NCBI RefSeq assembly: GCF_029688845.1
Contig: NZ_JARUKW010000019.1
Coordinates: 1 to 64,000 of the forward strand
Direction: 5' to 3'
Origin: Natronococcus sp. A-GB1
GTDB lineage: Archaea > Halobacteriota > Halobacteria > Halobacteriales > Natrialbaceae
Length of the DNA: 64,000 bases
A program made the translations under genes and the position numbers. The notes under the pieces were generated by a model that ran no database searches, was not told the origin of the DNA, and saw nothing but the letters and a program-made list of their open reading frames with translations. Each line of letters begins with the position of its first letter. The first letter of the stretch is position 1. Shown here one piece after another: positions 1 to 64,000 of the stretch.

Positions 1-178
1 CGCAACTTCCAGCGTGAGAGCGGTATGCACGATTAGCCTCAGTTTCCCGAGGTTGTCGCGCTCCAGAGGGTAGTTTGGCCACGTGTTACTGAGCTATCTG
101 CTACGAGTCTAAACTCGTACAACTAGCATGGCTAAATCGGACTCCAATAGCAATGGCCTCCGGCAGGATCAACCGGAG
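1..178 (-). rRNA. rrs: 16S ribosomal RNA, 5' end only (partial)
   Basis: Read on the minus strand, the segment ending near base 178 starts with CTCCGGTTGATCCTGCCGG followed by the conserved archaeal 16S opening, including the universal early helices (CATGCTAGT, ACACGTGGCCAAAC). This is the first ~178 nt of 16S rRNA; the rest lies outside the window beyond base 1. The exact mature 5' end is set by processing and could differ by a few bases. Just upstream (187-201) is a small CCCCC/GGGGG hairpin in the precursor leader. Confidence 0.97.
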
Positions 179-363
179 TGCTCTTCCCCCGCGTTGGGGG
201 AGGTTGGCGGAGTATGATCGGTTCACACTCACTTGAATCGTCTATCGTATATGGGTCCAGTTCGGTGGTGCCGAATCGCGGACCGATCGGGCGTCACCGA
301 ACTACCAAGGCTCACATCAGAACTCATCTGTACGGCGGACCGCAGGGGTGAGCTCCTCATCTT

Positions 364-381
364 CTTCGTACTATAACGAAG
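364..381 (-). promoter_or_regulatory. Inverted repeat over a second possible box A in the rrn leader
   Basis: Arms CTTCGT (364-369) and ACGAAG (376-381) flank the A/T core ACTATA; on the minus strand this gives GTTATAGTACG, which could itself be a box A for a start close to 16S. It lies just downstream of the proximal promoter, so it may instead be a protein-binding site or leader hairpin. Function inferred only. Confidence 0.35.
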
Positions 382-386
382 TCCCC

Positions 387-409
387 GGTTACTACATAAG
401 GCCTTCGAA
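387..409 (-). promoter_or_regulatory. Candidate rRNA operon promoter (proximal)
   Basis: On the minus strand the block reads TTCGAAGGCCTTATGTAGT, with an A/T-rich box A (CTTATGTA) preceded by the TTCGA element typical of haloarchaeal rRNA promoters. Transcription would start roughly 25 bases further on and run about 190 nt before 16S. The assignment rests on resemblance to known halophile rrn promoters and on position; no start site can be seen directly. Confidence 0.6.
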
Positions 410-490
410 CGCAAGTCTCGCCGACAGGGAGTCACAAACACGTGACGGCGGCTTGAAAGACAGATTCGGAATATCGGTTCTCGAGCAATT

Positions 491-512
491 CAGTACTAAT
501 AGCCATCCCGAA
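491..512 (-). promoter_or_regulatory. Candidate rRNA operon promoter (distal)
   Basis: The minus strand reads TTCGGGATGGCTATTAGTACTG, the same layout as the proximal candidate (TTCG, about 6 bases, then an A/T box and GTA). Two copies about 100 bases apart fit the tandem promoters usual for haloarchaeal rRNA operons. Confidence 0.5.
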
Positions 513-1017
513 CGAGAGCCGGTACCGGACGGTCTTCGGAACGCGAATCACTCGAGCCGGTCTCCAGTCTACATCCCAACCGAGACGAGCAGAACGGAAC
601 GATGACGTTTCGAAATCGTATCCGATCAGCGCCACCGCCGCAGCTGCCGGCTTGTTCGAACGAGTATCGCCCGACGGTGATTCCGGTGTGTCATCTGAGG
701 CAGTCGGAAGCCTCCAAGGTGCCGAAAGCGAGGTGTCGAGTTCGTCCACGAGAGCACCGATAGTAGCCTCGAAGCAACGAAGAGCCACAGCGGTATCGAG
801 CTCGAGGAGCGTTCCGTAGCCAGCTCGCTTCGGTCTGCCCGGTTCGAACTGGACGGAACGGATCCGGCGACATCGAGTCGGTGACCGCTTTGCCCGGACC
901 AACCCCGGCGATGATCGTACGCAGGAACCCATCGGTCCGACGACGGCGCTCAGCCCGCCGCAGTCCGTTCGCCGGGGAACCGATACAGTCATCGTTTCTC
1001 GTGGGATATATGGTAGC
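513..1017. other. Gene-poor region upstream of the rRNA operon
   Basis: About 500 bases with no convincing gene. An open frame on the minus strand crosses it (432-1217) but also runs through the rrn promoter block and the antisense of the next gene. Its predicted protein is not consistently acidic. A decayed gene cannot be excluded for 600-1000. No repeat or RNA gene was recognised. Confidence 0.5.
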
Positions 1018-1458
1018 ATGAACCAAATTGAGCGATTCGAGGAGATAGACGCACCCCCCGAGGTGGTCTGGGAGGTTCTGGCCGAACTCGAGGACGCGGC
1101 GGGGCGAACGGCGATCGAGCGATCGATCGACGCGATCCCGGTCGTGGGAGACCGCCTGCGTCCGGAGCGATCGGCGACCGACGGTCGCAACGGGTTCCTC
1201 GAGCCGGAGGTCCTCATCGCCGAGGAGGACCGTCGGCTCGTCCGCCTCGATCGGGTCGGCGTGCCGTTCGCCTTCGACAGCTACCACGAGTTTCACCTCG
1301 AGCCGATCGACGGCGGGAGGCGAACCCGGCTCCTCCAGCGAGAGACCGCCCGGGGTGCGCTCGTTCCGCTGGCGTTCGACGAACGACGGCTCGATCGGGA
1401 GTTCGAGGAGCGAAACCGGACGATCAGAGAGCGAGCCGAGTCGCGAGCGAGAGCATGA
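1018..1458 (+). CDS. SRPBCC family protein (polyketide cyclase/dehydrase-like)
   Basis: 146 residues, about the size of a single SRPBCC/START-like helix-grip domain. The opening beta strand with FEEIDAPPEVVWEVL (residues 6-20) is the usual start of this fold: a lipid or hydrophobic ligand-binding cavity with the PxxVWxVL helix. The C-terminal helix (about 120-145) is very charged and would close the cavity. The ligand is unknown; haloarchaeal members are annotated only by fold. It stands alone, convergent with the HAD hydrolase downstream. Confidence 0.8.
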   Translation: MNQIERFEEIDAPPEVVWEVLAELEDAAGRTAIERSIDAIPVVGDRLRPERSATDGRNGFLEPEVLIAEEDRRLVRLDRVGVPFAFDSYHEFHLEPIDGGRRTRLLQRETARGALVPLAFDERRLDREFEERNRTIRERAESRARA

Positions 1459-1538
1459 GACGGACTGCAGTACCGGATCGGGCGCGTCCGTATAGCAGCT
1501 TGCGAGGGCTCTAAAACTCGACCGGTACGTCTGAACGG

Positions 1539-2189
1539 TTATCGAGGAAGGTCCCGTAACTCCGCGAGCGAGTCGATCTCGTAGGTCGGCTCCGTCGGGA
1601 GGTCGTAACCGCGGCGGTGGTCCCGGCGAACGAACGCCGCGTCGATTCCGAGGGCGTCGGCCGCGGCGACGTCGACGCGGCTGTCGCCGACGTAGATCGG
1701 GTTCTCGGCACCGAGGTCGTCGATCGCGCGCTCGAGGTAGTACGGCTCCGGTTTCTTTCGTTGGACTCCCCCGAGCGTCGGCTCCCGTCCGTACCAGACG
1801 TCGAACGGGGCGAGCGAGCAGTGATCGAGGATGTTGCCGATCGTCTCGTGCTGGTTGTTGCTAACGATCGCCGTCGGCTCCTCGAGGCGCTCGAGCGCCG
1901 TAACATCCTCGTAGGGTCGTTTTCGTCCCTTCCTGAGTTCCTCGAGCTGGGCCTCGACCGCCGCGCGCTCGCGGGCCGCCCAGAGCGTCTCGGGCTCGAG
2001 CTCCCGGTCGGTCGCGACCGTGCGAAGGGAGTCGACGTCCGGACCGAGCAACGTCTCGACCTCGTGGCTCGTCGGCTCCGCGACTCCGACCTCGTCGAAG
2101 GCGGCGCGGATCGCCTCGACCAGGACTCCGCGATCGGTCGGTCTCGTCAGCACGCCGTCGTTGTCGAAGACGAATGCGTCGTAGCCCAT
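1539..2189 (-). CDS. HAD family hydrolase (phosphoglycolate phosphatase-like)
   Basis: 216 residues, normal for the family. All HAD motifs are visible: motif I DNDGVLT with nucleophile Asp9 and acid Asp11, motif II Ser110 (AIVSNN), motif III Lys145/146 (QRKKPEP), and motif IV VGDSRVD (about 167-173) for magnesium. The helical cap lies between motifs I and II, as in gph-type phosphatases. It probably hydrolyses small phosphate monoesters in the cytoplasm; the true substrate cannot be told from sequence. Convergent with the SRPBCC gene. Confidence 0.88.
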   Translation of the reverse strand: MGYDAFVFDNDGVLTRPTDRGVLVEAIRAAFDEVGVAEPTSHEVETLLGPDVDSLRTVATDRELEPETLWAARERAAVEAQLEELRKGRKRPYEDVTALERLEEPTAIVSNNQHETIGNILDHCSLAPFDVWYGREPTLGGVQRKKPEPYYLERAIDDLGAENPIYVGDSRVDVAAADALGIDAAFVRRDHRRGYDLPTEPTYEIDSLAELRDLPR

Positions 2190-2352
2190 CCGTTCGATAG
2201 AGTAGGGGCTGCGGGGTTTTGTCGGTTGTGCTCGGGCCCTCAGACCCAGCGATCGTCCGCGGATTGAAGTACGGGGGAGCGGCCAGCACCATCGATGGAG
2301 ACCGAGGATTGGGACGGAAGGACGAGTCGGATCCGATCGCGGAGGGACGGCG

Positions 2353-2835
2353 ATGGGGCATAGAGCACTCGTCGCCTACGAGCGACCGGATCGGCTCTAC
2401 GACCTGCGCTACAGCCACTGGGGTGGGACGAGACTGGATCTCGTCGATCGGATCGACGACGAGCGCCCGCTCGCGGACGGCGCCGTCGAGGAGTCACCGG
2501 TCGCCGAGGCGGTCGCCGGAGAGCGGCTCCTCTCGGACTTCCTCGATCCCTGCAAGTACGAGGCGCTGTATCTCGCTCGCGAAGGAGGGAGCGACGGCTA
2601 CCGCGTCGCCTGGCTCGAGTGGGACGAGCGTCGCGGAGGCGACCGCGGCGCGATCGTCGAACTCGAGCCGGGCGAGGCCGATCGCGAGTTCCGGCTCTGG
2701 TTCCGGGCGACCAAAACGGTTCTCGATGATATCGTCGAACTGTGGCAGTTTCCTCGAGACGCGGCACGGACGTACCTCGAGGCGCGGGTCGTCGAGGAGT
2801 ACGATGGGGTTCCGTACACGTATCGCGGAACGTAG
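2353..2835 (+). CDS. Conserved haloarchaeal hypothetical protein (DUF6735-like)
   Basis: 160 residues, soluble and acidic. The N-terminus MGHRALVAYERPD and the YSHWGG block (20-25) resemble a haloarchaea-only family I recall as DUF6735. No catalytic motif or membrane segment is seen. It runs in the same direction as the MOSC gene 95 bases downstream but is not obviously in one operon. Function unknown; the family name is from memory and unverified. Confidence 0.75.
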   Translation: MGHRALVAYERPDRLYDLRYSHWGGTRLDLVDRIDDERPLADGAVEESPVAEAVAGERLLSDFLDPCKYEALYLAREGGSDGYRVAWLEWDERRGGDRGAIVELEPGEADREFRLWFRATKTVLDDIVELWQFPRDAARTYLEARVVEEYDGVPYTYRGT

Positions 2836-2930
2836 CTGCGCCGAGACAACGCTACACCGACGGGAGATGATGGCCGAGAACCGGTGACCGAACGGGATCG
2901 TTAAACCGTCTCACCGTCCAGTGGGAAACG

Positions 2931-3704
2931 ATGGCACGAGTCGACCGACTCCGGGTGTATCCGATCAAGGGACTCGACGGGATCGACCTCGAGCGAGCCG
3001 AGTTCGTCACGGGCGGAACCCTCGCGTTCGACAGGGAGTTCGCGCTCGTCGACGAGAGCGGGGACGTCGTAAACGGGAAGCGAACGCCGCGCGTCCACGG
3101 TCTCGAGACCGAGTTCGATCCCGAAACCGGGGAGCTCGCGGTCGGGACCGGCGACGGGGACCGTCAACGGTTCGATCCGGAAAACGAGCGCGAGACGGCC
3201 GAAGACTGGTTCGGCGATGTCTTCGACCTCGAGCTTACCCTCGAACGCGATCGGTCGCTCGGATTCGTCGACCGGCGGGAGATGGGGCCGTCGGTGATCA
3301 GCACGGCCACCCTCGAGACCGTCGCCGACTGGTTCGACGATCTGAGCGTCGAGAGCGTCCGCCGGCGAATGCGAGCGAACGTCGAAGTCGGCGGCGTCGA
3401 GCCGTTCTGGGAGGATCGCTTCGTCGGCTCCGGGGCGCCGTCGTTCGTCGCCGGCGACGTCCGGTTCGACGGCGTCACGTCCTGTGGGCGCTGTGTCGTC
3501 CCGAAACGCGATCCGGACACCGGCGAGGAGCTGGCAGGATTCCAGCAGCGATTCGTCGAGAAGCGACGGGAGACGTTTCCGGGGTGGGCCGATGGGGACG
3601 CCTTCGACCACTACTACACGCTGATGCTCATCGCGGACGTTCCCGAACGATACCGAGATCACGAGCTCGAGGTCGGCGATCCCGTCGAGATCGTCGAGGA
3701 GTAA
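2931..3704 (+). CDS. MOSC domain-containing protein
   Basis: 257 residues with an N-terminal beta-barrel (LRVYPIKGLDG, residues 7-17; the PIKG motif marks the family) and a MOSC domain carrying RANVEV (148-153) and the Cys pair GVTSCGRCVVPKRDPDTGE (Cys185, Cys188). MOSC proteins bind molybdenum cofactor or carry sulfur; relatives include the mARC reductases and YcbX. It probably handles Moco-dependent N-reduction or sulfur transfer. A rhodanese-type sulfur carrier is encoded convergently 9 bases away, which fits sulfur chemistry but is not proof. Confidence 0.9.
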   Translation: MARVDRLRVYPIKGLDGIDLERAEFVTGGTLAFDREFALVDESGDVVNGKRTPRVHGLETEFDPETGELAVGTGDGDRQRFDPENERETAEDWFGDVFDLELTLERDRSLGFVDRREMGPSVISTATLETVADWFDDLSVESVRRRMRANVEVGGVEPFWEDRFVGSGAPSFVAGDVRFDGVTSCGRCVVPKRDPDTGEELAGFQQRFVEKRRETFPGWADGDAFDHYYTLMLIADVPERYRDHELEVGDPVEIVEE

Positions 3705-3713
3705 TCTTCGGGA

Positions 3714-4049
3714 TCAGTCTCCGGCGTCGTCGGCCGACCCGGTCTCGAGGTCGTACTCCCACTCCCGGTAGCCACCCTCCATGCTCGCGACGGCGTCGTT
3801 GTCGACGTCCTCGTAACTTCCGATCAGTCTGGCGGCCTGGATCGAACTCTGGCCGATCGGACAGGCGACGATCACATCGTCGCCCCAGTCGTACTCGTCG
3901 ATCTCCGTCGCAAGCCTGGCCATCGGCACGTTGATCGCGCCTGGAATGTGTCCCTGCTCGTACTCGGATTCCGATCGGATATCGACGATCTGGATGTCGT
4001 CGTCCTCGAGCTTTGCCTTGACGTCTTCGGGGGAGATTTCGGATACCAT
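3714..4049 (-). CDS. Rhodanese-like domain protein (sulfurtransferase)
   Basis: 111 residues from the ATG at 4049; the longer open frame upstream is not acidic and looks like leader. One rhodanese domain with the VDIRSESEYEQGHIPGAINVP block (22-42) and active-site loop CPIGQSS (63-69). Cys63 would carry the persulfide. The six-residue CxxGxxS loop points to sulfur transfer rather than a Cdc25-like phosphatase. Divergent from the cupin gene, so the intervening 193 bases should hold both promoters. Confidence 0.9.
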   Translation of the reverse strand: MVSEISPEDVKAKLEDDDIQIVDIRSESEYEQGHIPGAINVPMARLATEIDEYDWGDDVIVACPIGQSSIQAARLIGSYEDVDNDAVASMEGGYREWEYDLETGSADDAGD

Positions 4050-4242
4050 TGTTGGGTGTCGGCGAGTGCCTGCCGTCTCGAGCGTCGGGCCGGACGGATC
4101 CGGTAGACCCCTCGACGGCGTCGGCTCGTATGCTCTCGATTGGGAGAGCGACCCGTTAACACCTTTCGGTCGGATCCGGCGGGTCGGGATCGACGAACGG
4201 TTCGACGCCACCACCGAGTGGACGAACGAGAAACGATCGGGT

Positions 4243-4551
4243 ATGCCAGAACTGACATCGCTTTCAGATCTGACCGAGACGCCCCACGCCGAGGTGTTCG
4301 ACGACGGCGGCGACCCTTGCGCGGTCCGGCTGCACCTCGAGGCCGACGAACGGATACCCGAACATCGCCACCCGGAGTCGCACGTGGTCTTTCACCTCCT
4401 GTCGGGCTCGCTCGAACTCTCGCTGGACGGGAGGCCCTACGAACTCGAATCGGGAGACCTCGTTCGGTTCGACGGCGACCGCGAGGTCGCCCCGCACGCC
4501 CTTGAGGAGAGCACGGCGGTGATCGTCTTCGCGCCGAAATCGGAGCCGTAG
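4243..4551 (+). CDS. Small cupin-domain protein
   Basis: 102 residues, a single cupin barrel. The metal motif is HRHPESH (41-47), with the second motif ending at His85 (PHAL). Starting at ATG 4243 gives a protein of the usual length; upstream in-frame sequence belongs to the promoter region. Such one-domain cupins bind a metal and often act as sugar- or metabolite-sensing or isomerase proteins; the substrate is not predictable here. Confidence 0.85.
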   Translation: MPELTSLSDLTETPHAEVFDDGGDPCAVRLHLEADERIPEHRHPESHVVFHLLSGSLELSLDGRPYELESGDLVRFDGDREVAPHALEESTAVIVFAPKSEP

Positions 4552-4578
4552 CTGGGAAATCGTTCGCGGCGACACCGT

Positions 4579-4611
4579 CGTGGATCCAGGTACTATCCAC
4601 GTTCGTGGATA
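4579..4611. promoter_or_regulatory. Inverted-repeat operator candidate upstream of purF
   Basis: A perfect palindrome TATCCACG-TT-CGTGGATA spans 4594-4611. A further half site CGTGGAT lies at 4579-4585 and a degenerate one (CTATCCGCA) at 4612-4620. It sits about 45 bases upstream of a T-rich box A (ATTTTTGT, near 4654-4661) and 75 bases before the purF start. The layout suggests binding by a dimeric regulator of purine synthesis; the regulator is not identifiable. Confidence 0.45.
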
Positions 4612-4685
4612 CTATCCGCATTCCAGGACCGCACTGATGGCACAAACACGGGGATTTTTGTCCGTGTAGGACGCTATGGTCGACC

Positions 4686-6197
4686 ATGACTGATGGGCGG
4701 GGCGAGACTCCCCGGCGAACAGGAATGACCGAGAAGTGCGGCGTCGTCGGCGTCGCGCTCGACGGTCGCGACGCGGCCCGACCGTTGTACTACGCGCTCT
4801 ACGCGCTCCAGCACCGCGGACAGGAGTCCGCGGGTATCGTCACCCACGACGGCTTCCAGCAGCACAGCCACGTCGACAGAGGCCTCGTCGGCGACGTCTT
4901 CGCCGAGGGCGACCTCGAGGGGCTGGCCGGCTCCGCGGGGATCGGCCACGTCCGCTACCCGACGGCGGGCTCGCTCGACACGTCCTGTGCGCAGCCGTTC
5001 TCGGTCTCGTTCAAGAGCGGCTCGCTAGGTCTCTCGCACAACGGCAACCTCGTCAACGCCGACGAGATCCGCGACGAGCTCGCCGCCCTCGGCCACGCCT
5101 TCACCAGTGACGGCGACACCGAGGTCATCGCCCACGACCTCGCGCGCAACCTGCTCGAGGAGGATCTGATCCGCGCGGTCAAGCGCACGATGAGGCGGAT
5201 CCACGGCTCCTACGCGCTGACGATTAGCCACGACGAGACGGTCCTTGGCGTTCGAGACCCACAGGGAAATCGCCCACTCTGTATCGGGCGCCTCGAGGAT
5301 GGCTACATCCTCGCCTCGGAGTCGGCCGCCATCGATACGCTGGACGGCGAACTCGTCAGGGACGTCCGCCCCGGCGAGCTGGTCGTCCTCGATGCGGACG
5401 GGCAGGGTTTCGACTCCTACCAGCTCGTCGAGGAGGACAACACCGCTCACTGCTTCTTCGAGCACGTCTACTTCGCCCGCCCGGACAGCGTCATCGACGA
5501 CACGCTCGTCTACGAGGCGCGTCGCGAGCTCGGTCGAAAGCTCTGGACCGAAAGCGGCGTCGAGACCGACGTCGTGATGCCGGTCCCCGACTCCGGACGC
5601 GCGTTCGCCTCGGGGTACGCCGAGGCTGCAGGTGAGACGACCCCCGACGGCGAGGCCCGCCCGGAGGACGACGACGGCGTCGAGTTCGCCGAGGGGCTGA
5701 TGAAGAACCGCTACGTCGGCCGAACGTTCATCATGCCGACCCAGGACGAACGCGAGCGCGCGGTTCGGCTGAAGCTCAACCCGATCAAATCAACGATCGA
5801 GGGCAAGACCGTCACCGTTATCGACGACTCTATCGTCCGCGGAACGACCTCCACCCAGCTGGTCCAGCTGCTCAAGGACTGTGGGGCCAAGGAGGTCCAC
5901 GTCCGCATCGGCGCCCCGGAGATCGTCGCCCCCTGCTACATGGGCATCGACATGGCCACCCGCGAGGAGCTGATCGCTTCCGACAAGGACACCGACGAGA
6001 TCCGCGAGGCTATCGACGCCGACAGCCTCGCCTATCTCTCGACCGACGCGGTCGCCGACGTGCTCGAGACCGAGCGCATCGACCTCTGTCTGGGCTGTGT
6101 AACGGGTGAGTACCCCTACGACATCGAAGGCGAAGAGGCCGACCGCGAGGTCGATCGGCCCGACCTCGGGGGCCGAACGATGGCCGCCGACGACTGA
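4686..6197 (+). CDS. purF: Amidophosphoribosyltransferase
   Basis: First committed step of purine synthesis: PRPP plus glutamine gives 5-phosphoribosylamine. Starting at 4686 it has 503 residues. The N-terminal nucleophile is Cys18 (EKCGVVGV), to be exposed by removal of a short propeptide; an inner ATG at 4725 would place it at Cys5. The glutaminase domain has LQHRGQESAGI and GHVRYPT; the PRPP loop is VIDDSIVRGTTST. Cys256, Cys417, Cys468 and Cys471 (CLGC) match the 4Fe-4S ligands of the Bacillus-type enzyme, so a cluster is likely. The box A near 4654 favours the 4686 start. Confidence 0.95.
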   Translation: MTDGRGETPRRTGMTEKCGVVGVALDGRDAARPLYYALYALQHRGQESAGIVTHDGFQQHSHVDRGLVGDVFAEGDLEGLAGSAGIGHVRYPTAGSLDTSCAQPFSVSFKSGSLGLSHNGNLVNADEIRDELAALGHAFTSDGDTEVIAHDLARNLLEEDLIRAVKRTMRRIHGSYALTISHDETVLGVRDPQGNRPLCIGRLEDGYILASESAAIDTLDGELVRDVRPGELVVLDADGQGFDSYQLVEEDNTAHCFFEHVYFARPDSVIDDTLVYEARRELGRKLWTESGVETDVVMPVPDSGRAFASGYAEAAGETTPDGEARPEDDDGVEFAEGLMKNRYVGRTFIMPTQDERERAVRLKLNPIKSTIEGKTVTVIDDSIVRGTTSTQLVQLLKDCGAKEVHVRIGAPEIVAPCYMGIDMATREELIASDKDTDEIREAIDADSLAYLSTDAVADVLETERIDLCLGCVTGEYPYDIEGEEADREVDRPDLGGRTMAADD

Positions 6198-6323
6198 CGC
6201 CCACACCGTCCGCGATTCTTTCTTCGCCAAACAGATCGTAAGTTGCGACAATACTTATCCGCGCCGAGCCCACGCGTGCCATATGGTATCGCGATTCAAT
6301 CCGCTTGAAATCGAGGACTCAGT

Positions 6324-6635
6324 ATGACTCGCCGGCGAACGTTTCTCACGCTGCTCGGCGCGGCGGCTGTGGCGAGTGCGGCGGGTACCGGAACGGCGGA
6401 AGAAACCGACAGCGAGGAAGTGGGAGAAACGAGCGGAGAACTCGAGCCCGCGGAGGCGCTGCTCGCGTACGTCGTTGCGAACTACGGCGACCGCCTCGAC
6501 GACGAGGACCGAGACGTGATCCGCGAGGGGATCGAGGGGTCGCTCGCTTCCGCCGACGCGTTCGGAGATGTCGGCCTCGAGAACGCGGACGAACCGGCGT
6601 ACGGATTTAGCGCGTACCGGGGTGACCGGCCGTGA
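6324..6635 (+). CDS. Tat-exported small protein coupled to amidase
   Basis: 103 residues. The start MTRRRTFLTLLGAAAVASAAG is a clear twin-arginine leader, followed by an acidic linker and a small helical domain (about 40-100). Its stop overlaps the start of the amidase (GTGA), so the two are translationally coupled. An A/T box (AATACTTAT, near 6251) lies about 65 bases upstream. It looks somewhat like the small Tat-leader subunit 3 proteins that escort or anchor dehydrogenases, but similarity is weak. It may be an export partner for the amidase, which has no leader of its own. Confidence 0.8.
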   Translation: MTRRRTFLTLLGAAAVASAAGTGTAEETDSEEVGETSGELEPAEALLAYVVANYGDRLDDEDRDVIREGIEGSLASADAFGDVGLENADEPAYGFSAYRGDRP

Positions 6636-8122
6636 TTTCCGACGAGATACTCGTCGAACCGGTCGACGAACTCGGCGGACGGCTTCGCGACGGCGAGTTC
6701 ACGGTCCGGGAACTCACGGAGGCCTACCTCGGCCGGCTCGAGCGGATCGGCTCCGAACTCAACGCCGTCGTGACGGTCACCGACGAGCGGGCGCTGGATG
6801 CGGCCGACCGGCTCGACGAGGAATTCGAGGACGGCGAGGACCGCGGCCCACTGCACGGTATTCCCTACGGCGTGAAGGACCTCGTCGCTACCGAGGACGC
6901 GCCGACGGCCTGGGGCGCGGAACCGTACCGCGACCAGGCGTTCGAGGAGGACGCCGCCGTGATCCGACGACTCGACGAGGCCGGCGGCGTCCTGCTCGGG
7001 AAGCTCGCGACGGTCGAACTCGCCGGCGGCTTCGGCTACGACAGTGCGGACGCCACCTTCTCCGGCCCCGGACGGAACCCGTGGGACGTCGAGGCCTGGG
7101 CCGGCGGCTCCTCGAGCGGTTCCGCGTCGGCGGTTGCGGCCGGCCTCGTCGGCTTCGCGATCGGGACGGAGACGTGGGGATCGCTCAACACGCCGGCGGC
7201 CTTTTCGGGGATCAGCGCGGTCCGGCCGACCTACGACCTGGTGAGCCGCGACGGCGTCATGGCGCTGTCGTGGACGATGGACAAGGTCGGGCCGATGTGT
7301 CGCACGGTCGACGGCTGTCAGCGCGTCCTCGAGGCGATCGCGGAGCCCCGTTCCGAGGATCGGCCCGGGCGAGGGCCGCCGAAGGGCGTGCCGGGGACTC
7401 CTCGAGCCGACGACCGACGAGGCGACTTCGCGGTCGCCGTCCTCGAGAGCGCGGGCGAGGGCGAACAGGAGGGAGTTCGCGAGAACTTCGAGCGGACCCT
7501 CGAGACGCTCGCGGAGTTCGCGACGGTCGAACGCGTCTCGTTGCCCGACCTGCCCTACGCCGAGATGGCGGGGACGATCATCGACGCCGAGGCCGCGGCG
7601 GCGTTCGAGACGCTCGTCGAAAGCGGGGATGTCCACGAACTCGACGACGAACTCCACCAGCTCGGCAGCTACCGGGCGAGCACGGTGCTCGCGAAGGACT
7701 ACGTCAACGCTAACCGCGTTCGGACGAAGGCGCAGCGCCAACTCGACGACCTCCTCGCCGAGTACGACGCGCTCGTCACCCCAGCCCGGGAGTCCGTGGC
7801 GAATCCGATCGAGGAATCGCTCGCGGAGTTCTTCGGGCAATTCGAGACGCCGCCCGTCAACGCCGCCGCGAACGTGACCGGGCTGCCGGGGGTGACGATT
7901 CCGAACGGCTTCGGCGAGCGCGGCCTCCCGACGGCCGTCGAGTTCGTCGGCCGCGCGTGGGTGGAACCGACGCTGCTCGCCGTGGCCTGTGAGTACGAGC
8001 GACGGACCGACCACGTCGACTACGCAGCGCTGGTCGAAGCGCTCGGAGGGGCAGTGAGCCGGGAGGCGCCACACGACGACGCGAATTCGGCGGCTACCCG
8101 CCGACGATCGAGCCGCCGTTGA
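6632..8122 (+). CDS. Amidase (amidase signature family)
   Basis: 496 residues from a GTG start overlapping the upstream gene by 4 bases. The amidase-signature triad is visible: Lys82 (YGVKDLVA), the cis-Ser in GGSSSGSAS (about Ser161), and nucleophile Ser184 in WGSLNTPA. That last block departs from the usual GGSIRxPA. It hydrolyses an amide or a related C-N bond; related to GatA but without a GatB/C context, so probably catabolic. The 3' end overlaps the convergent SDR gene by 29 bases. Confidence 0.88.
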   Translation: MISDEILVEPVDELGGRLRDGEFTVRELTEAYLGRLERIGSELNAVVTVTDERALDAADRLDEEFEDGEDRGPLHGIPYGVKDLVATEDAPTAWGAEPYRDQAFEEDAAVIRRLDEAGGVLLGKLATVELAGGFGYDSADATFSGPGRNPWDVEAWAGGSSSGSASAVAAGLVGFAIGTETWGSLNTPAAFSGISAVRPTYDLVSRDGVMALSWTMDKVGPMCRTVDGCQRVLEAIAEPRSEDRPGRGPPKGVPGTPRADDRRGDFAVAVLESAGEGEQEGVRENFERTLETLAEFATVERVSLPDLPYAEMAGTIIDAEAAAAFETLVESGDVHELDDELHQLGSYRASTVLAKDYVNANRVRTKAQRQLDDLLAEYDALVTPARESVANPIEESLAEFFGQFETPPVNAAANVTGLPGVTIPNGFGERGLPTAVEFVGRAWVEPTLLAVACEYERRTDHVDYAALVEALGGAVSREAPHDDANSAATRRRSSRR

Positions 8123-8978
8123 TGTGGATCGTTTGCCCGCTCACGTACGACGAGTCCTCGCAGGCCAGGTAGACGTACGCCGGGCCGAGTTCGCTCGGCT
8201 GTCCCGGACGACCCATCGGGACGTCCTGGCCGAACTCCTCGACGGCCTCGGGATCGTAGTCGCCGATCGTCGCGGGGATCAGCGGCGTCCAGATCGGGCC
8301 AGGAGCGACCTGGTTGACGCGGATCCCTTCGGGGGCGAGCTGCTGGGACAGCGAGCGCGTGAAGGCGACGATCGCGCCCTTCGTCGTCGAGTAGTCGACG
8401 AGCATGTCGTTGCCCGCGAACGCGTTCACCGAGGTCGTGTTGACGATCGTGTCGCCGTCCTCGAGACGGGGCAGCGCCTCCCGGGTCAGGTAGAAGTAGC
8501 CGTTGATGTTCGTCGCGAACGTCTCCTCCCACTGCTCGTCGGTGATGTCGGTCAGGTCGGTCTTGACGACCTGGGCCGCCGCGTTGTTCACGAGGACGTT
8601 GAGATCGCCGAACTCGTCGACGACCTCCTCGACGGCCGCCTGACAGAACGCGCTGTCGCGGACGTCGCCCGAGATGGTCAGGCTCTCCTGGCCCTCGTCC
8701 TTGATCATCTCCGCGGTCGTCTCGGCGTCTTCCTCCTCGTCCAGGTACATGACGGCGACGTCGGCGCCCTCTCGAGCGAAGTGGACCGCGGCGGCCCGGC
8801 CGATTCCGCTGTCGCCGCCGGTGACGATGGCGACCTTCCCCTTGAGCTTGCCGCTGCCCTCGTAGTCCTCGCGGATGAACTCGGCGGGCGGCTCCATCTC
8901 GCCCTCGAGGCCGGGCTGGCGGTCCTGCTGTTGCGGTTCGATCTCCTCGGCTTTCTCGCGCGCTTCGGGCCGTGTCAT
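8094..8978 (-). CDS. SDR family oxidoreductase
   Basis: 294 residues from ATG 8978 (an upstream in-frame start would add 20 unlikely residues). It has an N-terminal acidic/glutamine-rich extension of about 45 residues typical of the YhdF/GsrA-like stress SDRs. The Rossmann motif TGGDSGIG, the NNAAA motif and the catalytic YSTTK follow. The C-terminus ends in GQTIHINGGSIVGG. Probably an NAD(P)-dependent alcohol/aldehyde reductase or general-stress dehydrogenase; substrate unknown. Its 3' end overlaps the amidase gene on the other strand. Confidence 0.9.
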   Translation of the reverse strand: MTRPEAREKAEEIEPQQQDRQPGLEGEMEPPAEFIREDYEGSGKLKGKVAIVTGGDSGIGRAAAVHFAREGADVAVMYLDEEEDAETTAEMIKDEGQESLTISGDVRDSAFCQAAVEEVVDEFGDLNVLVNNAAAQVVKTDLTDITDEQWEETFATNINGYFYLTREALPRLEDGDTIVNTTSVNAFAGNDMLVDYSTTKGAIVAFTRSLSQQLAPEGIRVNQVAPGPIWTPLIPATIGDYDPEAVEEFGQDVPMGRPGQPSELGPAYVYLACEDSSYVSGQTIHINGGSIVGG

Positions 8979-9075
8979 CGGCGGCGCTACCGTCCCGCGG
9001 CTGTTGGACGTGTGCGTTGCGAGTGACGGCAGGTCCAATTCGGCGGTATCAGGGCGTCCCAGCGGTCGTCGGCGT

Positions 9076-9480
9076 TCACCCGCTCCCGTTCCGGCGCGCG
9101 TAGAGGATCCCCGCGAGGAGGGCGATCGCGAACAGACCGAACAGCGGCCGGATCGGATCGACGTAGGTGGCGAGCCAGGAACTCCCGAACAGCGCGACGA
9201 GGACGGCGTTGCAGTGCGGGCAGGCGACGGCGAAGAAGCCGCCCGCGGCGCCGGCGTAGCCGCAGGCGTCGCCCGAGCAGTCGTCGATCGCCGTCCGCTG
9301 TGCGGCGTAGGTGCCGGCGAGGGCGGTCGTCAGCAGCAGAAATCCGTAGTCGAGGGGCGTCCGCGGAACCATCCGTTCGAAGATCGGCGTCGGGACGAGC
9401 CCGGTGACGACGCCCGTCACCACGAAAAAGGCGCCGCCGACGAGGAATCCGTTTCGAACAGCCCTCCGAGTCAGTTGCAC
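9076..9480 (-). CDS. Small integral membrane protein
   Basis: 134 residues with four probable membrane segments (about 12-30, 45-60, 75-100, 108-128). Two cysteine features stand out: DDCSGDACGY (about 67-76) and ACPHCN (about 86-91). The CPHC motif is a thioredoxin-like dithiol, here inside or next to a membrane helix, so a redox or metal role is possible. It ends before, and is likely co-transcribed with, the upstream DUF420 gene (43 bases apart, same strand). Function unknown. Confidence 0.75.
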   Translation of the reverse strand: MQLTRRAVRNGFLVGGAFFVVTGVVTGLVPTPIFERMVPRTPLDYGFLLLTTALAGTYAAQRTAIDDCSGDACGYAGAAGGFFAVACPHCNAVLVALFGSSWLATYVDPIRPLFGLFAIALLAGILYARRNGSG

Positions 9481-9523
9481 GGATGGTTGTTCGGCCGTCG
9501 AGAGGAAAAACCGTCGGTTCGGC

Positions 9524-10087
9524 TCAGTAGCCCACGTGCAGGAGCCCGTAGACGACGATCCCCAGCGAAAAGGAGATCAGCCACAGCGTCGCCGCGGCGC
9601 GACCGATGCGAGCGTGGTTCGTTTGCGTCAGCTCCGCGGGCGAGTACGCCCCAGCCAGCAGGAGCGCGTGGTAGACGAGGGGGATACAGACCACCGCGAG
9701 CAAGATGTGGATCGCCAGGATCGGAAGGTAGACGAACTGATAGACGGCGTCCGGTCCCGGGAACGGCTGGGGACCGCCCGTCGCGACCAGCCGGTAGAGG
9801 TAGAGCGTGAGAAACGCCGCGAACAGGCCGAACGAGGCGAGCATCGCGATCCGGTGACGATCGATCCGCCCACGCCTGATCGCGCGCCAGCCGAGCGCGA
9901 TCGTCGCGATAGCCGTCGCGCTGATCGCGACGTTGACATGCGGAATGAGCTCGAGAAACCACTCGGGCGCACCGGGAACCGTCGATTGTGGGATCCGACC
10001 GCCTGCAGCCGCGAAGACAACTGCCAGCGAGGCGACGCTCAGAACGGCCGTGAGCGAGCGGACCCGCTCTCGAGGAACGTACTCCAT
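9524..10087 (-). CDS. DUF420 family membrane protein
   Basis: 187 residues with five or six membrane segments and conserved histidines (PHVN near 49, IHILLAV near 125, YHALLL near 139). This matches DUF420 (YozB/CtaM-like), integral proteins often next to heme-copper oxidase assembly genes. A role in cytochrome oxidase maturation or heme handling is inferred from the family only; no oxidase gene is present in the window. A box A (minus strand GCATAAAT) lies near 10183-10190. Confidence 0.85.
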   Translation of the reverse strand: MEYVPRERVRSLTAVLSVASLAVVFAAAGGRIPQSTVPGAPEWFLELIPHVNVAISATAIATIALGWRAIRRGRIDRHRIAMLASFGLFAAFLTLYLYRLVATGGPQPFPGPDAVYQFVYLPILAIHILLAVVCIPLVYHALLLAGAYSPAELTQTNHARIGRAAATLWLISFSLGIVVYGLLHVGY

Positions 10088-10252
10088 GTCCGGGAGTTTG
10101 TCTGGGCGATCAAAGCGGTTGCTGTCTCTCGGCGTGGCTCGAGCGACGAGCGCCGTCGCTCTCGAGTGTAGCGTTCGTCAGAATTTATGCGTGGGTGATG
10201 TCCGCGAAGGGAGATCACCTGCATCGTCGCTCGGCGGTTACACCGTCGTTTC

Positions 10253-10332
10253 ACGGGTGCGAAGCACCCGTTCAACGGCTCGCGGAACCGAAGGTTCCGC
10301 GCTCGCCTCGCGTTTGGTGGACTTCGTCCACC
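10253..10332. repeat. Triple-hairpin repeat next to tRNA-Leu
   Basis: Three consecutive perfect hairpins. First ACGGGTGC-gaa-GCACCCGT (10253-10271), second CGCGGAACC-gaa-GGTTCCGCG (10281-10301), third GGTGGAC-ttc-GTCCACC (10316-10332). The first two, with a 9-base linker containing ACGG, form the same two-hairpin unit that occurs twice at 36588-36758. The last hairpin is 7 bases from the 3' end of tRNA-Leu, so the cluster could also stop its transcript. No protein is encoded here; open frames across it are not credible. Confidence 0.8.
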
Positions 10333-10339
10333 CGTGCGA

Positions 10340-10424
<85 letters not shown>

Positions 10425-10460
10425 TCGCGTTCTCTTTCTGCACTCAATCGTATCCAGCGT

Positions 10461-10471
10461 GATTATAAAAG
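10461..10471 (-). promoter_or_regulatory. TATA box for tRNA-Leu
   Basis: Minus-strand CTTTTATAATC, preceded by a purine-rich stretch (AAAGGAAAGGG) that fits a BRE. It lies about 37 bases before the mature 5' end, leaving a leader of roughly 10 nt. Confidence 0.7.
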
Positions 10472-10626
10472 CCCTTTCCTTTGGGCCGGCGCCTGCGGAG
10501 AGGTCACACGGAATCGACCGACGGAGTCGCACTTCCGGTCGGTCACGCGGGATGCACAGTCAGGTTCGAGAGGGGGAGAATCGGGACGACCGTATAGTTA
10601 AAATGCGACAGATTCCAACGTACGGT

Positions 10627-11157
10627 ATGGCTAAGTACTCGACCGGTTCGTCCGGTGGCGGCGGCGGGACGAACTGCGAACTCTGTGGCGCCGAGAGCGA
10701 CTCGCTCCGGCGCGCACAGGTCGCCGGTGCCGAACTCGAGGTCTGTCCGGACTGTGCGCCACACGACGACGCACAGAAACGCAGCGGGGGGCGCGGTGGC
10801 CGCAGCGGATCCAGTGGCCGGGACAGCAGGCAGGACGACGAACCCAGCCGGAAACAGAAAGCGGCCCAGAACGTCGCGAAGGCGAACCCCGTCTGGGACG
10901 GCGACTCCGAACACTGGGAGAAGGAGGGGACGAACTACGACGACGATCCGTTGCCGTACCTCGTCTCCGACTACGGCTCGGCGCTCGTCGAGGCCCGTCG
11001 GGAGGCAGGCTACCAGCGCGAGGAGCTCGCCGAGGAACTCGGCGTCCCCGAGAAGGACCTGCTGGCGATCGAACAGGGGCGGGCGACCCAGGCCGGCGTC
11101 GGCGGCGGCCTGATCGACGCCCTCGAGGAGACCCTCGACGTCTCGCTCGCGGAGTAG
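10627..11157 (+). CDS. MBF1-like transcription factor (zinc ribbon + HTH)
   Basis: 176 residues from ATG 10627, just after a box A near 10595 (TAGTTAAAATG), so probably leaderless. A Gly/Ser-rich start is followed by a zinc ribbon (CELC at 17-20, CPDC at 40-43), a charged linker, and a C-terminal Cro/C1-type helix-turn-helix (about 115-165, EARREAGYQREELAEELG). This is the architecture of archaeal multiprotein bridging factor 1, thought to link TBP or the ribosome with regulatory functions. A T-run terminator follows. Nothing suggests it belongs to the sugar cluster downstream. Confidence 0.92.
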   Translation: MAKYSTGSSGGGGGTNCELCGAESDSLRRAQVAGAELEVCPDCAPHDDAQKRSGGRGGRSGSSGRDSRQDDEPSRKQKAAQNVAKANPVWDGDSEHWEKEGTNYDDDPLPYLVSDYGSALVEARREAGYQREELAEELGVPEKDLLAIEQGRATQAGVGGGLIDALEETLDVSLAE

Positions 11158-11185
11158 CGCCGAAAGAACGTCGGCTTCCCACTCG

Positions 11186-11191
11186 TTTTTT
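11186..11191 (+). terminator. T-run terminator after the MBF1 gene
   Basis: Six T residues 29 bases after the stop of the MBF1 gene, in otherwise GC-rich DNA. This is the usual archaeal intrinsic stop. It also lies just beyond the 3' end of the convergent GH15 gene. Confidence 0.55.
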
Positions 11192-11198
11192 GTTCGGG

Positions 11199-13232
11199 CT
11201 ACCGCGGATCGAGCGCAGGCTCGTCAGCGGTAGCGTCCGGAACGTCGCTCCCCTCGAGCGCCGTCGCCGTCGCGAGCCGGATCGCGTGGGGCCACCCAAG
11301 CGGCGTCGCGCTGTCGGGCGTCCCGTCGTCGAAGAACTGCTCGGGCAAGTAGCTGCCTTCGCTTCGCAGCGGCCCACCCGGAGCGACGAGTTCCAGCAGC
11401 GCTCGGGCGCGGGCGTCGAACTCCGCGGCGGTGTCGTGGCCCGACCCCGCGAGCAGTTCGTGGAGCTCGGCCGACGCGTGAGCGCCCCACGCGGTCGTTA
11501 CGGTCCAGATCTTCGGCTCCTCCTGATCGGCGACCCGCCACGGGTCGCCCTCGAAGCGAGCGAGTCCCTCGATCGGACCCTCCGGGTCACGGTAGAGTCC
11601 ATCGGTCGTCGTCTCGAGGTGAGAGACGAGTTGCTCGAGTCGCTCGTCGTCGACGGTTCCGATCTCGGCGTACTCGCGGTGGGCGGCGGCCAGCGCGAGC
11701 GTACTCCCGTCGAGACGGTCGTCGAGGTCGCCGTCCTCGAGTCGGAGTGCGTAACAGCCTCGCTCGGGCACCCATAGCGCGTCGAGCCCCTCGTAGACCG
11801 TTCGCGCGCTCTCGCGTGCACGCGCCGTGACGTCGTCGGGCAGCGGCGCCCGGGCGATAGCGGCATAGGCCTCGAGGTAGGTCGCGGCGGTGTGGGTGAA
11901 GCGCCCGGTCATGTTCTCCCAGGCGTTCTGAACCCGTCCGGGGAGGCCGTCGGCCTCGAGGGTGTCGTCCAGTCCCTCGAGCGCGGCGACGACGGCATCG
12001 CGGACGCGCTCGTCGTCGTCGATCACCCGGAGGTAGGTCGCGAGATAGGCCGCGACGCTCGCGGTCTGGTCGGCCTGGTAGTCGACCGAGTCGGCCTCCT
12101 CGAGGCGGCCGTGGGCCCAGCCGGGCGCGAGGGTTCCGTCGTCGGACCAGACACGATGGGGCCAGGTGCCGTCATCGAGCTGGGTTTCGACGTAGAAGCG
12201 GGCGCTGGCGGCGTGCCACTCGTCGAGGCCGAGCCCGGCCTGCCGATCGGCCTCGAGCAGGAAGCCGGCGATCTCGGCGTCGTCGCGAAACCAGGTGTAG
12301 CCGTACCCGCCCGAGTGCCGGTAGAACGGGTCGAACTCGGGGCCGGCGATCCGGGCCCCCGACGTCGCCCGGAGCAGGGAGAGCGCACGGAGATCCGCAA
12401 AGCCGCCGTCGATACCGGGGGTCGCCTCGGGGAGGCGGTCTCGGGCCTGCCGTCGACCCGCCTCGAGCAGCGCCTCGGGGTCGGCGTGCGCGTCGACGTC
12501 CGCTCGAACGCGCTCGAGGGCGGCCTCGCAGTCGTCCGCCGAGAGCAGGGTTGCGATCGTCGCGGTCGGCTCCGGCCCCGAAAGGTCGACGTCGACCATC
12601 GCGATCGGACTCAGACGATCCTCCTCGTAGCGATCGTCGTTCCCGGGTCGCGGAAACGGGACTGGGTCGTCGTCGAGTACCTCCTCGAACCGGATCGAGG
12701 GGTGGCCGATAACCGAGAGATCGGTCGAGGCCGCGAGGAAGTCCCGCTCGTTGCGGTGGTGGACCTCGACGGCGTCGCCGTGGCGGAGCTGCCCGATCCG
12801 GCCCGTCTGGTTGTCGGGAGCGAACCCAACGCAGGCCCGGATCGTCGCTTCGACGTCGTCGGCTCCCTCGAGGGCGAACGCCGTGAGGTGGAGCCGCCCG
12901 AGCGTCAGGTCGTACTGTCGGCAGGTGCGGTCACCGACCTCGTGGACGGTCTCGACGATCGCGGTGTCGTCGACGTACCGTTGGGCCGAATCGTCGAACC
13001 AGGAGACGTCGCCGTCGATCTCGAGACCAAAGCGGGAGCGTTCGATCCCCGCGAGTCCGGACAGCGGATACGAGTAGTCTCTGAGCGAGCCGTTCGGGGC
13101 GACGTGAACGAGCCGATCGTCGAGCCCGGAGAACAGCCCGTCGATCGAGCGACGCTCGCCGGAAAACTGGCGGGGATCGCCGCGGGAGCGCTTGACGTCG
13201 TCGAGAGCGTCGTACAGTTCCATCGTACCCAT
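11199..13232 (-). CDS. Glycoside hydrolase family 15 protein (glucoamylase-like)
   Basis: 677 residues. An N-terminal beta domain (about 1-260, SYPLSGLAGIERSRFGLEIDG) is followed by an (alpha/alpha)6 barrel (about 280-650). The barrel shows the GH15 landmarks GYGYTWFRDDAEIAGF, DGTWPHRVWSDDG, and IWTVTTAWGAHASAEL. There is no export leader, so it acts in the cytoplasm, probably freeing glucose from maltodextrins or glycogen-like glucans. It is divergent from a TrmB regulator and lies beside glucose dehydrogenase, consistent with feeding glucose to that pathway. ATG 13223 is an equally possible start. Trehalase activity is the main alternative. Confidence 0.9.
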   Translation of the reverse strand: MGTMELYDALDDVKRSRGDPRQFSGERRSIDGLFSGLDDRLVHVAPNGSLRDYSYPLSGLAGIERSRFGLEIDGDVSWFDDSAQRYVDDTAIVETVHEVGDRTCRQYDLTLGRLHLTAFALEGADDVEATIRACVGFAPDNQTGRIGQLRHGDAVEVHHRNERDFLAASTDLSVIGHPSIRFEEVLDDDPVPFPRPGNDDRYEEDRLSPIAMVDVDLSGPEPTATIATLLSADDCEAALERVRADVDAHADPEALLEAGRRQARDRLPEATPGIDGGFADLRALSLLRATSGARIAGPEFDPFYRHSGGYGYTWFRDDAEIAGFLLEADRQAGLGLDEWHAASARFYVETQLDDGTWPHRVWSDDGTLAPGWAHGRLEEADSVDYQADQTASVAAYLATYLRVIDDDERVRDAVVAALEGLDDTLEADGLPGRVQNAWENMTGRFTHTAATYLEAYAAIARAPLPDDVTARARESARTVYEGLDALWVPERGCYALRLEDGDLDDRLDGSTLALAAAHREYAEIGTVDDERLEQLVSHLETTTDGLYRDPEGPIEGLARFEGDPWRVADQEEPKIWTVTTAWGAHASAELHELLAGSGHDTAAEFDARARALLELVAPGGPLRSEGSYLPEQFFDDGTPDSATPLGWPHAIRLATATALEGSDVPDATADEPALDPR

Positions 13233-13368
13233 CGTTCGAGCCGTGCTGAGAAAAATTTGTTGAAAAATGTATTCTTACTTTGTAGACGCGCACGAGAGTA
13301 GTCGTTCACCCGCCGGTTCGACCGGGAATCTTTTACAGCAACCGATCGATCGTTGGAGTGAGAAACAC

Positions 13369-14433
13369 ATGGACGACGACGATCTCGCCGGATTGCTCGA
13401 GCGGTTCGGCCTCTCGAGGAAGGAGATTGATACCTACCTCGCGATCCTCGAGCACGGGGAGTCGAAGGCGAGCACGATCGCTGACGCCGCCGACGTCTCC
13501 AAGCGGTACGTCTACAGTATCAGCGAGGAACTCGAGGACCGAGGATTCGTCGAGGTCGACGACCACTCGGTACCGACGCTGATCAGGCCGGTGGCGCCCG
13601 AGACGGTCGTCGAGCGGCTCACTCGCAGCGTCGAGGAGATCGAACCCGAGATCAGAACCCGCTACACCGAGACCGAGCGACCGGGTGAGCAGTTCGAGGT
13701 GATCAAGTCCCGACAGACGGTACGCAAGCGGATCCGGGGCCTGCTCGCCGACGCCGAAACCGAGGTGACGCTGTCGCTGCCCGCCGAGGTGCTCCCGCAG
13801 ATCCGGACGACGCTCGAGGAGACCGTCGACCGCGGAGTGCTCGTCCTGTTGTTGCTCGGCGGCGCCGAGAGCGAGCGCCAGGATATCGCCTCGCTGGCCG
13901 GCACCGCGAGTACGGTTCGAACGTGGGACGCGCTGGTGCCGACGATGCTGACGGTCGACCGACGACACGGGCTGCTCGCACCCAGCGAGTTGCTGACCGA
14001 CTCGACAAGCGAGACCCGGGCGATCTCGCTCACACAGGAACAGCTCGCACCCGTTCTGGCGGGCTCGTTCCTGGCGAACTACTGGCCGACCGCCGAGGAG
14101 CGGTACGTCGCCGCTCCCCGCGAACTTCCGTGGACTGGCGAGGGCTTTCGGAACGCAGTCTTCCAGGTCGCGCTCCACCGGGCGGCCGACACCCGACTCG
14201 AGGCAACGGTTACGGGACGACCAATCGGTGGCCACGATCTGCCCGCGACGCTGACCGGAGAGATCGTCGACGTTCGCCAGAGCCTCGTTCGGCCCGCGAC
14301 CTCGACGCTGCCGATCGAGAACGCGTTCCGGCTCGAGGTCGACGACGAACGGTACACGATCGGGGGTTCGGGCGCCTTCCTCGAGGAGTTCGAGGCCGAC
14401 TCGGTGACGATCCGCCCGCTCGAGGCGGAGTAG
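13369..14433 (+). CDS. TrmB family sugar-responsive regulator
   Basis: 354 residues. An N-terminal winged helix (about 8-75, LSRKEIDTYLAILEHGESKASTI and VSKRYVYSISEEL) is followed by a coiled region (80-115) and a C-terminal sugar-binding-type domain ending with EVDDERYTIGGSG. This is the TrmB layout. In Halobacterium, TrmB controls many central metabolism genes according to glucose. Divergent from the GH15 gene and upstream of KDPG aldolase, glucose dehydrogenase and gluconate dehydratase, so it is likely their regulator. A box A (CTTTTACA, about 13329) precedes the start. Confidence 0.92.
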   Translation: MDDDDLAGLLERFGLSRKEIDTYLAILEHGESKASTIADAADVSKRYVYSISEELEDRGFVEVDDHSVPTLIRPVAPETVVERLTRSVEEIEPEIRTRYTETERPGEQFEVIKSRQTVRKRIRGLLADAETEVTLSLPAEVLPQIRTTLEETVDRGVLVLLLLGGAESERQDIASLAGTASTVRTWDALVPTMLTVDRRHGLLAPSELLTDSTSETRAISLTQEQLAPVLAGSFLANYWPTAEERYVAAPRELPWTGEGFRNAVFQVALHRAADTRLEATVTGRPIGGHDLPATLTGEIVDVRQSLVRPATSTLPIENAFRLEVDDERYTIGGSGAFLEEFEADSVTIRPLEAE

Positions 14434-14561
14434 ACGGCTCGGCAACTTTCTTCACTGGGGGCCGCGAATCCGCTCGTAATGAACGCTCTTTCGCGACCGA
14501 GTGAACGTTCGACGAGCGCACGGCCGACGATCACCCGAGCGAGTACCGACGGAGGTCGTCG

Positions 14562-15215
14562 ATGAGTTCGCCGGACGCCGTCAAGGAACGAATCGTCGAG
14601 AGCGGCGCGCTCGCCGTCCTCCGCGGGGTCGACGAGGACGACGTCGTTCCGGTCGCCCGCGCGATGTCGGAGGCCGGCGTCGGGGCGCTCGAGGTGACCG
14701 CGGACGGGACGCGAACGTACGAGAAGCTCGCGGCGATCGACCGCGAACTCGAGGGGACGGATACCGTCGTCGGTGCGGGCACCGTTCTGGACGCCGCCAG
14801 CGCCCAGTCGGTGATCGACGCGGGCGCCGAGTTCGTCGTCTCGCCCCACGTCGACCCCGAGGTCGTGACGGTCTGTAACCGCCACGGCGTGCTCTCGGCG
14901 CCCGGCGTCATGACGCCGACCGAGGCCGTCACCGCGATCGACGCGGGCGCGGACGTGCTGAAGATGTTCCCCGCCTCGACGGTCGGACCGGGACACATCG
15001 GCGCCCTGCAGGGCCCACTGGGTGACGTCGACGTGATCCCGACCGGCGGGATCGGGACCGACAACGTCGCCGACTACCTCGAGGCCGGCGCGGTCGCCGT
15101 CGGCGCCGGGAGCGCGATCGTCGACTACGACGCCATCGCCGAGGGCGACATGGAGGGGGTTCGAGAGACGGCCGCCGCGTTCGTCGAGGCCGTCGAGGAC
15201 GCGCGCGGCGAGTAG
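14562..15215 (+). CDS. KDPG / KHG aldolase (Eda-type)
   Basis: 217 residues, a class I aldolase with a TIM barrel. Catalytic Glu44 (ALEVTADG), GAGTVLD (71-77), Schiff-base Lys134 (DVLKMFPAS) and the phosphate-binding GGIG (about 158-161) are all present. It would split 2-keto-3-deoxy-6-phosphogluconate into pyruvate and glyceraldehyde 3-phosphate, the last step of the semi-phosphorylative Entner-Doudoroff route. The first two enzymes follow in the same direction; the KDG kinase is not in the window. Confidence 0.93.
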   Translation: MSSPDAVKERIVESGALAVLRGVDEDDVVPVARAMSEAGVGALEVTADGTRTYEKLAAIDRELEGTDTVVGAGTVLDAASAQSVIDAGAEFVVSPHVDPEVVTVCNRHGVLSAPGVMTPTEAVTAIDAGADVLKMFPASTVGPGHIGALQGPLGDVDVIPTGGIGTDNVADYLEAGAVAVGAGSAIVDYDAIAEGDMEGVRETAAAFVEAVEDARGE

Positions 15216-15340
15216 CGATCTCAGCGGGCGGTTCTGCTGCGAACTCGAGACGCGAGTAGCAACGATGCTCGAGTCTGTGGATCTCGGCCACCGGCTCCGC
15301 GAATCGCTACCGACGGTCCCCCGACCGCTATTCAAATATT

Positions 15341-15366
15341 TACTACAGATAGCGTAATCTTTTATT
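15341..15366 (+). promoter_or_regulatory. gdh promoter with TrmB-like site
   Basis: TACT-N7-GCGTA (15341-15356) is one base off the published Halobacterium TrmB motif TACT-N7/8-GAGTA. A box A TTTTATT (15360-15366) follows at once and the gdh ATG is 23 bases on, so the message is probably leaderless. A site just upstream of the TATA box usually means activation. The match was made by eye. Confidence 0.5.
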
Positions 15367-15388
15367 CGCTCGACTCCTACGTCGAGCC

Positions 15389-16459
15389 ATGAAGGCGATC
15401 GCAGTCGAACCGGGTGCCGGCGAACCGACCGTCGTCGAGCGCCCGCTCCCCGAACCGAGCGACGGCGAGGCGCTCGTCCGGACGCTCCGCGTCGGCGTCG
15501 ACGGCACCGACCACGAGGTCATCGCGGGCCACCACGGCGAGCTCCCTCCCGGCGAGGACCGTCTCGTGCTGGGTCACGAGGCCGTCGGCGTCGTCGAGGA
15601 TCCGAACGGGACCGATCTCGAGGAAGGCGACTACGTCGTCCCGACCGTCCGAAGACCGCCCAACGGCACCAACGAGTACTTCGAGCGCGGCGAACCCGAC
15701 ATGGCCCGCGAGGGGGAGTACCTCGAGCGGGGTATCGTCGGCGCCCACGGCTTCATGGCGGAGTACTTCACGAGCCCCGCCGAGACGCTCGTCCCGATCT
15801 CCGAACGACTCGCCCACCTCGGTTTCCTGGTCGAGCCGATCAGCGTCTCCGAGAAGGCGATCGAACACGCCGTCGCCTCCCGTTCGGCATTCGAGTGGGA
15901 GCCCGAGTCCGCGCTCGTCCTGGGCAACGGCTCGCTCGGCCTGCTGACGCTGGCAATGTGCGAGGAGACGCTCGGCTTCGATCGCACGTACTGTCTCGGC
16001 CGACGGGACCGCCCCGATCCGACGATCGACATCGTCGAGAAGCTCGGGGCGACCTACGTCGACTCGCGGGAGACGCCGGTTCCCGAGATCCCCGACGCCT
16101 ACGAGTCGGTCGACTTCGTCTACGAGGCGACCGGCTACGCGAAACACGCCTTCGAGACGATCGAAGCGCTCGCGCCAAACGGCGTCGGCGCCCTGCTGGG
16201 CGTCCCCGAGTCCTGGTCGTTCGAGGTCGACGGCGGTCGCCTCCACCGGGAGTTCGTCCTGCAGAACAAGGCGCTCGTAGGCTCGGTCAACTCCAATCGG
16301 GGCCACTTCGAGGCCGCCACCGACACGCTCGAGGGGCTGCCCGACTGGCTGTTCGAGGACCTCGTCACCGGCGTCTACGGGCTCGAGGAGTACGAGCGGG
16401 CGTTCGAGACCGGCGACGACGTCGTGAAGACGGCCGTCGAGTTCTCGTCCCTCGAGTAA
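15389..16459 (+). CDS. gdh: Glucose 1-dehydrogenase
   Basis: 356 residues, a medium-chain zinc dehydrogenase that oxidises glucose to gluconolactone with NAD(P). It follows the halophilic Haloferax enzyme closely: zinc ligands Asp38 (VGVDGTDHEV, aspartate in place of the usual cysteine), His63 and Glu64 (VLGHEAVG), and Glu149 (LVEPIS). The nucleotide fold is GNGSLGLLT with GRRDRPDPT, an NADP-friendly loop. With the dehydratase and aldolase it forms the semi-phosphorylative Entner-Doudoroff entry. Confidence 0.96.
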   Translation: MKAIAVEPGAGEPTVVERPLPEPSDGEALVRTLRVGVDGTDHEVIAGHHGELPPGEDRLVLGHEAVGVVEDPNGTDLEEGDYVVPTVRRPPNGTNEYFERGEPDMAREGEYLERGIVGAHGFMAEYFTSPAETLVPISERLAHLGFLVEPISVSEKAIEHAVASRSAFEWEPESALVLGNGSLGLLTLAMCEETLGFDRTYCLGRRDRPDPTIDIVEKLGATYVDSRETPVPEIPDAYESVDFVYEATGYAKHAFETIEALAPNGVGALLGVPESWSFEVDGGRLHREFVLQNKALVGSVNSNRGHFEAATDTLEGLPDWLFEDLVTGVYGLEEYERAFETGDDVVKTAVEFSSLE

Positions 16460-16602
16460 GCCGTCGGGACGGCTCGGGCCGTTCGAACGCCGCGTGCAAT
16501 CTGGCGGATATCGGCGCGTAGTGCAAACAGTAGCACCCGTATGCCTGAGACTGTGTCCCGGAATAGAAACAATTACCCGATCACGAGTGAGTACTGCTCT
16601 CC

Positions 16603-17841
16603 ATGGGAGTCGACTACTCGAAGCTACACGATCCGAACGCGGAGTACACGATGCGGGAGCTCTCCGCGGAGACGATGGGCGTCACCGGCGAGCGCGGCAA
16701 CGGCCGCGACGTCGAGATCACGGACGTCCAGACGACGATGATCGACGGCAACTTCCCGTGGACGCTCGTCCGGATCTACACCGACGCCGGCATCGTCGGC
16801 ACCGGCGAGGCCTACTGGGGCGCCGGCGCACCCGAACTCATCGAACGGATGACACCGTTCCTGCAGGGCGAGAACCCGCTCGACATCGATCGACTCACCG
16901 AACACCTCGTCCAGAAGATGTCCGGCGAGGGCTCGCTCGGCGGCGTCACCGTCACCGCGATCTCGGGCATCGAGGTCGCGCTGCACGATCTGGCCGGCAA
17001 GATCCTCGAGGTTCCGGCCTACCAGCTGCTCGGCGGCAAGTACCGCGACGAGGTGCGGGTCTACTGTGACTGTCACACCGAGGAGGAGGCCGACCCTGCC
17101 GCCTGCGCCGACGAGGCAGAACGCGTCGTCGAAGAGCTGGGCTACGACGCCCTGAAGTTCGACCTCGACGTCCCCTCGGGTCACGAGAAGGACCGCGCCA
17201 ACCGCCACCTGCGCGGCGTCGAGGTCGAGCACAAGGCCAGCATCGTCGAGGCGATCACCGAGCGCGTCGGCCACCGCGCCGACGTCGCCTTCGACTGCCA
17301 CTGGACGTTCTCGGGCGGCAGCGGCAAGCGCCTCGCCCAGCGCTTAGAGGAGTACGACGTCTGGTGGCTCGAGGACCCCGTCCCGCCGGAGAACCACGAC
17401 GTCCAGCGGGAGGTCACCCAGTCGACGTCGACCCCGATCACTGTCGGCGAGAACGTCTACCGCAAGCACGGCCAGCGCAGCCTCATCGAGAACCAGGCCG
17501 TCGACATCATCGCGCCCGACATGCCCAAAGTGGGCGGCATGCGCGAGACCCGGAAGATCGCCGACCTCGCGGACATGTACTACATCCCGGTCGCGATGCA
17601 CAACGTCTCCTCGCCGGTCGCGACGATGGGCAGCGCCCACGTCGGCGCCGCCATCTCGAACTCGCTTGCCGTCGAGTACCACTCCTACGAGCTCGACTGG
17701 TGGGAAGATCTCGTCGAGGAGGACGTCATCGAGGACGGCTACATCGACATCCCCGAGGAGCCCGGCCTCGGCGTCACCCTCGACATGGACGTCGTCGAGG
17801 AGCAGATGGTCGAGGGCGAGGAGTTGTTTGACGAGGAGTAG
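16603..17841 (+). CDS. gad: D-gluconate dehydratase (enolase superfamily)
   Basis: 412 residues. Mandelate-racemase/enolase-like: capping domain (about 38-150), then a barrel with KFDLD (Lys about 186), metal ligands in FDCHW (about 226-230), WLEDP (about 261-265) and GEN (about 285-287), and a catalytic His in AMHNVSSPV. It dehydrates gluconate to 2-keto-3-deoxygluconate, the second step after glucose dehydrogenase, 143 bases upstream. An A/T box (about 16562-16575) and a weak TrmB-like site (TACC-N7-GAGTG, 16574-16589) precede the start. Substrate inferred from context; other sugar acids are possible. Confidence 0.92.
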   Translation: MGVDYSKLHDPNAEYTMRELSAETMGVTGERGNGRDVEITDVQTTMIDGNFPWTLVRIYTDAGIVGTGEAYWGAGAPELIERMTPFLQGENPLDIDRLTEHLVQKMSGEGSLGGVTVTAISGIEVALHDLAGKILEVPAYQLLGGKYRDEVRVYCDCHTEEEADPAACADEAERVVEELGYDALKFDLDVPSGHEKDRANRHLRGVEVEHKASIVEAITERVGHRADVAFDCHWTFSGGSGKRLAQRLEEYDVWWLEDPVPPENHDVQREVTQSTSTPITVGENVYRKHGQRSLIENQAVDIIAPDMPKVGGMRETRKIADLADMYYIPVAMHNVSSPVATMGSAHVGAAISNSLAVEYHSYELDWWEDLVEEDVIEDGYIDIPEEPGLGVTLDMDVVEEQMVEGEELFDEE

Positions 17842-18164
17842 GCTCGCCGGGCTCGCTAGGATCTGCGCAGCGGTGTTCGATGAAGATTACTCTTCGTCGA
17901 TCCAGCGAATCTCTGAATTGTGTATTCGGCGAGGAACAAGAGCAGATCGGAGTGCAGTTTGTTTATTCAGATAGTTGTGTGAGACTCGCGTTACGTACAG
18001 GCGAAGGCGGTACCACTGCGGTAGCGCCACAAGCACAGCACCCGCGAGCGACCAGCGGGAGCGAGGACCCGCAGCAAAAGGTACGTGTGCACACGTAGTT
18101 ACCGAACCACCTGTTCCAGTCTCAGCTACAGGTCTAAATAAAGAAATCACACTACAATCTACGG
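17842..18164. other. AT-rich intergenic stretch, left part of island
   Basis: 323 bases without a credible gene. Base composition drops clearly below the neighbours from about 17880. It contains GCGGGAGCGAGGACCCGC (about 18055-18075), a short interrupted palindrome, and GTACGTGTGCACACGT (near 18080-18097), another palindromic run. No transposase fragment was recognised. Possibly the scar of an insertion. Confidence 0.5.
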
Positions 18165-18485
18165 TTAGATTTGTCTTGCCTCTGGGGATTGGAGATGTTC
18201 AGGAACAGCTATTATTTCAACGACAAATGCAACTATCGCTCCTATGATGGCTCCTGGAACAGTCACATCAATGAATCGGAGAGGGCCCCAATAAATTAGC
18301 CCAGCGGCAAATAGAAACACACCACTCACGAACAAGATTCCAACAGCAGGACGTTGAAGGCTCTTACGGCGTTCGGCAGAAATTCGACTACGAACAAACC
18401 ACGGCAGTGGTCCCATAAGTAGGAAACCACCCACCGCTGACACACCGAACCAGAGCCATACGCTCTGACCCACATCTTGTTCCAT
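18165..18485 (-). CDS. Small membrane protein in the AT-rich island
   Basis: 106 residues from ATG 18485; the frame can be extended to a TTG at 18521, which is less likely. Three to four membrane segments: about 8-28, 46-65 and 72-92. A charged loop (RSRISAERRKSLQRP) lies between the first and second pairs. A minus-strand box A ATTTTATG (about 18523-18530) sits 40 bases upstream. Codon use is far more A/T-rich than that of the neighbours, suggesting recent acquisition. No family recognised. Confidence 0.65.
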   Translation of the reverse strand: MEQDVGQSVWLWFGVSAVGGFLLMGPLPWFVRSRISAERRKSLQRPAVGILFVSGVFLFAAGLIYWGPLRFIDVTVPGAIIGAIVAFVVEIIAVPEHLQSPEARQI

Positions 18486-18847
18486 AAGCCGAAATGTATT
18501 GCTTATACCTAAAACACCCAAGCATAAAATACAAAGAGAACGTTTACTTTTGAAGACAGTAACTTTCCCATAGGATTAGTAACCCATCTAAAACTAAGTA
18601 TTTTGCCATGTCTATGAGTTGTTTTACGCTATATTCAGGGGAATATATCTACGTTATTAATCGCCAACAAACCGCAGCGGTACATTCGCATAACAAAATC
18701 GCACTCCCAACTCCCGGTACGATTCCTCGGACTCGAGGAGTCCTACCTGCCTCGTTCGACGGAACCACGCTTCCTCGTGTCGCCGATTGTCGCGGACGAA
18801 TCCCCACCTCACCGAGAGCATATATCGGCCGTTTCCGAAAGTCCAGT
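18486..18847. other. AT-rich intergenic stretch, right part of island
   Basis: 362 bases. It holds the promoter of the small membrane gene (about 18523-18536, minus) and, at its GC-rich end, the box A CATATATC (18819-18826) 22 bases before the phosphotransferase start. The open frame of the next gene continues upstream through here to 18608, but the residues it would add are not acidic and lie upstream of that box A, so it is not taken as coding. Confidence 0.55.
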
Positions 18848-19813
18848 ATGGACGAACGCGGAGACGATCTTGTCGACGCGGTGCTCGAGGACGTCTTCTC
18901 CGGCCGAACGGTCGAAACCGTCGGAGAGACGGGGCCGTCGTGGAACGATCGGAACCGGACCGTCCGTATCGCGTTTCGCGAGGCCGACCCCGTCTTCCTG
19001 AAGGTAGCCGTCGACGGCGATGGTTCGCGGATCGCCTGCGAGCGGGCCGCGATAGAGTACGTCGACGAACACTGCGACGTGATCGTGCCGACGGTGCTCG
19101 CGAGTGAGCCTGACGGCAGGGTTCCGTACCTCCTTACCGCACCCCTCGGTGAGACCCTCTCGCTCGAGTGGAGCGACTGGTCGGACGGGAAACGCGTCGA
19201 CGTGACCCGCCAGGTTGGCGCCGCGCTGGCGGCGCTCCATGTCCGTCGGTTCGACCGCCACGGTCACGTTACGGACGGGGACGCGTCGGGACTCGAGCTC
19301 GAAACCGGCGCCTGGACCGACGTGCTCGTCGAGCGGATCGCGTGGATGCGGGAGCTGGCCTCGAGCGATCGGTTCGACCACCACTTCGATGCAGTCGTTG
19401 GGGCCGTCGAGGACAACCGCGAGCGACTCGACGAGGCGCCGGCGACCCTGGTCCACGGCGACCCCGCCCAGCCGAACTGCGTTCGCGGCGAGACGGGAAC
19501 GGGGTTCGTCGACTGGGAGCTCGCCCACGTGGGCGATCCGGCCCGCGAGCTTCACCGGGCCGAGGACCAGCTACTTCCGGAGACGGCGACGAACGCGAGC
19601 GAGCTGCGAGACGCCCTCCGGGAGGGATACCGACGAGAGCAGGGTTCGATTCCGAAGGGGGTCGACGAGCGAGCGCCAGTCTACGACGCGGTCAGGCAGC
19701 TCGGCCGCTCCGGATTCTTCGACAAGTGGGTCACGCTCACCGGCGAGTCGGAGGCGACGGTCGTAAAACGGATCGAATCGGAGATGCAGCGGCGTCTCGA
19801 CGCGATTCGGTAG
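18848..19813 (+). CDS. Aminoglycoside/choline phosphotransferase-like kinase
   Basis: 321 residues from ATG 18848, immediately after a TATA box, so probably leaderless. The APH fold is seen in the lysine strand (PVFLKVAVDG), the catalytic VHGDPAQPNC (HxDxxxxN) and the metal-binding FVDWELAHVGDP. Members phosphorylate small hydroxyl compounds such as sugars, choline or antibiotics; haloarchaeal ones have no known substrate. It converges with a GH15 gene 20 bases downstream. Confidence 0.85.
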   Translation: MDERGDDLVDAVLEDVFSGRTVETVGETGPSWNDRNRTVRIAFREADPVFLKVAVDGDGSRIACERAAIEYVDEHCDVIVPTVLASEPDGRVPYLLTAPLGETLSLEWSDWSDGKRVDVTRQVGAALAALHVRRFDRHGHVTDGDASGLELETGAWTDVLVERIAWMRELASSDRFDHHFDAVVGAVEDNRERLDEAPATLVHGDPAQPNCVRGETGTGFVDWELAHVGDPARELHRAEDQLLPETATNASELRDALREGYRREQGSIPKGVDERAPVYDAVRQLGRSGFFDKWVTLTGESEATVVKRIESEMQRRLDAIR

Positions 19814-19833
19814 CCTCGAGCTCTATGTCCCGG

Positions 19834-21723
19834 CTACGAACCGGACCGGAACAGCGTCTCGATCCCGTCGGGGTGGAAGTCCTCCGGCGAGACCTCGTCG
19901 TCCGCCTCGAGCGCCCGCGTCAAATACGAGGCGCTGTTGAGCAGCCCGAGGTGGCTGAACGCCTGCGGGAAGTTCCCAAGCAGCTGGCCGCTGTCGGGAT
20001 CGAGCTTCTCGGAGTAGAGCCCGAGGGGGCTGGCATAGTCGATCAGCGACTCGAAGAACTCCTCGGCGAGTTCGAGTCGGTTCGAGAGGACCAGGGCGTC
20101 GATCAGCCAGAACGAACAGAGGACGAACGCTTCCTCCTCGTCCTCGCGGACCTCGCTGTCGACGAACCGGACGACCAGTCCGTCGTCGGTCGTCAGCTCC
20201 TCGAGAACGGTGTCGATCGTGTTCTGGATCCGTTCGTCCTCGGGCGGGAGAAACTCGTAGATCGGCAGCAGCAGGGCGGTGGCGTCGATCGCCTCGTCGG
20301 TCTCGAAGTGCTGGACGAAGCTGCCGGCCTCCTCGCTGTACCCGCGTTGTTCGATCGCCTCGCGGAGCGCCTCGCGCTCCTCGCGCCAGCGCTCGAGGGG
20401 CGCCTCGAACCCGTTCTGTTCGGCGATCGAGATTCCCCGGTCGAGCGCGACCCAGCACAGCAGCTTCGAGTGCAGGAAGTGGCGGTGTTCCTCGCGGAAC
20501 TCCCAGATACCGGGGTCGCGCTCGGACCAGTGGACACAGACGTAGTCGATCAGATCGCAGATCGAGCCCCACTGCTCGTCGGTCAGCGAGATATCGTCGT
20601 CGTACTGGATCGTCTCGTAGACCGCCTGGACGATCGTGCCGTAGGCGTCGAGCTGGCGCTGGGGAGCCGCGCCGTTACCGATCCTGACGGGGCGGGTGTC
20701 CCGGTACCCCGAGAGGTGTTCGAGGATCTCCTCCTCGACGTCAGTCTCGCCGTGGAGTCCGTACAGCGGCTGGATCTCCGCGGGGTCGTTCTGCATCACG
20801 TCGACGAACCAGTCGAAGTACTCGCGGGCCTCCTGGCGGTGGCCGGTATCGTGCAGCGCCTGGACGGTGAACTTCGCGTCGCGGATCCAGTTGTACCGGT
20901 AGTCCCAGGTTCGATCGGAGCCGATCTTCTCGGGGATCGACGTCGTCGCCGCGGCGGGTATCGCCCCCGTCTCGTGGTGGATCAGGAGCTTGAGGACGAG
21001 CTCCGAGCGGATCACCATCTCGTACCAGCGTTCAGGCATCGAGTCGGGGGTCTCCTCCCGGGCGCTGAGCCACGACCGCCAGTAGCGCTTCGTCTCGTCG
21101 AGGACCGTCTCCGGATCGTTCGACGCGAGCGGTTCGGCACCGCCGTACTGGACTCCGATCCAGCACGTCTCGCCTTTCTCGAGCGAGGCCGTCCCGGTCG
21201 CGGTCGGCTCCGAATCGGCCAGCTCGAGTTCGGACTCGAGCCGTTCGCCGACGACAAGGTGGAGCTCTTCATCGTCGCTTCGTGCCGCCACGCCGTCGTC
21301 GGTCCGCTCGAGAGCCGGGTCGACGCGCGCGTAGTCGAACCGCGGCTCGAACTCGACGGCGAACTCGATCTCGCCGCGGTCGCACTCGAGTCGGCGATAG
21401 ATCGCCTGCTGGAAGTCCTCGTCCTCCGTGTCGTCGTCCTCGATCGGCATGAAGTCGGTGACGGTCGCCTGCCCGTCGGCCGTCTCGAACACCGTCTCGA
21501 GGACGTTCGTCCGGTCGACGTACCCCTGGTGGGACTCGTAGTTCGCCTCCGGGTGGACGGCGAAGTGACCGCCCCGCTCGAGGTCGAGAATCCGAGCGAA
21601 GACGCTCGCGTCCTCGAGATGCGGGAAACAACACCAGTCGATCGAGCCGCGGCGGCTGACGAGCGCACAGCGGTCGTCGTTGCCGATGACGCCGTAATCG
21701 CGAAGTGGGAGATGGTCCATCAT
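19834..21723 (-). CDS. Glycoside hydrolase family 15 protein (trehalase-like)
   Basis: About 629 residues from ATG 21723 (MMDHLPLRDYG; the next ATG at 21720 is equivalent). The N-terminus LRDYGVIGNDDRCALVSRRGSIDWCCFP is the hallmark of bacterial/archaeal GH15 trehalase-glucoamylase proteins. The barrel has TWDYRYNWIRDAKFTVQAL and the catalytic acid in DPGIWEFREEHRHF; GLYSEKLDPDSGQLLGNFPQAFSH is conserved near the C-terminus. No leader, so cytoplasmic. It differs strongly from the GH15 protein at 11.2-13.2 kb. Trehalose or alpha-glucan hydrolysis is likely. Confidence 0.92.
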   Translation of the reverse strand: MMDHLPLRDYGVIGNDDRCALVSRRGSIDWCCFPHLEDASVFARILDLERGGHFAVHPEANYESHQGYVDRTNVLETVFETADGQATVTDFMPIEDDDTEDEDFQQAIYRRLECDRGEIEFAVEFEPRFDYARVDPALERTDDGVAARSDDEELHLVVGERLESELELADSEPTATGTASLEKGETCWIGVQYGGAEPLASNDPETVLDETKRYWRSWLSAREETPDSMPERWYEMVIRSELVLKLLIHHETGAIPAAATTSIPEKIGSDRTWDYRYNWIRDAKFTVQALHDTGHRQEAREYFDWFVDVMQNDPAEIQPLYGLHGETDVEEEILEHLSGYRDTRPVRIGNGAAPQRQLDAYGTIVQAVYETIQYDDDISLTDEQWGSICDLIDYVCVHWSERDPGIWEFREEHRHFLHSKLLCWVALDRGISIAEQNGFEAPLERWREEREALREAIEQRGYSEEAGSFVQHFETDEAIDATALLLPIYEFLPPEDERIQNTIDTVLEELTTDDGLVVRFVDSEVREDEEEAFVLCSFWLIDALVLSNRLELAEEFFESLIDYASPLGLYSEKLDPDSGQLLGNFPQAFSHLGLLNSASYLTRALEADDEVSPEDFHPDGIETLFRSGS

Positions 21724-21884
21724 GAAATCAGCGGGCCTCGTGGGTCCGTTCTGCAAGCGGGTACGGACGGAGATACGAGCGATAGCCAGCAAAAGGGTGC
21801 GCCGGCAAGCGCCGGGTGTCTGCAGCCGTCGGGATAGCACGTGAGGGTGGGCGTTTTATCCCCCTGCTCGAGGTGACACACTCC

Positions 21885-22979
21885 GTGAGTTCAGCAATCA
21901 CGCGCAGGCGGCTGCTCGGCGCGGCCATCGGTTCCGTCGCTGTTGTCGGTACCGGGAATGGCGCGGACGACGGACACGGCCGTCGGTGCTCCAAACGCCT
22001 CGACCGCGCGGTGCGGGCGCAGGTCGACGAACGGTACACCGCGGTCTACGACGAGGCGATCGACGCCGTCGTGCTCGTCAACGTTTTCGGCGACGAGATC
22101 CCCGCGGGGCTGGGCTCGGGGTTCGTCGTCGACGACGATTACGTCGTGACGAACGATCACGTCGTGGGTGGGGCGAGCGAGGTCGAACTCCAGTTTCGCG
22201 ACGAGCAGTGGCGCTCGGCCTCGGTCGTCGGCTCGGACGTCCACAGCGATCTGGCCGTCCTCGAGGTCGACGACGTCCCCGAAGCCGCCTCGGCGCTGTC
22301 GTTTACCGACGCGGAGCCGACCGTCGGCCAGGAGGTGCTCGCGCTGGGCAACCCTCTGGGGCTCGACGCCTCGATCTCCCAGGGGCTGGTCAGCGGGATC
22401 GACCGCTCGCTACCGAGCCCGACCGGGTTTTCGATCCCCGCAGCGATCCAGACCGACGCCCCGGTCAACCCCGGTAACAGCGGCGGTCCACTCGTCGACC
22501 TCGAGGGCGATGTCCTCGGCGTCGTCTTCGCCGGCGCCGGCCAGACGATCGGCTTCGCGATCTCGGCGGCGCTCGCGAATCGCGTCGTCCCCGCCCTCGC
22601 CGAGGACGGAGAGTACGAACACGCCTACCTGGGCGTCAGCGTCGTTCCAGTTAGCCCGCTGCTGGCCGAGGCGAACGACCTCGAGGAGCCCCGCGGCGTC
22701 CTCGTCGCCGAGGTCTCCTCCGACGCACCCGCCGAGGGCGTCCTCGAGCCGGCCGATGGAGTCGAATCGATCGACGGCGATTCCGTCCCGGTCGGCGGCG
22801 ACGTGATCATCGCGATCGATGACGAGGAGATCCCCAACCAGGAACGACTGTCATCCGTGCTCGCGCTCGAGACCTCGCCCGGCGACGCCCTCGAGATCGA
22901 GGTCGTCCGCGACGGTGAGCGCGAAACGGTCGAGTTGACCCTCGAGCCCCGGCCCGACGTGGATGTCGATATCCCCTGA
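21885..22979 (+). CDS. HtrA/DegP-like serine protease with Tat leader
   Basis: 364 residues from GTG 21885, 33 bases after a TTTTAT box. A twin-arginine leader (ITRRRLLGAAIGSVAVVG) starts the protein. The S1C protease domain carries His (VTNDHVVGG), Asp (VHSDLAVL) and Ser (NPGNSGGPL). One C-terminal PDZ domain (about 250-355, YLGVSVVPVSP, VIIAIDDEEIPN) ends it. It probably degrades or refolds damaged proteins on the outer face of the membrane. No lipobox is seen after the leader, so it is either released or held by the uncleaved helix. Confidence 0.93.
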   Translation: MSSAITRRRLLGAAIGSVAVVGTGNGADDGHGRRCSKRLDRAVRAQVDERYTAVYDEAIDAVVLVNVFGDEIPAGLGSGFVVDDDYVVTNDHVVGGASEVELQFRDEQWRSASVVGSDVHSDLAVLEVDDVPEAASALSFTDAEPTVGQEVLALGNPLGLDASISQGLVSGIDRSLPSPTGFSIPAAIQTDAPVNPGNSGGPLVDLEGDVLGVVFAGAGQTIGFAISAALANRVVPALAEDGEYEHAYLGVSVVPVSPLLAEANDLEEPRGVLVAEVSSDAPAEGVLEPADGVESIDGDSVPVGGDVIIAIDDEEIPNQERLSSVLALETSPGDALEIEVVRDGERETVELTLEPRPDVDVDIP

Positions 22980-23082
22980 GCCTGCGAGACCGACGGATCG
23001 GTCGACACCGACGCGAACGCGAACGCAATTCGCACGCCGAACAGGTACATCGATTAGGGACGAAACCGTTCTCGTATAGCGT

Positions 23083-24037
23083 ATGACGGAAATCGGTCAC
23101 AAACTCATCTGCGAGGAACACGGTCCGAACGCCTCGCCGACTACGCCAGACTCGCCGACCGATCGGCGTTCGACTTCGCGATGATCTCCGATCACTTCCA
23201 CCCCTGGATCTCGAGCCAGGGCGGGAGCCCGCTGGTCTGGAACGTGATCGGCGCGATCTCGCAGGCGACCGACGACCTTACCCTGGGAACGAGCATCACC
23301 TGCCCGATCCTGCGATACCACCCCGCGATATTGCCCAGGCGGCCGCAACCGCGGGCGTCCAGCTTCCCGGTCGGTTCTTCCTCGGGGTCGGCACCGGCGA
23401 GAACCTGAGCGACCACGTCCTGGGCGATCGGTGGCCCGAACACCAGGTTCGCCTCGAGATGCTCGAGGAAGCCGTCGACCTCATCCGAACCCTGTGGGAG
23501 GGCGAGACGACGAGCTACCGAGGCGACTACTACACCGTCGAGAACGCCAGGATCTACACGCTGCCCGACGAACTCCCGCCGATCCCGATCGCCACCGACG
23601 GCCCGAAGACGGCGCGCAAAGCGGGTGAGATCGGCGACGGGCTCGTCGCGGTCGCGCCCGACCCGGATCTGATCGAGGCGTTCGAAGAGGGCGGCGGCGA
23701 GGACAAGCTCCGGTACGCCGAGATCGACGTCTGTTACGCCGAGGACGAACAGGAAGCGATCGAGATCGCCCACGAGATCTGGCCGCAGGCGGCGCTACCG
23801 GGCGAACTGCTCTGGGAGCTGCGGACGCCCGCGCACTTCGAGCAGGCGACCGAGGCGGTCACGGAGGAGGACGTCGCCGAGGTCGTCGTCTGCGGCTCGG
23901 ACCCCGAGGAACACATCGAGGGAATCCAGGAGTACGTCGACGCCGGCTTCGAACACGTCGCGGACCACAACGTCGGCTCGAACCAGGCCGAGTTCGTCGA
24001 GTTCTACGAGGAAGAGGTTCTGCCAGCGGTACAGTAG
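23083..24037 (+). pseudogene. LLM-class F420/flavin oxidoreductase, two frameshifts
   Basis: The protein is split over three frames. Frame 1 gives MTEIGHKLICEEHGPNA; near 23132-23136 the reading must shift to give LADYARLADRSAFDFAM and SDHFHPWISSQGGSP. Near 23328-23332 it must shift again to give AQAAATAGVQLPG and the rest (GVGTGENLSDHVLGDRWPEH, then YYTVENARIYTLPDE to the stop). Both shifts equal loss of one base. Reassembled, it is a full-length (about 318 residues) luciferase-like F420-dependent oxidoreductase close to TIGR03557. Either a recent pseudogene or a sequence with two errors. Confidence 0.88.
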
Positions 24038-24076
24038 TCGACGGAGGGTTCGAGCGCCCGCGCGGCGACTCGAGCG

Positions 24077-24274
24077 TCAGGAGTCAGTCTCGCCTTCCGC
24101 TTCCTCGAGATCCTCGGGCTGCTCGTCGGATCGGGGCGCGTTCTGGGTGCCCAGGTCGTCGTCACCGTCGTCGACCTCGTCGGGATCGCGGTCAACTCGC
24201 TCGAGTTCCTCCTCGATCTCTGCCTCTCGTTCCGCCTCGTACTCGTCGGCGCGGTCGGTGTCGTCTTCGGCCAT
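24077..24274 (-). CDS. Small acidic protein, function unknown
   Basis: 65 residues from ATG 24274 (another ATG at 24304 adds ten hydrophobic residues). Nearly all charged: a helical EYEAEREAEIEEELE stretch, then Asp/Glu-rich coil. It lies between the broken oxidoreductase and secE, on the opposite strand. Likely a disordered haloarchaeal protein. Coding status is moderately uncertain, since acidic bias alone can come from GC-rich sequence. Confidence 0.55.
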   Translation of the reverse strand: MAEDDTDRADEYEAEREAEIEEELERVDRDPDEVDDGDDDLGTQNAPRSDEQPEDLEEAEGETDS

Positions 24275-24420
24275 AACGACCGTGGCTTCGAGACCGAACA
24301 GCATGGTCCTCGGGCCGTCGACTGCAACGTCGGCCGCGGCCCGATTTCTCGTTTCGTTTCAAGAACAGGGGGGCTGACACGAAAGACAGATAAAAGAGCC
24401 CGCACTGTGAACGAATAGAT

Positions 24421-24606
24421 ATGGACGTTCCGTACGACCTCACCTCGTACGTTCGGGTGTTGAAGATGGCGACGACACCCACTACCGAGGAGTTCCTCCA
24501 AGTATCGAAGATCGCTGGGGCCGGAATCCTGCTCGTCGGATTCCTCGGCTTCATCATCGGCGGAATCATGCTGTTGCTGACCGGCGACGCCGGTGGTGGC
24601 TTCTAA
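24421..24606 (+). CDS. secE: SecE / Sec61 gamma subunit
   Basis: 61 residues. The short amphipathic N-terminal helix ([21 protein letters not shown]) and one membrane span (about 30-55) match archaeal Sec61 gamma, the small clamp subunit of the SecYEG translocon. A box A GATAAAAG (about 24391-24398) sits 25 bases before the ATG, so the message is leaderless. It overlaps spt5 by one base (TAATG), the conserved archaeal pair. Confidence 0.97.
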
Positions 24607-25043
24607 TGGGCATCTACGCGGTCAAGACGACGGCCAGCCAGGAGCGAACAGTCGCCGACATGATCATCAACCGCGAGGAACCCGAGATCCACGCCGCGCT
24701 CGCGCCGGACTCGCTGACCTCCTACGTGATGGTCGAGGCCGACGACGACGCCGTCATTACCCGCGTGCTCGAGGACATCCCCCACGCGCGCAGCATGGTC
24801 CCCGGGCGATCCGATATCTCGGAGGTCGAGCACTTCCTCTCGCCGAAGCCGGACGTCGAGGGAATCGCCGAGGGCGACATCGTCGAGCTCATCGCCGGCC
24901 CGTTCAAGGGCGAGAAGGCCCAGGTCCAGCGCATCGACGAAGGTAAGGATCAGGTGACGGTCGAACTGTACGAGGCGACGGTTCCGATCCCGGTGACGGT
25001 GCGGGGCGACCAGATTCGCGTGCTCGACAGTGACGAACGGTAG
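24606..25043 (+). CDS. spt5: Transcription elongation factor Spt5 (NusG)
   Basis: 145 residues: NGN domain (about 1-85, IYAVKTTASQERTVADMI) and a KOW domain (about 90-140, GDIVELIAGPFKGEKAQV). With Spt4 it clamps RNA polymerase on DNA and links it to the ribosome. Starts inside the secE stop, so it is translated together with it. Confidence 0.97.
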   Translation: MGIYAVKTTASQERTVADMIINREEPEIHAALAPDSLTSYVMVEADDDAVITRVLEDIPHARSMVPGRSDISEVEHFLSPKPDVEGIAEGDIVELIAGPFKGEKAQVQRIDEGKDQVTVELYEATVPIPVTVRGDQIRVLDSDER

Positions 25044-25148
25044 TTCGTCAGTCAGTACGAATGGGTACACCATGCCCGTAGGTGTCTCCGACGACCGGTA
25101 GCGAGTCAGTTCGCTCGGGGCGAACGACGTGAGCACCGAGGACGTTTT

Positions 25149-26522
25149 CTACTCCGTTCTGCAAGCTGAGGTGTCGACACGAAGCGAGGCACCCGACGAC
25201 GCGTTCCCCGGATCGCCGTCGTTGGGGAGTGTCTCACTGTGCGTCGTGACCTGCTGAATGCGGACGTCGATCGGTTCGTCCACGTGCGGCTCGATCGCCG
25301 CGACGAGTCGGTCCGACAGTGGCGGATCGAGATCCCGCTCGGGCCCGGTAACCGTGACGACGATCGCATCGATCGACCGTATCGGGTAGTCGTCGTCGAG
25401 TTCGACCGTTACCGTCCGGGCGTCAACGGTCTCGTACGCTGGAGCAGCGAGGACGTCCGCGACGCTGGCTTCGGCGTCCGACTCGAGCTCCGCGGCGCGA
25501 AATTCGACGACCGTCGCACTCACGAGCGGGACCACCAACAGCAGCATGACGGCCCCGAGGACGGTCACGAACACGATCGTCTGGCGACGGGCAGCCGTAA
25601 GCGAGAACAACCCCGTGGGTCGGTAGCCACCGCTCCAGAGGGTAACCAGCGCCGCGAGGTTGATCGACAGGGCGTTGACCAGCGTGAGAATCAACGCGCC
25701 GACGGCCGCACCAGGGAGCTGCCAGGCGATGGCGATCCCGACCGCTGCGGCCGGCGGGATCAGCGCCGCGGCGATCATCACGCCGACGATGGCCTCGGAG
25801 AGTTCACGCGTGAGACTCAGGATCCCCGCGATGCCGGCACCGAGTGCGACCACGAGCGCGAGCAAGTTTGGCGCGACGCGCTCCTCGAGCTCCGCGATAG
25901 CGACGACGTCGACCCCGGCTGGCTCGATCCCGGCGATTCTGACCAGTCCCGCGAGCAGCACCGCACCGAGGATCGCGATCCCGAGCCCGCCGAACTGGTA
26001 GGCGAGACCAGTCCGCCGGAGGTCGGCGTCAGCAACGACGAACCCGATGCTTGCGGCCAACGCCGGGCCGATCAGCGGCGCGATCACCATCGAGCCGACG
26101 ACGACGGCGGGCGAGTCGAGTAACAGCCCGGAGGTCGCCACGATCGCACTGATGAACGTCATTGTGGCGTAGACCAGAAACGACGGCGTCAGTTCCGAGG
26201 CACGGGTCTCGAGTTCCTGTCTCGAGATGCGACCACCGGTGGCCGCGCCGTGGCCGGACCGTGTTTTGAGTCGAGCGACGTCCTCGGAGAGTACCGTCCG
26301 GGCGTCGATGACGACGATGCTCGCGTCCTCGCTGATTCCGGCGTCAGTCAGTTGATCGAGCACCCGTTCGACGGCGTCGCTCGGGAGGGGAAACCGAACG
26401 ACCGCGACGTACCCTCGGCCGCTCGTTTCGTCGGTGACGACGTAGTCGAGGTCTTCGTCTTCCAGGATCTCGAGAACCGTGGCCTGGCGGCCGGGCGGGA
26501 TCATGACCTCTACGTAGCGCAC
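25149..26522 (-). CDS. DUF389 / TIGR00341 family membrane protein
   Basis: 457 residues. An N-terminal soluble domain of about 115 residues (RYVEVMIPPG, Vxx-type ligand-binding-like fold) precedes about ten membrane spans. The spans include SPAVVVGSMVIAPLIGPALAASIGF (about 150-175), the family signature, and a second SEAIVGVMIAAALIPPAAAVG. A C-terminal soluble domain (about 370-440) follows. Function unknown; transport is likely. Divergent from the PHP protein. Confidence 0.9.
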   Translation of the reverse strand: MRYVEVMIPPGRQATVLEILEDEDLDYVVTDETSGRGYVAVVRFPLPSDAVERVLDQLTDAGISEDASIVVIDARTVLSEDVARLKTRSGHGAATGGRISRQELETRASELTPSFLVYATMTFISAIVATSGLLLDSPAVVVGSMVIAPLIGPALAASIGFVVADADLRRTGLAYQFGGLGIAILGAVLLAGLVRIAGIEPAGVDVVAIAELEERVAPNLLALVVALGAGIAGILSLTRELSEAIVGVMIAAALIPPAAAVGIAIAWQLPGAAVGALILTLVNALSINLAALVTLWSGGYRPTGLFSLTAARRQTIVFVTVLGAVMLLLVVPLVSATVVEFRAAELESDAEASVADVLAAPAYETVDARTVTVELDDDYPIRSIDAIVVTVTGPERDLDPPLSDRLVAAIEPHVDEPIDVRIQQVTTHSETLPNDGDPGNASSGASLRVDTSACRTE

Positions 26523-26758
26523 GTCCCGTCGGACGGAAGCCAGTACAATACGGATTTCCGACGGGAGTTGGGAGAGTCATCGATCGATGACTGTCGGTCG
26601 ACACCAGGTCCGCAAAGATCGTCTCTCGAGGCAAGTCACGGCCGGACAACGAGTCGTTGGCTGTGGCGTGTTCCTCTGCCAACAGTATACGTTCGCTACC
26701 GGCGTGCGTGCCGAATCAGAATGCATAACCCGACCCCCGCGAAAGGCCTCGCATACTC

Positions 26759-27523
26759 GTGAGCGATGGAGAGGAAGTTCGGGTCGACTGCCACGTGAAG
26801 GTGCTCAACGACGCCGTCGTCGAGCGCGCGACGCGTGCCGGCCTCGACGCAATCGTCTACGCACCGCACTTTACCCGCCTGCCGGAGATCCGCGAGCGCG
26901 CGGCGGCCTACTCGAGCGACGACCTGCTCGTCGTCCCGGCCAGAGAGGTCTTTACGGGCTCCTGGCGGGACCGCAAACACGTCCTCGCGATCGGTCTCGA
27001 GGAGCCCGTTCCCGACTTTATTCCCCTCGAGGTAGCCATGGCGGAGTTCGACCGCCAGGGCGCCGCAGTACTGGCTCCCCATCCCGAGTTCGCGACCGTG
27101 AGCCTCGGCGAGCCCGAACTGCGAACGTACGCGGAGACGATCGACGCAGTCGAGATCTTCAACCCCAAACACCTCCCGTCACACAACCGCCGCGCTCGAG
27201 AGCTGTGTGACATGCTCTCCTATCCGCCGTTTACCTCCTCGTACGCTCATCTGCCGAGTTCGGTCGGCGTCGCCCACACCGCCTTCGAGACGTCGATCGA
27301 CAGTGAGGCCGACCTGGTCGAGGCCCTCGAGAACCGCGTCGCCCGGCGGGTCGTCTACGACAACGGTCCCAGGCGGCTGCAGACGTCGGCCCGGGAGCTC
27401 GCCCACCTCTGTTACGAGAACACCTGGAAGAAGGCCGACCGCCTCTTCCTCTCGGGAATCGAGCCGACCCATCCCGGTCACATCGCCTACGACGGCCGGT
27501 TCGACGACGTCGCGCTCTACTGA
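26759..27523 (+). CDS. PHP domain protein (putative phosphoesterase)
   Basis: 254 residues from a GTG start. DCHVKVLND at the N-terminus matches the first PHP motif (HxH reduced to CHVK), followed by VYAPHF, VVPAREVFTG, LAPHPEF and YDNGP motifs that supply metal ligands. PHP proteins are metal-dependent phosphoesterases (histidinol phosphatases, polymerase-associated nucleases). The relaxed first motif means activity is unsure. Its end overlaps the convergent 54-residue gene by 7 bases. Confidence 0.85.
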   Translation: MSDGEEVRVDCHVKVLNDAVVERATRAGLDAIVYAPHFTRLPEIRERAAAYSSDDLLVVPAREVFTGSWRDRKHVLAIGLEEPVPDFIPLEVAMAEFDRQGAAVLAPHPEFATVSLGEPELRTYAETIDAVEIFNPKHLPSHNRRARELCDMLSYPPFTSSYAHLPSSVGVAHTAFETSIDSEADLVEALENRVARRVVYDNGPRRLQTSARELAHLCYENTWKKADRLFLSGIEPTHPGHIAYDGRFDDVALY

Positions 27524-27681
27524 TCAGGTTCTTCCTCGAGGGCCTCCGCGATGCGCTCGAGCTGGAGTCCCACGTAGCAAAGCGCCTGGGTCTGCATAAT
27601 CGCCGGATCGGTCGTCCACTCGTCGGTGATGTAGGCGGCCTGCTTTCCCGCTCGGTCGAGCTGTGTGGTATCGTCTGGCAT
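27517..27681 (-). CDS. 54-residue conserved mini-protein
   Basis: Starts at ATG 27681 (MPDDTTQLDRAGKQAAYITD) and ends EALEEEPDQ. Two helices around ALCYVGLQLERIAE. Same strand as Mut7-C, PolX and DUF5788, and last in that run, 73 bases after Mut7-C. Acidic and hydrophobic in regular spacing, so likely real. Family not recognised. Confidence 0.65.
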   Translation of the reverse strand: MPDDTTQLDRAGKQAAYITDEWTTDPAIMQTQALCYVGLQLERIAEALEEEPDQ

Positions 27682-27754
27682 CGGTGTCGAGTTCGTCACC
27701 GATCCGGGAAGGTTTTCGGATCGAGGCACTCCGCGAGACGCGGTTCCCACAGCC

Positions 27755-28219
27755 CTACTCCCGGCGCGCGTCGGCCCGAACTCGCTCGAGAGTCCGTTCG
27801 ACGCGCTCCCAGTGACTCCCCCGCCAGAAGCACTGCCCGCAGTCGCCACAGGTCCAGACCGCCGTCTCGGTGGGATTGGGTGCGTACTCGGGTGTCGATC
27901 GCGACGCACCGACCGACTCGAGCGGGCCGTTACAGCGCCCGCAGAATCGCGGCTCGTCCTCGAGCGAGAGGTCGAATCCTGCTGCCGAGAGCTCTGCGAG
28001 TTGCGCCTCGACGTCGCGCGACTCGAGCAGGACCGTCTCCTCGGCGCGACCCGCCAGCTGGACGTCCCGCGTGACGAGCGTGCGGTCCTCGTCCGCCGCG
28101 ACCGCGAGCAACGCGTCGTCGGCCTCGATCCCTCGATCGCCGGCGTAGACGGTGTCGTGGCCGCACATCCGAAGGTAGGCGACGATCCCCCCGCACATGA
28201 CGTCGAGGAGGATCCGCAT
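27755..28219 (-). CDS. Mut7-C RNase domain protein (PIN-like, zinc)
   Basis: 154 residues. A PIN-like fold starts at MRILLDVMCGGIVAYLRMCG (Asp6), with ADDALLAVAADEDRTLVTRD giving more acidic residues. A C-terminal zinc ribbon has FCGRCNG and WTCGDCGQCFW. This is the Mut7-C architecture, named from the C-terminus of the worm Mut-7 nuclease. The ATG abuts the polX stop with no gap (TGA-ATG). Probably an RNA/DNA nuclease; activity not shown. Confidence 0.9.
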   Translation of the reverse strand: MRILLDVMCGGIVAYLRMCGHDTVYAGDRGIEADDALLAVAADEDRTLVTRDVQLAGRAEETVLLESRDVEAQLAELSAAGFDLSLEDEPRFCGRCNGPLESVGASRSTPEYAPNPTETAVWTCGDCGQCFWRGSHWERVERTLERVRADARRE

Positions 28220-29971
28220 TCAGTGCAGGAACTCGCGCAGCCCCTCGAGCTCCCAGGTGTTGATCACGTCCGCGGGCTCGGCCCACCCACGTCGGGCGGT
28301 GTGGACACCCCAGCGCATGTACTCGAGCGTCGCGGGCTGGTGGGCGTCGGTGTTGACCGAGATCGGTGCGCCCGCCTCGACGGCCGCCTGGACGGCGCTT
28401 CCCCAGAGGTCGAGCCGCCGCGGGTTGGAGTTGACCTCGAGTGCGGTCCCGTGTTCGGCCGCGGCCTCGCCGAGCGCGGTCGCGTCGAACTCGAGCCCCG
28501 AGCGCTCGTTCAACAGTCGACCGCTGGGGTGGCCGAGCACGTCGACGGCGGGGTTCTCGATCGCCGTGACGAGTCGGTTCGTGGCCGTCCCGGCGTCCTG
28601 TCCAAGCCCGCTGTGAGGCGAGGCGACGATTACGTCGAGGGACTCGATGACCTCCTCGCCGAGCCCGATTTCGCCGTCGGCGTCGACGTTGGCCTCGATA
28701 CCGGCAAGGACCTCGACGTCGGCCGCAGCCGCGACCTCGCGGATCGCCTCGACCTGCTCGAGGATCTCCGTGTCGGTCAGCCCCATGTCGGCGACGACGC
28801 CCGGGCCCTCGGCGTGGTCGGCGATCCCGAGGAAGTCGTAGCCGCGATCCGCGGCGGCCTCGACCATCGCGTCGATCGGGGTGTTGCCGTCGGACCACTC
28901 GGTGTGGCAGTGCAGATCGCCCCGAATGTCGTCGCGGGTGAGCAGGTCCGGCAGGTCGCCGTTGGCCGCGGCGTCGATCTCGCCCCGATCCTCGCGCAGC
29001 TCGGGCGGGATCCACTCGAGGCCGAGCGCCTCGTACATTCCTTCTTCCGTCTCGCCGGCGACGCGGTCGCCGACGCGCTGCCCCGACTCGGGTTCGTCGA
29101 TAGCGGAGACGTCGAAGGCGCCGTACTCGTTTAATTTCACGTCGCGGTCGATCGCGTAGTTACGAAGCGTGATGTTGTGGTCCTTGCTCCCCGTGAAGTA
29201 CTGCAGCGCGGAGCCGAACTCCGCGGGGACTACGGTTCGGAGGTCGACGCGGATCTCGCCGACGCGGACGCTGGCCTTCGCGGGACCGGACTCGATCTCG
29301 CTGTCGACGGAGTCCCAGTCGACGAACGCCTCGATGACGTCCTCGGCGTCCTCGGTCCCGACGAGGACGTCGACATCGCCGATCGTCTCGCGCCAGCGCC
29401 GGATCGAGCCGGCGACCTCACAGCGCTCGACCGTCCCGACGGACTCGAGGAAGGCCAACACGTCGTCGGCCAGCGGTCGGGCCTCCCCGAGCAGCTGGCG
29501 CTGGCCGATCGTGCGGGCGAACTCGAGGTTCTCGCGGATGTTCTCCTCCGTCTTCGGACCGAACCCCTTGACGTTCTGAATCTCGCCGGCCTCGGCGGCC
29601 TCCTCGAGGTCATCGAGGGTCTGGATCCCCAGCTCGCGGTAGAGCTTGCCCGCCGTCTTGGGGCCGACGCCCTCGATGCGGGTGAGGTCGGCGATGTCGA
29701 TCGGAAGCTCCGCACGAAGCTCCTCGAGCTCCTCGATCTCGCCGGTCTCGACGTACTCGACGATCTTCGAGGCGATGGCGTCGCCGACGTGGTCGATCGT
29801 CTCGATCGCTTCCCGATCGTCGGCGGCGACGTAGTCGGCGATCGGCGTCGGGTGGGCGCGGACGCTCTCGGCGGCCCGCCTGTAGGCGCGGGGTTTGTAC
29901 TCGACGTCGTCGGCCTCGAGCAGATCGGCGAACTCCTCGAAGCGACCTGCGAGTTCGGCGTTGGTCGTCAT
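28220..29971 (-). CDS. polX: Family X DNA polymerase with PHP exonuclease
   Basis: 583 residues. Helix-hairpin-helix (LTRIEGVGPKTAGKLY, about 93-108; a second at FGPKTEENI), polymerase palm with GSIRRWRETIGDVDVLVG (DxD metal pair), then an about 235-residue PHP domain beginning DLHCHTEWSDGNTPI. A gap-filling repair polymerase with 3'-5' exonuclease/phosphatase action, for base-excision repair. It overlaps the DUF5788 stop by four bases (ATGA) and abuts Mut7-C, so the three are one transcript. Confidence 0.96.
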   Translation of the reverse strand: MTTNAELAGRFEEFADLLEADDVEYKPRAYRRAAESVRAHPTPIADYVAADDREAIETIDHVGDAIASKIVEYVETGEIEELEELRAELPIDIADLTRIEGVGPKTAGKLYRELGIQTLDDLEEAAEAGEIQNVKGFGPKTEENIRENLEFARTIGQRQLLGEARPLADDVLAFLESVGTVERCEVAGSIRRWRETIGDVDVLVGTEDAEDVIEAFVDWDSVDSEIESGPAKASVRVGEIRVDLRTVVPAEFGSALQYFTGSKDHNITLRNYAIDRDVKLNEYGAFDVSAIDEPESGQRVGDRVAGETEEGMYEALGLEWIPPELREDRGEIDAAANGDLPDLLTRDDIRGDLHCHTEWSDGNTPIDAMVEAAADRGYDFLGIADHAEGPGVVADMGLTDTEILEQVEAIREVAAAADVEVLAGIEANVDADGEIGLGEEVIESLDVIVASPHSGLGQDAGTATNRLVTAIENPAVDVLGHPSGRLLNERSGLEFDATALGEAAAEHGTALEVNSNPRRLDLWGSAVQAAVEAGAPISVNTDAHQPATLEYMRWGVHTARRGWAEPADVINTWELEGLREFLH

Positions 29972-30408
29972 CGCCCACGCCCCTGGCTGTTGGCGTCCTC
30001 GTGGCCCAGCGCCTTCTTCAGGAACGACATCCAGCGCTTCTTGTCGGCGGCCTGCTGGGCCTTCTGTTCCTGCTCGAGGTTCGTCGGACCGAGGTTCTCG
30101 AGGGCGTTCAGCGCTCGATCGATCCCGATGACACCCCGAGCGAGCTCTTCGCCCTCCTCGCGGGAGAGCGCACCCTCCTCGATGGCCTCAAGGCGTTCGA
30201 GGCGCTCCCGTCGCAGGTTCCGTTTGGCCTGCTCGACGCGGTCGCGCTCGCCGGGGGGCACCGTGTCGCGGCGCTTGATCTCGAAGACGAACGTTCGGAG
30301 GTCGATCTCCTCGCCCTGGACGGTGATCGTCTCCGGGATGTCCGCGCCGACGGTAGCGCCCTCGCGCTCGACGCGCTCGAGCAGCTGCTTGCGCTCGTAC
30401 TCTTGCAC
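29968..30408 (-). CDS. DUF5788 family protein
   Basis: 146 residues from GTG 30408 (a TTG further upstream is less likely). Charged, helical: an N-terminal domain (LRTFVFEIKRRDTVPPGERDRV) and a long basic helix near the C-terminus (EQEQKAQQAADKKRWMSFLKKALG). First gene of the polX run. Function unknown; co-transcription suggests a role in DNA repair. Family name from memory. Confidence 0.8.
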   Translation of the reverse strand: MQEYERKQLLERVEREGATVGADIPETITVQGEEIDLRTFVFEIKRRDTVPPGERDRVEQAKRNLRRERLERLEAIEEGALSREEGEELARGVIGIDRALNALENLGPTNLEQEQKAQQAADKKRWMSFLKKALGHEDANSQGRGR

Positions 30409-30452
30409 GCCTCGTCGTTGGGGGCTGAACGGCAAAAATGTACGTTCCGTGG

Positions 30453-31853
30453 TCAGGAGTCAAACCCGACCCGGACCATCTCGCCCCAGCCGTGTTCGCC
30501 ACGGAGGTACCGTACGAGCGCGAGCCAGGAGACGAACGCCTTCCACTGACGGTAGGGGACGTGCTCGAGCAGCCCGTAGCCGAGCAGCGCCGCGACCGTT
30601 CGAGGCTCGCGGTATCGGCGGAAGCCGACGACCTCGTTGAGAACGGCCAGCCACGACAGCAGGGTGCCGATCCCGACCGCGACGCCGAGAAAGAGGATGA
30701 AAAACGGGACGTTCAGCAGTCCGAGCACGAACAGAAGCGGCACGAGGACGTAGCCGATCCCCTCCACGAGCGGTCCGACCGCCTCGACGAACAGGAAAAA
30801 CGGCAGCGCGAAGAGCCCGACGACGCCGTAGCGCCTCCTGCCGATCATGTCGCGATGGAGCCACAGCGTCTCGAGCATCCCCTGGAACCAGCGGCTCCGC
30901 TGGCGCGCGAGTACCGTCCTGGATTCAGGTACCTCGGTCCAGACGACCGGGCGAGGAACGAACTCGACGCGGTAGTCCGTCCCGGCGAAGTGGCGATGGA
31001 GCCTGACGATGAGCTCCATATCCTCGGTGATCGTCGACGTCGAGTAGCCGCCGACCTCCCGAACGGCGTCCGTCCGAAAGAGTCCGAACGCCCCGGAAAT
31101 GATGAGCAGCCCGCCGACCCCGCTCAGCCCGATCCGACCCGAGAGAAACGCCCGGAGGTACTCGACGGTCTGGAGGTTCGCGAGCGCGTTTCCCGAGAGA
31201 CCGACGCGGGTGACGACGCCCCGGCTGATCGAACAGCCGTTGGCGACCCGGACGGTGCCGCCGGTCGCGACCGTTCGATCCGGTGCCCGGAGGAACGGCT
31301 GGGCGACCTCGAGAAGCGCGCCTCGCTCGATGAGGCTGTCGGCGTCGATCGCACAGAACAGCGGCTGATCGGTGAAGAACACGCCCGCGTTGAGCGCGTC
31401 GGCCTTGCCGCCGTTTTCCTTGTCGATGACGACGAGATCCCGTCGAGAGGACTGGTACACCTCCCGGACCTCTTCACAGGGGAGGTCGACGGGGACCGGT
31501 TCGCCGACCGGTTCGAGCTCGAAGGTTTCGACGAGTCGCTCGAGCGTGTCGTCTCGCGAGCCGTCGTTGACAATCACGAGTTCGTAGTTGCCGTACTCGA
31601 GGTTCAGTAGCGACTGAACGGTGTCGACGATCGTCACTGCCTCGTTGTACGCGGGAACGACGACGGCGATCCCCGGCAGAAACGGCGAGCTGTGGGGATG
31701 ATAGACCGGATCGAGAAGCCAGTCGCGAAGGGTTCGTTCGAACGAGAGCAGGGAGACGAAATGGATGAGCAGGTACCCGCCGTTGACGAGCGCGAAGTAC
31801 GCCAGAAAGAACCAGCTCACGATCCAGGCGACCGAGTCGACAGCTACGACCAT
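30453..31853 (-). CDS. Family 2 glycosyltransferase, processive type
   Basis: 466 residues. One N-terminal membrane span (about 8-35), GT-A domain with VVVPAYNEA (63-72), VNDGSRDDT (95-103), AIDADSL (Asp170 and Asp172), TITEDMEL and QRSRW. Three to four C-terminal membrane spans (about 325-420) follow. The D, DxD, TED, QxxRW set is that of cellulose/hyaluronan synthase-like enzymes that make and extrude a polymer. The start overlaps the HEAT gene by 10 bases. Likely product: an exopolysaccharide; the sugar cannot be told. Confidence 0.93.
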   Translation of the reverse strand: MVVAVDSVAWIVSWFFLAYFALVNGGYLLIHFVSLLSFERTLRDWLLDPVYHPHSSPFLPGIAVVVPAYNEAVTIVDTVQSLLNLEYGNYELVIVNDGSRDDTLERLVETFELEPVGEPVPVDLPCEEVREVYQSSRRDLVVIDKENGGKADALNAGVFFTDQPLFCAIDADSLIERGALLEVAQPFLRAPDRTVATGGTVRVANGCSISRGVVTRVGLSGNALANLQTVEYLRAFLSGRIGLSGVGGLLIISGAFGLFRTDAVREVGGYSTSTITEDMELIVRLHRHFAGTDYRVEFVPRPVVWTEVPESRTVLARQRSRWFQGMLETLWLHRDMIGRRRYGVVGLFALPFFLFVEAVGPLVEGIGYVLVPLLFVLGLLNVPFFILFLGVAVGIGTLLSWLAVLNEVVGFRRYREPRTVAALLGYGLLEHVPYRQWKAFVSWLALVRYLRGEHGWGEMVRVGFDS

Positions 31854-32925
31854 CCCGTCGCAACCCTCCGTGGAGTGCGGTGTTCCGCGCGGACCCAGGC
31901 GACGGTCCGTCTAACCGGGTCCGACGACGGGTCTGGGAGCGCCCGGTCGCTCCGGGACAGTCGCCGCGCAGCGGCCAGCCGACTCCTGTCATCCGGATCG
32001 TTACGGACGCCGTACTCGAGCCAGCGGGTCGACGTCTCGTCGTTCCACCGTCCGAGCAGCTCGTAGGCCGCGGTGCGAACGTTGGGGTCGGGGTCCGCAA
32101 CCGCCCGCTCGACCGGCACGCGTCTCCGAAGGGACTGGGACCAGCTCTGGCGGCTCAGCGCGACCAGGGCGCCGGCGCGGATCCGGGGCGAGTCGTGCTC
32201 GAACAGGGTACAGATCCACTCGAGGTGAGCTTCCGTCTCGGTTCCCGGGGCGCGACAGTGAGCCAGGACGGTCAGCGCCTGCACCAGCAGCTCCTCGTTC
32301 CACCATGTCCCCTCCGTCGTCGCGAGCGACAACAGCGCCGTCGCGCCGTCGTCGTTGAGGGGTAGAGGGTATCGAGGGCAAACACCGACAGCCGGTCGTC
32401 GCCGTCCCAGCAGAGCAACGCCGTGCCGTCGCGAGCCGCGTGGGGCGTGTCACTCGCGTACACGACGCGAGCCGCTCCGGCTCGCGTTTCGGCACGGCCC
32501 GTACAGTACTCGCGGAGTCGACGCCGCGAAACCGGCCGCTCGAGCAACGCGAGCCAGACGAGCCCGCGAAGCCTGTTCAGGACGAGCCGGCTCGAGAGCG
32601 ACGACCGTGCCCGCTCGTCGATCCCGACCGCCTCCGCGAACCGCGTCAGTTCCTCGCGCTCGCGGCCGCGGAGCCGCCGGAGGTACGTCGCGACCGTCCG
32701 GCGGGCGACGTGTCGCTCGATCCGGGAGAGCCCGTCGTACCACGTCTCCCACTCGGGGTCCGGTCCGTGCAGCCGGGAGAGAATCGCCGGACGGACGACG
32801 CGGCGGGCGGCCTCGCGACGGTGTTCGAATCGGGCGAGCAGGATCGACAGTGCGAGCGTGCCCGTCCCGACTACCGCAGTCGCCGCGACGATGACGACGA
32901 ACGCGATCCACAGCCGCTCGGTCAT
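31844..32925 (-). pseudogene. Membrane-anchored HEAT-repeat protein, frameshifted
   Basis: From 32925: a single N-terminal membrane span (about 5-30), a helical region, then DRLSVFALDTLYP. At the G4 run 32359-32362 (C4 on the coding strand) the frame must move to give LNDDGATALLSLATTEG, then HEAT-like helical repeats (RIRAGALVALSR, NVRTAAYELLG) to 31844. One extra C restores a reading frame of about 360 residues. It overlaps the response regulator upstream (ATGA) and the glycosyltransferase downstream. Real frameshift, sequencing error, or less likely programmed slip. Confidence 0.8.
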
Positions 32926-33296
32926 CGAAGCGCCCTGCGGAGTCGGGCCACGATCTCAGACAGGCTGAACGGCTTGGTGACGTAGTCGTCCGCGCCGAGT
33001 TCGAACCCGCGAACTACGTCGTCCTCGAGCCCCCGCCCCGAGACGACGATCACCGCCGGTTCGGGCTCGAGGTCGCGCTCGTCGAGCCGGCGCAACACGT
33101 CGAACCCGTCGTACTCCGGCAGCATGAGATCGAGCAGGATCGCGTCCGGGGTCGGCTCCGCCAGACGGACGTGCTCGAGACACGCCGCGCCGTCGTCGAC
33201 GGCAGTGACCTCGAAACCGGCCGTTTCGAGGCGGTAGACCAGCAGCTCGTTGACGTGTTCGTCGTCCTCGGCGACCAGGATCCGACCGTCGCTCAT
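32922..33296 (-). CDS. Single-domain response regulator
   Basis: 124 residues, receiver only. Acidic pocket Glu-Asp-Asp (AEDDEH, 9-14), phosphoacceptor Asp in ILLDLMLPEYDG (about 56), Ser/Thr switch in VVSGRG, and Lys in YVTKPFS. No output domain, so it must act through a partner, probably the neighbouring HEAT-repeat protein or glycosyltransferase. ATGA overlaps on both sides show a tight operon. Confidence 0.95.
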   Translation of the reverse strand: MSDGRILVAEDDEHVNELLVYRLETAGFEVTAVDDGAACLEHVRLAEPTPDAILLDLMLPEYDGFDVLRRLDERDLEPEPAVIVVSGRGLEDDVVRGFELGADDYVTKPFSLSEIVARLRRALR

Positions 33297-34264
33297 TCAC
33301 GATCACCCGCCGGAAGCGCGCGAGCCAGTTCAGCCGCGAGATCGACGCTTGTCGGTGGTTTCCTGGCGAACGTTCGGTTGCCGACCGTCGGAACCCACTC
33401 CTCGCTCGAGCTCGATGGGGGCGTTCCGACGACGACGATCGGACGCTGCGCGCCCCCGCTCGGGGCGCGAACCGTCGCGAGCACGGTCGGATCCACGCGG
33501 TCGACCGCCGTCGCCTCGAGGAACAGACAGTCGACGCGATCGAGCGCCAGCGACTCGAGATCGTCGGCCGCCGACGGGGTTACCACCTCGCACCCCAGCT
33601 TCGCGAGGCGTTCCGGGAGGTCGGTCTCGCCGCCGACGTATCCTGCTCGCGGATCGATCTCCGCGTCGACCGCCGTCAGCGCGGCCTCGAGTGCCTTGTC
33701 GGTCGCGGCCGGAGCGAGAACTCCGGAGATCCCGAGAAACGCCGCCGGCGAGACGTCCGTCTCGAGGGTCGAGAGCAACGACAGCGAGTCGCTGGCCTCC
33801 GCCAGCGACGCGAGCGAGTCGAGGACGCCGGCGGTCGGCACACCGCAGTCGATCGCGAGCGAGGTCGGCGCCCGTTCGGCCTCGAGGAGGGTCGTCGGCT
33901 CCACGAGACGGACGGCATAGCCGGCTCGCTCGAGCTGCGCCGCGACCTGCTCGCCGAGCGTACCGGCGAGACCGAGTGTGATCTCATCGAGGGCGTCCGG
34001 ATCGGTCGGACGCGGCTGCGGATCGGCGTTCGGCTCGCTGTCGACCGGGACCACCGTCTCGGGATCCGCCGTCTCGAAGGCGTGTGCCGCAAGCGTCGTC
34101 ACGTCGCCCGTGCTCGCGACGATCTCCTCGAGGGCGTCGCGCTGTTCCGGCTCGAGTGGCCCGAACGCCTCGTCGAGCAACAGCTCGGCGTTCGCCTGAA
34201 TTCCGGTGAGCTGTCGGCGAAACTCGTAGGCGAGCGCCGCCTGCTCGTCCTCGCTCGTGTTCAT
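33293..34264 (-). CDS. Histidine-kinase-like protein without ATPase domain
   Basis: 323 residues from ATG 34264. Residues about 8-45 (EFRRQLTGIQANAELLLDEAFG) look like a HisKA dimerisation helix, but the phospho-His position reads Arg-Gln, and the rest has no HATPase motifs. Residues about 85-200 and 215-320 look like two degenerate receiver-type folds (VDCLFLEATAVDRVDP, IVVVGTPPSS, TFARKPPTS). Perhaps a signal scaffold for the receiver encoded next to it. First gene of the operon, with its own TATA box. Confidence 0.75.
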   Translation of the reverse strand: MNTSEDEQAALAYEFRRQLTGIQANAELLLDEAFGPLEPEQRDALEEIVASTGDVTTLAAHAFETADPETVVPVDSEPNADPQPRPTDPDALDEITLGLAGTLGEQVAAQLERAGYAVRLVEPTTLLEAERAPTSLAIDCGVPTAGVLDSLASLAEASDSLSLLSTLETDVSPAAFLGISGVLAPAATDKALEAALTAVDAEIDPRAGYVGGETDLPERLAKLGCEVVTPSAADDLESLALDRVDCLFLEATAVDRVDPTVLATVRAPSGGAQRPIVVVGTPPSSSSEEWVPTVGNRTFARKPPTSVDLAAELARALPAGDRE

Positions 34265-34290
34265 TTGTATGTGATGCCAATTAGTCAACC

Positions 34291-34300
34291 AGTATAAACA
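34291..34300 (-). promoter_or_regulatory. TATA box of the signalling/glycosyltransferase operon
   Basis: Minus-strand TGTTTATACT, 27 bases before ATG 34264, giving an almost leaderless message. No other promoter-like box was seen between the four overlapping genes down to 30453. Confidence 0.65.
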
Positions 34301-34530
34301 CTGTCATGGCCGACGGTAGCGAGCGAGAGGTTCCGTCGTGCAGGCGACGCGTTCGAGCGGTCGAGGCACGGCGCCCTCGAGCCGGCACGCTGTAACGAGT
34401 ACTTCGTCGCTCCAGGGGACCGAAGATGCGCGTCTCCGGGAGCGATCCGTCGGTCGGATTGTGAAATTCACCCGCAAGCGTCGGATCTGAACCCCAAATC
34501 CCTTGACAGTGCCACCCCTACTTCGGCCTA

Positions 34531-35478
34531 ATGGCCACGTGCGACGTGTGTGGGAGGGAGGAAAGCATGCCCTACAACTGCCGGCACTGTGGGGGCACCT
34601 ACTGCTCGGAACATCGACTGCCGGAGAACCACGACTGTACCAGGCTTAACAACTGGAACGATCCCCAGGGGGTCTTCGACAGCGGGTTCGACGATAGCGT
34701 CAACAACGGGGGAACGGCGAAGAGCTCGAGTCTGACCGACAAGCTCCCGATCGACACCGGTCCCGGCGGTCCGCTGGGGTACTTCCGCGGGAACATGACC
34801 TACACGGTGCTGGCGCTGATGTGGGTCACGTTCGCGCTTCAGGCAATCGTCGAGCTCACGCTCGGCTCGGGCATCCATCGATCGCTGTTCGTTCTCGCCC
34901 CCGAGAGTCCGGAGTACGTCTGGACGTGGTTCACCTCCATCTTCGCCCACGGCGGGTTCCTCCACATCGTCTTCAACAGCATCGTGATCTTCTTCTTCGG
35001 CCCGCTGGTCGAGCGCTACGTCGGCTCGCGGGACTTCCTGGGGCTGTTTCTGATAAGCGGCGCCGTCGCCGGACTCAGCCAGATCGGAATCCAGATTCTG
35101 CAGGGCGTGCCGCCGGGTTTCGGCGGCGTGGTCGGCGCCAGCGGCGCCGCACTGGCGATCATGGGCGTGCTCACGATCCTGAACCCTAACCTCACCGTCT
35201 ACCTCTACTTCATCCTGCCAGTCCCGCTCTGGATCCTCGCGGCCGGGACGGCGCTAATCAGCGTCGTCTTCATCGGCACCGGCGGCGGCGGGAACATCGC
35301 CCACGCGGCCCACCTCGTCGGGCTCGTGATTGGACTGGCCTACGGCGAGTACATCAAACGCACACAGAACGTGCGAGCGCCCGATCAGTTCCAGCTCGGC
35401 GGTGGCGGGCCTGGCGGACCGGGCGGCCCTGGCGGTCCCGGTGGCCCGGGTGGTCCGGGTGGCCGTCGACGTTTCTGA
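34531..35478 (+). CDS. Rhomboid protease with N-terminal AN1 zinc finger
   Basis: 315 residues. An AN1-type zinc finger at 4-37 (CDVCGREESMPYNCRHC, YCSEHRLPENHDC) is joined by a 50-residue linker to a six-span rhomboid domain. Catalytic Ser lies in GASGA (about 212) and His in AHLVG (about 273), with GGFLHIVFNS the conserved second-span motif. The C-terminus is a run of GGP repeats and RRRF. It cleaves membrane proteins inside the bilayer; the finger probably binds substrate or a partner on the cytoplasmic side. Confidence 0.95.
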   Translation: MATCDVCGREESMPYNCRHCGGTYCSEHRLPENHDCTRLNNWNDPQGVFDSGFDDSVNNGGTAKSSSLTDKLPIDTGPGGPLGYFRGNMTYTVLALMWVTFALQAIVELTLGSGIHRSLFVLAPESPEYVWTWFTSIFAHGGFLHIVFNSIVIFFFGPLVERYVGSRDFLGLFLISGAVAGLSQIGIQILQGVPPGFGGVVGASGAALAIMGVLTILNPNLTVYLYFILPVPLWILAAGTALISVVFIGTGGGGNIAHAAHLVGLVIGLAYGEYIKRTQNVRAPDQFQLGGGGPGGPGGPGGPGGPGGPGGRRRF

Positions 35479-35535
35479 GCGCGCAGCCGAAAGCCCACCC
35501 ACTGATTTTCCCGCGCCGTCAATCCCGCGGTACCG

Positions 35536-36327
35536 ATGCACGTCTCCCGCCCCGACCTCGTTCCCGACGCCTCGCTCGAGCGCTCGGAGATGGAAGCCCT
35601 CCAGCGCGAGATCGCCGACGCCGCCGTCTTCGAGGACGACCTCGCGTTCGATCCCGCCGTCCTCGGCGATCCGCTGGCGGCCTCGTCGAGCGACGGCGAC
35701 CCGCCGGTCGTCGCAGGCGTCGACCAGTCGTTTCTCACGAACGAGGCGGGTGACCAGGACCGCGCGCTGTCGGCCGTCGTCGCCGTGCAGGGCGGCGAGG
35801 TGATCGAACGGGTCCACGCGGTAACCTCCCTCGAGATCCCCTACATCCCCGGCCTGCTCTCGTTTCGAGAGGGGGCGCCGATCCTCGACGCGCTCGAGGA
35901 GCTGTCCGTCGAGCCCGACCTCCTGTTGTTCGACGGCAGCGGCCGCATCCATTTCCGGCAGGCCGGAATCGCGACCCACATGGGTGTCGTGCTCGACGCG
36001 CCCAGTATCGGGGTTGCCAAGAGCCTCCTCTGTGGCAGCCCGCGCGAGGACCTCGAGGACCTGCCCGAGGGGACGCGGGTCGGGATCGAGGCGAACTCGA
36101 GGGTCGACGTCGAGGACGGCACGCTGATCGGCTACGCCGTCCAGACCCGCCAGTACGACTCGCCGGATCGGTACATCAACCCGCTGTGCGTCAGCCCGGG
36201 CCACCGCGTCGGTCCCGAGACCGCAGCCGACGTCGCGCTCGCGCTGTCGTCGTCGTACAAGCTTCCAGATCCCGTTCGGCTGGCCGATAGCTACGCCGAC
36301 GAGGCGAAACGCGGGCTCGAGGAGTAG
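35536..36327 (+). CDS. nfi: Endonuclease V
   Basis: 263 residues. Catalytic Asp in VAGVDQSF (about 62), Glu in TSLEIPYIPGLLSFREG (about 98), Asp in LLLFDGSGRIHFRQAG (about 134) and GVAKSLLCG match the RNase H-like fold of EndoV. It cuts the second phosphodiester 3' of deoxyinosine in DNA, and inosine in RNA for some members. Followed by the gene-free repeat region. Confidence 0.95.
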   Translation: MHVSRPDLVPDASLERSEMEALQREIADAAVFEDDLAFDPAVLGDPLAASSSDGDPPVVAGVDQSFLTNEAGDQDRALSAVVAVQGGEVIERVHAVTSLEIPYIPGLLSFREGAPILDALEELSVEPDLLLFDGSGRIHFRQAGIATHMGVVLDAPSIGVAKSLLCGSPREDLEDLPEGTRVGIEANSRVDVEDGTLIGYAVQTRQYDSPDRYINPLCVSPGHRVGPETAADVALALSSSYKLPDPVRLADSYADEAKRGLEE

Positions 36328-36587
36328 GCAACGGAAACGAGTGTCGAGACGTGGCCGCGTTCGTCAGCATCTCGGCAAGTGCCGGCCGACATCCGTGTCT
36401 GGAAGAGATGGGTTCGACGGGAACAGTTCGGGCGCGACCGTTCCTCGGCCGGAGCGAGGGGCTGACTCGAGTGAATCGAAGGAGTTCGATGCCGGTTCGC
36501 TTCGGAACCCGTCTCGACGAACGAGAACAGCGTCGTGCCAACCCGAACACGGGGAACTGCCACACCCTCCCCAGCCGACTTCTGCTC

Positions 36588-36683
36588 ACGGGTGCTGTGC
36601 ACCCGTTCGCACGGTCCGCGGTACCTTCGGTTCCGCGCTACGCTCCCTCCGGTCGCTCGTCCACTGGCAGAGCGCGCTCTGCC
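36588..36683. repeat. Double-hairpin repeat, copy 2 (plus a third palindrome)
   Basis: ACGGGTGC-tgt-GCACCCGT (36588-36606), linker TCGCACGGTC, then CGCGGTACC-ttc-GGTTCCGCG (36617-36637, one mismatch). After about 28 bases a perfect 18-base palindrome GGCAGAGCGCGCTCTGCC (36666-36683). Same order and spacing as at 10253-10332. Confidence 0.85.
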
Positions 36684-36708
36684 AAGCCTTTGCTCGTATT
36701 ATCTGCTC

Positions 36709-36758
36709 ACGGGCACGAAGTGCCCGTTCGCACGGTACGCGGGACTATCGGTCCCGCG
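36709..36758. repeat. Double-hairpin repeat, copy 3
   Basis: ACGGGCAC-gaa-GTGCCCGT (36709-36727), linker TCGCACGGTA, then CGCGGGAC..GTCCCGCG (36738-36758). The first stem differs from copies 1 and 2 at two base pairs, changed on both arms, so pairing is kept. Both this copy and copy 2 start with TCTGCTC. Confidence 0.85.
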
Positions 36759-36993
36759 CTACTCGCAAAGACCTCACACGATGTCGAACCACCCCTCGCT
36801 GCGCTCGTCGCGGTTCAGCGCGTGCCACGTTGTTCGGTTCCTCGAGCGCGATTCCGAACCCGAACGGCGGCGCTGCACCCCTCGTCGCGAGTCCTCGAGC
36901 CAGTAGCGCCGGTATCCTCTCCGCTCGAGTGGACTTTCAGACTGGCACGATAAACCGTCGATACTTAGGTATCCACTCTCGAAACGGTCACGC

Positions 36994-37941
36994 ATGGCCA
37001 TCGCTGAGGAAGCCGACGACGGGGCGGGCGACGACGCGACCGCCGCAGACGACACTCGCCGGGAACCGACGGAGGGAACCGAGACGGCCGACGCGACCGA
37101 GGACCGCTACACGCGCAAAAAGTGCGTGCTGATCACCGGCTGCTCGTCGGGGATCGGTCACGCGACCGCGCGAGCGTTCCTCGAGAAGGACTGGCAGGTG
37201 ATCGCGACGGCCCGAAACGTCGACGAAATCGCCGATCTCGAGGAACTGGGCTGTACGACCCTCGAACTCGACGTCACCGACCCGGACCAGGTCGCCGACG
37301 TCGTCGAGCGCACCGTCGAGATCGGCGGGGCGATCGACTGTCTGGTGAACAACGCGGGCTACGCCCAGATGGGACCGATCGAGGACGTCTCGACGGTCGA
37401 CCTCCACCGCCAGTTCGACGTCAACGTCTACGGTCCCCACCGCCTCGCCCGCGCCGCGCTGCCGCACATGCGCGCCCAGGGCGAGGGCCGGATCATCAAC
37501 GTCTCGAGCGTCGCGGGCCGAGTGTCGTTCCCCGGCTATGGCGCCTACTCGGGGTCGAAACACGCCCTCGAGTCGATGAGCGACGCGCTCCGGGGCGAGG
37601 TCGAGGAGTTCGGCATCGACGTCGTGCTGATCGAGCCCGGTCCGGTCGAGACCGAGTTCTCGGATCGGATGAACGAGGAGCTCCCCGAGTCCCGGCGCAC
37701 GCCGGCCTACGAGTCGCTGTACGAGATCTACGACGAGGCCCAGCTGATCGGTGGCGGCCAGGGCGGTCCCTTCGCTTCCACGCCCGCGGAGGTCGCGACG
37801 GCGATCGTCGAGTCGGCGATCCGCTCGGAGCCGCCCGCCCGCTACCCCGTCGGTCCGATCGGGCAGTTTGGCGTCTACGCCCGGTTCCTTCCCGATCGGC
37901 TCCAGGACGCCCTCTACGGCGTCGTCCGGAAGCTCGTCTAG
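36994..37941 (+). CDS. SDR family oxidoreductase
   Basis: 315 residues. A 40-residue acidic, disordered N-terminus precedes the Rossmann fold: TGCSSGIG (about 48-55), NNAGYAQ, and catalytic Ser/YSGSK. It resembles the classical SDRs that act on lipids, steroids or retinol, with the EPGPVETEF motif. Substrate unknown. A box A lies about 30 bases upstream. Confidence 0.92.
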   Translation: MAIAEEADDGAGDDATAADDTRREPTEGTETADATEDRYTRKKCVLITGCSSGIGHATARAFLEKDWQVIATARNVDEIADLEELGCTTLELDVTDPDQVADVVERTVEIGGAIDCLVNNAGYAQMGPIEDVSTVDLHRQFDVNVYGPHRLARAALPHMRAQGEGRIINVSSVAGRVSFPGYGAYSGSKHALESMSDALRGEVEEFGIDVVLIEPGPVETEFSDRMNEELPESRRTPAYESLYEIYDEAQLIGGGQGGPFASTPAEVATAIVESAIRSEPPARYPVGPIGQFGVYARFLPDRLQDALYGVVRKLV

Positions 37942-38001
37942 CGCAGCGGGACGGTCGTTGCAGAATACTTATATTTCGGCACGGAGACGGATCGCACAAC
38001 G

Positions 38002-38568
38002 ATGTCGGACGCTCCCGTCGGAGTCATCGAGCTCGCCGACAGGATCTCCGCGCTGCTGTACGGGATCGCCGGCTGGCTGACCGTCGGGTTCGGGCTGTTG
38101 CTGACCGGCGCTGCGCTCACGTTCGGTTACAGCGTCGCGGCCGGCACCGCCCGGGTCGACGCCGTGGCCGGTGCCGCCTTTCTCGCACTGTTTCTGTGCC
38201 TGGCGGGGCTCGTAACCGTCGCGCTGGGACTGTTCGTCAACCCCCGCTTTCGACGCCGGCTGGATCGGCGCCACGGGCGCTCCACGTTCGGCTGGGTCCG
38301 GTCCGTCGATCAGCGGGTCGTCCGGCCCGAGGAGAACTGTCTGGAGTGCTGTGTTGACTGCGGCGATCGGGTCGAGATGGGACTCCTCCGGCGTTACCGT
38401 GAGGAGTACGCGCTCGCGGGGCTGCCCGTCTACACGCGCTCTGAGGGGTACAACCACTACTGTCTCGAGTGTGCGACCGCCGAGCTTCGCGGCGGGGACG
38501 TCGCAGACTCGGCGTCGGACGTCGGGACCGATCGGTCGGATCGGAGCCTCGAGTGCGTGGAGCGGTAG
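38002..38568 (+). CDS. Two-span membrane protein with Cys-rich tail
   Basis: 188 residues. Membrane spans at about 13-45 and 52-75, then a cytoplasmic tail with CLECCVDCGDRVEMG and YCLECA, enough cysteines for one zinc site. The tail ends in an acidic stretch. Co-directional with the SDR gene 60 bases upstream, with its own A/T box (ATACTTATATTTC, about 37965-37977). Unknown haloarchaeal family. Confidence 0.75.
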   Translation: MSDAPVGVIELADRISALLYGIAGWLTVGFGLLLTGAALTFGYSVAAGTARVDAVAGAAFLALFLCLAGLVTVALGLFVNPRFRRRLDRRHGRSTFGWVRSVDQRVVRPEENCLECCVDCGDRVEMGLLRRYREEYALAGLPVYTRSEGYNHYCLECATAELRGGDVADSASDVGTDRSDRSLECVER

Positions 38569-38579
38569 TCGGTCCGGGG

Positions 38580-38810
38580 TCAGTCACCGGTCGCTCGAGC
38601 CTCGTCTTCCGAGTCGTCGAGAGCGAACGCCCCGCCTGAACACCGACGGACGTATCCCGCTCGCAGGAGGTCGCGACACCGACGGTCGATCGTTACCGGA
38701 TGCGTGGCGAGGCAGTCGGCCAGTTGGGGAACCGTCATCGGGCCGTCGTCGGCCAGTCGCTCGAGGATCTCGCGCTCGCTCCGATCGGAAGGCGGTTCGT
38801 CCGTCGGCAT
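38580..38810 (-). CDS. Small winged-helix DNA-binding protein
   Basis: 76 residues from ATG 38810. One winged HTH: REILERLADDGPMTVPQLADCLATHPVTIDRRCRDLLRAGYVRR, then an acidic tail. ArsR/MarR-like without an effector domain. Its neighbour on the same strand, the SLC13 transporter, lies upstream with a 165-base gap. Target unknown. Confidence 0.8.
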   Translation of the reverse strand: MPTDEPPSDRSEREILERLADDGPMTVPQLADCLATHPVTIDRRCRDLLRAGYVRRCSGGAFALDDSEDEARATGD

Positions 38811-38975
38811 GATAGCTACCTCCACATTGGCGAACTGACGGATGAATGGCGCTCCGGTTCCCAATCGGTGAGAACGGTTTTCACGGGTCCGCTCGAGCCG
38901 ACGTTCGGTCACCGAATCTGCCTACCCGGCTCGAGCGTCGCCGCCGGCGACCCGCGAATCGGCCGCTGGCGCCGG

Positions 38976-40775
38976 TCAGTCGTCGAACGCCTCGACGAAC
39001 TCGGTCGGCAGCGTCGTGATGTCGATCCCCCAGGCCACCGGCAGCCACAGCAGGGCGAAGATCGTGATCAGTGCGATTCCGATAAAGTTCAGCCCGACGC
39101 CGACGCGAGCCATCTGCGGGAGGGTGATGTAACCGCTGCCGAAGACGATCGCGTTCGGCGGCGTCGCCACCGGCAGCATGAACGCAAAGGAGGCGGCCGT
39201 CGCGCCCGCGATCATCAGCCCGAACGGGTGGACGCCGATTCCGATCGCGACCGACGCCAGCACCGGAAGCAGCATGGCCGTCATCCCCGTGTTCGAGGTG
39301 ACCTCGGTCATGAAGACGGCCAGCGTGACGACGGCGAGGATGAGGATGACCATCGAGACGCCCTCGAGCAGCTCGAGCTGTTCGCCGAGCCACAGCGCCA
39401 GACCGGTCTGGTCGAACGCCGCAGCGATGGCGAGCCCGCCGCCGAACAGCAGGATGACGCCCCACGGAATATCCACCGCGTTGCTCCAGTCGAGCAGGAA
39501 CGTGTGGCCTCCGTCCTCGGTCTTCGTCGGGAGCGTGAACAACACCAGTGCGCCGCCGATGGCGACGATCGTGTCGGCGTCGTCGGGCACCGGCGCCAGC
39601 CCGATCTCGCCGATCAGACTGGCGCTGATCCAGGAGACCGCCATGCCGACGAAGACGACGAGCACCATCTTCTCCTGTCTGGTCATCGCCCCGAGCTTTC
39701 GCAGCTCCTCGTCGACCGTCTCCGTCCCGCCGGGAAGCTGATTAAGTTCGGGCGAGAGCGCGACGCGAGTAACCCAGAGGTAGACCGTCGCGAGCCCGAT
39801 GAGCGCGATTGGGACCCCGTAGAACATCCACTGGGCGAAGGTGATGTTCTCGCCGAACAGCTCGCCTGCCTGTCCCGCAAAGAGGATGTTCGGCGGCGTG
39901 CCGATCAGGGTCGCGACGCCGCCCACGGAGGCGCCGTAGGCGATACACAGCATGAGCGCGACGCCGAACGTGAAGTTCCCCTCGGTGGTGTCGATGTCGA
40001 GTTCGGTGTCGTCGACGAGGTCGGCCGTCTTGTAGATGACCGCAAGCGCGATCGGCACCATCATCATCACCGTCGCGCTGTTCGAGACCCACATCGAGAG
40101 AAACGCCGTCGCCAGCATGAACCCGAGGATCAACCGGGAGGGCGTCGTCCCGACGAGTTTGATCGTTCGCAGCGCGATCCGTCGGTGCAGTCCCCAGCGC
40201 TGCATCGCCATCGCGAGGAAGAACCCGCCCATAAAGAGAAAGATCAGCGGGTTGCCGTACGACGGCGTCGTGTCCGCGACCGGGAGCGCTCCGGTCAGCG
40301 GAAAGAGCACGATCGGCAGCAACGAGGTGGCGGGGATCGGGATCGCCTCCGTGACCCACCAAGCGGCGACCCAGGCCGTGACGGCCCCCGCCGCCTGTCC
40401 CTCGAAGCCCGCGGGATCGCCCGGCGTCGGGCCGAGCAGGATCAGCGCGAACAGCACCGGCCCGAGGACGAAGCCGATCTTCTGTCGGAGTTTGTACTCG
40501 CCGCCGACGTCGAACGGCGAGTCGTCGTCACCACCGCTCGAGCCTCCGTTTTCGCCACCATTGCCGTCTTCCGGGTCGTCCGCCGGATCGCGGCCACCGT
40601 CGGTAAACGCCCGCTCCGCGATTCGTCGTTTCTCCGGCGGGAGCGCATCCAGGTCCTCGGCGATCGCTCGCCCGTCGAGCGTAACGTACGCCTTCGTCTG
40701 CGTGTTGAGAAACCACAGGTACGCCCAGAACCGCTGTATAGCCAGCTGACACCTCTCGAGAGCGTTCGATACCAT
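38976..40775 (-). CDS. SLC13/DASS family anion transporter
   Basis: 599 residues. After a cytoplasmic Gly/Asp-rich N-terminal part (to about 100) come about 11-12 spans. The paired family motifs are MWVSNSATVMMMVP and EVTSNTGMTAMLLP (SNT sites for sodium and substrate), with LIGTPPNILFAG and VATPPNAIVFGSGY. It likely imports dicarboxylates, citrate, sulfate or phosphate with Na+. Substrate undetermined. Divergent from the tautomerase gene. Confidence 0.93.
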   Translation of the reverse strand: MVSNALERCQLAIQRFWAYLWFLNTQTKAYVTLDGRAIAEDLDALPPEKRRIAERAFTDGGRDPADDPEDGNGGENGGSSGGDDDSPFDVGGEYKLRQKIGFVLGPVLFALILLGPTPGDPAGFEGQAAGAVTAWVAAWWVTEAIPIPATSLLPIVLFPLTGALPVADTTPSYGNPLIFLFMGGFFLAMAMQRWGLHRRIALRTIKLVGTTPSRLILGFMLATAFLSMWVSNSATVMMMVPIALAVIYKTADLVDDTELDIDTTEGNFTFGVALMLCIAYGASVGGVATLIGTPPNILFAGQAGELFGENITFAQWMFYGVPIALIGLATVYLWVTRVALSPELNQLPGGTETVDEELRKLGAMTRQEKMVLVVFVGMAVSWISASLIGEIGLAPVPDDADTIVAIGGALVLFTLPTKTEDGGHTFLLDWSNAVDIPWGVILLFGGGLAIAAAFDQTGLALWLGEQLELLEGVSMVILILAVVTLAVFMTEVTSNTGMTAMLLPVLASVAIGIGVHPFGLMIAGATAASFAFMLPVATPPNAIVFGSGYITLPQMARVGVGLNFIGIALITIFALLWLPVAWGIDITTLPTEFVEAFDD

Positions 40776-40932
40776 CTGTTCGGGCGTTGCGAATCAGGGA
40801 TTAAAAAACGCCGAGATTCGATCGTTGGGATGTTACCACCGAACAACACCCGCCGAGGGCAGACGGACGACCGTTCGCGGGTCGACCGGCGCTCGTCGAA
40901 ACCTCCATTTCCGAGGGGGCTGAACTTGGGCC

Positions 40933-41319
40933 GTGCCTCTGTTACAGTTCGACACGACCCGATCGCTGTCGGCCGACGAGCGGACGGCGTTCGCGGAGCG
41001 AGTGACGGCGCTCTACACCGAGGAGATGGAGACGACCGCGGGTCACGTCGCGGTGACGATCCGCGAGCACGAGGCCTCGGCGATGCATCTCGGCCGCGAG
41101 GTCGAGGGACCGCTGCTCTTTCTCGACGCCGAGATCCGCCGCGGCCGTTCCTTCGAGCGCAAGCGTGCGTTCGCGCTCGAGACGATGGCGTACGCCGGCG
41201 ACACCCTCGAGATCCCCGACGAGAACATGAAGGTGGTGTTCACCGAACACGAAGGCGAGGCGATGATGGGCGTCGACCGTGTCGGCGGCGAGTGGAGCGG
41301 GGACGGCGGGGACGACTGA
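40933..41319 (+). CDS. Tautomerase-superfamily protein
   Basis: 128 residues from a GTG start. Pro2 directly follows the initiator Met (MPLLQFDTT), the catalytic base of 4-oxalocrotonate tautomerase/MIF proteins. Two beta-alpha-beta halves fit, with VAVTIREHEAS as second strand. Substrate unknown. Confidence 0.85.
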   Translation: MPLLQFDTTRSLSADERTAFAERVTALYTEEMETTAGHVAVTIREHEASAMHLGREVEGPLLFLDAEIRRGRSFERKRAFALETMAYAGDTLEIPDENMKVVFTEHEGEAMMGVDRVGGEWSGDGGDD

Positions 41320-41420
41320 GCGAGGATAGCTGAGGGGTCAAGGCGCGTCGAGACTCGAGAACACCGGGCCGTCCGCCGGTTCCGTCACGGTAAAGCGGCC
41401 CGGTCGGAAAGCCGCGGTCG

Positions 41421-42617
41421 ATGGATCGGTCATACTGGCGAACGGTCTTGCTGATCGCGCTCTGGCAGGTCGCCGCGAGCGTCTGTTACTACACCGTCTT
41501 CGCGGCGACGCCCTTCTTCCGCGCGGAGTTTGGCCTCTCCAGGTTTCAGGTCGGGTTCGTCGTCACCGCCCTGACGCTCGGCTACGCAATCTTTCTGCTC
41601 CCGGTCGGGGCGCTGATCGATCGCTTCGGCGAGTACCGCTCGCTCGTGCTCGGACTCGTCGGACTCGCCGCGGGCGCGACGTTCGTCGCTGGCGCGCCGT
41701 CGGTCGCCCTGCTGCTCGTCGCGGCCTTCTTCCTGGGTTCGGCGTACGCGAGCGCGATCCCGGGGACTAACAAGGCCGTCTACGACAACGTCGAAGCGGG
41801 ACGGCAGAACCTCGCGGTCGGGATCAAGCAGGTCGGGGTCACCGCCGGCAGCGGGATCAGCGCCCTGCTCGTGACCGGGCTGGCGGGCGTGCTGTTCTGG
41901 CAGGCCGGCTTTCTCGTCGCCGCTGGCTTCGGCCTCGTCGTCGCCGCCCTCTTCGCGGTGCTGTACGACGGCTCCGGCGGCGGCGGAACCGCCGAGTACC
42001 CCGACTTTCGGTCGCTCTCGAGGAACCGGCCGTACCGCTGGCTGGTCGCGGCGGGCTTTTTCCTCGGCGCGGCGCTGTTCACGACGACCGGCTACACCGT
42101 CCTGTTCGTCGAGGAGGAGGTCGGCGCCTCGGTCGCCTTCGGTGGGATCGTGCTCGCGACGGTCCAGCTGTTCGGCAGCGCAGGCCGGCTCGCGACCGGC
42201 TGGCTGAGCGACGCGCTGCCGGGCGATCCCCAGCATCGAATCGGCTCGATCCTGATCGTCCAGGCCCTCGCCAGCGCTGTTCTGTTCGCCGTCGTCGCCG
42301 CGACCTCGAGCCCGATCGGGTCCGCGGTCGCGTTCGCGGCGCTCGGCTTCTTCGTCCTCGGGAACACGGGCGTCTACTACTCCTGTATGGCGACGCTGGT
42401 CGGCAGCGAGGAGATGGGCGGGGCGACCGCGGGCGGACAGCTCGCGCTGGTCGCCGGCTCGATCGTCGCCCCGCCCGCGTTCGGCTACCTCGCCGACGTC
42501 GTCGGCTACCGGGCCTCGTGGTGGCTGCTGGGCGCCGGCTGCGTCGTCGCCGCGGGACTGCTGGTCGTTGCGGTCCGGAGCGACCCGCCCGTCGACGATC
42601 CCGCGATGGACAGGTGA
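41421..42617 (+). CDS. MFS transporter
   Basis: 398 residues, 12 spans. The N-half carries FQVGFVVTALTLGYAIFLLPVGALIDRFGEYRS (split motif A, G...DRFG) and the C-half GRLATGWLSDALPGD. Related to nitrate/oxalate-type and general MFS permeases; no substrate marker. Gene follows the tautomerase by about 100 bases and may be co-transcribed with it. Confidence 0.9.
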   Translation: MDRSYWRTVLLIALWQVAASVCYYTVFAATPFFRAEFGLSRFQVGFVVTALTLGYAIFLLPVGALIDRFGEYRSLVLGLVGLAAGATFVAGAPSVALLLVAAFFLGSAYASAIPGTNKAVYDNVEAGRQNLAVGIKQVGVTAGSGISALLVTGLAGVLFWQAGFLVAAGFGLVVAALFAVLYDGSGGGGTAEYPDFRSLSRNRPYRWLVAAGFFLGAALFTTTGYTVLFVEEEVGASVAFGGIVLATVQLFGSAGRLATGWLSDALPGDPQHRIGSILIVQALASAVLFAVVAATSSPIGSAVAFAALGFFVLGNTGVYYSCMATLVGSEEMGGATAGGQLALVAGSIVAPPAFGYLADVVGYRASWWLLGAGCVVAAGLLVVAVRSDPPVDDPAMDR

Positions 42618-42750
42618 TACGGATCGTTGTAGCGTTCTACCGGTGATCACTCCGGCCGGGACGGCGATCACCGGCAAAGAACAACAACGGTCCGTACGAG
42701 CCCGAGCCGAAGAACGAACCACTATGGGCTCGGCGGGCGAACCCCCAGCT

Positions 42751-43224
42751 ATGTACCGCGTTCTGTTGCCGATCGACAACAGCGAGCCCCGTGCTCGAGC
42801 CCAGGTCGAGGCCGTCCTCGAGTTACCCCACGCGACCGACGAGATCACGGTCGACGTCCTCCGCGTCCACGAGGGGGTATCGGGTCCCGACGCAGAGTGG
42901 GCCGCGGGCGGGTTCTCCGAGGAGTACGCCGAGCAGATGGACGAGAACCTCCGGAATCGGACGAAACTTCCCAACGCCGTCGATACCGCGACCGAGCTGC
43001 TCGAGGCGAACGACGTCGACTACGAAGTTCACGAGTCGGTCGGCGAGCCCGCCGAGACGATCCTCGCAGCCGCTACGGAGCGCGACAGCGACGCGATCGT
43101 TATCGGGCTCCAGAAGCGCTCGCCCGTCGGGAAGGTGCTGTTCGGCAGCGTCGCTCAGGGCGTAATTCTCGACAGCGATCGCCCGGTGACGACCGTTCCT
43201 GCGGCCGAAGAGTCCGAGACGTAG
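42751..43224 (+). CDS. Universal stress protein (UspA family)
   Basis: 157 residues from ATG 42751 (ATG 42724 possible). One Usp domain with MYRVLLPIDNSE at the start and the ATP-binding loop GLQKRSPVGKVLFGSVAQGVI. Probably an ATP-binding stress factor. Unlinked to neighbours. Confidence 0.92.
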   Translation: MYRVLLPIDNSEPRARAQVEAVLELPHATDEITVDVLRVHEGVSGPDAEWAAGGFSEEYAEQMDENLRNRTKLPNAVDTATELLEANDVDYEVHESVGEPAETILAAATERDSDAIVIGLQKRSPVGKVLFGSVAQGVILDSDRPVTTVPAAEESET

Positions 43225-43257
43225 TGGCTGGGTGCGAGGGCGGACCGAGCACCCCTC

Positions 43258-43983
43258 CTACCAGTGAGCATCCGCTGCGTTCGTTCGAGTCTCGTCCCCC
43301 GTCGATCCCCACGGGTCGTCGTCTCGATCGGTCGACCCCGACTCGGAATCCGGACGGTTCTCGAGGTAGACCCGAGCGTACGACAGCTGGACGATCGGCG
43401 AGACGATCGCCGTAACGACGGCACTGATGGTAGCGACAGCGACGACCGATTCGAACGCCACGCCGACGACTCCAGCGACGATCCCCGTCGAGAACAGAGC
43501 CAGGAACGCGAGCACGGAGATCCCGAACAGTTTCAGCAGGTTGCCCTTGGCAACGTTCCAACTCGTCTCGAGCCCGCCGAGCGCGTTCTCGTCGTCGATC
43601 ACGATAGCGGGGAAGGCAAGCGAGAGCCGAATCGCGAGATAGATCCCGGGGAGGATCAACAGGAGAAGCCCGATCGTGACCGCCACGAAGTAGATCAGCG
43701 TCGCACCGACCAGTGACAGCAGCCGTCCGAGGACGTGGCCGACCTCGTCGCCGATCGACGTTGTCACTTCCCGGACTTCGGCGTACGCGTACCGGTGAGC
43801 AACAGCGTCGGCGACGATAAGCAACAGGAATCCCAGCAGGCCGAACAGGAACGAAACCTCTCCCAGCCCGTCGACGAGCCCGACGATCAGGAACAGGAGT
43901 ATTAGTTCCGGGTTGCGTTTGAGCCAGCCGAACGCCTCGGCCATCGTGTCGACGGAATTCTTCCGTTGGGGTCTCGCTGTCAT
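43258..43983 (-). CDS. Integral membrane protein (DUF7847/GlpQ-membrane-like)
   Basis: 241 residues from ATG 43983. Six hydrophobic segments with LPGIYLAIRLSLAFPAIVIDDENALGGLETSW, the conserved pattern of the bacterial GDPD membrane domain (DUF975-like). The C-terminal tail is acidic and disordered. Function unknown. Confidence 0.8.
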   Translation of the reverse strand: MTARPQRKNSVDTMAEAFGWLKRNPELILLFLIVGLVDGLGEVSFLFGLLGFLLLIVADAVAHRYAYAEVREVTTSIGDEVGHVLGRLLSLVGATLIYFVAVTIGLLLLILPGIYLAIRLSLAFPAIVIDDENALGGLETSWNVAKGNLLKLFGISVLAFLALFSTGIVAGVVGVAFESVVAVATISAVVTAIVSPIVQLSYARVYLENRPDSESGSTDRDDDPWGSTGDETRTNAADAHW

Positions 43984-44118
43984 CGAACCTGTATTTCTAC
44001 GTAGTTTAGAAAAATCGCACGGTCGCCAGGACGGGTACCGTGTCGGGAGCGGACGCCCCACCTTCGTATCGGAGTCGAAGGGTGCTCGACGGCCGGACCC
44101 GCGGAGTTCGCCAGGGGC

Positions 44119-45264
44119 CTACCGCAAGCAGGCCGCGACGACCTCGAGCATCCCCTCGCCCTGGACCTCGTCGGCGAACAGCGGCACTCGGCGGACGTCG
44201 GTGCCACGGAACAGCTCCTGGGCCTCCGTCAGCGCCGACTGCTGGACGTCCCAGCGGCGCTGACAGAACTCGCAGCGCTCGAGATCGGGCTGCAGGAAGT
44301 CGCCCTCGACGTCGTCGGTGACGTCCGACAGTGGTTCCATCACGCGGTTGACGACGACGGTGCCGACCGGAATCCCGAACTCCTCGAGCTGTTCGCGCAG
44401 TCGCTTTGACTCGAGGACGCTCATCTCCTCGGGCACGAGCACGATCCGGAAGTCCGTCCGTGCGGGATCCCGCAGCGCGGCCCGGAGTCGTTCGATGCGC
44501 TCGCGCAGCTCCTCCAGGTTCTGCAGGTCCGGCTCCTCGTCGGGCATCTCCTCGCCGCCGAACATTCCCTTCATCCCGTCGAACATGCCGCCGATTCGCT
44601 GGCGGAATTTCATGATGCGGCCCATCATCGTATCCATGAGTTCGGGAAGCTGGAGCAGACGCAGGGTGTGGCCCGTCGGCGCCGTGTCGACGACGACCCG
44701 TTCGAACCGATCGTCGTCCAGGTACTCGAGCAGCAGCTGCATCGCGGCGGCCTCGTCGGAACCCGGCATCGGCCCGCCCAGCAGCGACTCCATCGGGGAG
44801 TCCTCGCCGAACATTCCCTCGAGACCGCCGAACATCCCGCCTCCCTCGCCCTGTGCTTGCGCCTGTGCGGCGAAGCCGGCGTCCTCGACGGCGGCCTCGG
44901 GGTCGATCTCGGCGGCGTACAGCGGGATATCCTCTCGAATCCGGCCCGGCTCAGACGGGATCTCCGTCTCGTAGGTGTCAGACAGCGAGTGGGCCGGGTC
45001 TGTCGAGACTACGAGCGTCGAGACGCCCCCGCGGGCGCTGTCGAGGGCTGTCGCGGCCGCCATCGTCGTCTTCCCGACGCCGCCCTTCCCGCCGTAGAGC
45101 ACGTAGTCGGGCCCCTCGATATCGTCGTCGGATGGATGGACGGAGATCGTCTCCCTCTCGTCGACCGACTCCGTCGGCGTCACCTCGACCCTGTTCGCGT
45201 CCTCGTTGCTCTCCGTCGAGTCCTCGCCCGCCTCGTCGACCGGCTCGACGTCGATTCCGCTCAT
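44119..45264 (-). CDS. Get3/ArsA family ATPase
   Basis: 381 residues. A 50-residue acidic extension, then the P-loop GGKGGVGKTTMAAA (about 59-72) with switch I STDPAHSLSD and switch II DTAPTGHTLRL. The Met/Gly-rich segments GGGMFGGLEGMFG and MMGRIMKFRQRIGGMFDGMKGMFGG resemble the TRC40 helical insert that binds tail-anchor helices. CEFC (about 341-344) matches the dimer zinc CxxC. Best read as a tail-anchored protein targeting factor, not an arsenite pump. Confidence 0.92.
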   Translation of the reverse strand: MSGIDVEPVDEAGEDSTESNEDANRVEVTPTESVDERETISVHPSDDDIEGPDYVLYGGKGGVGKTTMAAATALDSARGGVSTLVVSTDPAHSLSDTYETEIPSEPGRIREDIPLYAAEIDPEAAVEDAGFAAQAQAQGEGGGMFGGLEGMFGEDSPMESLLGGPMPGSDEAAAMQLLLEYLDDDRFERVVVDTAPTGHTLRLLQLPELMDTMMGRIMKFRQRIGGMFDGMKGMFGGEEMPDEEPDLQNLEELRERIERLRAALRDPARTDFRIVLVPEEMSVLESKRLREQLEEFGIPVGTVVVNRVMEPLSDVTDDVEGDFLQPDLERCEFCQRRWDVQQSALTEAQELFRGTDVRRVPLFADEVQGEGMLEVVAACLR

Positions 45265-45381
45265 GCGGTCCGGTTTCCGGTGCGCACACGAGTACCCGTC
45301 GGTCTCGAACGAGGAGTCCCGTGAGTCGACGACGCATGAACCATACTAACACAGCTACTTCGATATAAGGTATTGAGGGTA

Positions 45382-45396
45382 TCCTTATCTATATAT
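45382..45396 (+). promoter_or_regulatory. TATA box of the zinc-ribbon gene
   Basis: CCTTATCTATATAT, followed 22-30 bases on by the ATG at 45418; leaderless. The surrounding 45350-45417 is unusually A/T-rich. Confidence 0.6.
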
Positions 45397-45417
45397 CCAT
45401 ATTAGTAGCAGGATTTA

Positions 45418-45732
45418 ATGCCGATGGCAGCGTCGGGACACGTGTCCGAAGCTGGTGGTGGCGCTTCGAACGTCCCGATCATGAACGCACAACTCGCCGA
45501 ACCCCGACCCGACGAATCGACCACGAACGACCTTCCGTTCCCCTACGACGGCGACGAACGGGGACTGACCCTTCCGCAGGCGAACGCCCGGGGCGTCCTC
45601 CGACCCGACGACCCGACCGGTGCGGTCGGCGCTGCCGGTTCGACGGACTGTCCCGACTGCGGCGGCGAGACCGTCAACGGCGCGGGCCTATTCGCGTGTG
45701 CGGACTGCGCCTGGAGCGGCTCCCTGCGGTAG
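45418..45732 (+). CDS. Small zinc-ribbon protein
   Basis: 104 residues. A long disordered region is followed by one C-terminal ribbon DCPDCGGETVNGAGLFACADCAWSG (split Cys pairs). The start at 45418 fits the promoter spacing; ATGs at 45424 and 45481 are alternatives. Such haloarchaeal zinc proteins usually have unknown partners. A T5 run at 45742-45746 could be its terminator. Confidence 0.75.
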   Translation: MPMAASGHVSEAGGGASNVPIMNAQLAEPRPDESTTNDLPFPYDGDERGLTLPQANARGVLRPDDPTGAVGAAGSTDCPDCGGETVNGAGLFACADCAWSGSLR

Positions 45733-45833
45733 ACGACCGAGTTTTTCTGCGGTACTCGAGCCCTCGGAGCGACAGCCTCGAGATGTGGCTACCGCATCTA
45801 TTCTCCAATAGGTAGTTGAATTAGATAAGGTGT

Positions 45834-46958
45834 CTATTCGAAGTACGCCGCGAGCCGCTCCGCAGCCTCCGAGACGTGGGGCGTAACGAGGGCGAAGCGA
45901 AGCCACTCCGATCGCGAATCGCCGAACGCCTCGCCGGGCATCCCGGCGACGCCGGCCTCGTCGATCAGCCGCTCGACGTTCTCGAGGGTACCCGGATAGC
46001 CGTCGAAGCGGGCCATCACGTAGAACGAGCCCTGGGGTGTGGTGTAGTCGGCATCCGTGGCCTCGAGCGCGTCGGTGAACGTCTCGACGCGCTCGGCCAG
46101 CAGCTCCCGGCTCTCCTCGTAGTACTCCGGTTCGGTCTCCCTGAGCGCCCGAAGCACCGCGTACTGTGGGGGGCGGCTGCCGGCGACGTTGACCAGCATG
46201 TGTCGACTCTTGGCGTTCTCGACGAGCTCCGGGGGAAAGATCGCGTACCCGACCCGGAGCCCCGTGATCGCCATCGACTTCGAGAAGGCGTTGGTGACGA
46301 TCCGGTGGTCGGAGTCGACCCCGAGCGCGGAGGCAAATCGTCCCGAGAGGTCGAAGTGGTCGTACACCTCGTCGCTGATCAGCAGGGCGTCGTACTCCTC
46401 GGCGATCTCGACGAGTTGCCGAATCGTCTCCTCGGGGTAGACCGCTCCCGTCGGGTTGTTCGGCGAGTTGACGACGATCGCGGCGGTCTCCTCGCTCGTC
46501 GCTTCGCGGACGTCGGCCGGATCGAGCTGGCCCGCTTCGTCGGCGGCGACGAACCGCTGGGTACCCCCAAGCATCGTCGTCTTTCCGGGGTAGTAGGGGT
46601 AGACGGGATCGGTCAGCACGATCTCGTCGCCACGGCCGCGCTCGAGGGCCCGCGCCATCGCGAGGTAGTTCGCCTCCCCCGCGCCGTTGGTGACGACGAC
46701 CTGCTCGACGTCGACGTTCCGTCGGCCGGCGATCTCCTCGCGCAGCTCTCGAAGTCCCTCGCTGGGCGGGTACTGGAACTGGTCGGGCTCGAGGTCGGCG
46801 TACTCGTGTAGCCCCTCCCGCAGCGCCTCCGGGGGCTCCCAGTCGGGGTTCCCGCTGACCATGTCGATGACGTCCCGGTCGGCCCGGTCGGCGTACTGCA
46901 TCACGCGAAAGAACAGCGGCGTCTCGTACTCCATGCGGGTCACTGGGTGCTCGCACAT
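45834..46958 (-). CDS. PLP-dependent aminotransferase, class I/II
   Basis: 374 residues from ATG 46958. SGNPDWEPP near the start, GAGEANYLAM (cofactor phosphate), NSPNNPTGAVYP, SDEVYDHF, and the Schiff-base Lys in NAFSKSMAITGLRVGYA. Related to aspartate/aromatic aminotransferases. The exact amino acid is not clear. Confidence 0.93.
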   Translation of the reverse strand: MCEHPVTRMEYETPLFFRVMQYADRADRDVIDMVSGNPDWEPPEALREGLHEYADLEPDQFQYPPSEGLRELREEIAGRRNVDVEQVVVTNGAGEANYLAMARALERGRGDEIVLTDPVYPYYPGKTTMLGGTQRFVAADEAGQLDPADVREATSEETAAIVVNSPNNPTGAVYPEETIRQLVEIAEEYDALLISDEVYDHFDLSGRFASALGVDSDHRIVTNAFSKSMAITGLRVGYAIFPPELVENAKSRHMLVNVAGSRPPQYAVLRALRETEPEYYEESRELLAERVETFTDALEATDADYTTPQGSFYVMARFDGYPGTLENVERLIDEAGVAGMPGEAFGDSRSEWLRFALVTPHVSEAAERLAAYFE

Positions 46959-47055
46959 CGTCGTTCTTTCGTCGCGCGTCGAGGTCGGCTCTCGAGGGGG
47001 ATGTCCCGGCGGTGCAACCCTTCCTTTGAAACCGGCCTGGCTCCTCGAGTCACCC

Positions 47056-47574
47056 ATGAACGACGACATCGATCGCGAGCTCCCGATGGACGTCGCCGAC
47101 AGGATGCGGGACGCAGGCGACAGCCTCGCCGTCGCCGAGTCCTGTACGGGCGGGCTGATCGGTGCGGCGATCACTGCGGTTCCGGGAGCCAGCGACTACT
47201 TCGACTCGGGGCTGACGACCTACGCCTACGACGCCAAGCGCCGCCACCTCGGGGTCAGTCGCGAGGCCTTAGATGAGTACGGCGCCGTCTCGGAGCCGGT
47301 CGCCCGCGAGATGGCCCAGGGGATCCGCGACGTGGCGGATACGACCTGGGGGGTCGCGACCACCGGCGTTGCCGGGCCGACGGGCGGTACCGAGGACGAC
47401 CCGGTCGGAACGGTCTACATCGGCGTCTCCTACGCCGGCCCATGGGGGTCCCAGTCCTCGTTCACGAACGTCTCCCGGTACGTGTTCGACGGCGATCGTG
47501 CAACGGTGCGAGCGAAGACCGTCGACCGGGCGCTCGAGGACCTGCTCGCCGCCGTCGCGGAAGTGCGGGAGTAG
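47056..47574 (+). CDS. CinA C-terminal domain protein (NMN amidase-like)
   Basis: 172 residues. Contains AESCTGGLIGAAITAVPGAS and TTGVAGPTGGTEDDPVGTVYIG, the two hallmark motifs of CinA/PncC, an enzyme deamidating nicotinamide mononucleotide. Standalone without the molybdopterin-binding N-domain, as in E. coli PncC. Divergent from the aminotransferase. Confidence 0.9.
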   Translation: MNDDIDRELPMDVADRMRDAGDSLAVAESCTGGLIGAAITAVPGASDYFDSGLTTYAYDAKRRHLGVSREALDEYGAVSEPVAREMAQGIRDVADTTWGVATTGVAGPTGGTEDDPVGTVYIGVSYAGPWGSQSSFTNVSRYVFDGDRATVRAKTVDRALEDLLAAVAEVRE

Positions 47575-47676
47575 CGATCGCGCGGCGAGCGGGAGACGGT
47601 GAACCGCGGCGAATCCTCACCGAAGCTGACCGTCCTCGAGAGAAAACTATTCGAGGGTCCCCCCGCGACGTCCCCT

Positions 47677-48162
47677 ATGAACAAACGGGGCCACGTGCTC
47701 AACGCCGTCCTGTTGAGCGTCGGGCTCGGGATCCTGCTCGAGCCCGCGGGGGATCTGGGGACCCTCGAATCGGTCGTCGCAATCACGGTCCCGGTGACGC
47801 TGGGCGCGCTCTTCCCGGACGTCGACACCGCCTTCGGCCGCCACCGCAAGACGCTACACAACCTTCCCGTACTCGGCCTGTTCGTCGCCTTCCCGTTCGT
47901 CTTCGGCAACCTCCACTACGTCTGGATCGGCGTGTTGACCCACTACGTCCTCGACGTGACGGGCAGCAGACGCGGCATCGCGCTGTTTTACCCGCTCTCG
48001 AGCCGGGAGTTCGACCTACCGACTGGGGTCCCGGTCAGCAGCGGCCGGACCGATCTGGTAACGCTACTCGTAACCGGACTCGAGCTCGCGGTCGCCGTCC
48101 TCCTGCTCTACGAACTTCCCCGTCGCGGATTCGACGTCGCGGAGCTGGGGCTCTGGTTCTGA
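47677..48162 (+). CDS. YdjM/DUF457-type membrane metal-dependent hydrolase
   Basis: 161 residues, four spans. His in MNKRGHVLNAVL, LFPDVDTAFGRHRKTLHNLP and LTHYVLDVTGSRRG give the His/Asp set of the family. Membrane-inserted; the reaction is unknown. Its end is 4 bases from the convergent DUF gene. Confidence 0.85.
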   Translation: MNKRGHVLNAVLLSVGLGILLEPAGDLGTLESVVAITVPVTLGALFPDVDTAFGRHRKTLHNLPVLGLFVAFPFVFGNLHYVWIGVLTHYVLDVTGSRRGIALFYPLSSREFDLPTGVPVSSGRTDLVTLLVTGLELAVAVLLLYELPRRGFDVAELGLWF

Positions 48163-48165
48163 GAA

Positions 48166-49038
48166 CTATCGGCGGTTCGGCGTCCACTCCTCGCAGGCGT
48201 CCATGCCCGTCATCGCCTGCTCGTGGCGGGTGCAGTAGGGAACCATCTCTCCCGTCGAGCGAGCGCGGGCGTACTCGAAGTCGCCGCAGTTCCCGCAGTA
48301 GCGGTCCGTCGGCGCCCGGGGTCGGTCGTCCCCACCGTCGATCAGTTCGGCGTCGGTCCCCTCGACGTCGGTCGCGGGTGCGGCAGTCTCGATCGGGCCA
48401 CCGTCCCGGCGAGCGTCGGTCCGGGGCTCGATCTCCCCGTCGGGTTCGGCGCCGAGAACGCCGATCCCGCCGAGTCCACCGAGTCTATCCGCGTCGTCAT
48501 CTGTGGGTCGCTCCACGATCGTCCGGTTGTGGCGGGTGACGTTCAGCTCGAGGGCCCCGCCGGGGTCGTTTCGGGTCTTGAAGTTGACCACGCCGACGAA
48601 CAGACACCACACCCCGGCAAACAGTCCGAGCAAGTAGACCGCGGCGACCTCGAGTGTTAGATCTGCACCGACCCCGCGCCAGTGGTACGGGTAGGCGAGC
48701 CAGAACAGCGCGACGCCGAGCAGGCAGAGCCCGACGCCGGCCGCACCGATGGCCCGGACGCGGCGGCTCGCCGGCAGGACGAGAAGGAGTCCGACGAGGG
48801 CGGCCGGAACGCCGATTCCGGCGAGGGCGCCCGCGATCCGGACGGTCGCGTACTGGATCGCCATCTCCCAGTCGGTGAGCGCGGCGACGGCCCCGTCGAG
48901 GAGTTCGGTCGCCGCGACGACGACGCCGAGGACGGCGAGGGCGGCCCCGACGGCGACGAGCGCCGTTCCCGCGTGTCGCCGTCGGCGACCCGGCCCCGCC
49001 CGCGCGTCGCCTCGGTAGACTTCCGTCAAGCTGGTCAT
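48166..49038 (-). CDS. Four-span membrane protein with zinc-ribbon tail
   Basis: 290 residues from ATG 49038. MTSLTEVYRGDAR, four spans (about 23-45, 62-80, 88-105, 110-130, some tight), then a long acidic disordered tail and a C-terminal zinc motif YCGNCGDFEYA...PYCTRH...DACEEW. I recall similar haloarchaeal proteins (DUF7139-like). Function unknown. TATA candidate at about 49066-49075 (minus). Confidence 0.8.
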   Translation of the reverse strand: MTSLTEVYRGDARAGPGRRRRHAGTALVAVGAALAVLGVVVAATELLDGAVAALTDWEMAIQYATVRIAGALAGIGVPAALVGLLLVLPASRRVRAIGAAGVGLCLLGVALFWLAYPYHWRGVGADLTLEVAAVYLLGLFAGVWCLFVGVVNFKTRNDPGGALELNVTRHNRTIVERPTDDDADRLGGLGGIGVLGAEPDGEIEPRTDARRDGGPIETAAPATDVEGTDAELIDGGDDRPRAPTDRYCGNCGDFEYARARSTGEMVPYCTRHEQAMTGMDACEEWTPNRR

Positions 49039-49156
49039 GAACGTATAATTGAGTTTCAGCCACAAAACAATAACGTCAGACATAAGTCAGATAATAGAGC
49101 AGTAAAGCACCCGCGGAAACGAAAGGTTGAATCGCCGGGCTCGAAAACTCCCGGTC

Positions 49157-49444
49157 ATGAGCGACGACGAGGAAGAAGACGAGCCCGCCGTCGAACTCGG
49201 CGACCGAACGCCCGTCGAGGGAGCGCCACTAGCCCGCATCAGTTCGCGGCTCTTCTGGCCCAAGGAAAAGAGCGAGATCGACCGCCTCGAGGGTGACAGC
49301 GTCATCCGAACGCCCGACGGCCCACGTGAGCTCTCGACGGTGCTCGAGGAGATCGACGAGACCTACTTCCAGCGCCACCAGGAGTTCGAGCGCCACGTTC
49401 GCTCGGTCATCGGCACCGGCCCGGTCCCGACCGCCGAGGAGTAA
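49157..49444 (+). CDS. DUF5789-like small acidic protein
   Basis: 95 residues from ATG 49157. MSDDEEEDEPAVELGDRTPVEGAPLARISSRL, then helical IDRLEGDSVIRTPDGPRELSTVLEEIDETYFQRHQEF. Matches a haloarchaeal family of unknown function, name from memory. Followed at 5 bases by the CPBP-like gene, so in one operon. Confidence 0.8.
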   Translation: MSDDEEEDEPAVELGDRTPVEGAPLARISSRLFWPKEKSEIDRLEGDSVIRTPDGPRELSTVLEEIDETYFQRHQEFERHVRSVIGTGPVPTAEE

Positions 49445-49449
49445 CCACC

Positions 49450-50148
49450 GTGTCGGCCGAGGGCGAACAGAGCGGCGTCGACTGGCTTCCGGACCGGCTC
49501 GACGGGCTCAGCTGGTTCCAGAAGTCGCTGCTGACCGGGGCCATCCTCACTCTGTTATGGATGCAACTGGTTCCCGGCGAGCTCGAGCGTCGCGTCGTCG
49601 TCGACTCGATCCTGCTGATCGGCGGCCCGCTCGTTCTCGGGCTGACCCACGGCAACCACATCGGCTGGAACGTCAACCGAACCGCCGTCCGCAACGCCGT
49701 CTTGCTCTCGATTTTCGTCCTGCCGTTCTATCTCGTCGGGTCGACGCTGCCGACGATTCGGGCCTTCTACCCGATGTGGGAGACCTCGGCCGCACCCGGC
49801 GAGTTCGTTCCCCACGCGATCCAGCTGTTCGCGCTGGCGCTGGCCGCCGAGACCTACTACCGGGGACTGCTCTGCGTCGGCGTCCGGGAGATCGGGTTCA
49901 AGGCCGTCCTGATCAGCCCTGTCGTCTACATGATCCACCACATGTCGAAACCGCCCCTCGAGTTTCTGCTGTCGGGGCCGACGGACGTGCTGTTCGGCGC
50001 CGTCGACTACAAGTCGAACTCTATCCTCCCGTCGGTGATCGCCCACGGCGCCGGGCTCGTCCTGCTGGACTGGCTAGTCCTGCACGATCCGCTGTTCGAC
50101 CCGACGCGCTTTCTCCAGTATCTCGAGTGGCTGCCGATCCCGATCTGA
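49450..50148 (+). CDS. CPBP/CAAX-like intramembrane protease relative
   Basis: 232 residues from a GTG start. Seven spans with AAETYYRGLL (about 136-145, ExxxR but with Ala in the first Glu of EExxxR), YMIHHM (second motif) and VIAHGAGLVLLDW (third). The altered first motif may mean lost or altered activity. Partner DUF5789 gene upstream. Confidence 0.8.
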   Translation: MSAEGEQSGVDWLPDRLDGLSWFQKSLLTGAILTLLWMQLVPGELERRVVVDSILLIGGPLVLGLTHGNHIGWNVNRTAVRNAVLLSIFVLPFYLVGSTLPTIRAFYPMWETSAAPGEFVPHAIQLFALALAAETYYRGLLCVGVREIGFKAVLISPVVYMIHHMSKPPLEFLLSGPTDVLFGAVDYKSNSILPSVIAHGAGLVLLDWLVLHDPLFDPTRFLQYLEWLPIPI

Positions 50149-50204
50149 GAGCCGCGGCAGCCGCGACGGTGGGGCTTTAGTGGCTCCCGACCGACGGTAC
50201 AGGT

Positions 50205-50669
50205 ATGAGTCTGCCAATCGATCCGGCCGAGATCGATCCCGAGGACGTCGGCGAGAAACAGGCCGTTCTCGAGATGGACCACGAGGAGGCGATCGAACAC
50301 GTCCGCGAGGTCTGCGAGGAGGTCGGGTTCGGAATTCCCGTCGAGTTCTCCCCCTCCGAACTCCTGAACGAAAAGGTCGACGCCGACCGGGACCCCTACT
50401 ACGTGCTGGGGGCCTGTAACCCCGAGATCGCGGACCGGGCGCTCGACCAGACGATGCGGATGGGCGGGCTCTTCCCGTGTAACATGATCGTCTGGGAGGA
50501 GGAGCCGGGCCGCCAGCGGGTGTATCACCTCTCGATCATGAAGATCGCGCGGCTGCTCGATATCGCTCCCGACAACGAGGAGTGGGCCGACATCGTCGAC
50601 ACCACGGGCGATCTCACCGTGGAGGCCTTCGAGAAGTTCGACTCCGTCGACGCCGAGACGGCCCACTGA
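50205..50669 (+). CDS. DUF302 family protein
   Basis: 154 residues. YYVLGACNPEIADRALDQ, GGLFPCNMIVWEE and RVYHLSIMKIARLLDI are the DUF302 core. The fold is a small alpha-beta barrel; role unknown. Same strand as the AI-2E transporter 107 bases later. Confidence 0.85.
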   Translation: MSLPIDPAEIDPEDVGEKQAVLEMDHEEAIEHVREVCEEVGFGIPVEFSPSELLNEKVDADRDPYYVLGACNPEIADRALDQTMRMGGLFPCNMIVWEEEPGRQRVYHLSIMKIARLLDIAPDNEEWADIVDTTGDLTVEAFEKFDSVDAETAH

Positions 50670-50776
50670 GCCGGCTCGAGACCGTACCGTGTCCGACGAC
50701 CGCACGACGGCCGTCGGACTTTACATTAGTATTCTTGAAGGTCAAGATTTACATACATTCATGGCATGCGTAGCGT

Positions 50777-51859
50777 ATGGACGTCAGAACCACGTTCTTC
50801 GCCCTCCTCCTGTTTGCCCTCGCGGCGGTCACGACGCTCATCCTCGCGCCGCTGTTGCAGTACGTGCTGGCGGCCGGGTTGCTCGCGTTCGTGCTCTACC
50901 CCGCCCACGAACGCCTCGAACGGCGGATCGGCTCTCGGCCATCGGCGCTCGTCCTCACTGGGGTCGCCATCGTCGCCGCGGTCATCCCGATCCTCTATCT
51001 CTCGATCGTCACCGTCCAGACGGTATTTTCCTTTCTGAACCGGTTCGACGAGGCGGCCGCCATCGAGACCGCCAGCGAGTGGGCGATCGGACTCGGGATC
51101 GATCCCGAACTCGTTGCGGCGACCCGCGCGCAGCTGGTCGCGGAGGTGAACGGGCTGTTCGACAACGCGGTCGACGTCATGCTGGGAGAGCTGGTCGGGC
51201 TGGTGGACGCGAGCATCCGACTGAGCCTCGGGCTGTTGGTCCTCGTTTTCCTGCTGTACTACCTGCTCGCCGACGGGCGGACGTTCGTCGGCTGGCTGGC
51301 CGCGGTGGCCCCGCTCGAGGATCGGGTTCGCGACGAGCTGTTCGCGGAGGTCGACGTCGTCACCTGGGCGGTGATCAAGAGTCACGTCTTCGTCGCCGTC
51401 GTCGAGGGGCTGCTCGGCGGGCTCGGCTTCTACCTGCTCGGCGTCCCCAACGTCGCCTTCTGGACGATCGTCATGGTCGTCGTCTCCTTCCTCCCGGCGA
51501 TCGGCGTCTGGCTCGTCTGGGGGCCCGCGGTCGCCTACCTCCTGATGACGGCCGGCCCGCTTCCGGGGATCGCGCTGTTGCTGTACGGACTCGCCGTGCT
51601 CTCGGTCGTCGACAACTACCTGCGGGCGATCTTTGTCGACCGCCGTACCGGGCTCCACCCCGCAGTCGTCCTGATCGGCGTCATCGGCGGCATCTACCTG
51701 CTCGGAATCATGGGCCTGTTCCTCGGACCCGTGTTGCTCGCCGTGTTCAAGGCCGGACTGAACGTCTTCAACGAGACCGCGCTTACGGCCGACGACGTCC
51801 GCCTCGAGTCGACCTCTCGAGACGTTCCCGGTGCCGATCCCGGGACAGCCGACGACTGA
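50777..51859 (+). CDS. AI-2E family transporter (permease)
   Basis: 360 residues. Eight spans in two halves with a central soluble domain (about 95-150). Family signature GVPNVAFWTIVMVVVSFLPAIG and the final GLFLGPVLLAV. Despite the name, haloarchaeal members have unknown cargo; some relatives are Na+/H+ exchangers. Box A ATTTACATAC (about 50746-50755). Confidence 0.92.
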   Translation: MDVRTTFFALLLFALAAVTTLILAPLLQYVLAAGLLAFVLYPAHERLERRIGSRPSALVLTGVAIVAAVIPILYLSIVTVQTVFSFLNRFDEAAAIETASEWAIGLGIDPELVAATRAQLVAEVNGLFDNAVDVMLGELVGLVDASIRLSLGLLVLVFLLYYLLADGRTFVGWLAAVAPLEDRVRDELFAEVDVVTWAVIKSHVFVAVVEGLLGGLGFYLLGVPNVAFWTIVMVVVSFLPAIGVWLVWGPAVAYLLMTAGPLPGIALLLYGLAVLSVVDNYLRAIFVDRRTGLHPAVVLIGVIGGIYLLGIMGLFLGPVLLAVFKAGLNVFNETALTADDVRLESTSRDVPGADPGTADD

Positions 51860-51936
51860 CCTCTGATCGGTGAACCGGATCGACAGGTTCGAGCGCCGAT
51901 TCCTGACCGGCTAGTCGCCGTCGACGAAAACCCGGA

Positions 51937-52092
51937 CTACTCCTCCTCGAGTTCGGCCAGTCGCTGCTCCGCGTCGTGTTGGATGTACCCCGAAACCACC
52001 GCGAGAACGACGACGACGAAAGCGGGAACCCCAACGAGAAGGACGAGTATCGCCAGGATCGGGACGAGGTCGGGACCGAGGAACGGAAGCAT
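51937..52092 (-). CDS. 51-residue single-span membrane mini-protein
   Basis: Reads MLPFLGPDLVPILAILVLLV, a second half of the same span (VPAFVVVVLAVVSG), and then a charged helix YIQHDAEQRLAELEEE to the stop. It is a single long hydrophobic segment plus an acidic amphipathic tail. Codon use matches the neighbours. Sits between AI-2E and nreA; regulator-like peptide, unknown. Confidence 0.7.
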   Translation of the reverse strand: MLPFLGPDLVPILAILVLLVGVPAFVVVVLAVVSGYIQHDAEQRLAELEEE

Positions 52093-52146
52093 GAGTCGTC
52101 TACGTTCGGCGTCCGCTTAGAGGAAGGGGTTTCGGAATCTCGCGAC

Positions 52147-53505
52147 TCAGCCGTCGGTGCTCGAGAAGCTACTCAGGTTCGACTGCAGCCCCGCGGCGAG
52201 TTCGGACTTGCGCCGGAGCCGGGCCGCAGAGATCGGTAGCTGGGGCGCGAGACCGGCGACCGCGTCGTGGAAGGTTTCGGCCTCGCCGTACTCGTCGGCG
52301 AGACCCTCCCTGCCTTCGAGGGATAGTTCGCTGGCCTCGCCCGGGACGCCGTCGAAGGCGTTGCGGACGCTCTCGCGGACCTGCCAGACGCCGACGGGCG
52401 CCCAGTAGTGGTCGCTGACCTCCCGGAGCACCAGACACTTCGCCTGCCGGCCGATCGACTCGAGGTACTCGAGGACGCCCAGGCGGGCGGCGTAGTAGGC
52501 GCCCGCGGTCTCCTCGACGTAGCTCGTCCGCCCCTCGTACCCCTCGCTTGCACTCTGGAGCCAGACTCCGTCGTCGGGGTTGGGGTTCCAGATACTCCCG
52601 GGAGCTTTCATCTCGACGAGTTCGAACTCCCAGCTCCCGGGGGCGAGCACGATCCAGTAGCGGTTGCCCATGTACTCGTTGACCCGCACCTGGACCTCGT
52701 CGATACTCGGCTCGTTGCGGATGCGACCCCGCAGGAACTGCCCGACCGTGTCGTCGACGGCCGTGATCGACCACCGGGTCGGGACGAGCCGACGCTGGTC
52801 GCGCTCGCCGAGCGCGCCCGCCGAGAGGATCGAGTTGATCTCGTAGACGTCGAACCCGCGCCGGTAGAGGTAGGTCATCGCGCCCTGGGCCTGCCAGTCG
52901 TCGTCCTCGAGGGTCTTCTTGACCGGGCGCGGAACGTGAGGGTTCTCCCGCAGTTCGGCGTTCCGGGCGTTCGCGCGTGGACCGCGGGGGGTCGCGACGT
53001 CGGTCCCCGGCTCGATGCCGAGATCCGGTTTGTCGTCGAGGCCGATCTCGAGGTCGACTGGGCGGTCGGCGATGGCGACCTCCCGCTGGACGCCGACGAA
53101 CCCGTTCCAGCTGTCGTGGACGGTCGGCGCCAGCCGACTGGCGATACTCGGGGAGTCGACGTTCGCCCGCTTGTTCGAGTTCAGAAGTCCGGTCCGGCGC
53201 TGGAGCACGTCGTCGATCCCGTACCCCTGCCGGTACCAGTCGCCGTCCGTGACGTACTCCTCGGCCGCGCCCTCGTCGCCGACCGGCGAAAGCACCCCGA
53301 TCGGGATATCGGGGTAGTTCGAGCGCCCGACGAAGATCGAGGGTGCGGTCGACCCCACGAGGCTGTCGCCCGACAGCGCCCGCTCGAAGTTGCGTTCGAA
53401 CTCCTCGAGGTGGTCGGTGATCGCGTAGGACTTCTCCTTCGCGAGCCGGCGTCGCTCGGCCTCCTCGTCGGGCTCTAAGCTCTCGATGTAGTCGTCGAGG
53501 CGCAT
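52147..53505 (-). CDS. nreA: Nre family DNA repair protein
   Basis: 452 residues from ATG 53505. SIFVGRSNYPDIPIGVLSPV, and long conserved segments (TYLYRRGFDVYEINSILSAG, IVLAPGSWEFELVEMKAPG) are those of archaeal NreA. The C-terminus carries QSNLSSF, a PCNA-interacting box. It works with PCNA in repair of alkylation or mitomycin damage. Near the convergent 51-residue gene. Confidence 0.95.
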   Translation of the reverse strand: MRLDDYIESLEPDEEAERRRLAKEKSYAITDHLEEFERNFERALSGDSLVGSTAPSIFVGRSNYPDIPIGVLSPVGDEGAAEEYVTDGDWYRQGYGIDDVLQRRTGLLNSNKRANVDSPSIASRLAPTVHDSWNGFVGVQREVAIADRPVDLEIGLDDKPDLGIEPGTDVATPRGPRANARNAELRENPHVPRPVKKTLEDDDWQAQGAMTYLYRRGFDVYEINSILSAGALGERDQRRLVPTRWSITAVDDTVGQFLRGRIRNEPSIDEVQVRVNEYMGNRYWIVLAPGSWEFELVEMKAPGSIWNPNPDDGVWLQSASEGYEGRTSYVEETAGAYYAARLGVLEYLESIGRQAKCLVLREVSDHYWAPVGVWQVRESVRNAFDGVPGEASELSLEGREGLADEYGEAETFHDAVAGLAPQLPISAARLRRKSELAAGLQSNLSSFSSTDG

Positions 53506-53655
53506 TCGACGAAAGTTCGTCCCACACGGGTTTGAATGTTGAGCTCGACTCGATCTCCTTCGACGGTAGCAGGCGAGACGATCGCCTCGAGCGTGGTTTC
53601 GCCCAGTGAGTTCGACCTCGCAAGGGTTAAAAACGACGGGCAAAAAGGAAGAGGT

Positions 53656-53835
53656 ATGAGTACGACGGACGGGCAGGACAGACGCTCCTGTGTCTCCTGT
53701 GGAATCAACATCGCGGGCACGAACGCCGCCGCGTTCAAGTGTCCCGACTGCGGCACACGCGTCTTCCGCTGTGCCAAGTGTCGCAAGCAGAGCAACCTCT
53801 ACGAGTGTCCCGACTGCGAATTCACCGGACCATAA
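53656..53835 (+). CDS. HVO_2753-like double zinc-finger mini-protein
   Basis: 59 residues. Four CxxC pairs: CVSC, CPDC, CAKC, CPDC, giving two zinc sites. It matches the Haloferax zinc mini-protein HVO_2753, linked to swarming and biofilm. It precedes aEF1B by two bases. Divergent from nreA. Confidence 0.95.
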
Positions 53836-53837
53836 CA

Positions 53838-54104
53838 ATGGGAAAAGTCGCTGCCAAAATCAAGGTCATGCCGGACAGCCCCGAGATCGACCTCGACGCG
53901 CTCCAAGAGCGCCTCGAGAGCGCTCTCCCCGAGGGTGCCAAGATCAACGGCGTCGAGCGCGAGGACGTCGCGTTCGGCCTCATCGCCCTCTACCCAACCG
54001 TCATCGTCCCCGACGGCTCGGGCGGTACGGAAGCCGTCGAGGAGAACTTCTCCGAGGTCGACGGCGTCGAGAGCGTCGGCGTCGAGAACGTCGGCCGCAT
54101 CTAA
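53838..54104 (+). CDS. ef1b: Elongation factor 1-beta
   Basis: 88 residues; [32 protein letters not shown] and [15 protein letters not shown] match aEF1B, the nucleotide exchange factor for EF-1alpha. Length typical. In one operon with the zinc mini-protein. Confidence 0.96.
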
Positions 54105-54221
54105 TCCAACTCGAGCGATAGTCGTTTTCCGACCGCGAACCCGAGAGCGGCCGCGCTCTCGAATCGGCAAGACCGACGGGTCTCCGAACGCTTACTTCAC
54201 CCCTCGAGAAACCCCTGCCGT

Positions 54222-55505
54222 GTGAACGTTCTGTCGGACCCGACGAAACGTCGGTGGCTCGCGTGGGCCGCGTTGGCGACCGTCTTCCTGCTAGTCAATC
54301 TCCACCGGCTCTCGACGGCCGTCATCTCCGAGGAGCTGACGGTCGATTTCGAGACCAGCGCAGCCCAGCTAGGGACGCTCCACGCCTCCTTCTTTCTCAT
54401 CTACGCCGCCATCCAGATCCCGACTGGCGTGCTCGCCGACCGGCTCGGCCCCCGCTACGTCGGCTCGATCGGTGGGATCGTCCTGAGCCTGGGCGCGGTC
54501 GGGTTCGCCCTGAGCGGGAGCTACCTCGCGGCGTTCGCTTCGCGGGCGCTCATCGGCCTCGGGAGCGGCGTTATCTTCGTCTCGATCCTGCGCTTCTGTG
54601 CCAACTGGTACCGCCCCGACGAGTTCGCGACGATGACCGGGCTGACCGGCAGTATCGCGGGTCTCGGGGCGATCCTCGCGACGACTCCACTCGCGGTTAC
54701 CGTCGGCCAGTTCGGCTGGCGGTCAACGATCCTCGCGCTCGGGATCGTTGGAATGGTCGCCGCGGGCGCCGTCTTTGTCCTCGCGCGCCAGTCTCCTGCC
54801 GCGGCGGGCCTCGAACCGATCGAGGGCGTTCCCGAACAGCCCGATATCACGCTCGCGGAGCTGGGTACCCACCTGCGGACGCTCGCGCGGGATCTCGATC
54901 AGTGGCTGCTGTCGATCGTCTTCTTCGCCGGCAACGGCGCAATGTTGACTCTCGTCGGGATGTGGGGCGTCCCCTACATCGTCGTCGTCTACGAACTCGA
55001 CGTGACGACGGCCTCCTATTTCACCCTCCTCGCGTCGGTCGGCGTGTTGCTCGGGCCGACGACGATCGGCTGGTTCTCCGACCGGATCGAACAGCGGCTG
55101 CTGCCGATGACCGTCGGGATCGGGCTGTTCGCGGTCGCGCTCGCTGCCGTCCCCGTCTTCGGTCAGCCGCCGCTGGCGATCGTCGCCGTCTCCTATCTGG
55201 CCTGCGGGTTCCTCTTCGGTGCCGCAATGTTGTCGCTGTCGGTCGTCAAGGAGCGCTACCCCCCGAGCGCGAGCGGGATCGCGACCGCGACCGTCAACAC
55301 CGCGGGGTTCGTCGGCGGCACGATCCTGCCGGCGGCGATGGGGGTGGCGCTCGACGCCTACCAGACCGGCGAGACCGTCGAGGGCACCGTCGCGTACACC
55401 GAGTTCGGCTATCGGATCGCCTTCGGTATCCTCGCGGCGACGGTCGCCGTCGGCTTCTGCTGTGCGTGCTGGCTCATGGTGCGGGAGCGGGCTCGATCGC
55501 AGTGA
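54222..55505 (+). CDS. MFS transporter
   Basis: 427 residues from GTG 54222. Twelve spans; motif A in VLADRLGPRYVGS, a second in IGWFSDRIEQRLLP. FCANWYRPDEFATMTGLTGSIAG is typical of the NarK/OxlT-like branch. Its 3' end is 42 bases from the convergent TctC-like gene. Substrate unknown. Confidence 0.92.
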   Translation: MNVLSDPTKRRWLAWAALATVFLLVNLHRLSTAVISEELTVDFETSAAQLGTLHASFFLIYAAIQIPTGVLADRLGPRYVGSIGGIVLSLGAVGFALSGSYLAAFASRALIGLGSGVIFVSILRFCANWYRPDEFATMTGLTGSIAGLGAILATTPLAVTVGQFGWRSTILALGIVGMVAAGAVFVLARQSPAAAGLEPIEGVPEQPDITLAELGTHLRTLARDLDQWLLSIVFFAGNGAMLTLVGMWGVPYIVVVYELDVTTASYFTLLASVGVLLGPTTIGWFSDRIEQRLLPMTVGIGLFAVALAAVPVFGQPPLAIVAVSYLACGFLFGAAMLSLSVVKERYPPSASGIATATVNTAGFVGGTILPAAMGVALDAYQTGETVEGTVAYTEFGYRIAFGILAATVAVGFCCACWLMVRERARSQ

Positions 55506-55547
55506 GAAAAGCGAACGCGGACGGACGTGCCGTCGCGATCGGTGAGG

Positions 55548-56558
55548 CTACTCGTCGTCTTCGATCTGCTGCTGGAACTCCTCGAAGTCGATGTTCTCCT
55601 CGAGTTCCTCGAGTGCGCCCTCCATGTCCGCGGCAGCGTCGTCCATGTCGCCGAACTCGAGGACGTTCCCCGTCTCCTCGGCCCACTCCTCGGCCTCCTC
55701 GTGGGTCGCGGCGTGTTCGGTCGCGGCCTCGAGTTCCTCCCGGACGTCCTCCGGCGTTTCGGGCGGTGCGATCTGGGTCTGGCGGAACTCGGTGAGGTAG
55801 GCCATGCTGTCGCCGTAGTCGGTGATCTGATCGATCTCGGGGAAGGCGTCGAGCTCGGTGTCCATCAGGCTGACGACCGCCGAGACGTTACCCGACTCCT
55901 CGGCCGTGATCGCGGAGGTGTTCGTCGCGATGCCCGCGGGCGCCTCGCCGGAGATGACCGCCTCGTTGACCTCGCCGCCGCCGTCGTAGGGGACGACGTT
56001 GTCCCACGCGAGGTCGTAGTCGTCCCGGAGCAGGTAGGCCGCGACGTGGCTGTCGTGACCGACCCCCTGGACGGCGAAGTTCTCGAGTTCGCCGTCGGCG
56101 TAGGCGTCCTGCAGGTCGGCGTAGTCCTCGACGTCGTAGTCGTCGTTGACGATGATCGTGTAGCCGAAGACGCCGAAGTACGCGATCGGCTCGAACTCGG
56201 TCGGCTCCCAGGCCTCGACGTCCTCCATCCGCCAGGCGAACTGCCAGCTGGGGGTGTTGGCCGTCCCGAACGTGTAGCCGTCGTCGTCCTGGCCGTGGAG
56301 CCACTCGATACCCAGCAGGCTCGCCGCGCCGGCCCTGTTGTCGATCTCGATCGGCTCGTCGAGTGCGTCGCTCACCAGCGGCTCGAGCTGGCGAGCGTAG
56401 GTGTCCGTCCCGCCCCCTTCCGACCACGGGATCATCCACGTGAGCGAGTCCGAGGGAAACTCCCCGTCGCCCGACTCGTCGTCGAGACAGCCCGCGAGAC
56501 CGCTAAGCGAGATCGCAGACGTTGCACCGATACCTTTCAGAAGATTTCGTCGGTTCAC
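55548..56558 (-). CDS. Tripartite tricarboxylate (Bug/TctC) substrate-binding lipoprotein
   Basis: 336 residues from GTG 56558. Tat leader NRRNLLKGIGATSAISLSGLAGC with lipobox (LAGC). The periplasmic-type fold follows: WMIPWSEGGGTDTYARQL, IEIDNRAGAASLLG, TANTPSWQF. It binds a carboxylate for a TctABC transporter. The membrane subunits TctA and TctB are not found in the window. Confidence 0.92.
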   Translation of the reverse strand: MNRRNLLKGIGATSAISLSGLAGCLDDESGDGEFPSDSLTWMIPWSEGGGTDTYARQLEPLVSDALDEPIEIDNRAGAASLLGIEWLHGQDDDGYTFGTANTPSWQFAWRMEDVEAWEPTEFEPIAYFGVFGYTIIVNDDYDVEDYADLQDAYADGELENFAVQGVGHDSHVAAYLLRDDYDLAWDNVVPYDGGGEVNEAVISGEAPAGIATNTSAITAEESGNVSAVVSLMDTELDAFPEIDQITDYGDSMAYLTEFRQTQIAPPETPEDVREELEAATEHAATHEEAEEWAEETGNVLEFGDMDDAAADMEGALEELEENIDFEEFQQQIEDDE

Positions 56559-56734
56559 GACCGACCGTAGCCGCCGAAGCGGTGATAAGGGTGGTCGCAC
56601 CTGCAAGAGTTACAGCTATTTCGTACACGAACGACCATTGATAGAAGTTGCAGACGGACGAGCGTTTGATAGTTCGGCACAAGGGTAGGTATCCCACGGT
56701 TTCGGGTGGCACGGTCAGGACGTGAAACTGTCGG

Positions 56735-57409
56735 TTAGTCGATCGTCCGCTTCGAGCCGGAATCGACGGCCGTGAGGTACTGCTCGAGCAGGTCCGGGAA
56801 CTCACGCCCGCGGATGTACCGCAGCCCGAAGTCCTCCGTCCAGTCGATGATTCCCCGATCCTCGGTGACGACGCCGGCCTCGAGTTCGCGGGCGAGGATC
56901 AGCAGGTCGAAGTCCTCGCGGGAGTCGAGGACGCCGGTGCGCATCGCGTCGCGGTACTTCTCGCGCAGTTCGGAGATCACCGCGTCGACCTCGGTCTTGT
57001 GCTCGTGGTCCTTGAGGAGTTCGTCGGTGCTGTCCTCGGCGCGACGAACCGCCTTCTCGGAGACCCGCAGCCCGCGGTCGACCCGCCCGCTCATCTCGTC
57101 GACGAAGCTGTAGACGACGTTGGCGGGGATCGAAACGGCGTACCGATCGGGGTGTTTGCGGATCACCCAGGTGTTTAACTTCGAGTAGACCTCCTCGCTC
57201 ACGCCGCGGGCCTCGAGCATCGTCGTCAGCTCGTCATGGATCGTCGGCGGGACGTAACAGGAGATGCCGAGGTTGAGGCGGGCGTTCGCGATCAGCTCGA
57301 GCAGTCGCAACACCGCCTCCTCGAGCGACTCGTCGTCGCGGCGGATCTCCTCGGTGAGGAACAGCGACGTGTCGAGGACGAACCGCTGTTTGAACGCGTC
57401 GACGGACAT
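56735..57409 (-). CDS. RNA ligase partner protein (PIN-like)
   Basis: 224 residues. FVLDTSLFL (Asp13) and [26 protein letters not shown] give the acidic PIN-type set, with [15 protein letters not shown] between. TIGR03875-type protein that always sits near an Rnl3 RNA ligase. Here the ligase is 1 kb away on the other strand. Likely an RNA nuclease for a cut-and-seal reaction. Confidence 0.92.
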
Positions 57410-57457
57410 AGTCGGGGATACGTCCTCGAGGGAGAAATAGCTGGGTTCGCAGCCGGA

Positions 57458-57898
57458 TCAGGGTTCGTCGGTGTTCGGCCCCCGGGCCCCGAGGTCGGCC
57501 TCCGAGATCATCTCCGCGCTGGTCGAGGAGAGGTCGACGGTGACGTCCTCGTGAACGGCCTTGCTGATCTCGTCGACGTTGCCCGCGAGGACGGTCATGA
57601 TGTCCTGAGGATCGACGTACATGAGCATGTTCCCGTCCGGCCCCTCGGTGACGAGTTGGAGGTCGTTGAGCACGATCTGGTCGTCCTGGATCGTCGCCGA
57701 GACGACCGGCAGCGACTCGGGTTTGCCGGGATCGGTCTCGGTCACCCGACGGATGACGACCTCCTCGAGGTCGATGACGTCCTTGTGCTCGCGGATTCGC
57801 TCCGCGCAGGCGACCATGTCGTTGATGACCTCGGTACGACGCTCGTTGCCGTGGTCGCCCTCGAGACAGTGCTGGCAGACGCGGAGTTCGATTCGCAT
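57458..57898 (-). CDS. Haloarchaeal conserved hypothetical (Cys-pair)
   Basis: 146 residues from ATG 57898. RVCQHCLEGDHGNERRTE starts a zinc-type or redox Cys pair. VVSATIQDDQIVLNDLQLV and MLMYVDPQDIMTVLAGN form a beta domain. 48 bases before the RNA ligase partner gene, same strand, so probably co-transcribed. No known function. Confidence 0.75.
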   Translation of the reverse strand: MRIELRVCQHCLEGDHGNERRTEVINDMVACAERIREHKDVIDLEEVVIRRVTETDPGKPESLPVVSATIQDDQIVLNDLQLVTEGPDGNMLMYVDPQDIMTVLAGNVDEISKAVHEDVTVDLSSTSAEMISEADLGARGPNTDEP

Positions 57899-57990
57899 GG
57901 CCGCGAGTTGTCGCCGCGTACCGATGAGAATTCCGCTTCGGGACCCCATTCGGAGAGAAAACTTATCCGGAGCGACTCGACACGATCGAT

Positions 57991-58383
57991 ATGAGCGTTC
58001 ACACCGCCCTCCAGGTGATCGGCCTCCTCGCGCTCGCCTACGTGCTGTTCACGGCGTTTTTCGCGCTGGGTCCGATCGGCTGGGTCGCCTTCGGAATCCT
58101 GTTCGTCGTCGGCGTCGTGCAGGTGCATCGGGAACGACGGCGAGGCGGGAGCGACGACGGTGCCGGCTGGCCGAACTACTGCACCCACTGTGGGACAGCC
58201 CTCGAGTTCGACGCCGACGGTGCCGAGCCCGGGGAGTCGATCCGGTACTGCGGCGAGTGTGGTGCGCCGGTTCGAGCCGAAACGGGGAACGAAGTCGCCA
58301 GCTCGACCGTGAACTGTGCCGACTGCGGTGCCCCGAACGATCCAGGTCGAACGACCTGTACCCACTGCGGGCTGGAGCTGTAG
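57991..58383 (+). CDS. Membrane-anchored zinc-ribbon protein
   Basis: 130 residues: two spans (about 8-24 and 26-44), then three ribbons: YCTHCGTAL, RYCGECGAP, and NCADCGAPND...CTHCGLEL. Divergent from the Cys-pair hypothetical and upstream of the RNA ligase by 65 bases. Function unknown. Confidence 0.8.
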   Translation: MSVHTALQVIGLLALAYVLFTAFFALGPIGWVAFGILFVVGVVQVHRERRRGGSDDGAGWPNYCTHCGTALEFDADGAEPGESIRYCGECGAPVRAETGNEVASSTVNCADCGAPNDPGRTTCTHCGLEL

Positions 58384-58448
58384 CCGGCCCGCTCGTCCGC
58401 CCTCCTCGAGCGCCCCGGCAGTTATTTCGCTCGCCGTAGTACTCTTCC

Positions 58449-59570
58449 ATGATGAGTGATACCGAGTACCATCGACCGCTCGGGATCGGCGAATCCGCGT
58501 TCGAGGGCCTCGAGGAGCACCTCGAGAACCGCAGCTACGAGGGTCGGGAGTACCGTCACGTTCCAGATTACCGCCGCGGGATCGAGCGAGGGACCGTCCT
58601 GATCGGGGGCGAGGTCGTCCGCGGGTTCCCGAAGGTTCCTCGGGCCCTCGTCCTCGAGACCGGGATCCCGACCCAGTTCGAGGATCGAGTCGCCGTCGAG
58701 GAGAAGCTCAACGGCTACAACGTCCGGGTCGTCCGCCTCGAGGGCGAGCGGCTGGCGTTTACCCGCAGCGGGATGGTCTGTCCCTTTACGACCCGAATCC
58801 TCGAGCGTCTGGTCGATCTCGAGGACCTCTTCGACGACCACCCGGAGGCGATGGTCTGTGGCGAGATGATCGGACCGGAGAACCCCTACACCGCCCACGA
58901 CTACCCCGAGGTCGACTCGCTCGCGTTTCGAGCGTTCGACTGGCGGGACCGACAGTCCGGCGAGCCCCTCGCCGTCGAGGCGCGCCGCGAGCACTACGAT
59001 CGGTACGGCGTCCCCCAGACCCGACTGTTCGGCAGCTACGACGTCGACGAGGCCGCAGGCGAAGTGCTTCGGATCGTCGAGGAGCTCGAGGCCGAGAACC
59101 GAGAGGGCGTCGTGATGCGCTCGCCCGACGCGACGACGCTGCTGAAGTACACGACGTCGGCCTCGACTCGCAGCGACCTCGCGTACGCGTTCTCGCTGCC
59201 GTTCGACTACGGGCAGCCGTTCATGTTCCGACGGCTGTTGCGGGAGGGGTTCCGAACGATCGAGGTCGACGGGAGCGACGAGGACGCCCGCGAGCGCGCC
59301 CACGACCTGGGCGAGGCGATCTTGCTGTCGATGCGCGAGGCCATCGACACCGTCGACAACGGAGGGACGGTCGGCGAACGCCACACCGTCCGCGCGAGTT
59401 CCGAAACGGTCGAAGCGCTGCTCGAGCACCTCCGCGAACAGGGGCTGACCCTCGAGATCGAGAACGATCGCTGGGAGAACGGCGATCGGGTCCTCACCTT
59501 CCGCAAGCGAGTCCAGTCGAGCAACGACAAAATCGAGAACTACCTCGAGGGTCACATCGTCACGGAGTGA
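58449..59570 (+). CDS. ATP-dependent RNA ligase (Rnl3-type)
   Basis: 373 residues. Adenylation Lys in VEEKLNGYNVRV (motif I KxxG, about 84). TRSGMVCPFTTRIL, VCGEMIGPENPY (motif III-IV), REGVVMRSPD and LLKYTTSAS (motif V) are the rest. A C-terminal domain of about 100 residues as in Methanothermobacter/Pyrococcus circularising ligases. Joins 5'-P and 3'-OH RNA ends and can make circles. Its partner protein is encoded nearby. Confidence 0.95.
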   Translation: MMSDTEYHRPLGIGESAFEGLEEHLENRSYEGREYRHVPDYRRGIERGTVLIGGEVVRGFPKVPRALVLETGIPTQFEDRVAVEEKLNGYNVRVVRLEGERLAFTRSGMVCPFTTRILERLVDLEDLFDDHPEAMVCGEMIGPENPYTAHDYPEVDSLAFRAFDWRDRQSGEPLAVEARREHYDRYGVPQTRLFGSYDVDEAAGEVLRIVEELEAENREGVVMRSPDATTLLKYTTSASTRSDLAYAFSLPFDYGQPFMFRRLLREGFRTIEVDGSDEDARERAHDLGEAILLSMREAIDTVDNGGTVGERHTVRASSETVEALLEHLREQGLTLEIENDRWENGDRVLTFRKRVQSSNDKIENYLEGHIVTE

Positions 59571-60057
59571 ACCGCGACTCGCTGCGGGCAGAGGTGCGGG
59601 ACGAGAACGCTGCCGCACACAGCAGGGCGCCGCCGATGACCCAGACGGGATCCCAGAGGAGCAGGTGTCCCCAGAACCCCTGCGGGTCGATTCCGTCGGG
59701 AGCGATGACGCCGACCAGAACGAGTAGCTTCGTCGCGATCCCGATCCCGCCGTACAGCGCCGAGAGGACGCCCAGCCCGCCGACGGCGGCGAGACGCCAT
59801 CGGAGCGAAACGCGATCTCCCCACGAGCGAACCAGCGAGAGCGCGAGCGCTGCGGGGACGAGTTTCAGGACGCCCGTCGCCGCTACCGTCGCCACGAACC
59901 AGGAATCGCGCTCCGCGGCGAGCGAACGGATCCCCTCGCCGAGCGTGGCGAGCCCGACCGTTCCGCCGGCGGCCCAGTAGAAGCTGAGCGACGCGAACGC
60001 GACCCACCAGACGGTCGCCGCGTACGCGATCCGTACTGACGCCCGCTCGGGTGACAT
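59560..60057 (-). CDS. DUF3995 family membrane protein
   Basis: 165 residues, four spans. YAATVWWVAFASLSFYWAAGG and GIATKLLVLVGVI, PQGFWGHLLLWDPVWVIGGALL are characteristic. Overlaps the ligase 3' end by 11 bases. Unknown function. Confidence 0.85.
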   Translation of the reverse strand: MSPERASVRIAYAATVWWVAFASLSFYWAAGGTVGLATLGEGIRSLAAERDSWFVATVAATGVLKLVPAALALSLVRSWGDRVSLRWRLAAVGGLGVLSALYGGIGIATKLLVLVGVIAPDGIDPQGFWGHLLLWDPVWVIGGALLCAAAFSSRTSARSESRFTP

Positions 60058-60119
60058 GCCGAGTCGTCCCTACTCGGGCGGACAGCATAGTCGTAGTCGC
60101 ACCGAACGCGATCGCCGAC

Positions 60120-60806
60120 CTACTCGTGCAGTTCGGCGTGGATCTCCGCGATCCGCTCGTCGTCGGCCTCAACGTAGCCGCCGTGGAAACAGATCACCTG
60201 TTCGACGTCGAGGTCGGCGAGCCGACCGACCGACTCGGCGGCGCGCTCCATCTCGGGCGTGAACTCCGGTTTCGGGCCCGACAGCGGCGCCGATCCGTCG
60301 GCGACCAGTGCGTCCCCGGCCAGCAGCAAGTCGTGGTCCGAAAAGTGGACGGAGACGTGTCCCGGCGAATGGCCGGGTGTCTCGACGATCTCCATGGGTC
60401 CCGCGACCGTCGACAGTCGGGCACCGTCGACGAGCTCGAGATCGACCCCGACCGAGCGGTAGTCGTCGGCGTCGCCCTTGACTGGCGCCCGCTCGCCGCG
60501 GACGTACGGCGCCTCGTGGGGGTGGGTCGCGACGATCGCGTCGGTGTGCTCGAGCAGTTCCGCGAGCCCGCCGACGTGGTCGCCGTCGTGGTGGGTCACC
60601 AGGACGCACCAGACGTCCTCGAGCTCGAAGCCGAGCTGGCGGAGGTGGGTTCGGAGCCCGTCGACGGCGCCGGGCGGGCCGACGTCGATCAACGCCAGCC
60701 CGCGGTCGGTCTCGACGGCCGTCGGGGTGATCGTCAGCTCGCGGCCGCCGTAGTCGACGGCGATCGGCAGGAGGTAGACGCCGGGGTCCTCGCTGTCGGT
60801 GCTCAT
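60120..60806 (-). CDS. MBL-fold metallo-hydrolase
   Basis: 228 residues. Metal motif THHDGDHVGG (about 71-80, HxHxDH with the first position His), then HSPGHVSVHF, LAGDALVA and CFHGG. Glyoxalase II-like or general hydrolase. Substrate unknown. Confidence 0.9.
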   Translation of the reverse strand: MSTDSEDPGVYLLPIAVDYGGRELTITPTAVETDRGLALIDVGPPGAVDGLRTHLRQLGFELEDVWCVLVTHHDGDHVGGLAELLEHTDAIVATHPHEAPYVRGERAPVKGDADDYRSVGVDLELVDGARLSTVAGPMEIVETPGHSPGHVSVHFSDHDLLLAGDALVADGSAPLSGPKPEFTPEMERAAESVGRLADLDVEQVICFHGGYVEADDERIAEIHAELHE

Positions 60807-60848
60807 GGCCGGTGGCTCGAGACGCCGGGACGAAAGGATTGTGGCCGA

Positions 60849-62012
60849 TCAGCGCAGCGTCGATTCGATGGCCGTCTCGAGGTCGGCGATCAGGTCGTCG
60901 GCGTGTTCGATTCCCACCGAGACGCGGACGAGGCCGTCGGTGAGCCCGGCCTCGAGTCGCTCCTCGCGGGGGATCGCGGCGTGGGTCATCGGCGCGGGCT
61001 GCTCGATCAGGCTCTCGACGCCGCCGAGGCTCTCCGCGAGGGTGAAGACCTCGGTGTTCGAGACGACCTCGCTGGTCTCCTCGAGACTCGCGTCGAGTTC
61101 GAAGCTGAGCATGCCGCCGAAGTCGTCCATCTGCTCGCGGGCGATCTCGTGGCCGGGATGGGACTCGAGTCCAGGGTAGTACACGCGGTCGACATCCGGG
61201 TGGTCCTCGAGCCAGTCGGCGATCTGCCGGGCGTTCTCGCAGTGGCGATCCATCCGGACGGGCAGCGTTTTGGTCCCGCGAAGGACGAGGAAGCTATCGA
61301 AGGGACCCGGCGTCGCGCCCACGGCGTTCTGGTAGAAGCCGAACCGTTCGTCGAGTTGCTCGTCGTTAGTCAGCAGGGCGCCCCCGACCACGTCGGAGTG
61401 ACCGCCGAGGTACTTCGTCAGCGAGTGCGAGACGATGTCGGCACCCAGCTCGAGCGGGCGCTGGAGGTACGGCGTCGCGAACGTGTTGTCGATCGCACAC
61501 AGCGCGTCGTGGGCGTGGGCGATCTCGGAAGCGGCCTCGACGTCGACGATCGACATGAGCGGATTGGTCGGGGTCTCGAGCCACAGCAGTTCCGTCTCCT
61601 CGCGGAACGCCGACTCGATGGCGTCGAGGTCGGTCATGTCGACGAACGTGAAGTCGATGTCGTAGTCCTCGTACACCTGCGTGAAGATACGGTGGGTGCC
61701 GCCGTAGACGTCGTTACCCGTCACGACGTGGTCGCCGGACTCGAGCAGGTTCAGGACGGTGTTGATCGATCCCATTCCGCTGGAGAACGCCCGCCCGTAG
61801 TCGGCGTTCTCGAGGCTCGCGAGGTTTTCCTCGAGATCCGTACGCGTAGGATTGCCGGTTCGGGAGTACTCGTAACCCCGGTGTTCGCCGGGGGCGTCCT
61901 GCCGATAGGTCGAGTTGGCGTGGATCGGCGTCATCAGCGCGCCCGTTTCCTCGTCGGGTTCCTGTCCGGCGTGGATCGATCGCGTCTCGAACCGGAACTC
62001 GTCGTCGCTCAT
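60849..62012 (-). CDS. Cystathionine gamma-synthase/lyase (Cys/Met PLP enzyme)
   Basis: 387 residues from ATG 62012. RSIHAGQEPDEETGALMTPI, YSRTGNPTRTDLE, SGMGSI, and PLP-Lys in SHSLTKYLGGHSDVVGG. The pathway is methionine/cysteine interconversion. Whether it makes or splits cystathionine cannot be told from sequence. 40 bases after the MBL gene. Confidence 0.94.
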   Translation of the reverse strand: MSDDEFRFETRSIHAGQEPDEETGALMTPIHANSTYRQDAPGEHRGYEYSRTGNPTRTDLEENLASLENADYGRAFSSGMGSINTVLNLLESGDHVVTGNDVYGGTHRIFTQVYEDYDIDFTFVDMTDLDAIESAFREETELLWLETPTNPLMSIVDVEAASEIAHAHDALCAIDNTFATPYLQRPLELGADIVSHSLTKYLGGHSDVVGGALLTNDEQLDERFGFYQNAVGATPGPFDSFLVLRGTKTLPVRMDRHCENARQIADWLEDHPDVDRVYYPGLESHPGHEIAREQMDDFGGMLSFELDASLEETSEVVSNTEVFTLAESLGGVESLIEQPAPMTHAAIPREERLEAGLTDGLVRVSVGIEHADDLIADLETAIESTLR

Positions 62013-62138
62013 GGTTGGTTCCGCGTCGTCCGGGCAGATTATACTTGTGTTCGGATCGGTGAGTTGGACGCGATGGCCGACCGATCGACTGGGAACGTGC
62101 GTTTTATAACTGTCACGAGGTAAGAGGCCCGTACGACT

Positions 62139-62447
62139 ATGCCGAACTCTAATGGACCTCGCCAAGGAACCCGGGACAAGCTCTCGAACAATCCACGAGA
62201 CCGCGGCGCTTCGCCGCCCCAGCGCGCGATCCAGCAGTACGACGAGGGACAGAAAGTCCACCTGAAGATCGACCCCAGCGTCCAGAACGGACGCTTCCAC
62301 CCCCGCTTCGACGGTCTCACCGGCGAAGTCCTGGGGAAACAGGGCAACGCCTTCAAGGTGCAGATCACCGACGGCGGCAAGGACAAGACCGTGATAGTCA
62401 CCGCCGCCCACCTCCGCGCACAGGACCAGGACGAAGTTCAGGTCTGA
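62139..62447 (+). CDS. rpl21e: 50S ribosomal protein L21e
   Basis: 102 residues. [46 protein letters not shown] and AHLRAQ are L21e. Followed by rpoF 6 bases on, a conserved archaeal operon. Box A GTTTTATAAC (about 62100-62109). Confidence 0.97.
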
Positions 62448-62453
62448 GAACCG

Positions 62454-62810
62454 ATGACGATCTTCAAAGAGATCGTCGACGAGGAGTTCCTGACCGTCTC
62501 GGAAACGAAGGAACTGCTCGCCGACATCGAGACCGAGCGCGCGATGGACGAGGACCGCGAGCTGCGCTACGAGCTCGCGCGAGCGATCGAACACGCCAAC
62601 CGCTTTGCGGTCCTCGAGCCCGAGGAATCTCGAGAACTCGTCGCGGAGTTACAAGAACTCGAGTACGTCGACGAGCCGACCGCCTACAAGATCACCGACC
62701 TCCTGCCCCGCAACCGGGACGAGCTCCGATCGGTGTACGCCCAGCAGCGCTACTCGCTGTCGGGCGACGAACTCGACGAGATCCTCGACGTCGTCGCGAA
62801 GTACGCCTGA
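62454..62810 (+). CDS. rpoF: RNA polymerase subunit F (Rpb4)
   Basis: 118 residues. TVSETKELLADIETE and the HRDC-like C-terminal domain (AYKITDLLPRNRDELRSVY) match archaeal RpoF, which forms the stalk with RpoE. Between L21e and DUF655. Confidence 0.96.
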   Translation: MTIFKEIVDEEFLTVSETKELLADIETERAMDEDRELRYELARAIEHANRFAVLEPEESRELVAELQELEYVDEPTAYKITDLLPRNRDELRSVYAQQRYSLSGDELDEILDVVAKYA

Positions 62811-62855
62811 CGGCGGGCCGATTCTTTAAGTGTAACGTCGCCGTAGCCTCGGCCA

Positions 62856-63452
62856 ATGAGCGAAGTCGATAGCGACGAGACGGACGTTCGACGCGCAGTC
62901 GTGTTGGACTACCTCGCACACGGGCTCTCCGACGACGGCCGACCGCAGTACGCGAAGTCGCCGGCGGGGTACGCACTGGACGTCGAGGACTTCGGACTCT
63001 ACCAGGTCGCGTTCGACGAGGACACCCGGCTCACCATCGGGAGCGAGGTCGTCATCGAGCCGGCCGACGAGCGCGACGTCGTCGTCGACTGCCAGGAGGT
63101 CGAGTACGGAGCGCTCTCATCGGGTGCACAGACCGAACTCGAGTACGTCGTCGAGGACCTCGTTGAGGAGAACGAGGAGCGGTTCGTCGACTTCTACAAC
63201 GATGCCCAGCCGATCACGCTGCGGCTCCACCAGCTCAATCTACTGCCGGGGATCGGGAAGAAGCTGCGAAACGGCATCCTCGACGAGCGAAAGCGAAAGC
63301 CCTTCGAGAGCTTCGAGGAGCTCTCCGAACGCGTCTCGGGCCTCCACGACCCAAGCGACATCCTCGTCGAGCGCATCCTCGAGGAGCTTCGCGACGACGA
63401 CCTGAAGTATCGCACGTTCGTCGGCCGCCAGCAGGATCAGAACCAGGAGTGA
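62856..63452 (+). CDS. DUF655 protein (helix-hairpin-helix nucleic-acid binding)
   Basis: 198 residues. A beta-rich N-domain (VVLDYLAHGLSDDGRP) and a C-terminal HhH (LNLLPGIGKKLRNGILDERKRKPF). Usually followed by ksgA (16S dimethyladenosine transferase) in archaea, but here an IS-like hairpin follows. Likely RNA binding in ribosome or transcript work. Confidence 0.94.
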   Translation: MSEVDSDETDVRRAVVLDYLAHGLSDDGRPQYAKSPAGYALDVEDFGLYQVAFDEDTRLTIGSEVVIEPADERDVVVDCQEVEYGALSSGAQTELEYVVEDLVEENEERFVDFYNDAQPITLRLHQLNLLPGIGKKLRNGILDERKRKPFESFEELSERVSGLHDPSDILVERILEELRDDDLKYRTFVGRQQDQNQE

Positions 63453-63457
63453 CTTCT

Positions 63458-63477
63458 CCCACGACTGAAGTCGTGGG
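63458..63477. mobile_element. Solo IS200/IS605-type end hairpin
   Basis: CCCACGACT-GA-AGTCGTGGG, then CTTTCTCCTCGAACCTCTG. This matches the end of haloarchaeal IS200/IS605 (TnpB) elements as I recall them. No transposase or TnpB gene is next to it. It is 5 bases after the DUF655 stop and may also end that transcript. Confidence 0.55.
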
Positions 63478-63631
63478 CTTTCTCCTCGAACCTCTGTAAA
63501 ACGAGACCGGCCGCCGGGACGGAGACGGAGTGTTCGACCGGGTGGCCCGAACGGGACGAGGGATACGGCCGCTCGGCACCGCAACTGCGTTATCCAGTAC
63601 GTTTAACATAGAAACGTGAGAAGTAGCAGCA

Positions 63632-64000
63632 ATGCTTTCCACGATCCTGCTTCCGGTTGGAACGAGTGATAGCGCACGAGTCGACGACCTCGTCTCACAT
63701 GCGATCGACGTCGCCGAGCCGGCCGGTGCCACGGTCGTGGTGGCACACGTCGTCGGTGCCGACGAACACGACGTCGACGGCCAGAACTACCCGTACGCGG
63801 TCGCACAGATCGGGTTCGACGTACAGAGCCGGGACCTGCCGGCGGAAAAGATCGCGGAGGATCTCGAGCCGATCGGCGAGATCGTCGATCGTCTGGAGGA
63901 AGCCGGCGTCGACGTCGAAATCAGGGCAGCCGTCGGCAACCCCGAGTCCGAGATCCTCCGGATCGCCGAGGAGACCGGCGCTGACAACATCGTCGTCGGC
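63632..64000 (+). CDS. Universal stress protein, cut by window end (partial)
   Basis: From ATG 63632 the frame runs 123 codons to base 64000 without a stop. MLSTILLPVGTSDSARVDDLVSHAIDVAE with AVGNPESEILRIAEETGADNIVVG is the Usp fold; the ATP loop lies past the edge. Distinct from the Usp at 42.75 kb. Confidence 0.93.
   Translation, partial: MLSTILLPVGTSDSARVDDLVSHAIDVAEPAGATVVVAHVVGADEHDVDGQNYPYAVAQIGFDVQSRDLPAEKIAEDLEPIGEIVDRLEEAGVDVEIRAAVGNPESEILRIAEETGADNIVVG

Follow-up and report, generated by a model that had tools for sequence, protein, structure and literature searches.

The double-hairpin repeat that occurs three times in the window (the whole stretch of 64,000 nucleotides of Natronococcus sp. 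A-GB1 DNA that was analysed) is most probably a discrete 60-bp non-autonomous mobile DNA element of haloarchaea, a reading to which a probability of about 0.8 was given. Exact presence or absence of 60 bp at orthologous sites, without target duplication beyond an ambiguous 2 bp, argues for a discrete mobile DNA element and not for a host RNA gene. Comparison of copies and sites demonstrated the mobile unit itself, together with where it begins and ends, how it folds and how widely it occurs. No earlier description of the 60-bp double-hairpin element was found in the open-access literature.

Three copies of one unit

The first-pass annotation of this DNA had reported three copies built on one plan, and the letters and coordinates of these (10246-10305, 36588-36637 and 36709-36758) proved correct, as did the two base pairs changed on both arms of stem 1 (ACGGGTGC/GCACCCGT versus ACGGGCAC/GTGCCCGT) and the series A-T, T.T and G-C at position 6 of stem 2. 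The repeat plan and the hairpins had thus been recognised, but the 60-bp boundaries (TCTGCTC...CTA), the TGC/GCA stem lying outside hairpin 1 across a TC/TC loop and the apparent mobility of the unit had been overlooked (Table 1). Copies A and B are 80% identical across 61 aligned columns, a span that starts at TCTGCTC and takes in CTA and one base of the flank. Copy C reads ACGGGTGC-GAA-GCACCCGT ... CGCGGAACC-GAA-GGTTCCGCG, with CGTT/AACG as its outer stem. The source genome (G000) is a draft of 4.5 Mb in 57 contigs, and the neighbouring endonuclease V gene has its nearest named orthologues in Natronococcus (96% at the amino acid level to N. amylolyticus). The 3' flank of tRNA-Leu(gag) (window 10225-10335) is a hotspot, in which the hairpin arrangements between GCATCG and CGATGC differ among the Natronococcus genomes compared.

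Table 1. Positions in the window of the three copies, their hairpins and the associated repeat features
Feature	Position	Strand	Remarks
Copy A, complete 60-bp double-hairpin element	36581..36640	+	TCTGCTC-HP1-TCGCACGGTC-HP2-CTA; covariance model E 9e-18
Copy A, hairpin 1 (HP1)	36588..36606	+	ACGGGTGC-TGT-GCACCCGT; 8 bp, triloop
Copy A, hairpin 1 with outer stem	36583..36611	+	TGC 36583-36585, TC/TC internal loop, GCA 36609-36611; from DNA and RNA folds and covariation
Copy A, hairpin 2 (HP2)	36617..36637	+	CGCGGTACC-TTC-GGTTCCGCG; single T.T mismatch (position 6)
Copy B, complete 60-bp double-hairpin element	36702..36761	+	covariance model E 5e-18
Copy B, hairpin 1	36709..36727	+	ACGGGCAC-GAA-GTGCCCGT
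Copy B, hairpin 2	36738..36758	+	CGCGGGAC-TATCG-GTCCCGCG
Copy C, complete 60-bp double-hairpin element, divergent	10246..10305	+	3' of tRNA-Leu(gag); covariance model E 4e-10
Carrier repeat, dispersed family of about 300 bp hosting copies A and B	36544..36780 (approximate)	+	non-coding; CCTCCCCAGCCGATT...TGGCAGAGC/GCTCTGCCA...TTACTCGCGAAGACCTCGCAC
Palindrome TGGCAGAGCG/CGCTCTGCCA	36665..36684	+	belongs to the carrier, not to the 60-bp unit; present in L102 without copy B

Occupied and empty orthologous sites

At copy A, the window exceeded the corresponding site of N. amylolyticus (L101), where GCCGACT directly adjoins CGCTCC, by exactly 60 bp, and the junction overlap was 0 bp. Copy A was also present in two more distant relatives, Natronococcus sp. 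A-GB7 (L102) and a related MAG (L103). As it is missing in the closest relative and present in more distant ones, the empty site in N. amylolyticus represents either a precise loss of copy A or an empty site gained by recombination, and is no demonstration of insertion in the lineage of the window. At copy B, the window was exactly 60 bp longer than the site of A-GB7, in which GTATTA adjoins CTCGCAAAG, with a 2-bp TA ambiguity; the copy was likewise absent from the related MAG, where GTATTG adjoins CTCGCAAAG. The site of copy C was exactly 60 bp longer than that of a congener (L306), in which GGTTACACCG adjoins CCTCGCG, with a 2-bp CG ambiguity. With overlaps of 0, 2 and 2 bp at these three orthologous empty sites, no target duplication was observed beyond the ambiguous 2 bp. 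In a fourth case, a unit inserted in another unit was compared with an uninterrupted paralogue from the same genome (L184 versus L011), and one target base had been lost.

No terminal inverted repeats were found, the ends TCTGCTC... and ...CGCTA not being inverted copies of each other. A MITE of a DDE transposase was therefore rejected, as both terminal inverted repeats and a target duplication are lacking. Since each window copy is missing at the orthologous site of some relative, no conserved host function depends on the copy at that place.

Range, copy number and insertion targets

A covariance model was built from 12 genomic copies, with copies A and B among the 12 and copy C not. The search of the genome and its relatives that the first-pass annotation had proposed was performed with this model and returned about 18 strong copies in the source genome; 60 of the 61 Natrialbaceae genomes were matched, the copies per genome among the matches listed ranging from 0 to at least 53. 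Across the class Halobacteria, 146 of 194 genomes and 51 of 65 genera matched (E <= 1e-4). None of about 100 non-haloarchaeal genomes in a phylum-wide draw did so, which serves as a specificity control for the covariance model. The range is class-wide and the copy number patchy. A loose gapped DNA pattern alone gave 3 matches against 2.0 expected, which is not above chance, because such a pattern, unlike the covariance model, requires no complementarity. Copies were also seen on haloarchaeal plasmids or secondary replicons (12 haloarchaeal plasmid records), and a degenerate pattern of 32 nt found nothing in viral contigs. In genome G028 (L237, L245, L252, L253), the loop of hairpin 1 contains another complete double hairpin, a case of nesting.

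The 97 copies fell into 27 distinct flank contexts. On the left, C was found at -5 in 23/27 and at -3 in 18/27, with a pyrimidine at -2 in 26/27; on the right, T was found at +2 in 17/27 and C at +3 in 21/27. The target is loosely preferred, approximately CNCYG before and YTCGC after the insertion point, and often lies inside other palindromic repeats.

When a 400-kb sample of the genome was scanned for double hairpins without a preset family, 22 pairs were returned against 0-4 in randomised sequence; about 4 of them were of the 60-bp family, and the remainder comprised composites, palindromes in coding sequence and members of other families. A second double-hairpin family, GGCGTTG-ACGAGACG..CGTCTCGT-TTGCACA-CCAGAACG..CGTTCTGG-GGACG, adjoins tnpB genes (L012, L057, L062, L064), and its stems are variable too. 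Elsewhere (L172 17600-17720; G000:C1:317600-317720), four perfect tandem hairpins of lower GC than their surroundings adjoin an apparent coding region.

Search for the mobilising enzyme

Y1 transposase and TnpB counts were examined, and no mobilising enzyme was identified among them. Copy number was uncorrelated with the count of Y1 transposases (IS200/IS605, PF01797; Spearman -0.005, n = 57 genomes) and with that of TnpB (Spearman 0.03), both coefficients ignoring kinship and using the copies among the matches listed. Genomes with at least 31, at least 27 and at least 12 copies contained no Y1 transposase (PF01797, E <= 1e-5). The Y1 transposase was rejected as the mobiliser on account of this missing correlation and its absence from copy-rich genomes, and TnpB on account of its missing correlation with copy number. 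In the source genome a single Y1 gene was found (L052, G000:C18), which is interrupted by two double-hairpin insertions of other sequence, one of 51 nt ending in a TAG stop and one of 54 nt preserving the reading frame.

A sub-case of the mobile-element explanation, one that names the enzyme, is that the unit is a core-less form of the palindrome-associated transposable elements (PATEs) of Haloquadratum walsbyi, whose sequences link them to IS605-type transposons (PMC3119063). It would then consist of near-terminal palindromes from an IS200/IS605-type element, fused together and moved by a Y1 transposase that has since often disappeared from the genome. The unit and the PATEs share the absence of terminal inverted repeats, the near-terminal palindromes, the lack of target duplication (here beyond the 2-bp ambiguity) and a length too short to code, and PATEs include a similar 52-bp terminal-only form (PMC3119063); the tnpB genes adjoining several copies and the left-flank preference also favour this origin. 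However, the PF01797 count, which copy number does not track, was zero in the copy-rich genomes G049 and G022, and a non-exhaustive search of the source genome turned up no element carrying a transposase between the two hairpins, and no parent element was found. Furthermore, the hairpins are two and different, not one duplicated, and the fixed TC/TC internal loop and class-wide range also set the unit apart from PATEs. Information was present in the right as well as the left flank, unlike classic IS200/IS605 targeting. This PATE sub-case was considered possible but rather unlikely.

The small mobile repeats (SMRs) of Haloquadratum are bounded by prominent terminal inverted repeats and measure about 80-110 bp (PMC3119063). 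They resemble the unit in being very short, in lacking target duplication and in having no assigned mobiliser, but the unit is shorter and has no terminal inverted repeats. SMRs insert into other palindromic mobile elements, and the unit may favour such targets too, many of its contexts being repeats, tnpB 3' ends or the unit itself. Among the Haloquadratum classes, the unit shares most with PATEs.

Repeats that carry the unit

Several of the contexts are themselves repeats, so some copies have spread as passengers. Contexts of this type were the carrier of about 300 bp, the 3' stretch of tnpB elements (with CAGGAAGCCCCA to the left and CCCTCAAGGAGCG to the right of the insertion) and the 60-bp unit itself; composite repeats likewise contain copies. 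The carrier occurs at more than 25 places in the source genome, and versions of it without the unit are known (L008 and others). At three loci (L208, L209 and, around 1501-1561, L012), units lie within the tnpB 3' stretch, the expected place of the TnpB guide RNA. It might be supposed that the unit is nothing but a passenger of such larger repeats, spread with the carrier and with tnpB 3' ends through homologous recombination and having no mobility of its own, and many copies are indeed explained by repeated contexts. This was nevertheless judged improbable, as units were found at different positions in the same carrier, in 27 contexts in all and nested in one another, and as the empty orthologous sites are clean.

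Fold and covariation

The structure alignment of 97 copies was fitted to the main stems, and the proportion of paired cells in these stems, 98-99%, therefore leans upwards. Folding of single copies revealed the outer TGC/GCA stem below hairpin 1, across the TC/TC internal loop. This outer stem was 98.5% paired, with a middle pair of G-C in 72, C-G in 10, A-T in 3 and T-A in 2, and the two sides of the internal loop were fixed in 82/89 and 80/89 rows. As the outer stem was absent from the covariance model, its covariation constitutes an independent check. Two-sided changes were observed in 16 of 22 pairs against 8.7 +/- 1.4 in shuffles, and in 149 cells against 26, so that the compensatory changes claimed for the family by the first-pass annotation lie well above chance; the signal was lost when partners were slid by 1-3 columns. 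Around hairpin 2, GGT and TA(C) paired weakly (83%), and this pairing is tentative. Copies folded as single-stranded DNA gave z values of -4.7 to -5.8, and RNA folds were stable on both strands. The two-hairpin fold is kept as its paired bases vary.

DNA or RNA

When one base of a Watson-Crick pair undergoes a transition, G.T and A.C arise equally often, and selection on RNA tolerates G.T only. In the two helices of hairpin 1 together with hairpin 2, 18 G.T and 14 A.C cells were counted, whereas 17 tRNAs from the same locus set gave 22 G.T and 0 A.C (Fisher p = 2.5e-4 against the repeat stems), a control that is a guide and not proof, the tRNA caller itself being biased against A.C. The near equality of G.T and A.C indicates that the stems are not kept intact by RNA wobble pairing. 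The loop of hairpin 1 in copy A reads TGT in the window and in A-GB7 and ACA, the exact reverse complement, in the related MAG (L103) with the stem unchanged, which points to hairpin inversion at the DNA level. Loops in the family often form reverse-complement pairs (GAA/TTC, GGA/TCC, GCA/TGC), and the tip of hairpin 1 frequently reads GCGAAGC, an extraordinarily stable DNA mini-hairpin.

Selection on a folded RNA (a riboregulator, processing site or mRNA stabiliser), with compensatory changes keeping its helices, would account for the strong covariation, the stable RNA folds on both strands and the conserved unpaired segments. It is nonetheless highly improbable in view of the mismatches, so unlike those of tRNAs, of an Rfam search of the window that returned a 16S rRNA fragment only and left the repeat unmatched, of presence and absence that vary among close relatives at 3/3 window sites, and of flanks that vary from copy to copy. 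On the same mismatch, Rfam and orthologous-site evidence, the RNA half of the original proposal of a folded RNA or cruciform is not supported, and a DNA-level hairpin or cruciform was retained as the better fit.

Purely neutral palindrome evolution, in which template switching forms hairpins and makes them perfect, neither function nor transposition being involved, explains the simultaneous changes on both arms and the loop inversion in a DNA that is hairpin-rich compared with shuffles, but has hardly any probability as the whole explanation and was ruled out as such, because it cannot yield the same 60-nt sequence with shared ends in 27 contexts and more than 140 genomes, or exact 60-bp differences at orthologous sites. 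Template switching is, however, likely as the way in which the arms stay matched.

Possible mechanism and relation to known repeats

A mobile element of this structure may be recognised and moved as a folded single strand by a trans-acting enzyme. Such an enzyme would read the shape together with short conserved unpaired segments (the TC/TC loop, the TCGCAYGGT linker and the CTA end), much as single-strand DNA transposases read IS200/IS605 or REP hairpins. Stem perfection would be kept by the need to fold and by DNA-level palindrome processes such as arm-templated correction and hairpin inversion. The single-stranded route by itself was given roughly even odds. The fuller proposal, a class-wide, structure-recognised 60-bp DNA element moved in haloarchaea by single-strand DNA machinery other than IS200/IS605, is put forward tentatively and at appreciably less than even odds.

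Mitochondrial double-hairpin elements (Allomyces and others) consist of two tandem hairpins with variable stems and show signs of mobility. Likened by description only, the 60-bp unit also combines a tandem pair of hairpins with signs of having been inserted; we know of no sequence relationship between them, and none is expected.

Bacterial REP, BIME and REPIN sequences with their TnpA-REP (RAYT) enzymes, for which single-stranded DNA mobilisation in trans has been proposed, share with the unit short palindromes, a stem irregularity and a conserved unpaired foot (PMC8266576, PMC2817692, PMC3116915). REP processing needs a hairpin whose stem is irregular and whose foot is unpaired (PMC8266576), but also requires RAYT and a GTAG foot, of which the G would here be flanking DNA: the minus strand reads NTAG at the foot of hairpin 2, and model position 61 is C in 36, T in 24, A in 21 and G in 4 copies (n = 85). 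The REP/BIME link of copy number to a Y1/RAYT transposase was also not found for the unit in the 57 genomes correlated above, and in Archaea only IS200-type TnpA of subclass 1.1 has been reported (PMC6006769). The analogy with REP sequences is one of function, not of membership. CGTC-tagged palindromic repeats are also dispersed palindromes without a dedicated transposase and are often paired, but are bacterial single hairpins of other sequence, marked by the CGTC tag (PMC3733652).

Short palindromic repeats abound in prokaryotes, for the most part without a settled account of their movement. The present family shows that an RNA need not lie behind compensatory base changes in a genomic repeat, and that the ratio of G.T to A.C offers a simple test that separates a DNA repeat from an RNA. 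If the fuller proposal above is true, the 60-bp unit would be among the smallest well-bounded mobile elements and an example of a wider haloarchaeal set of double hairpins. Its exact boundaries, the empty orthologous sites, the conserved internal loop and the copy-rich hosts without a detectable IS200-type transposase allow its mobiliser to be sought by direct tests in haloarchaea.
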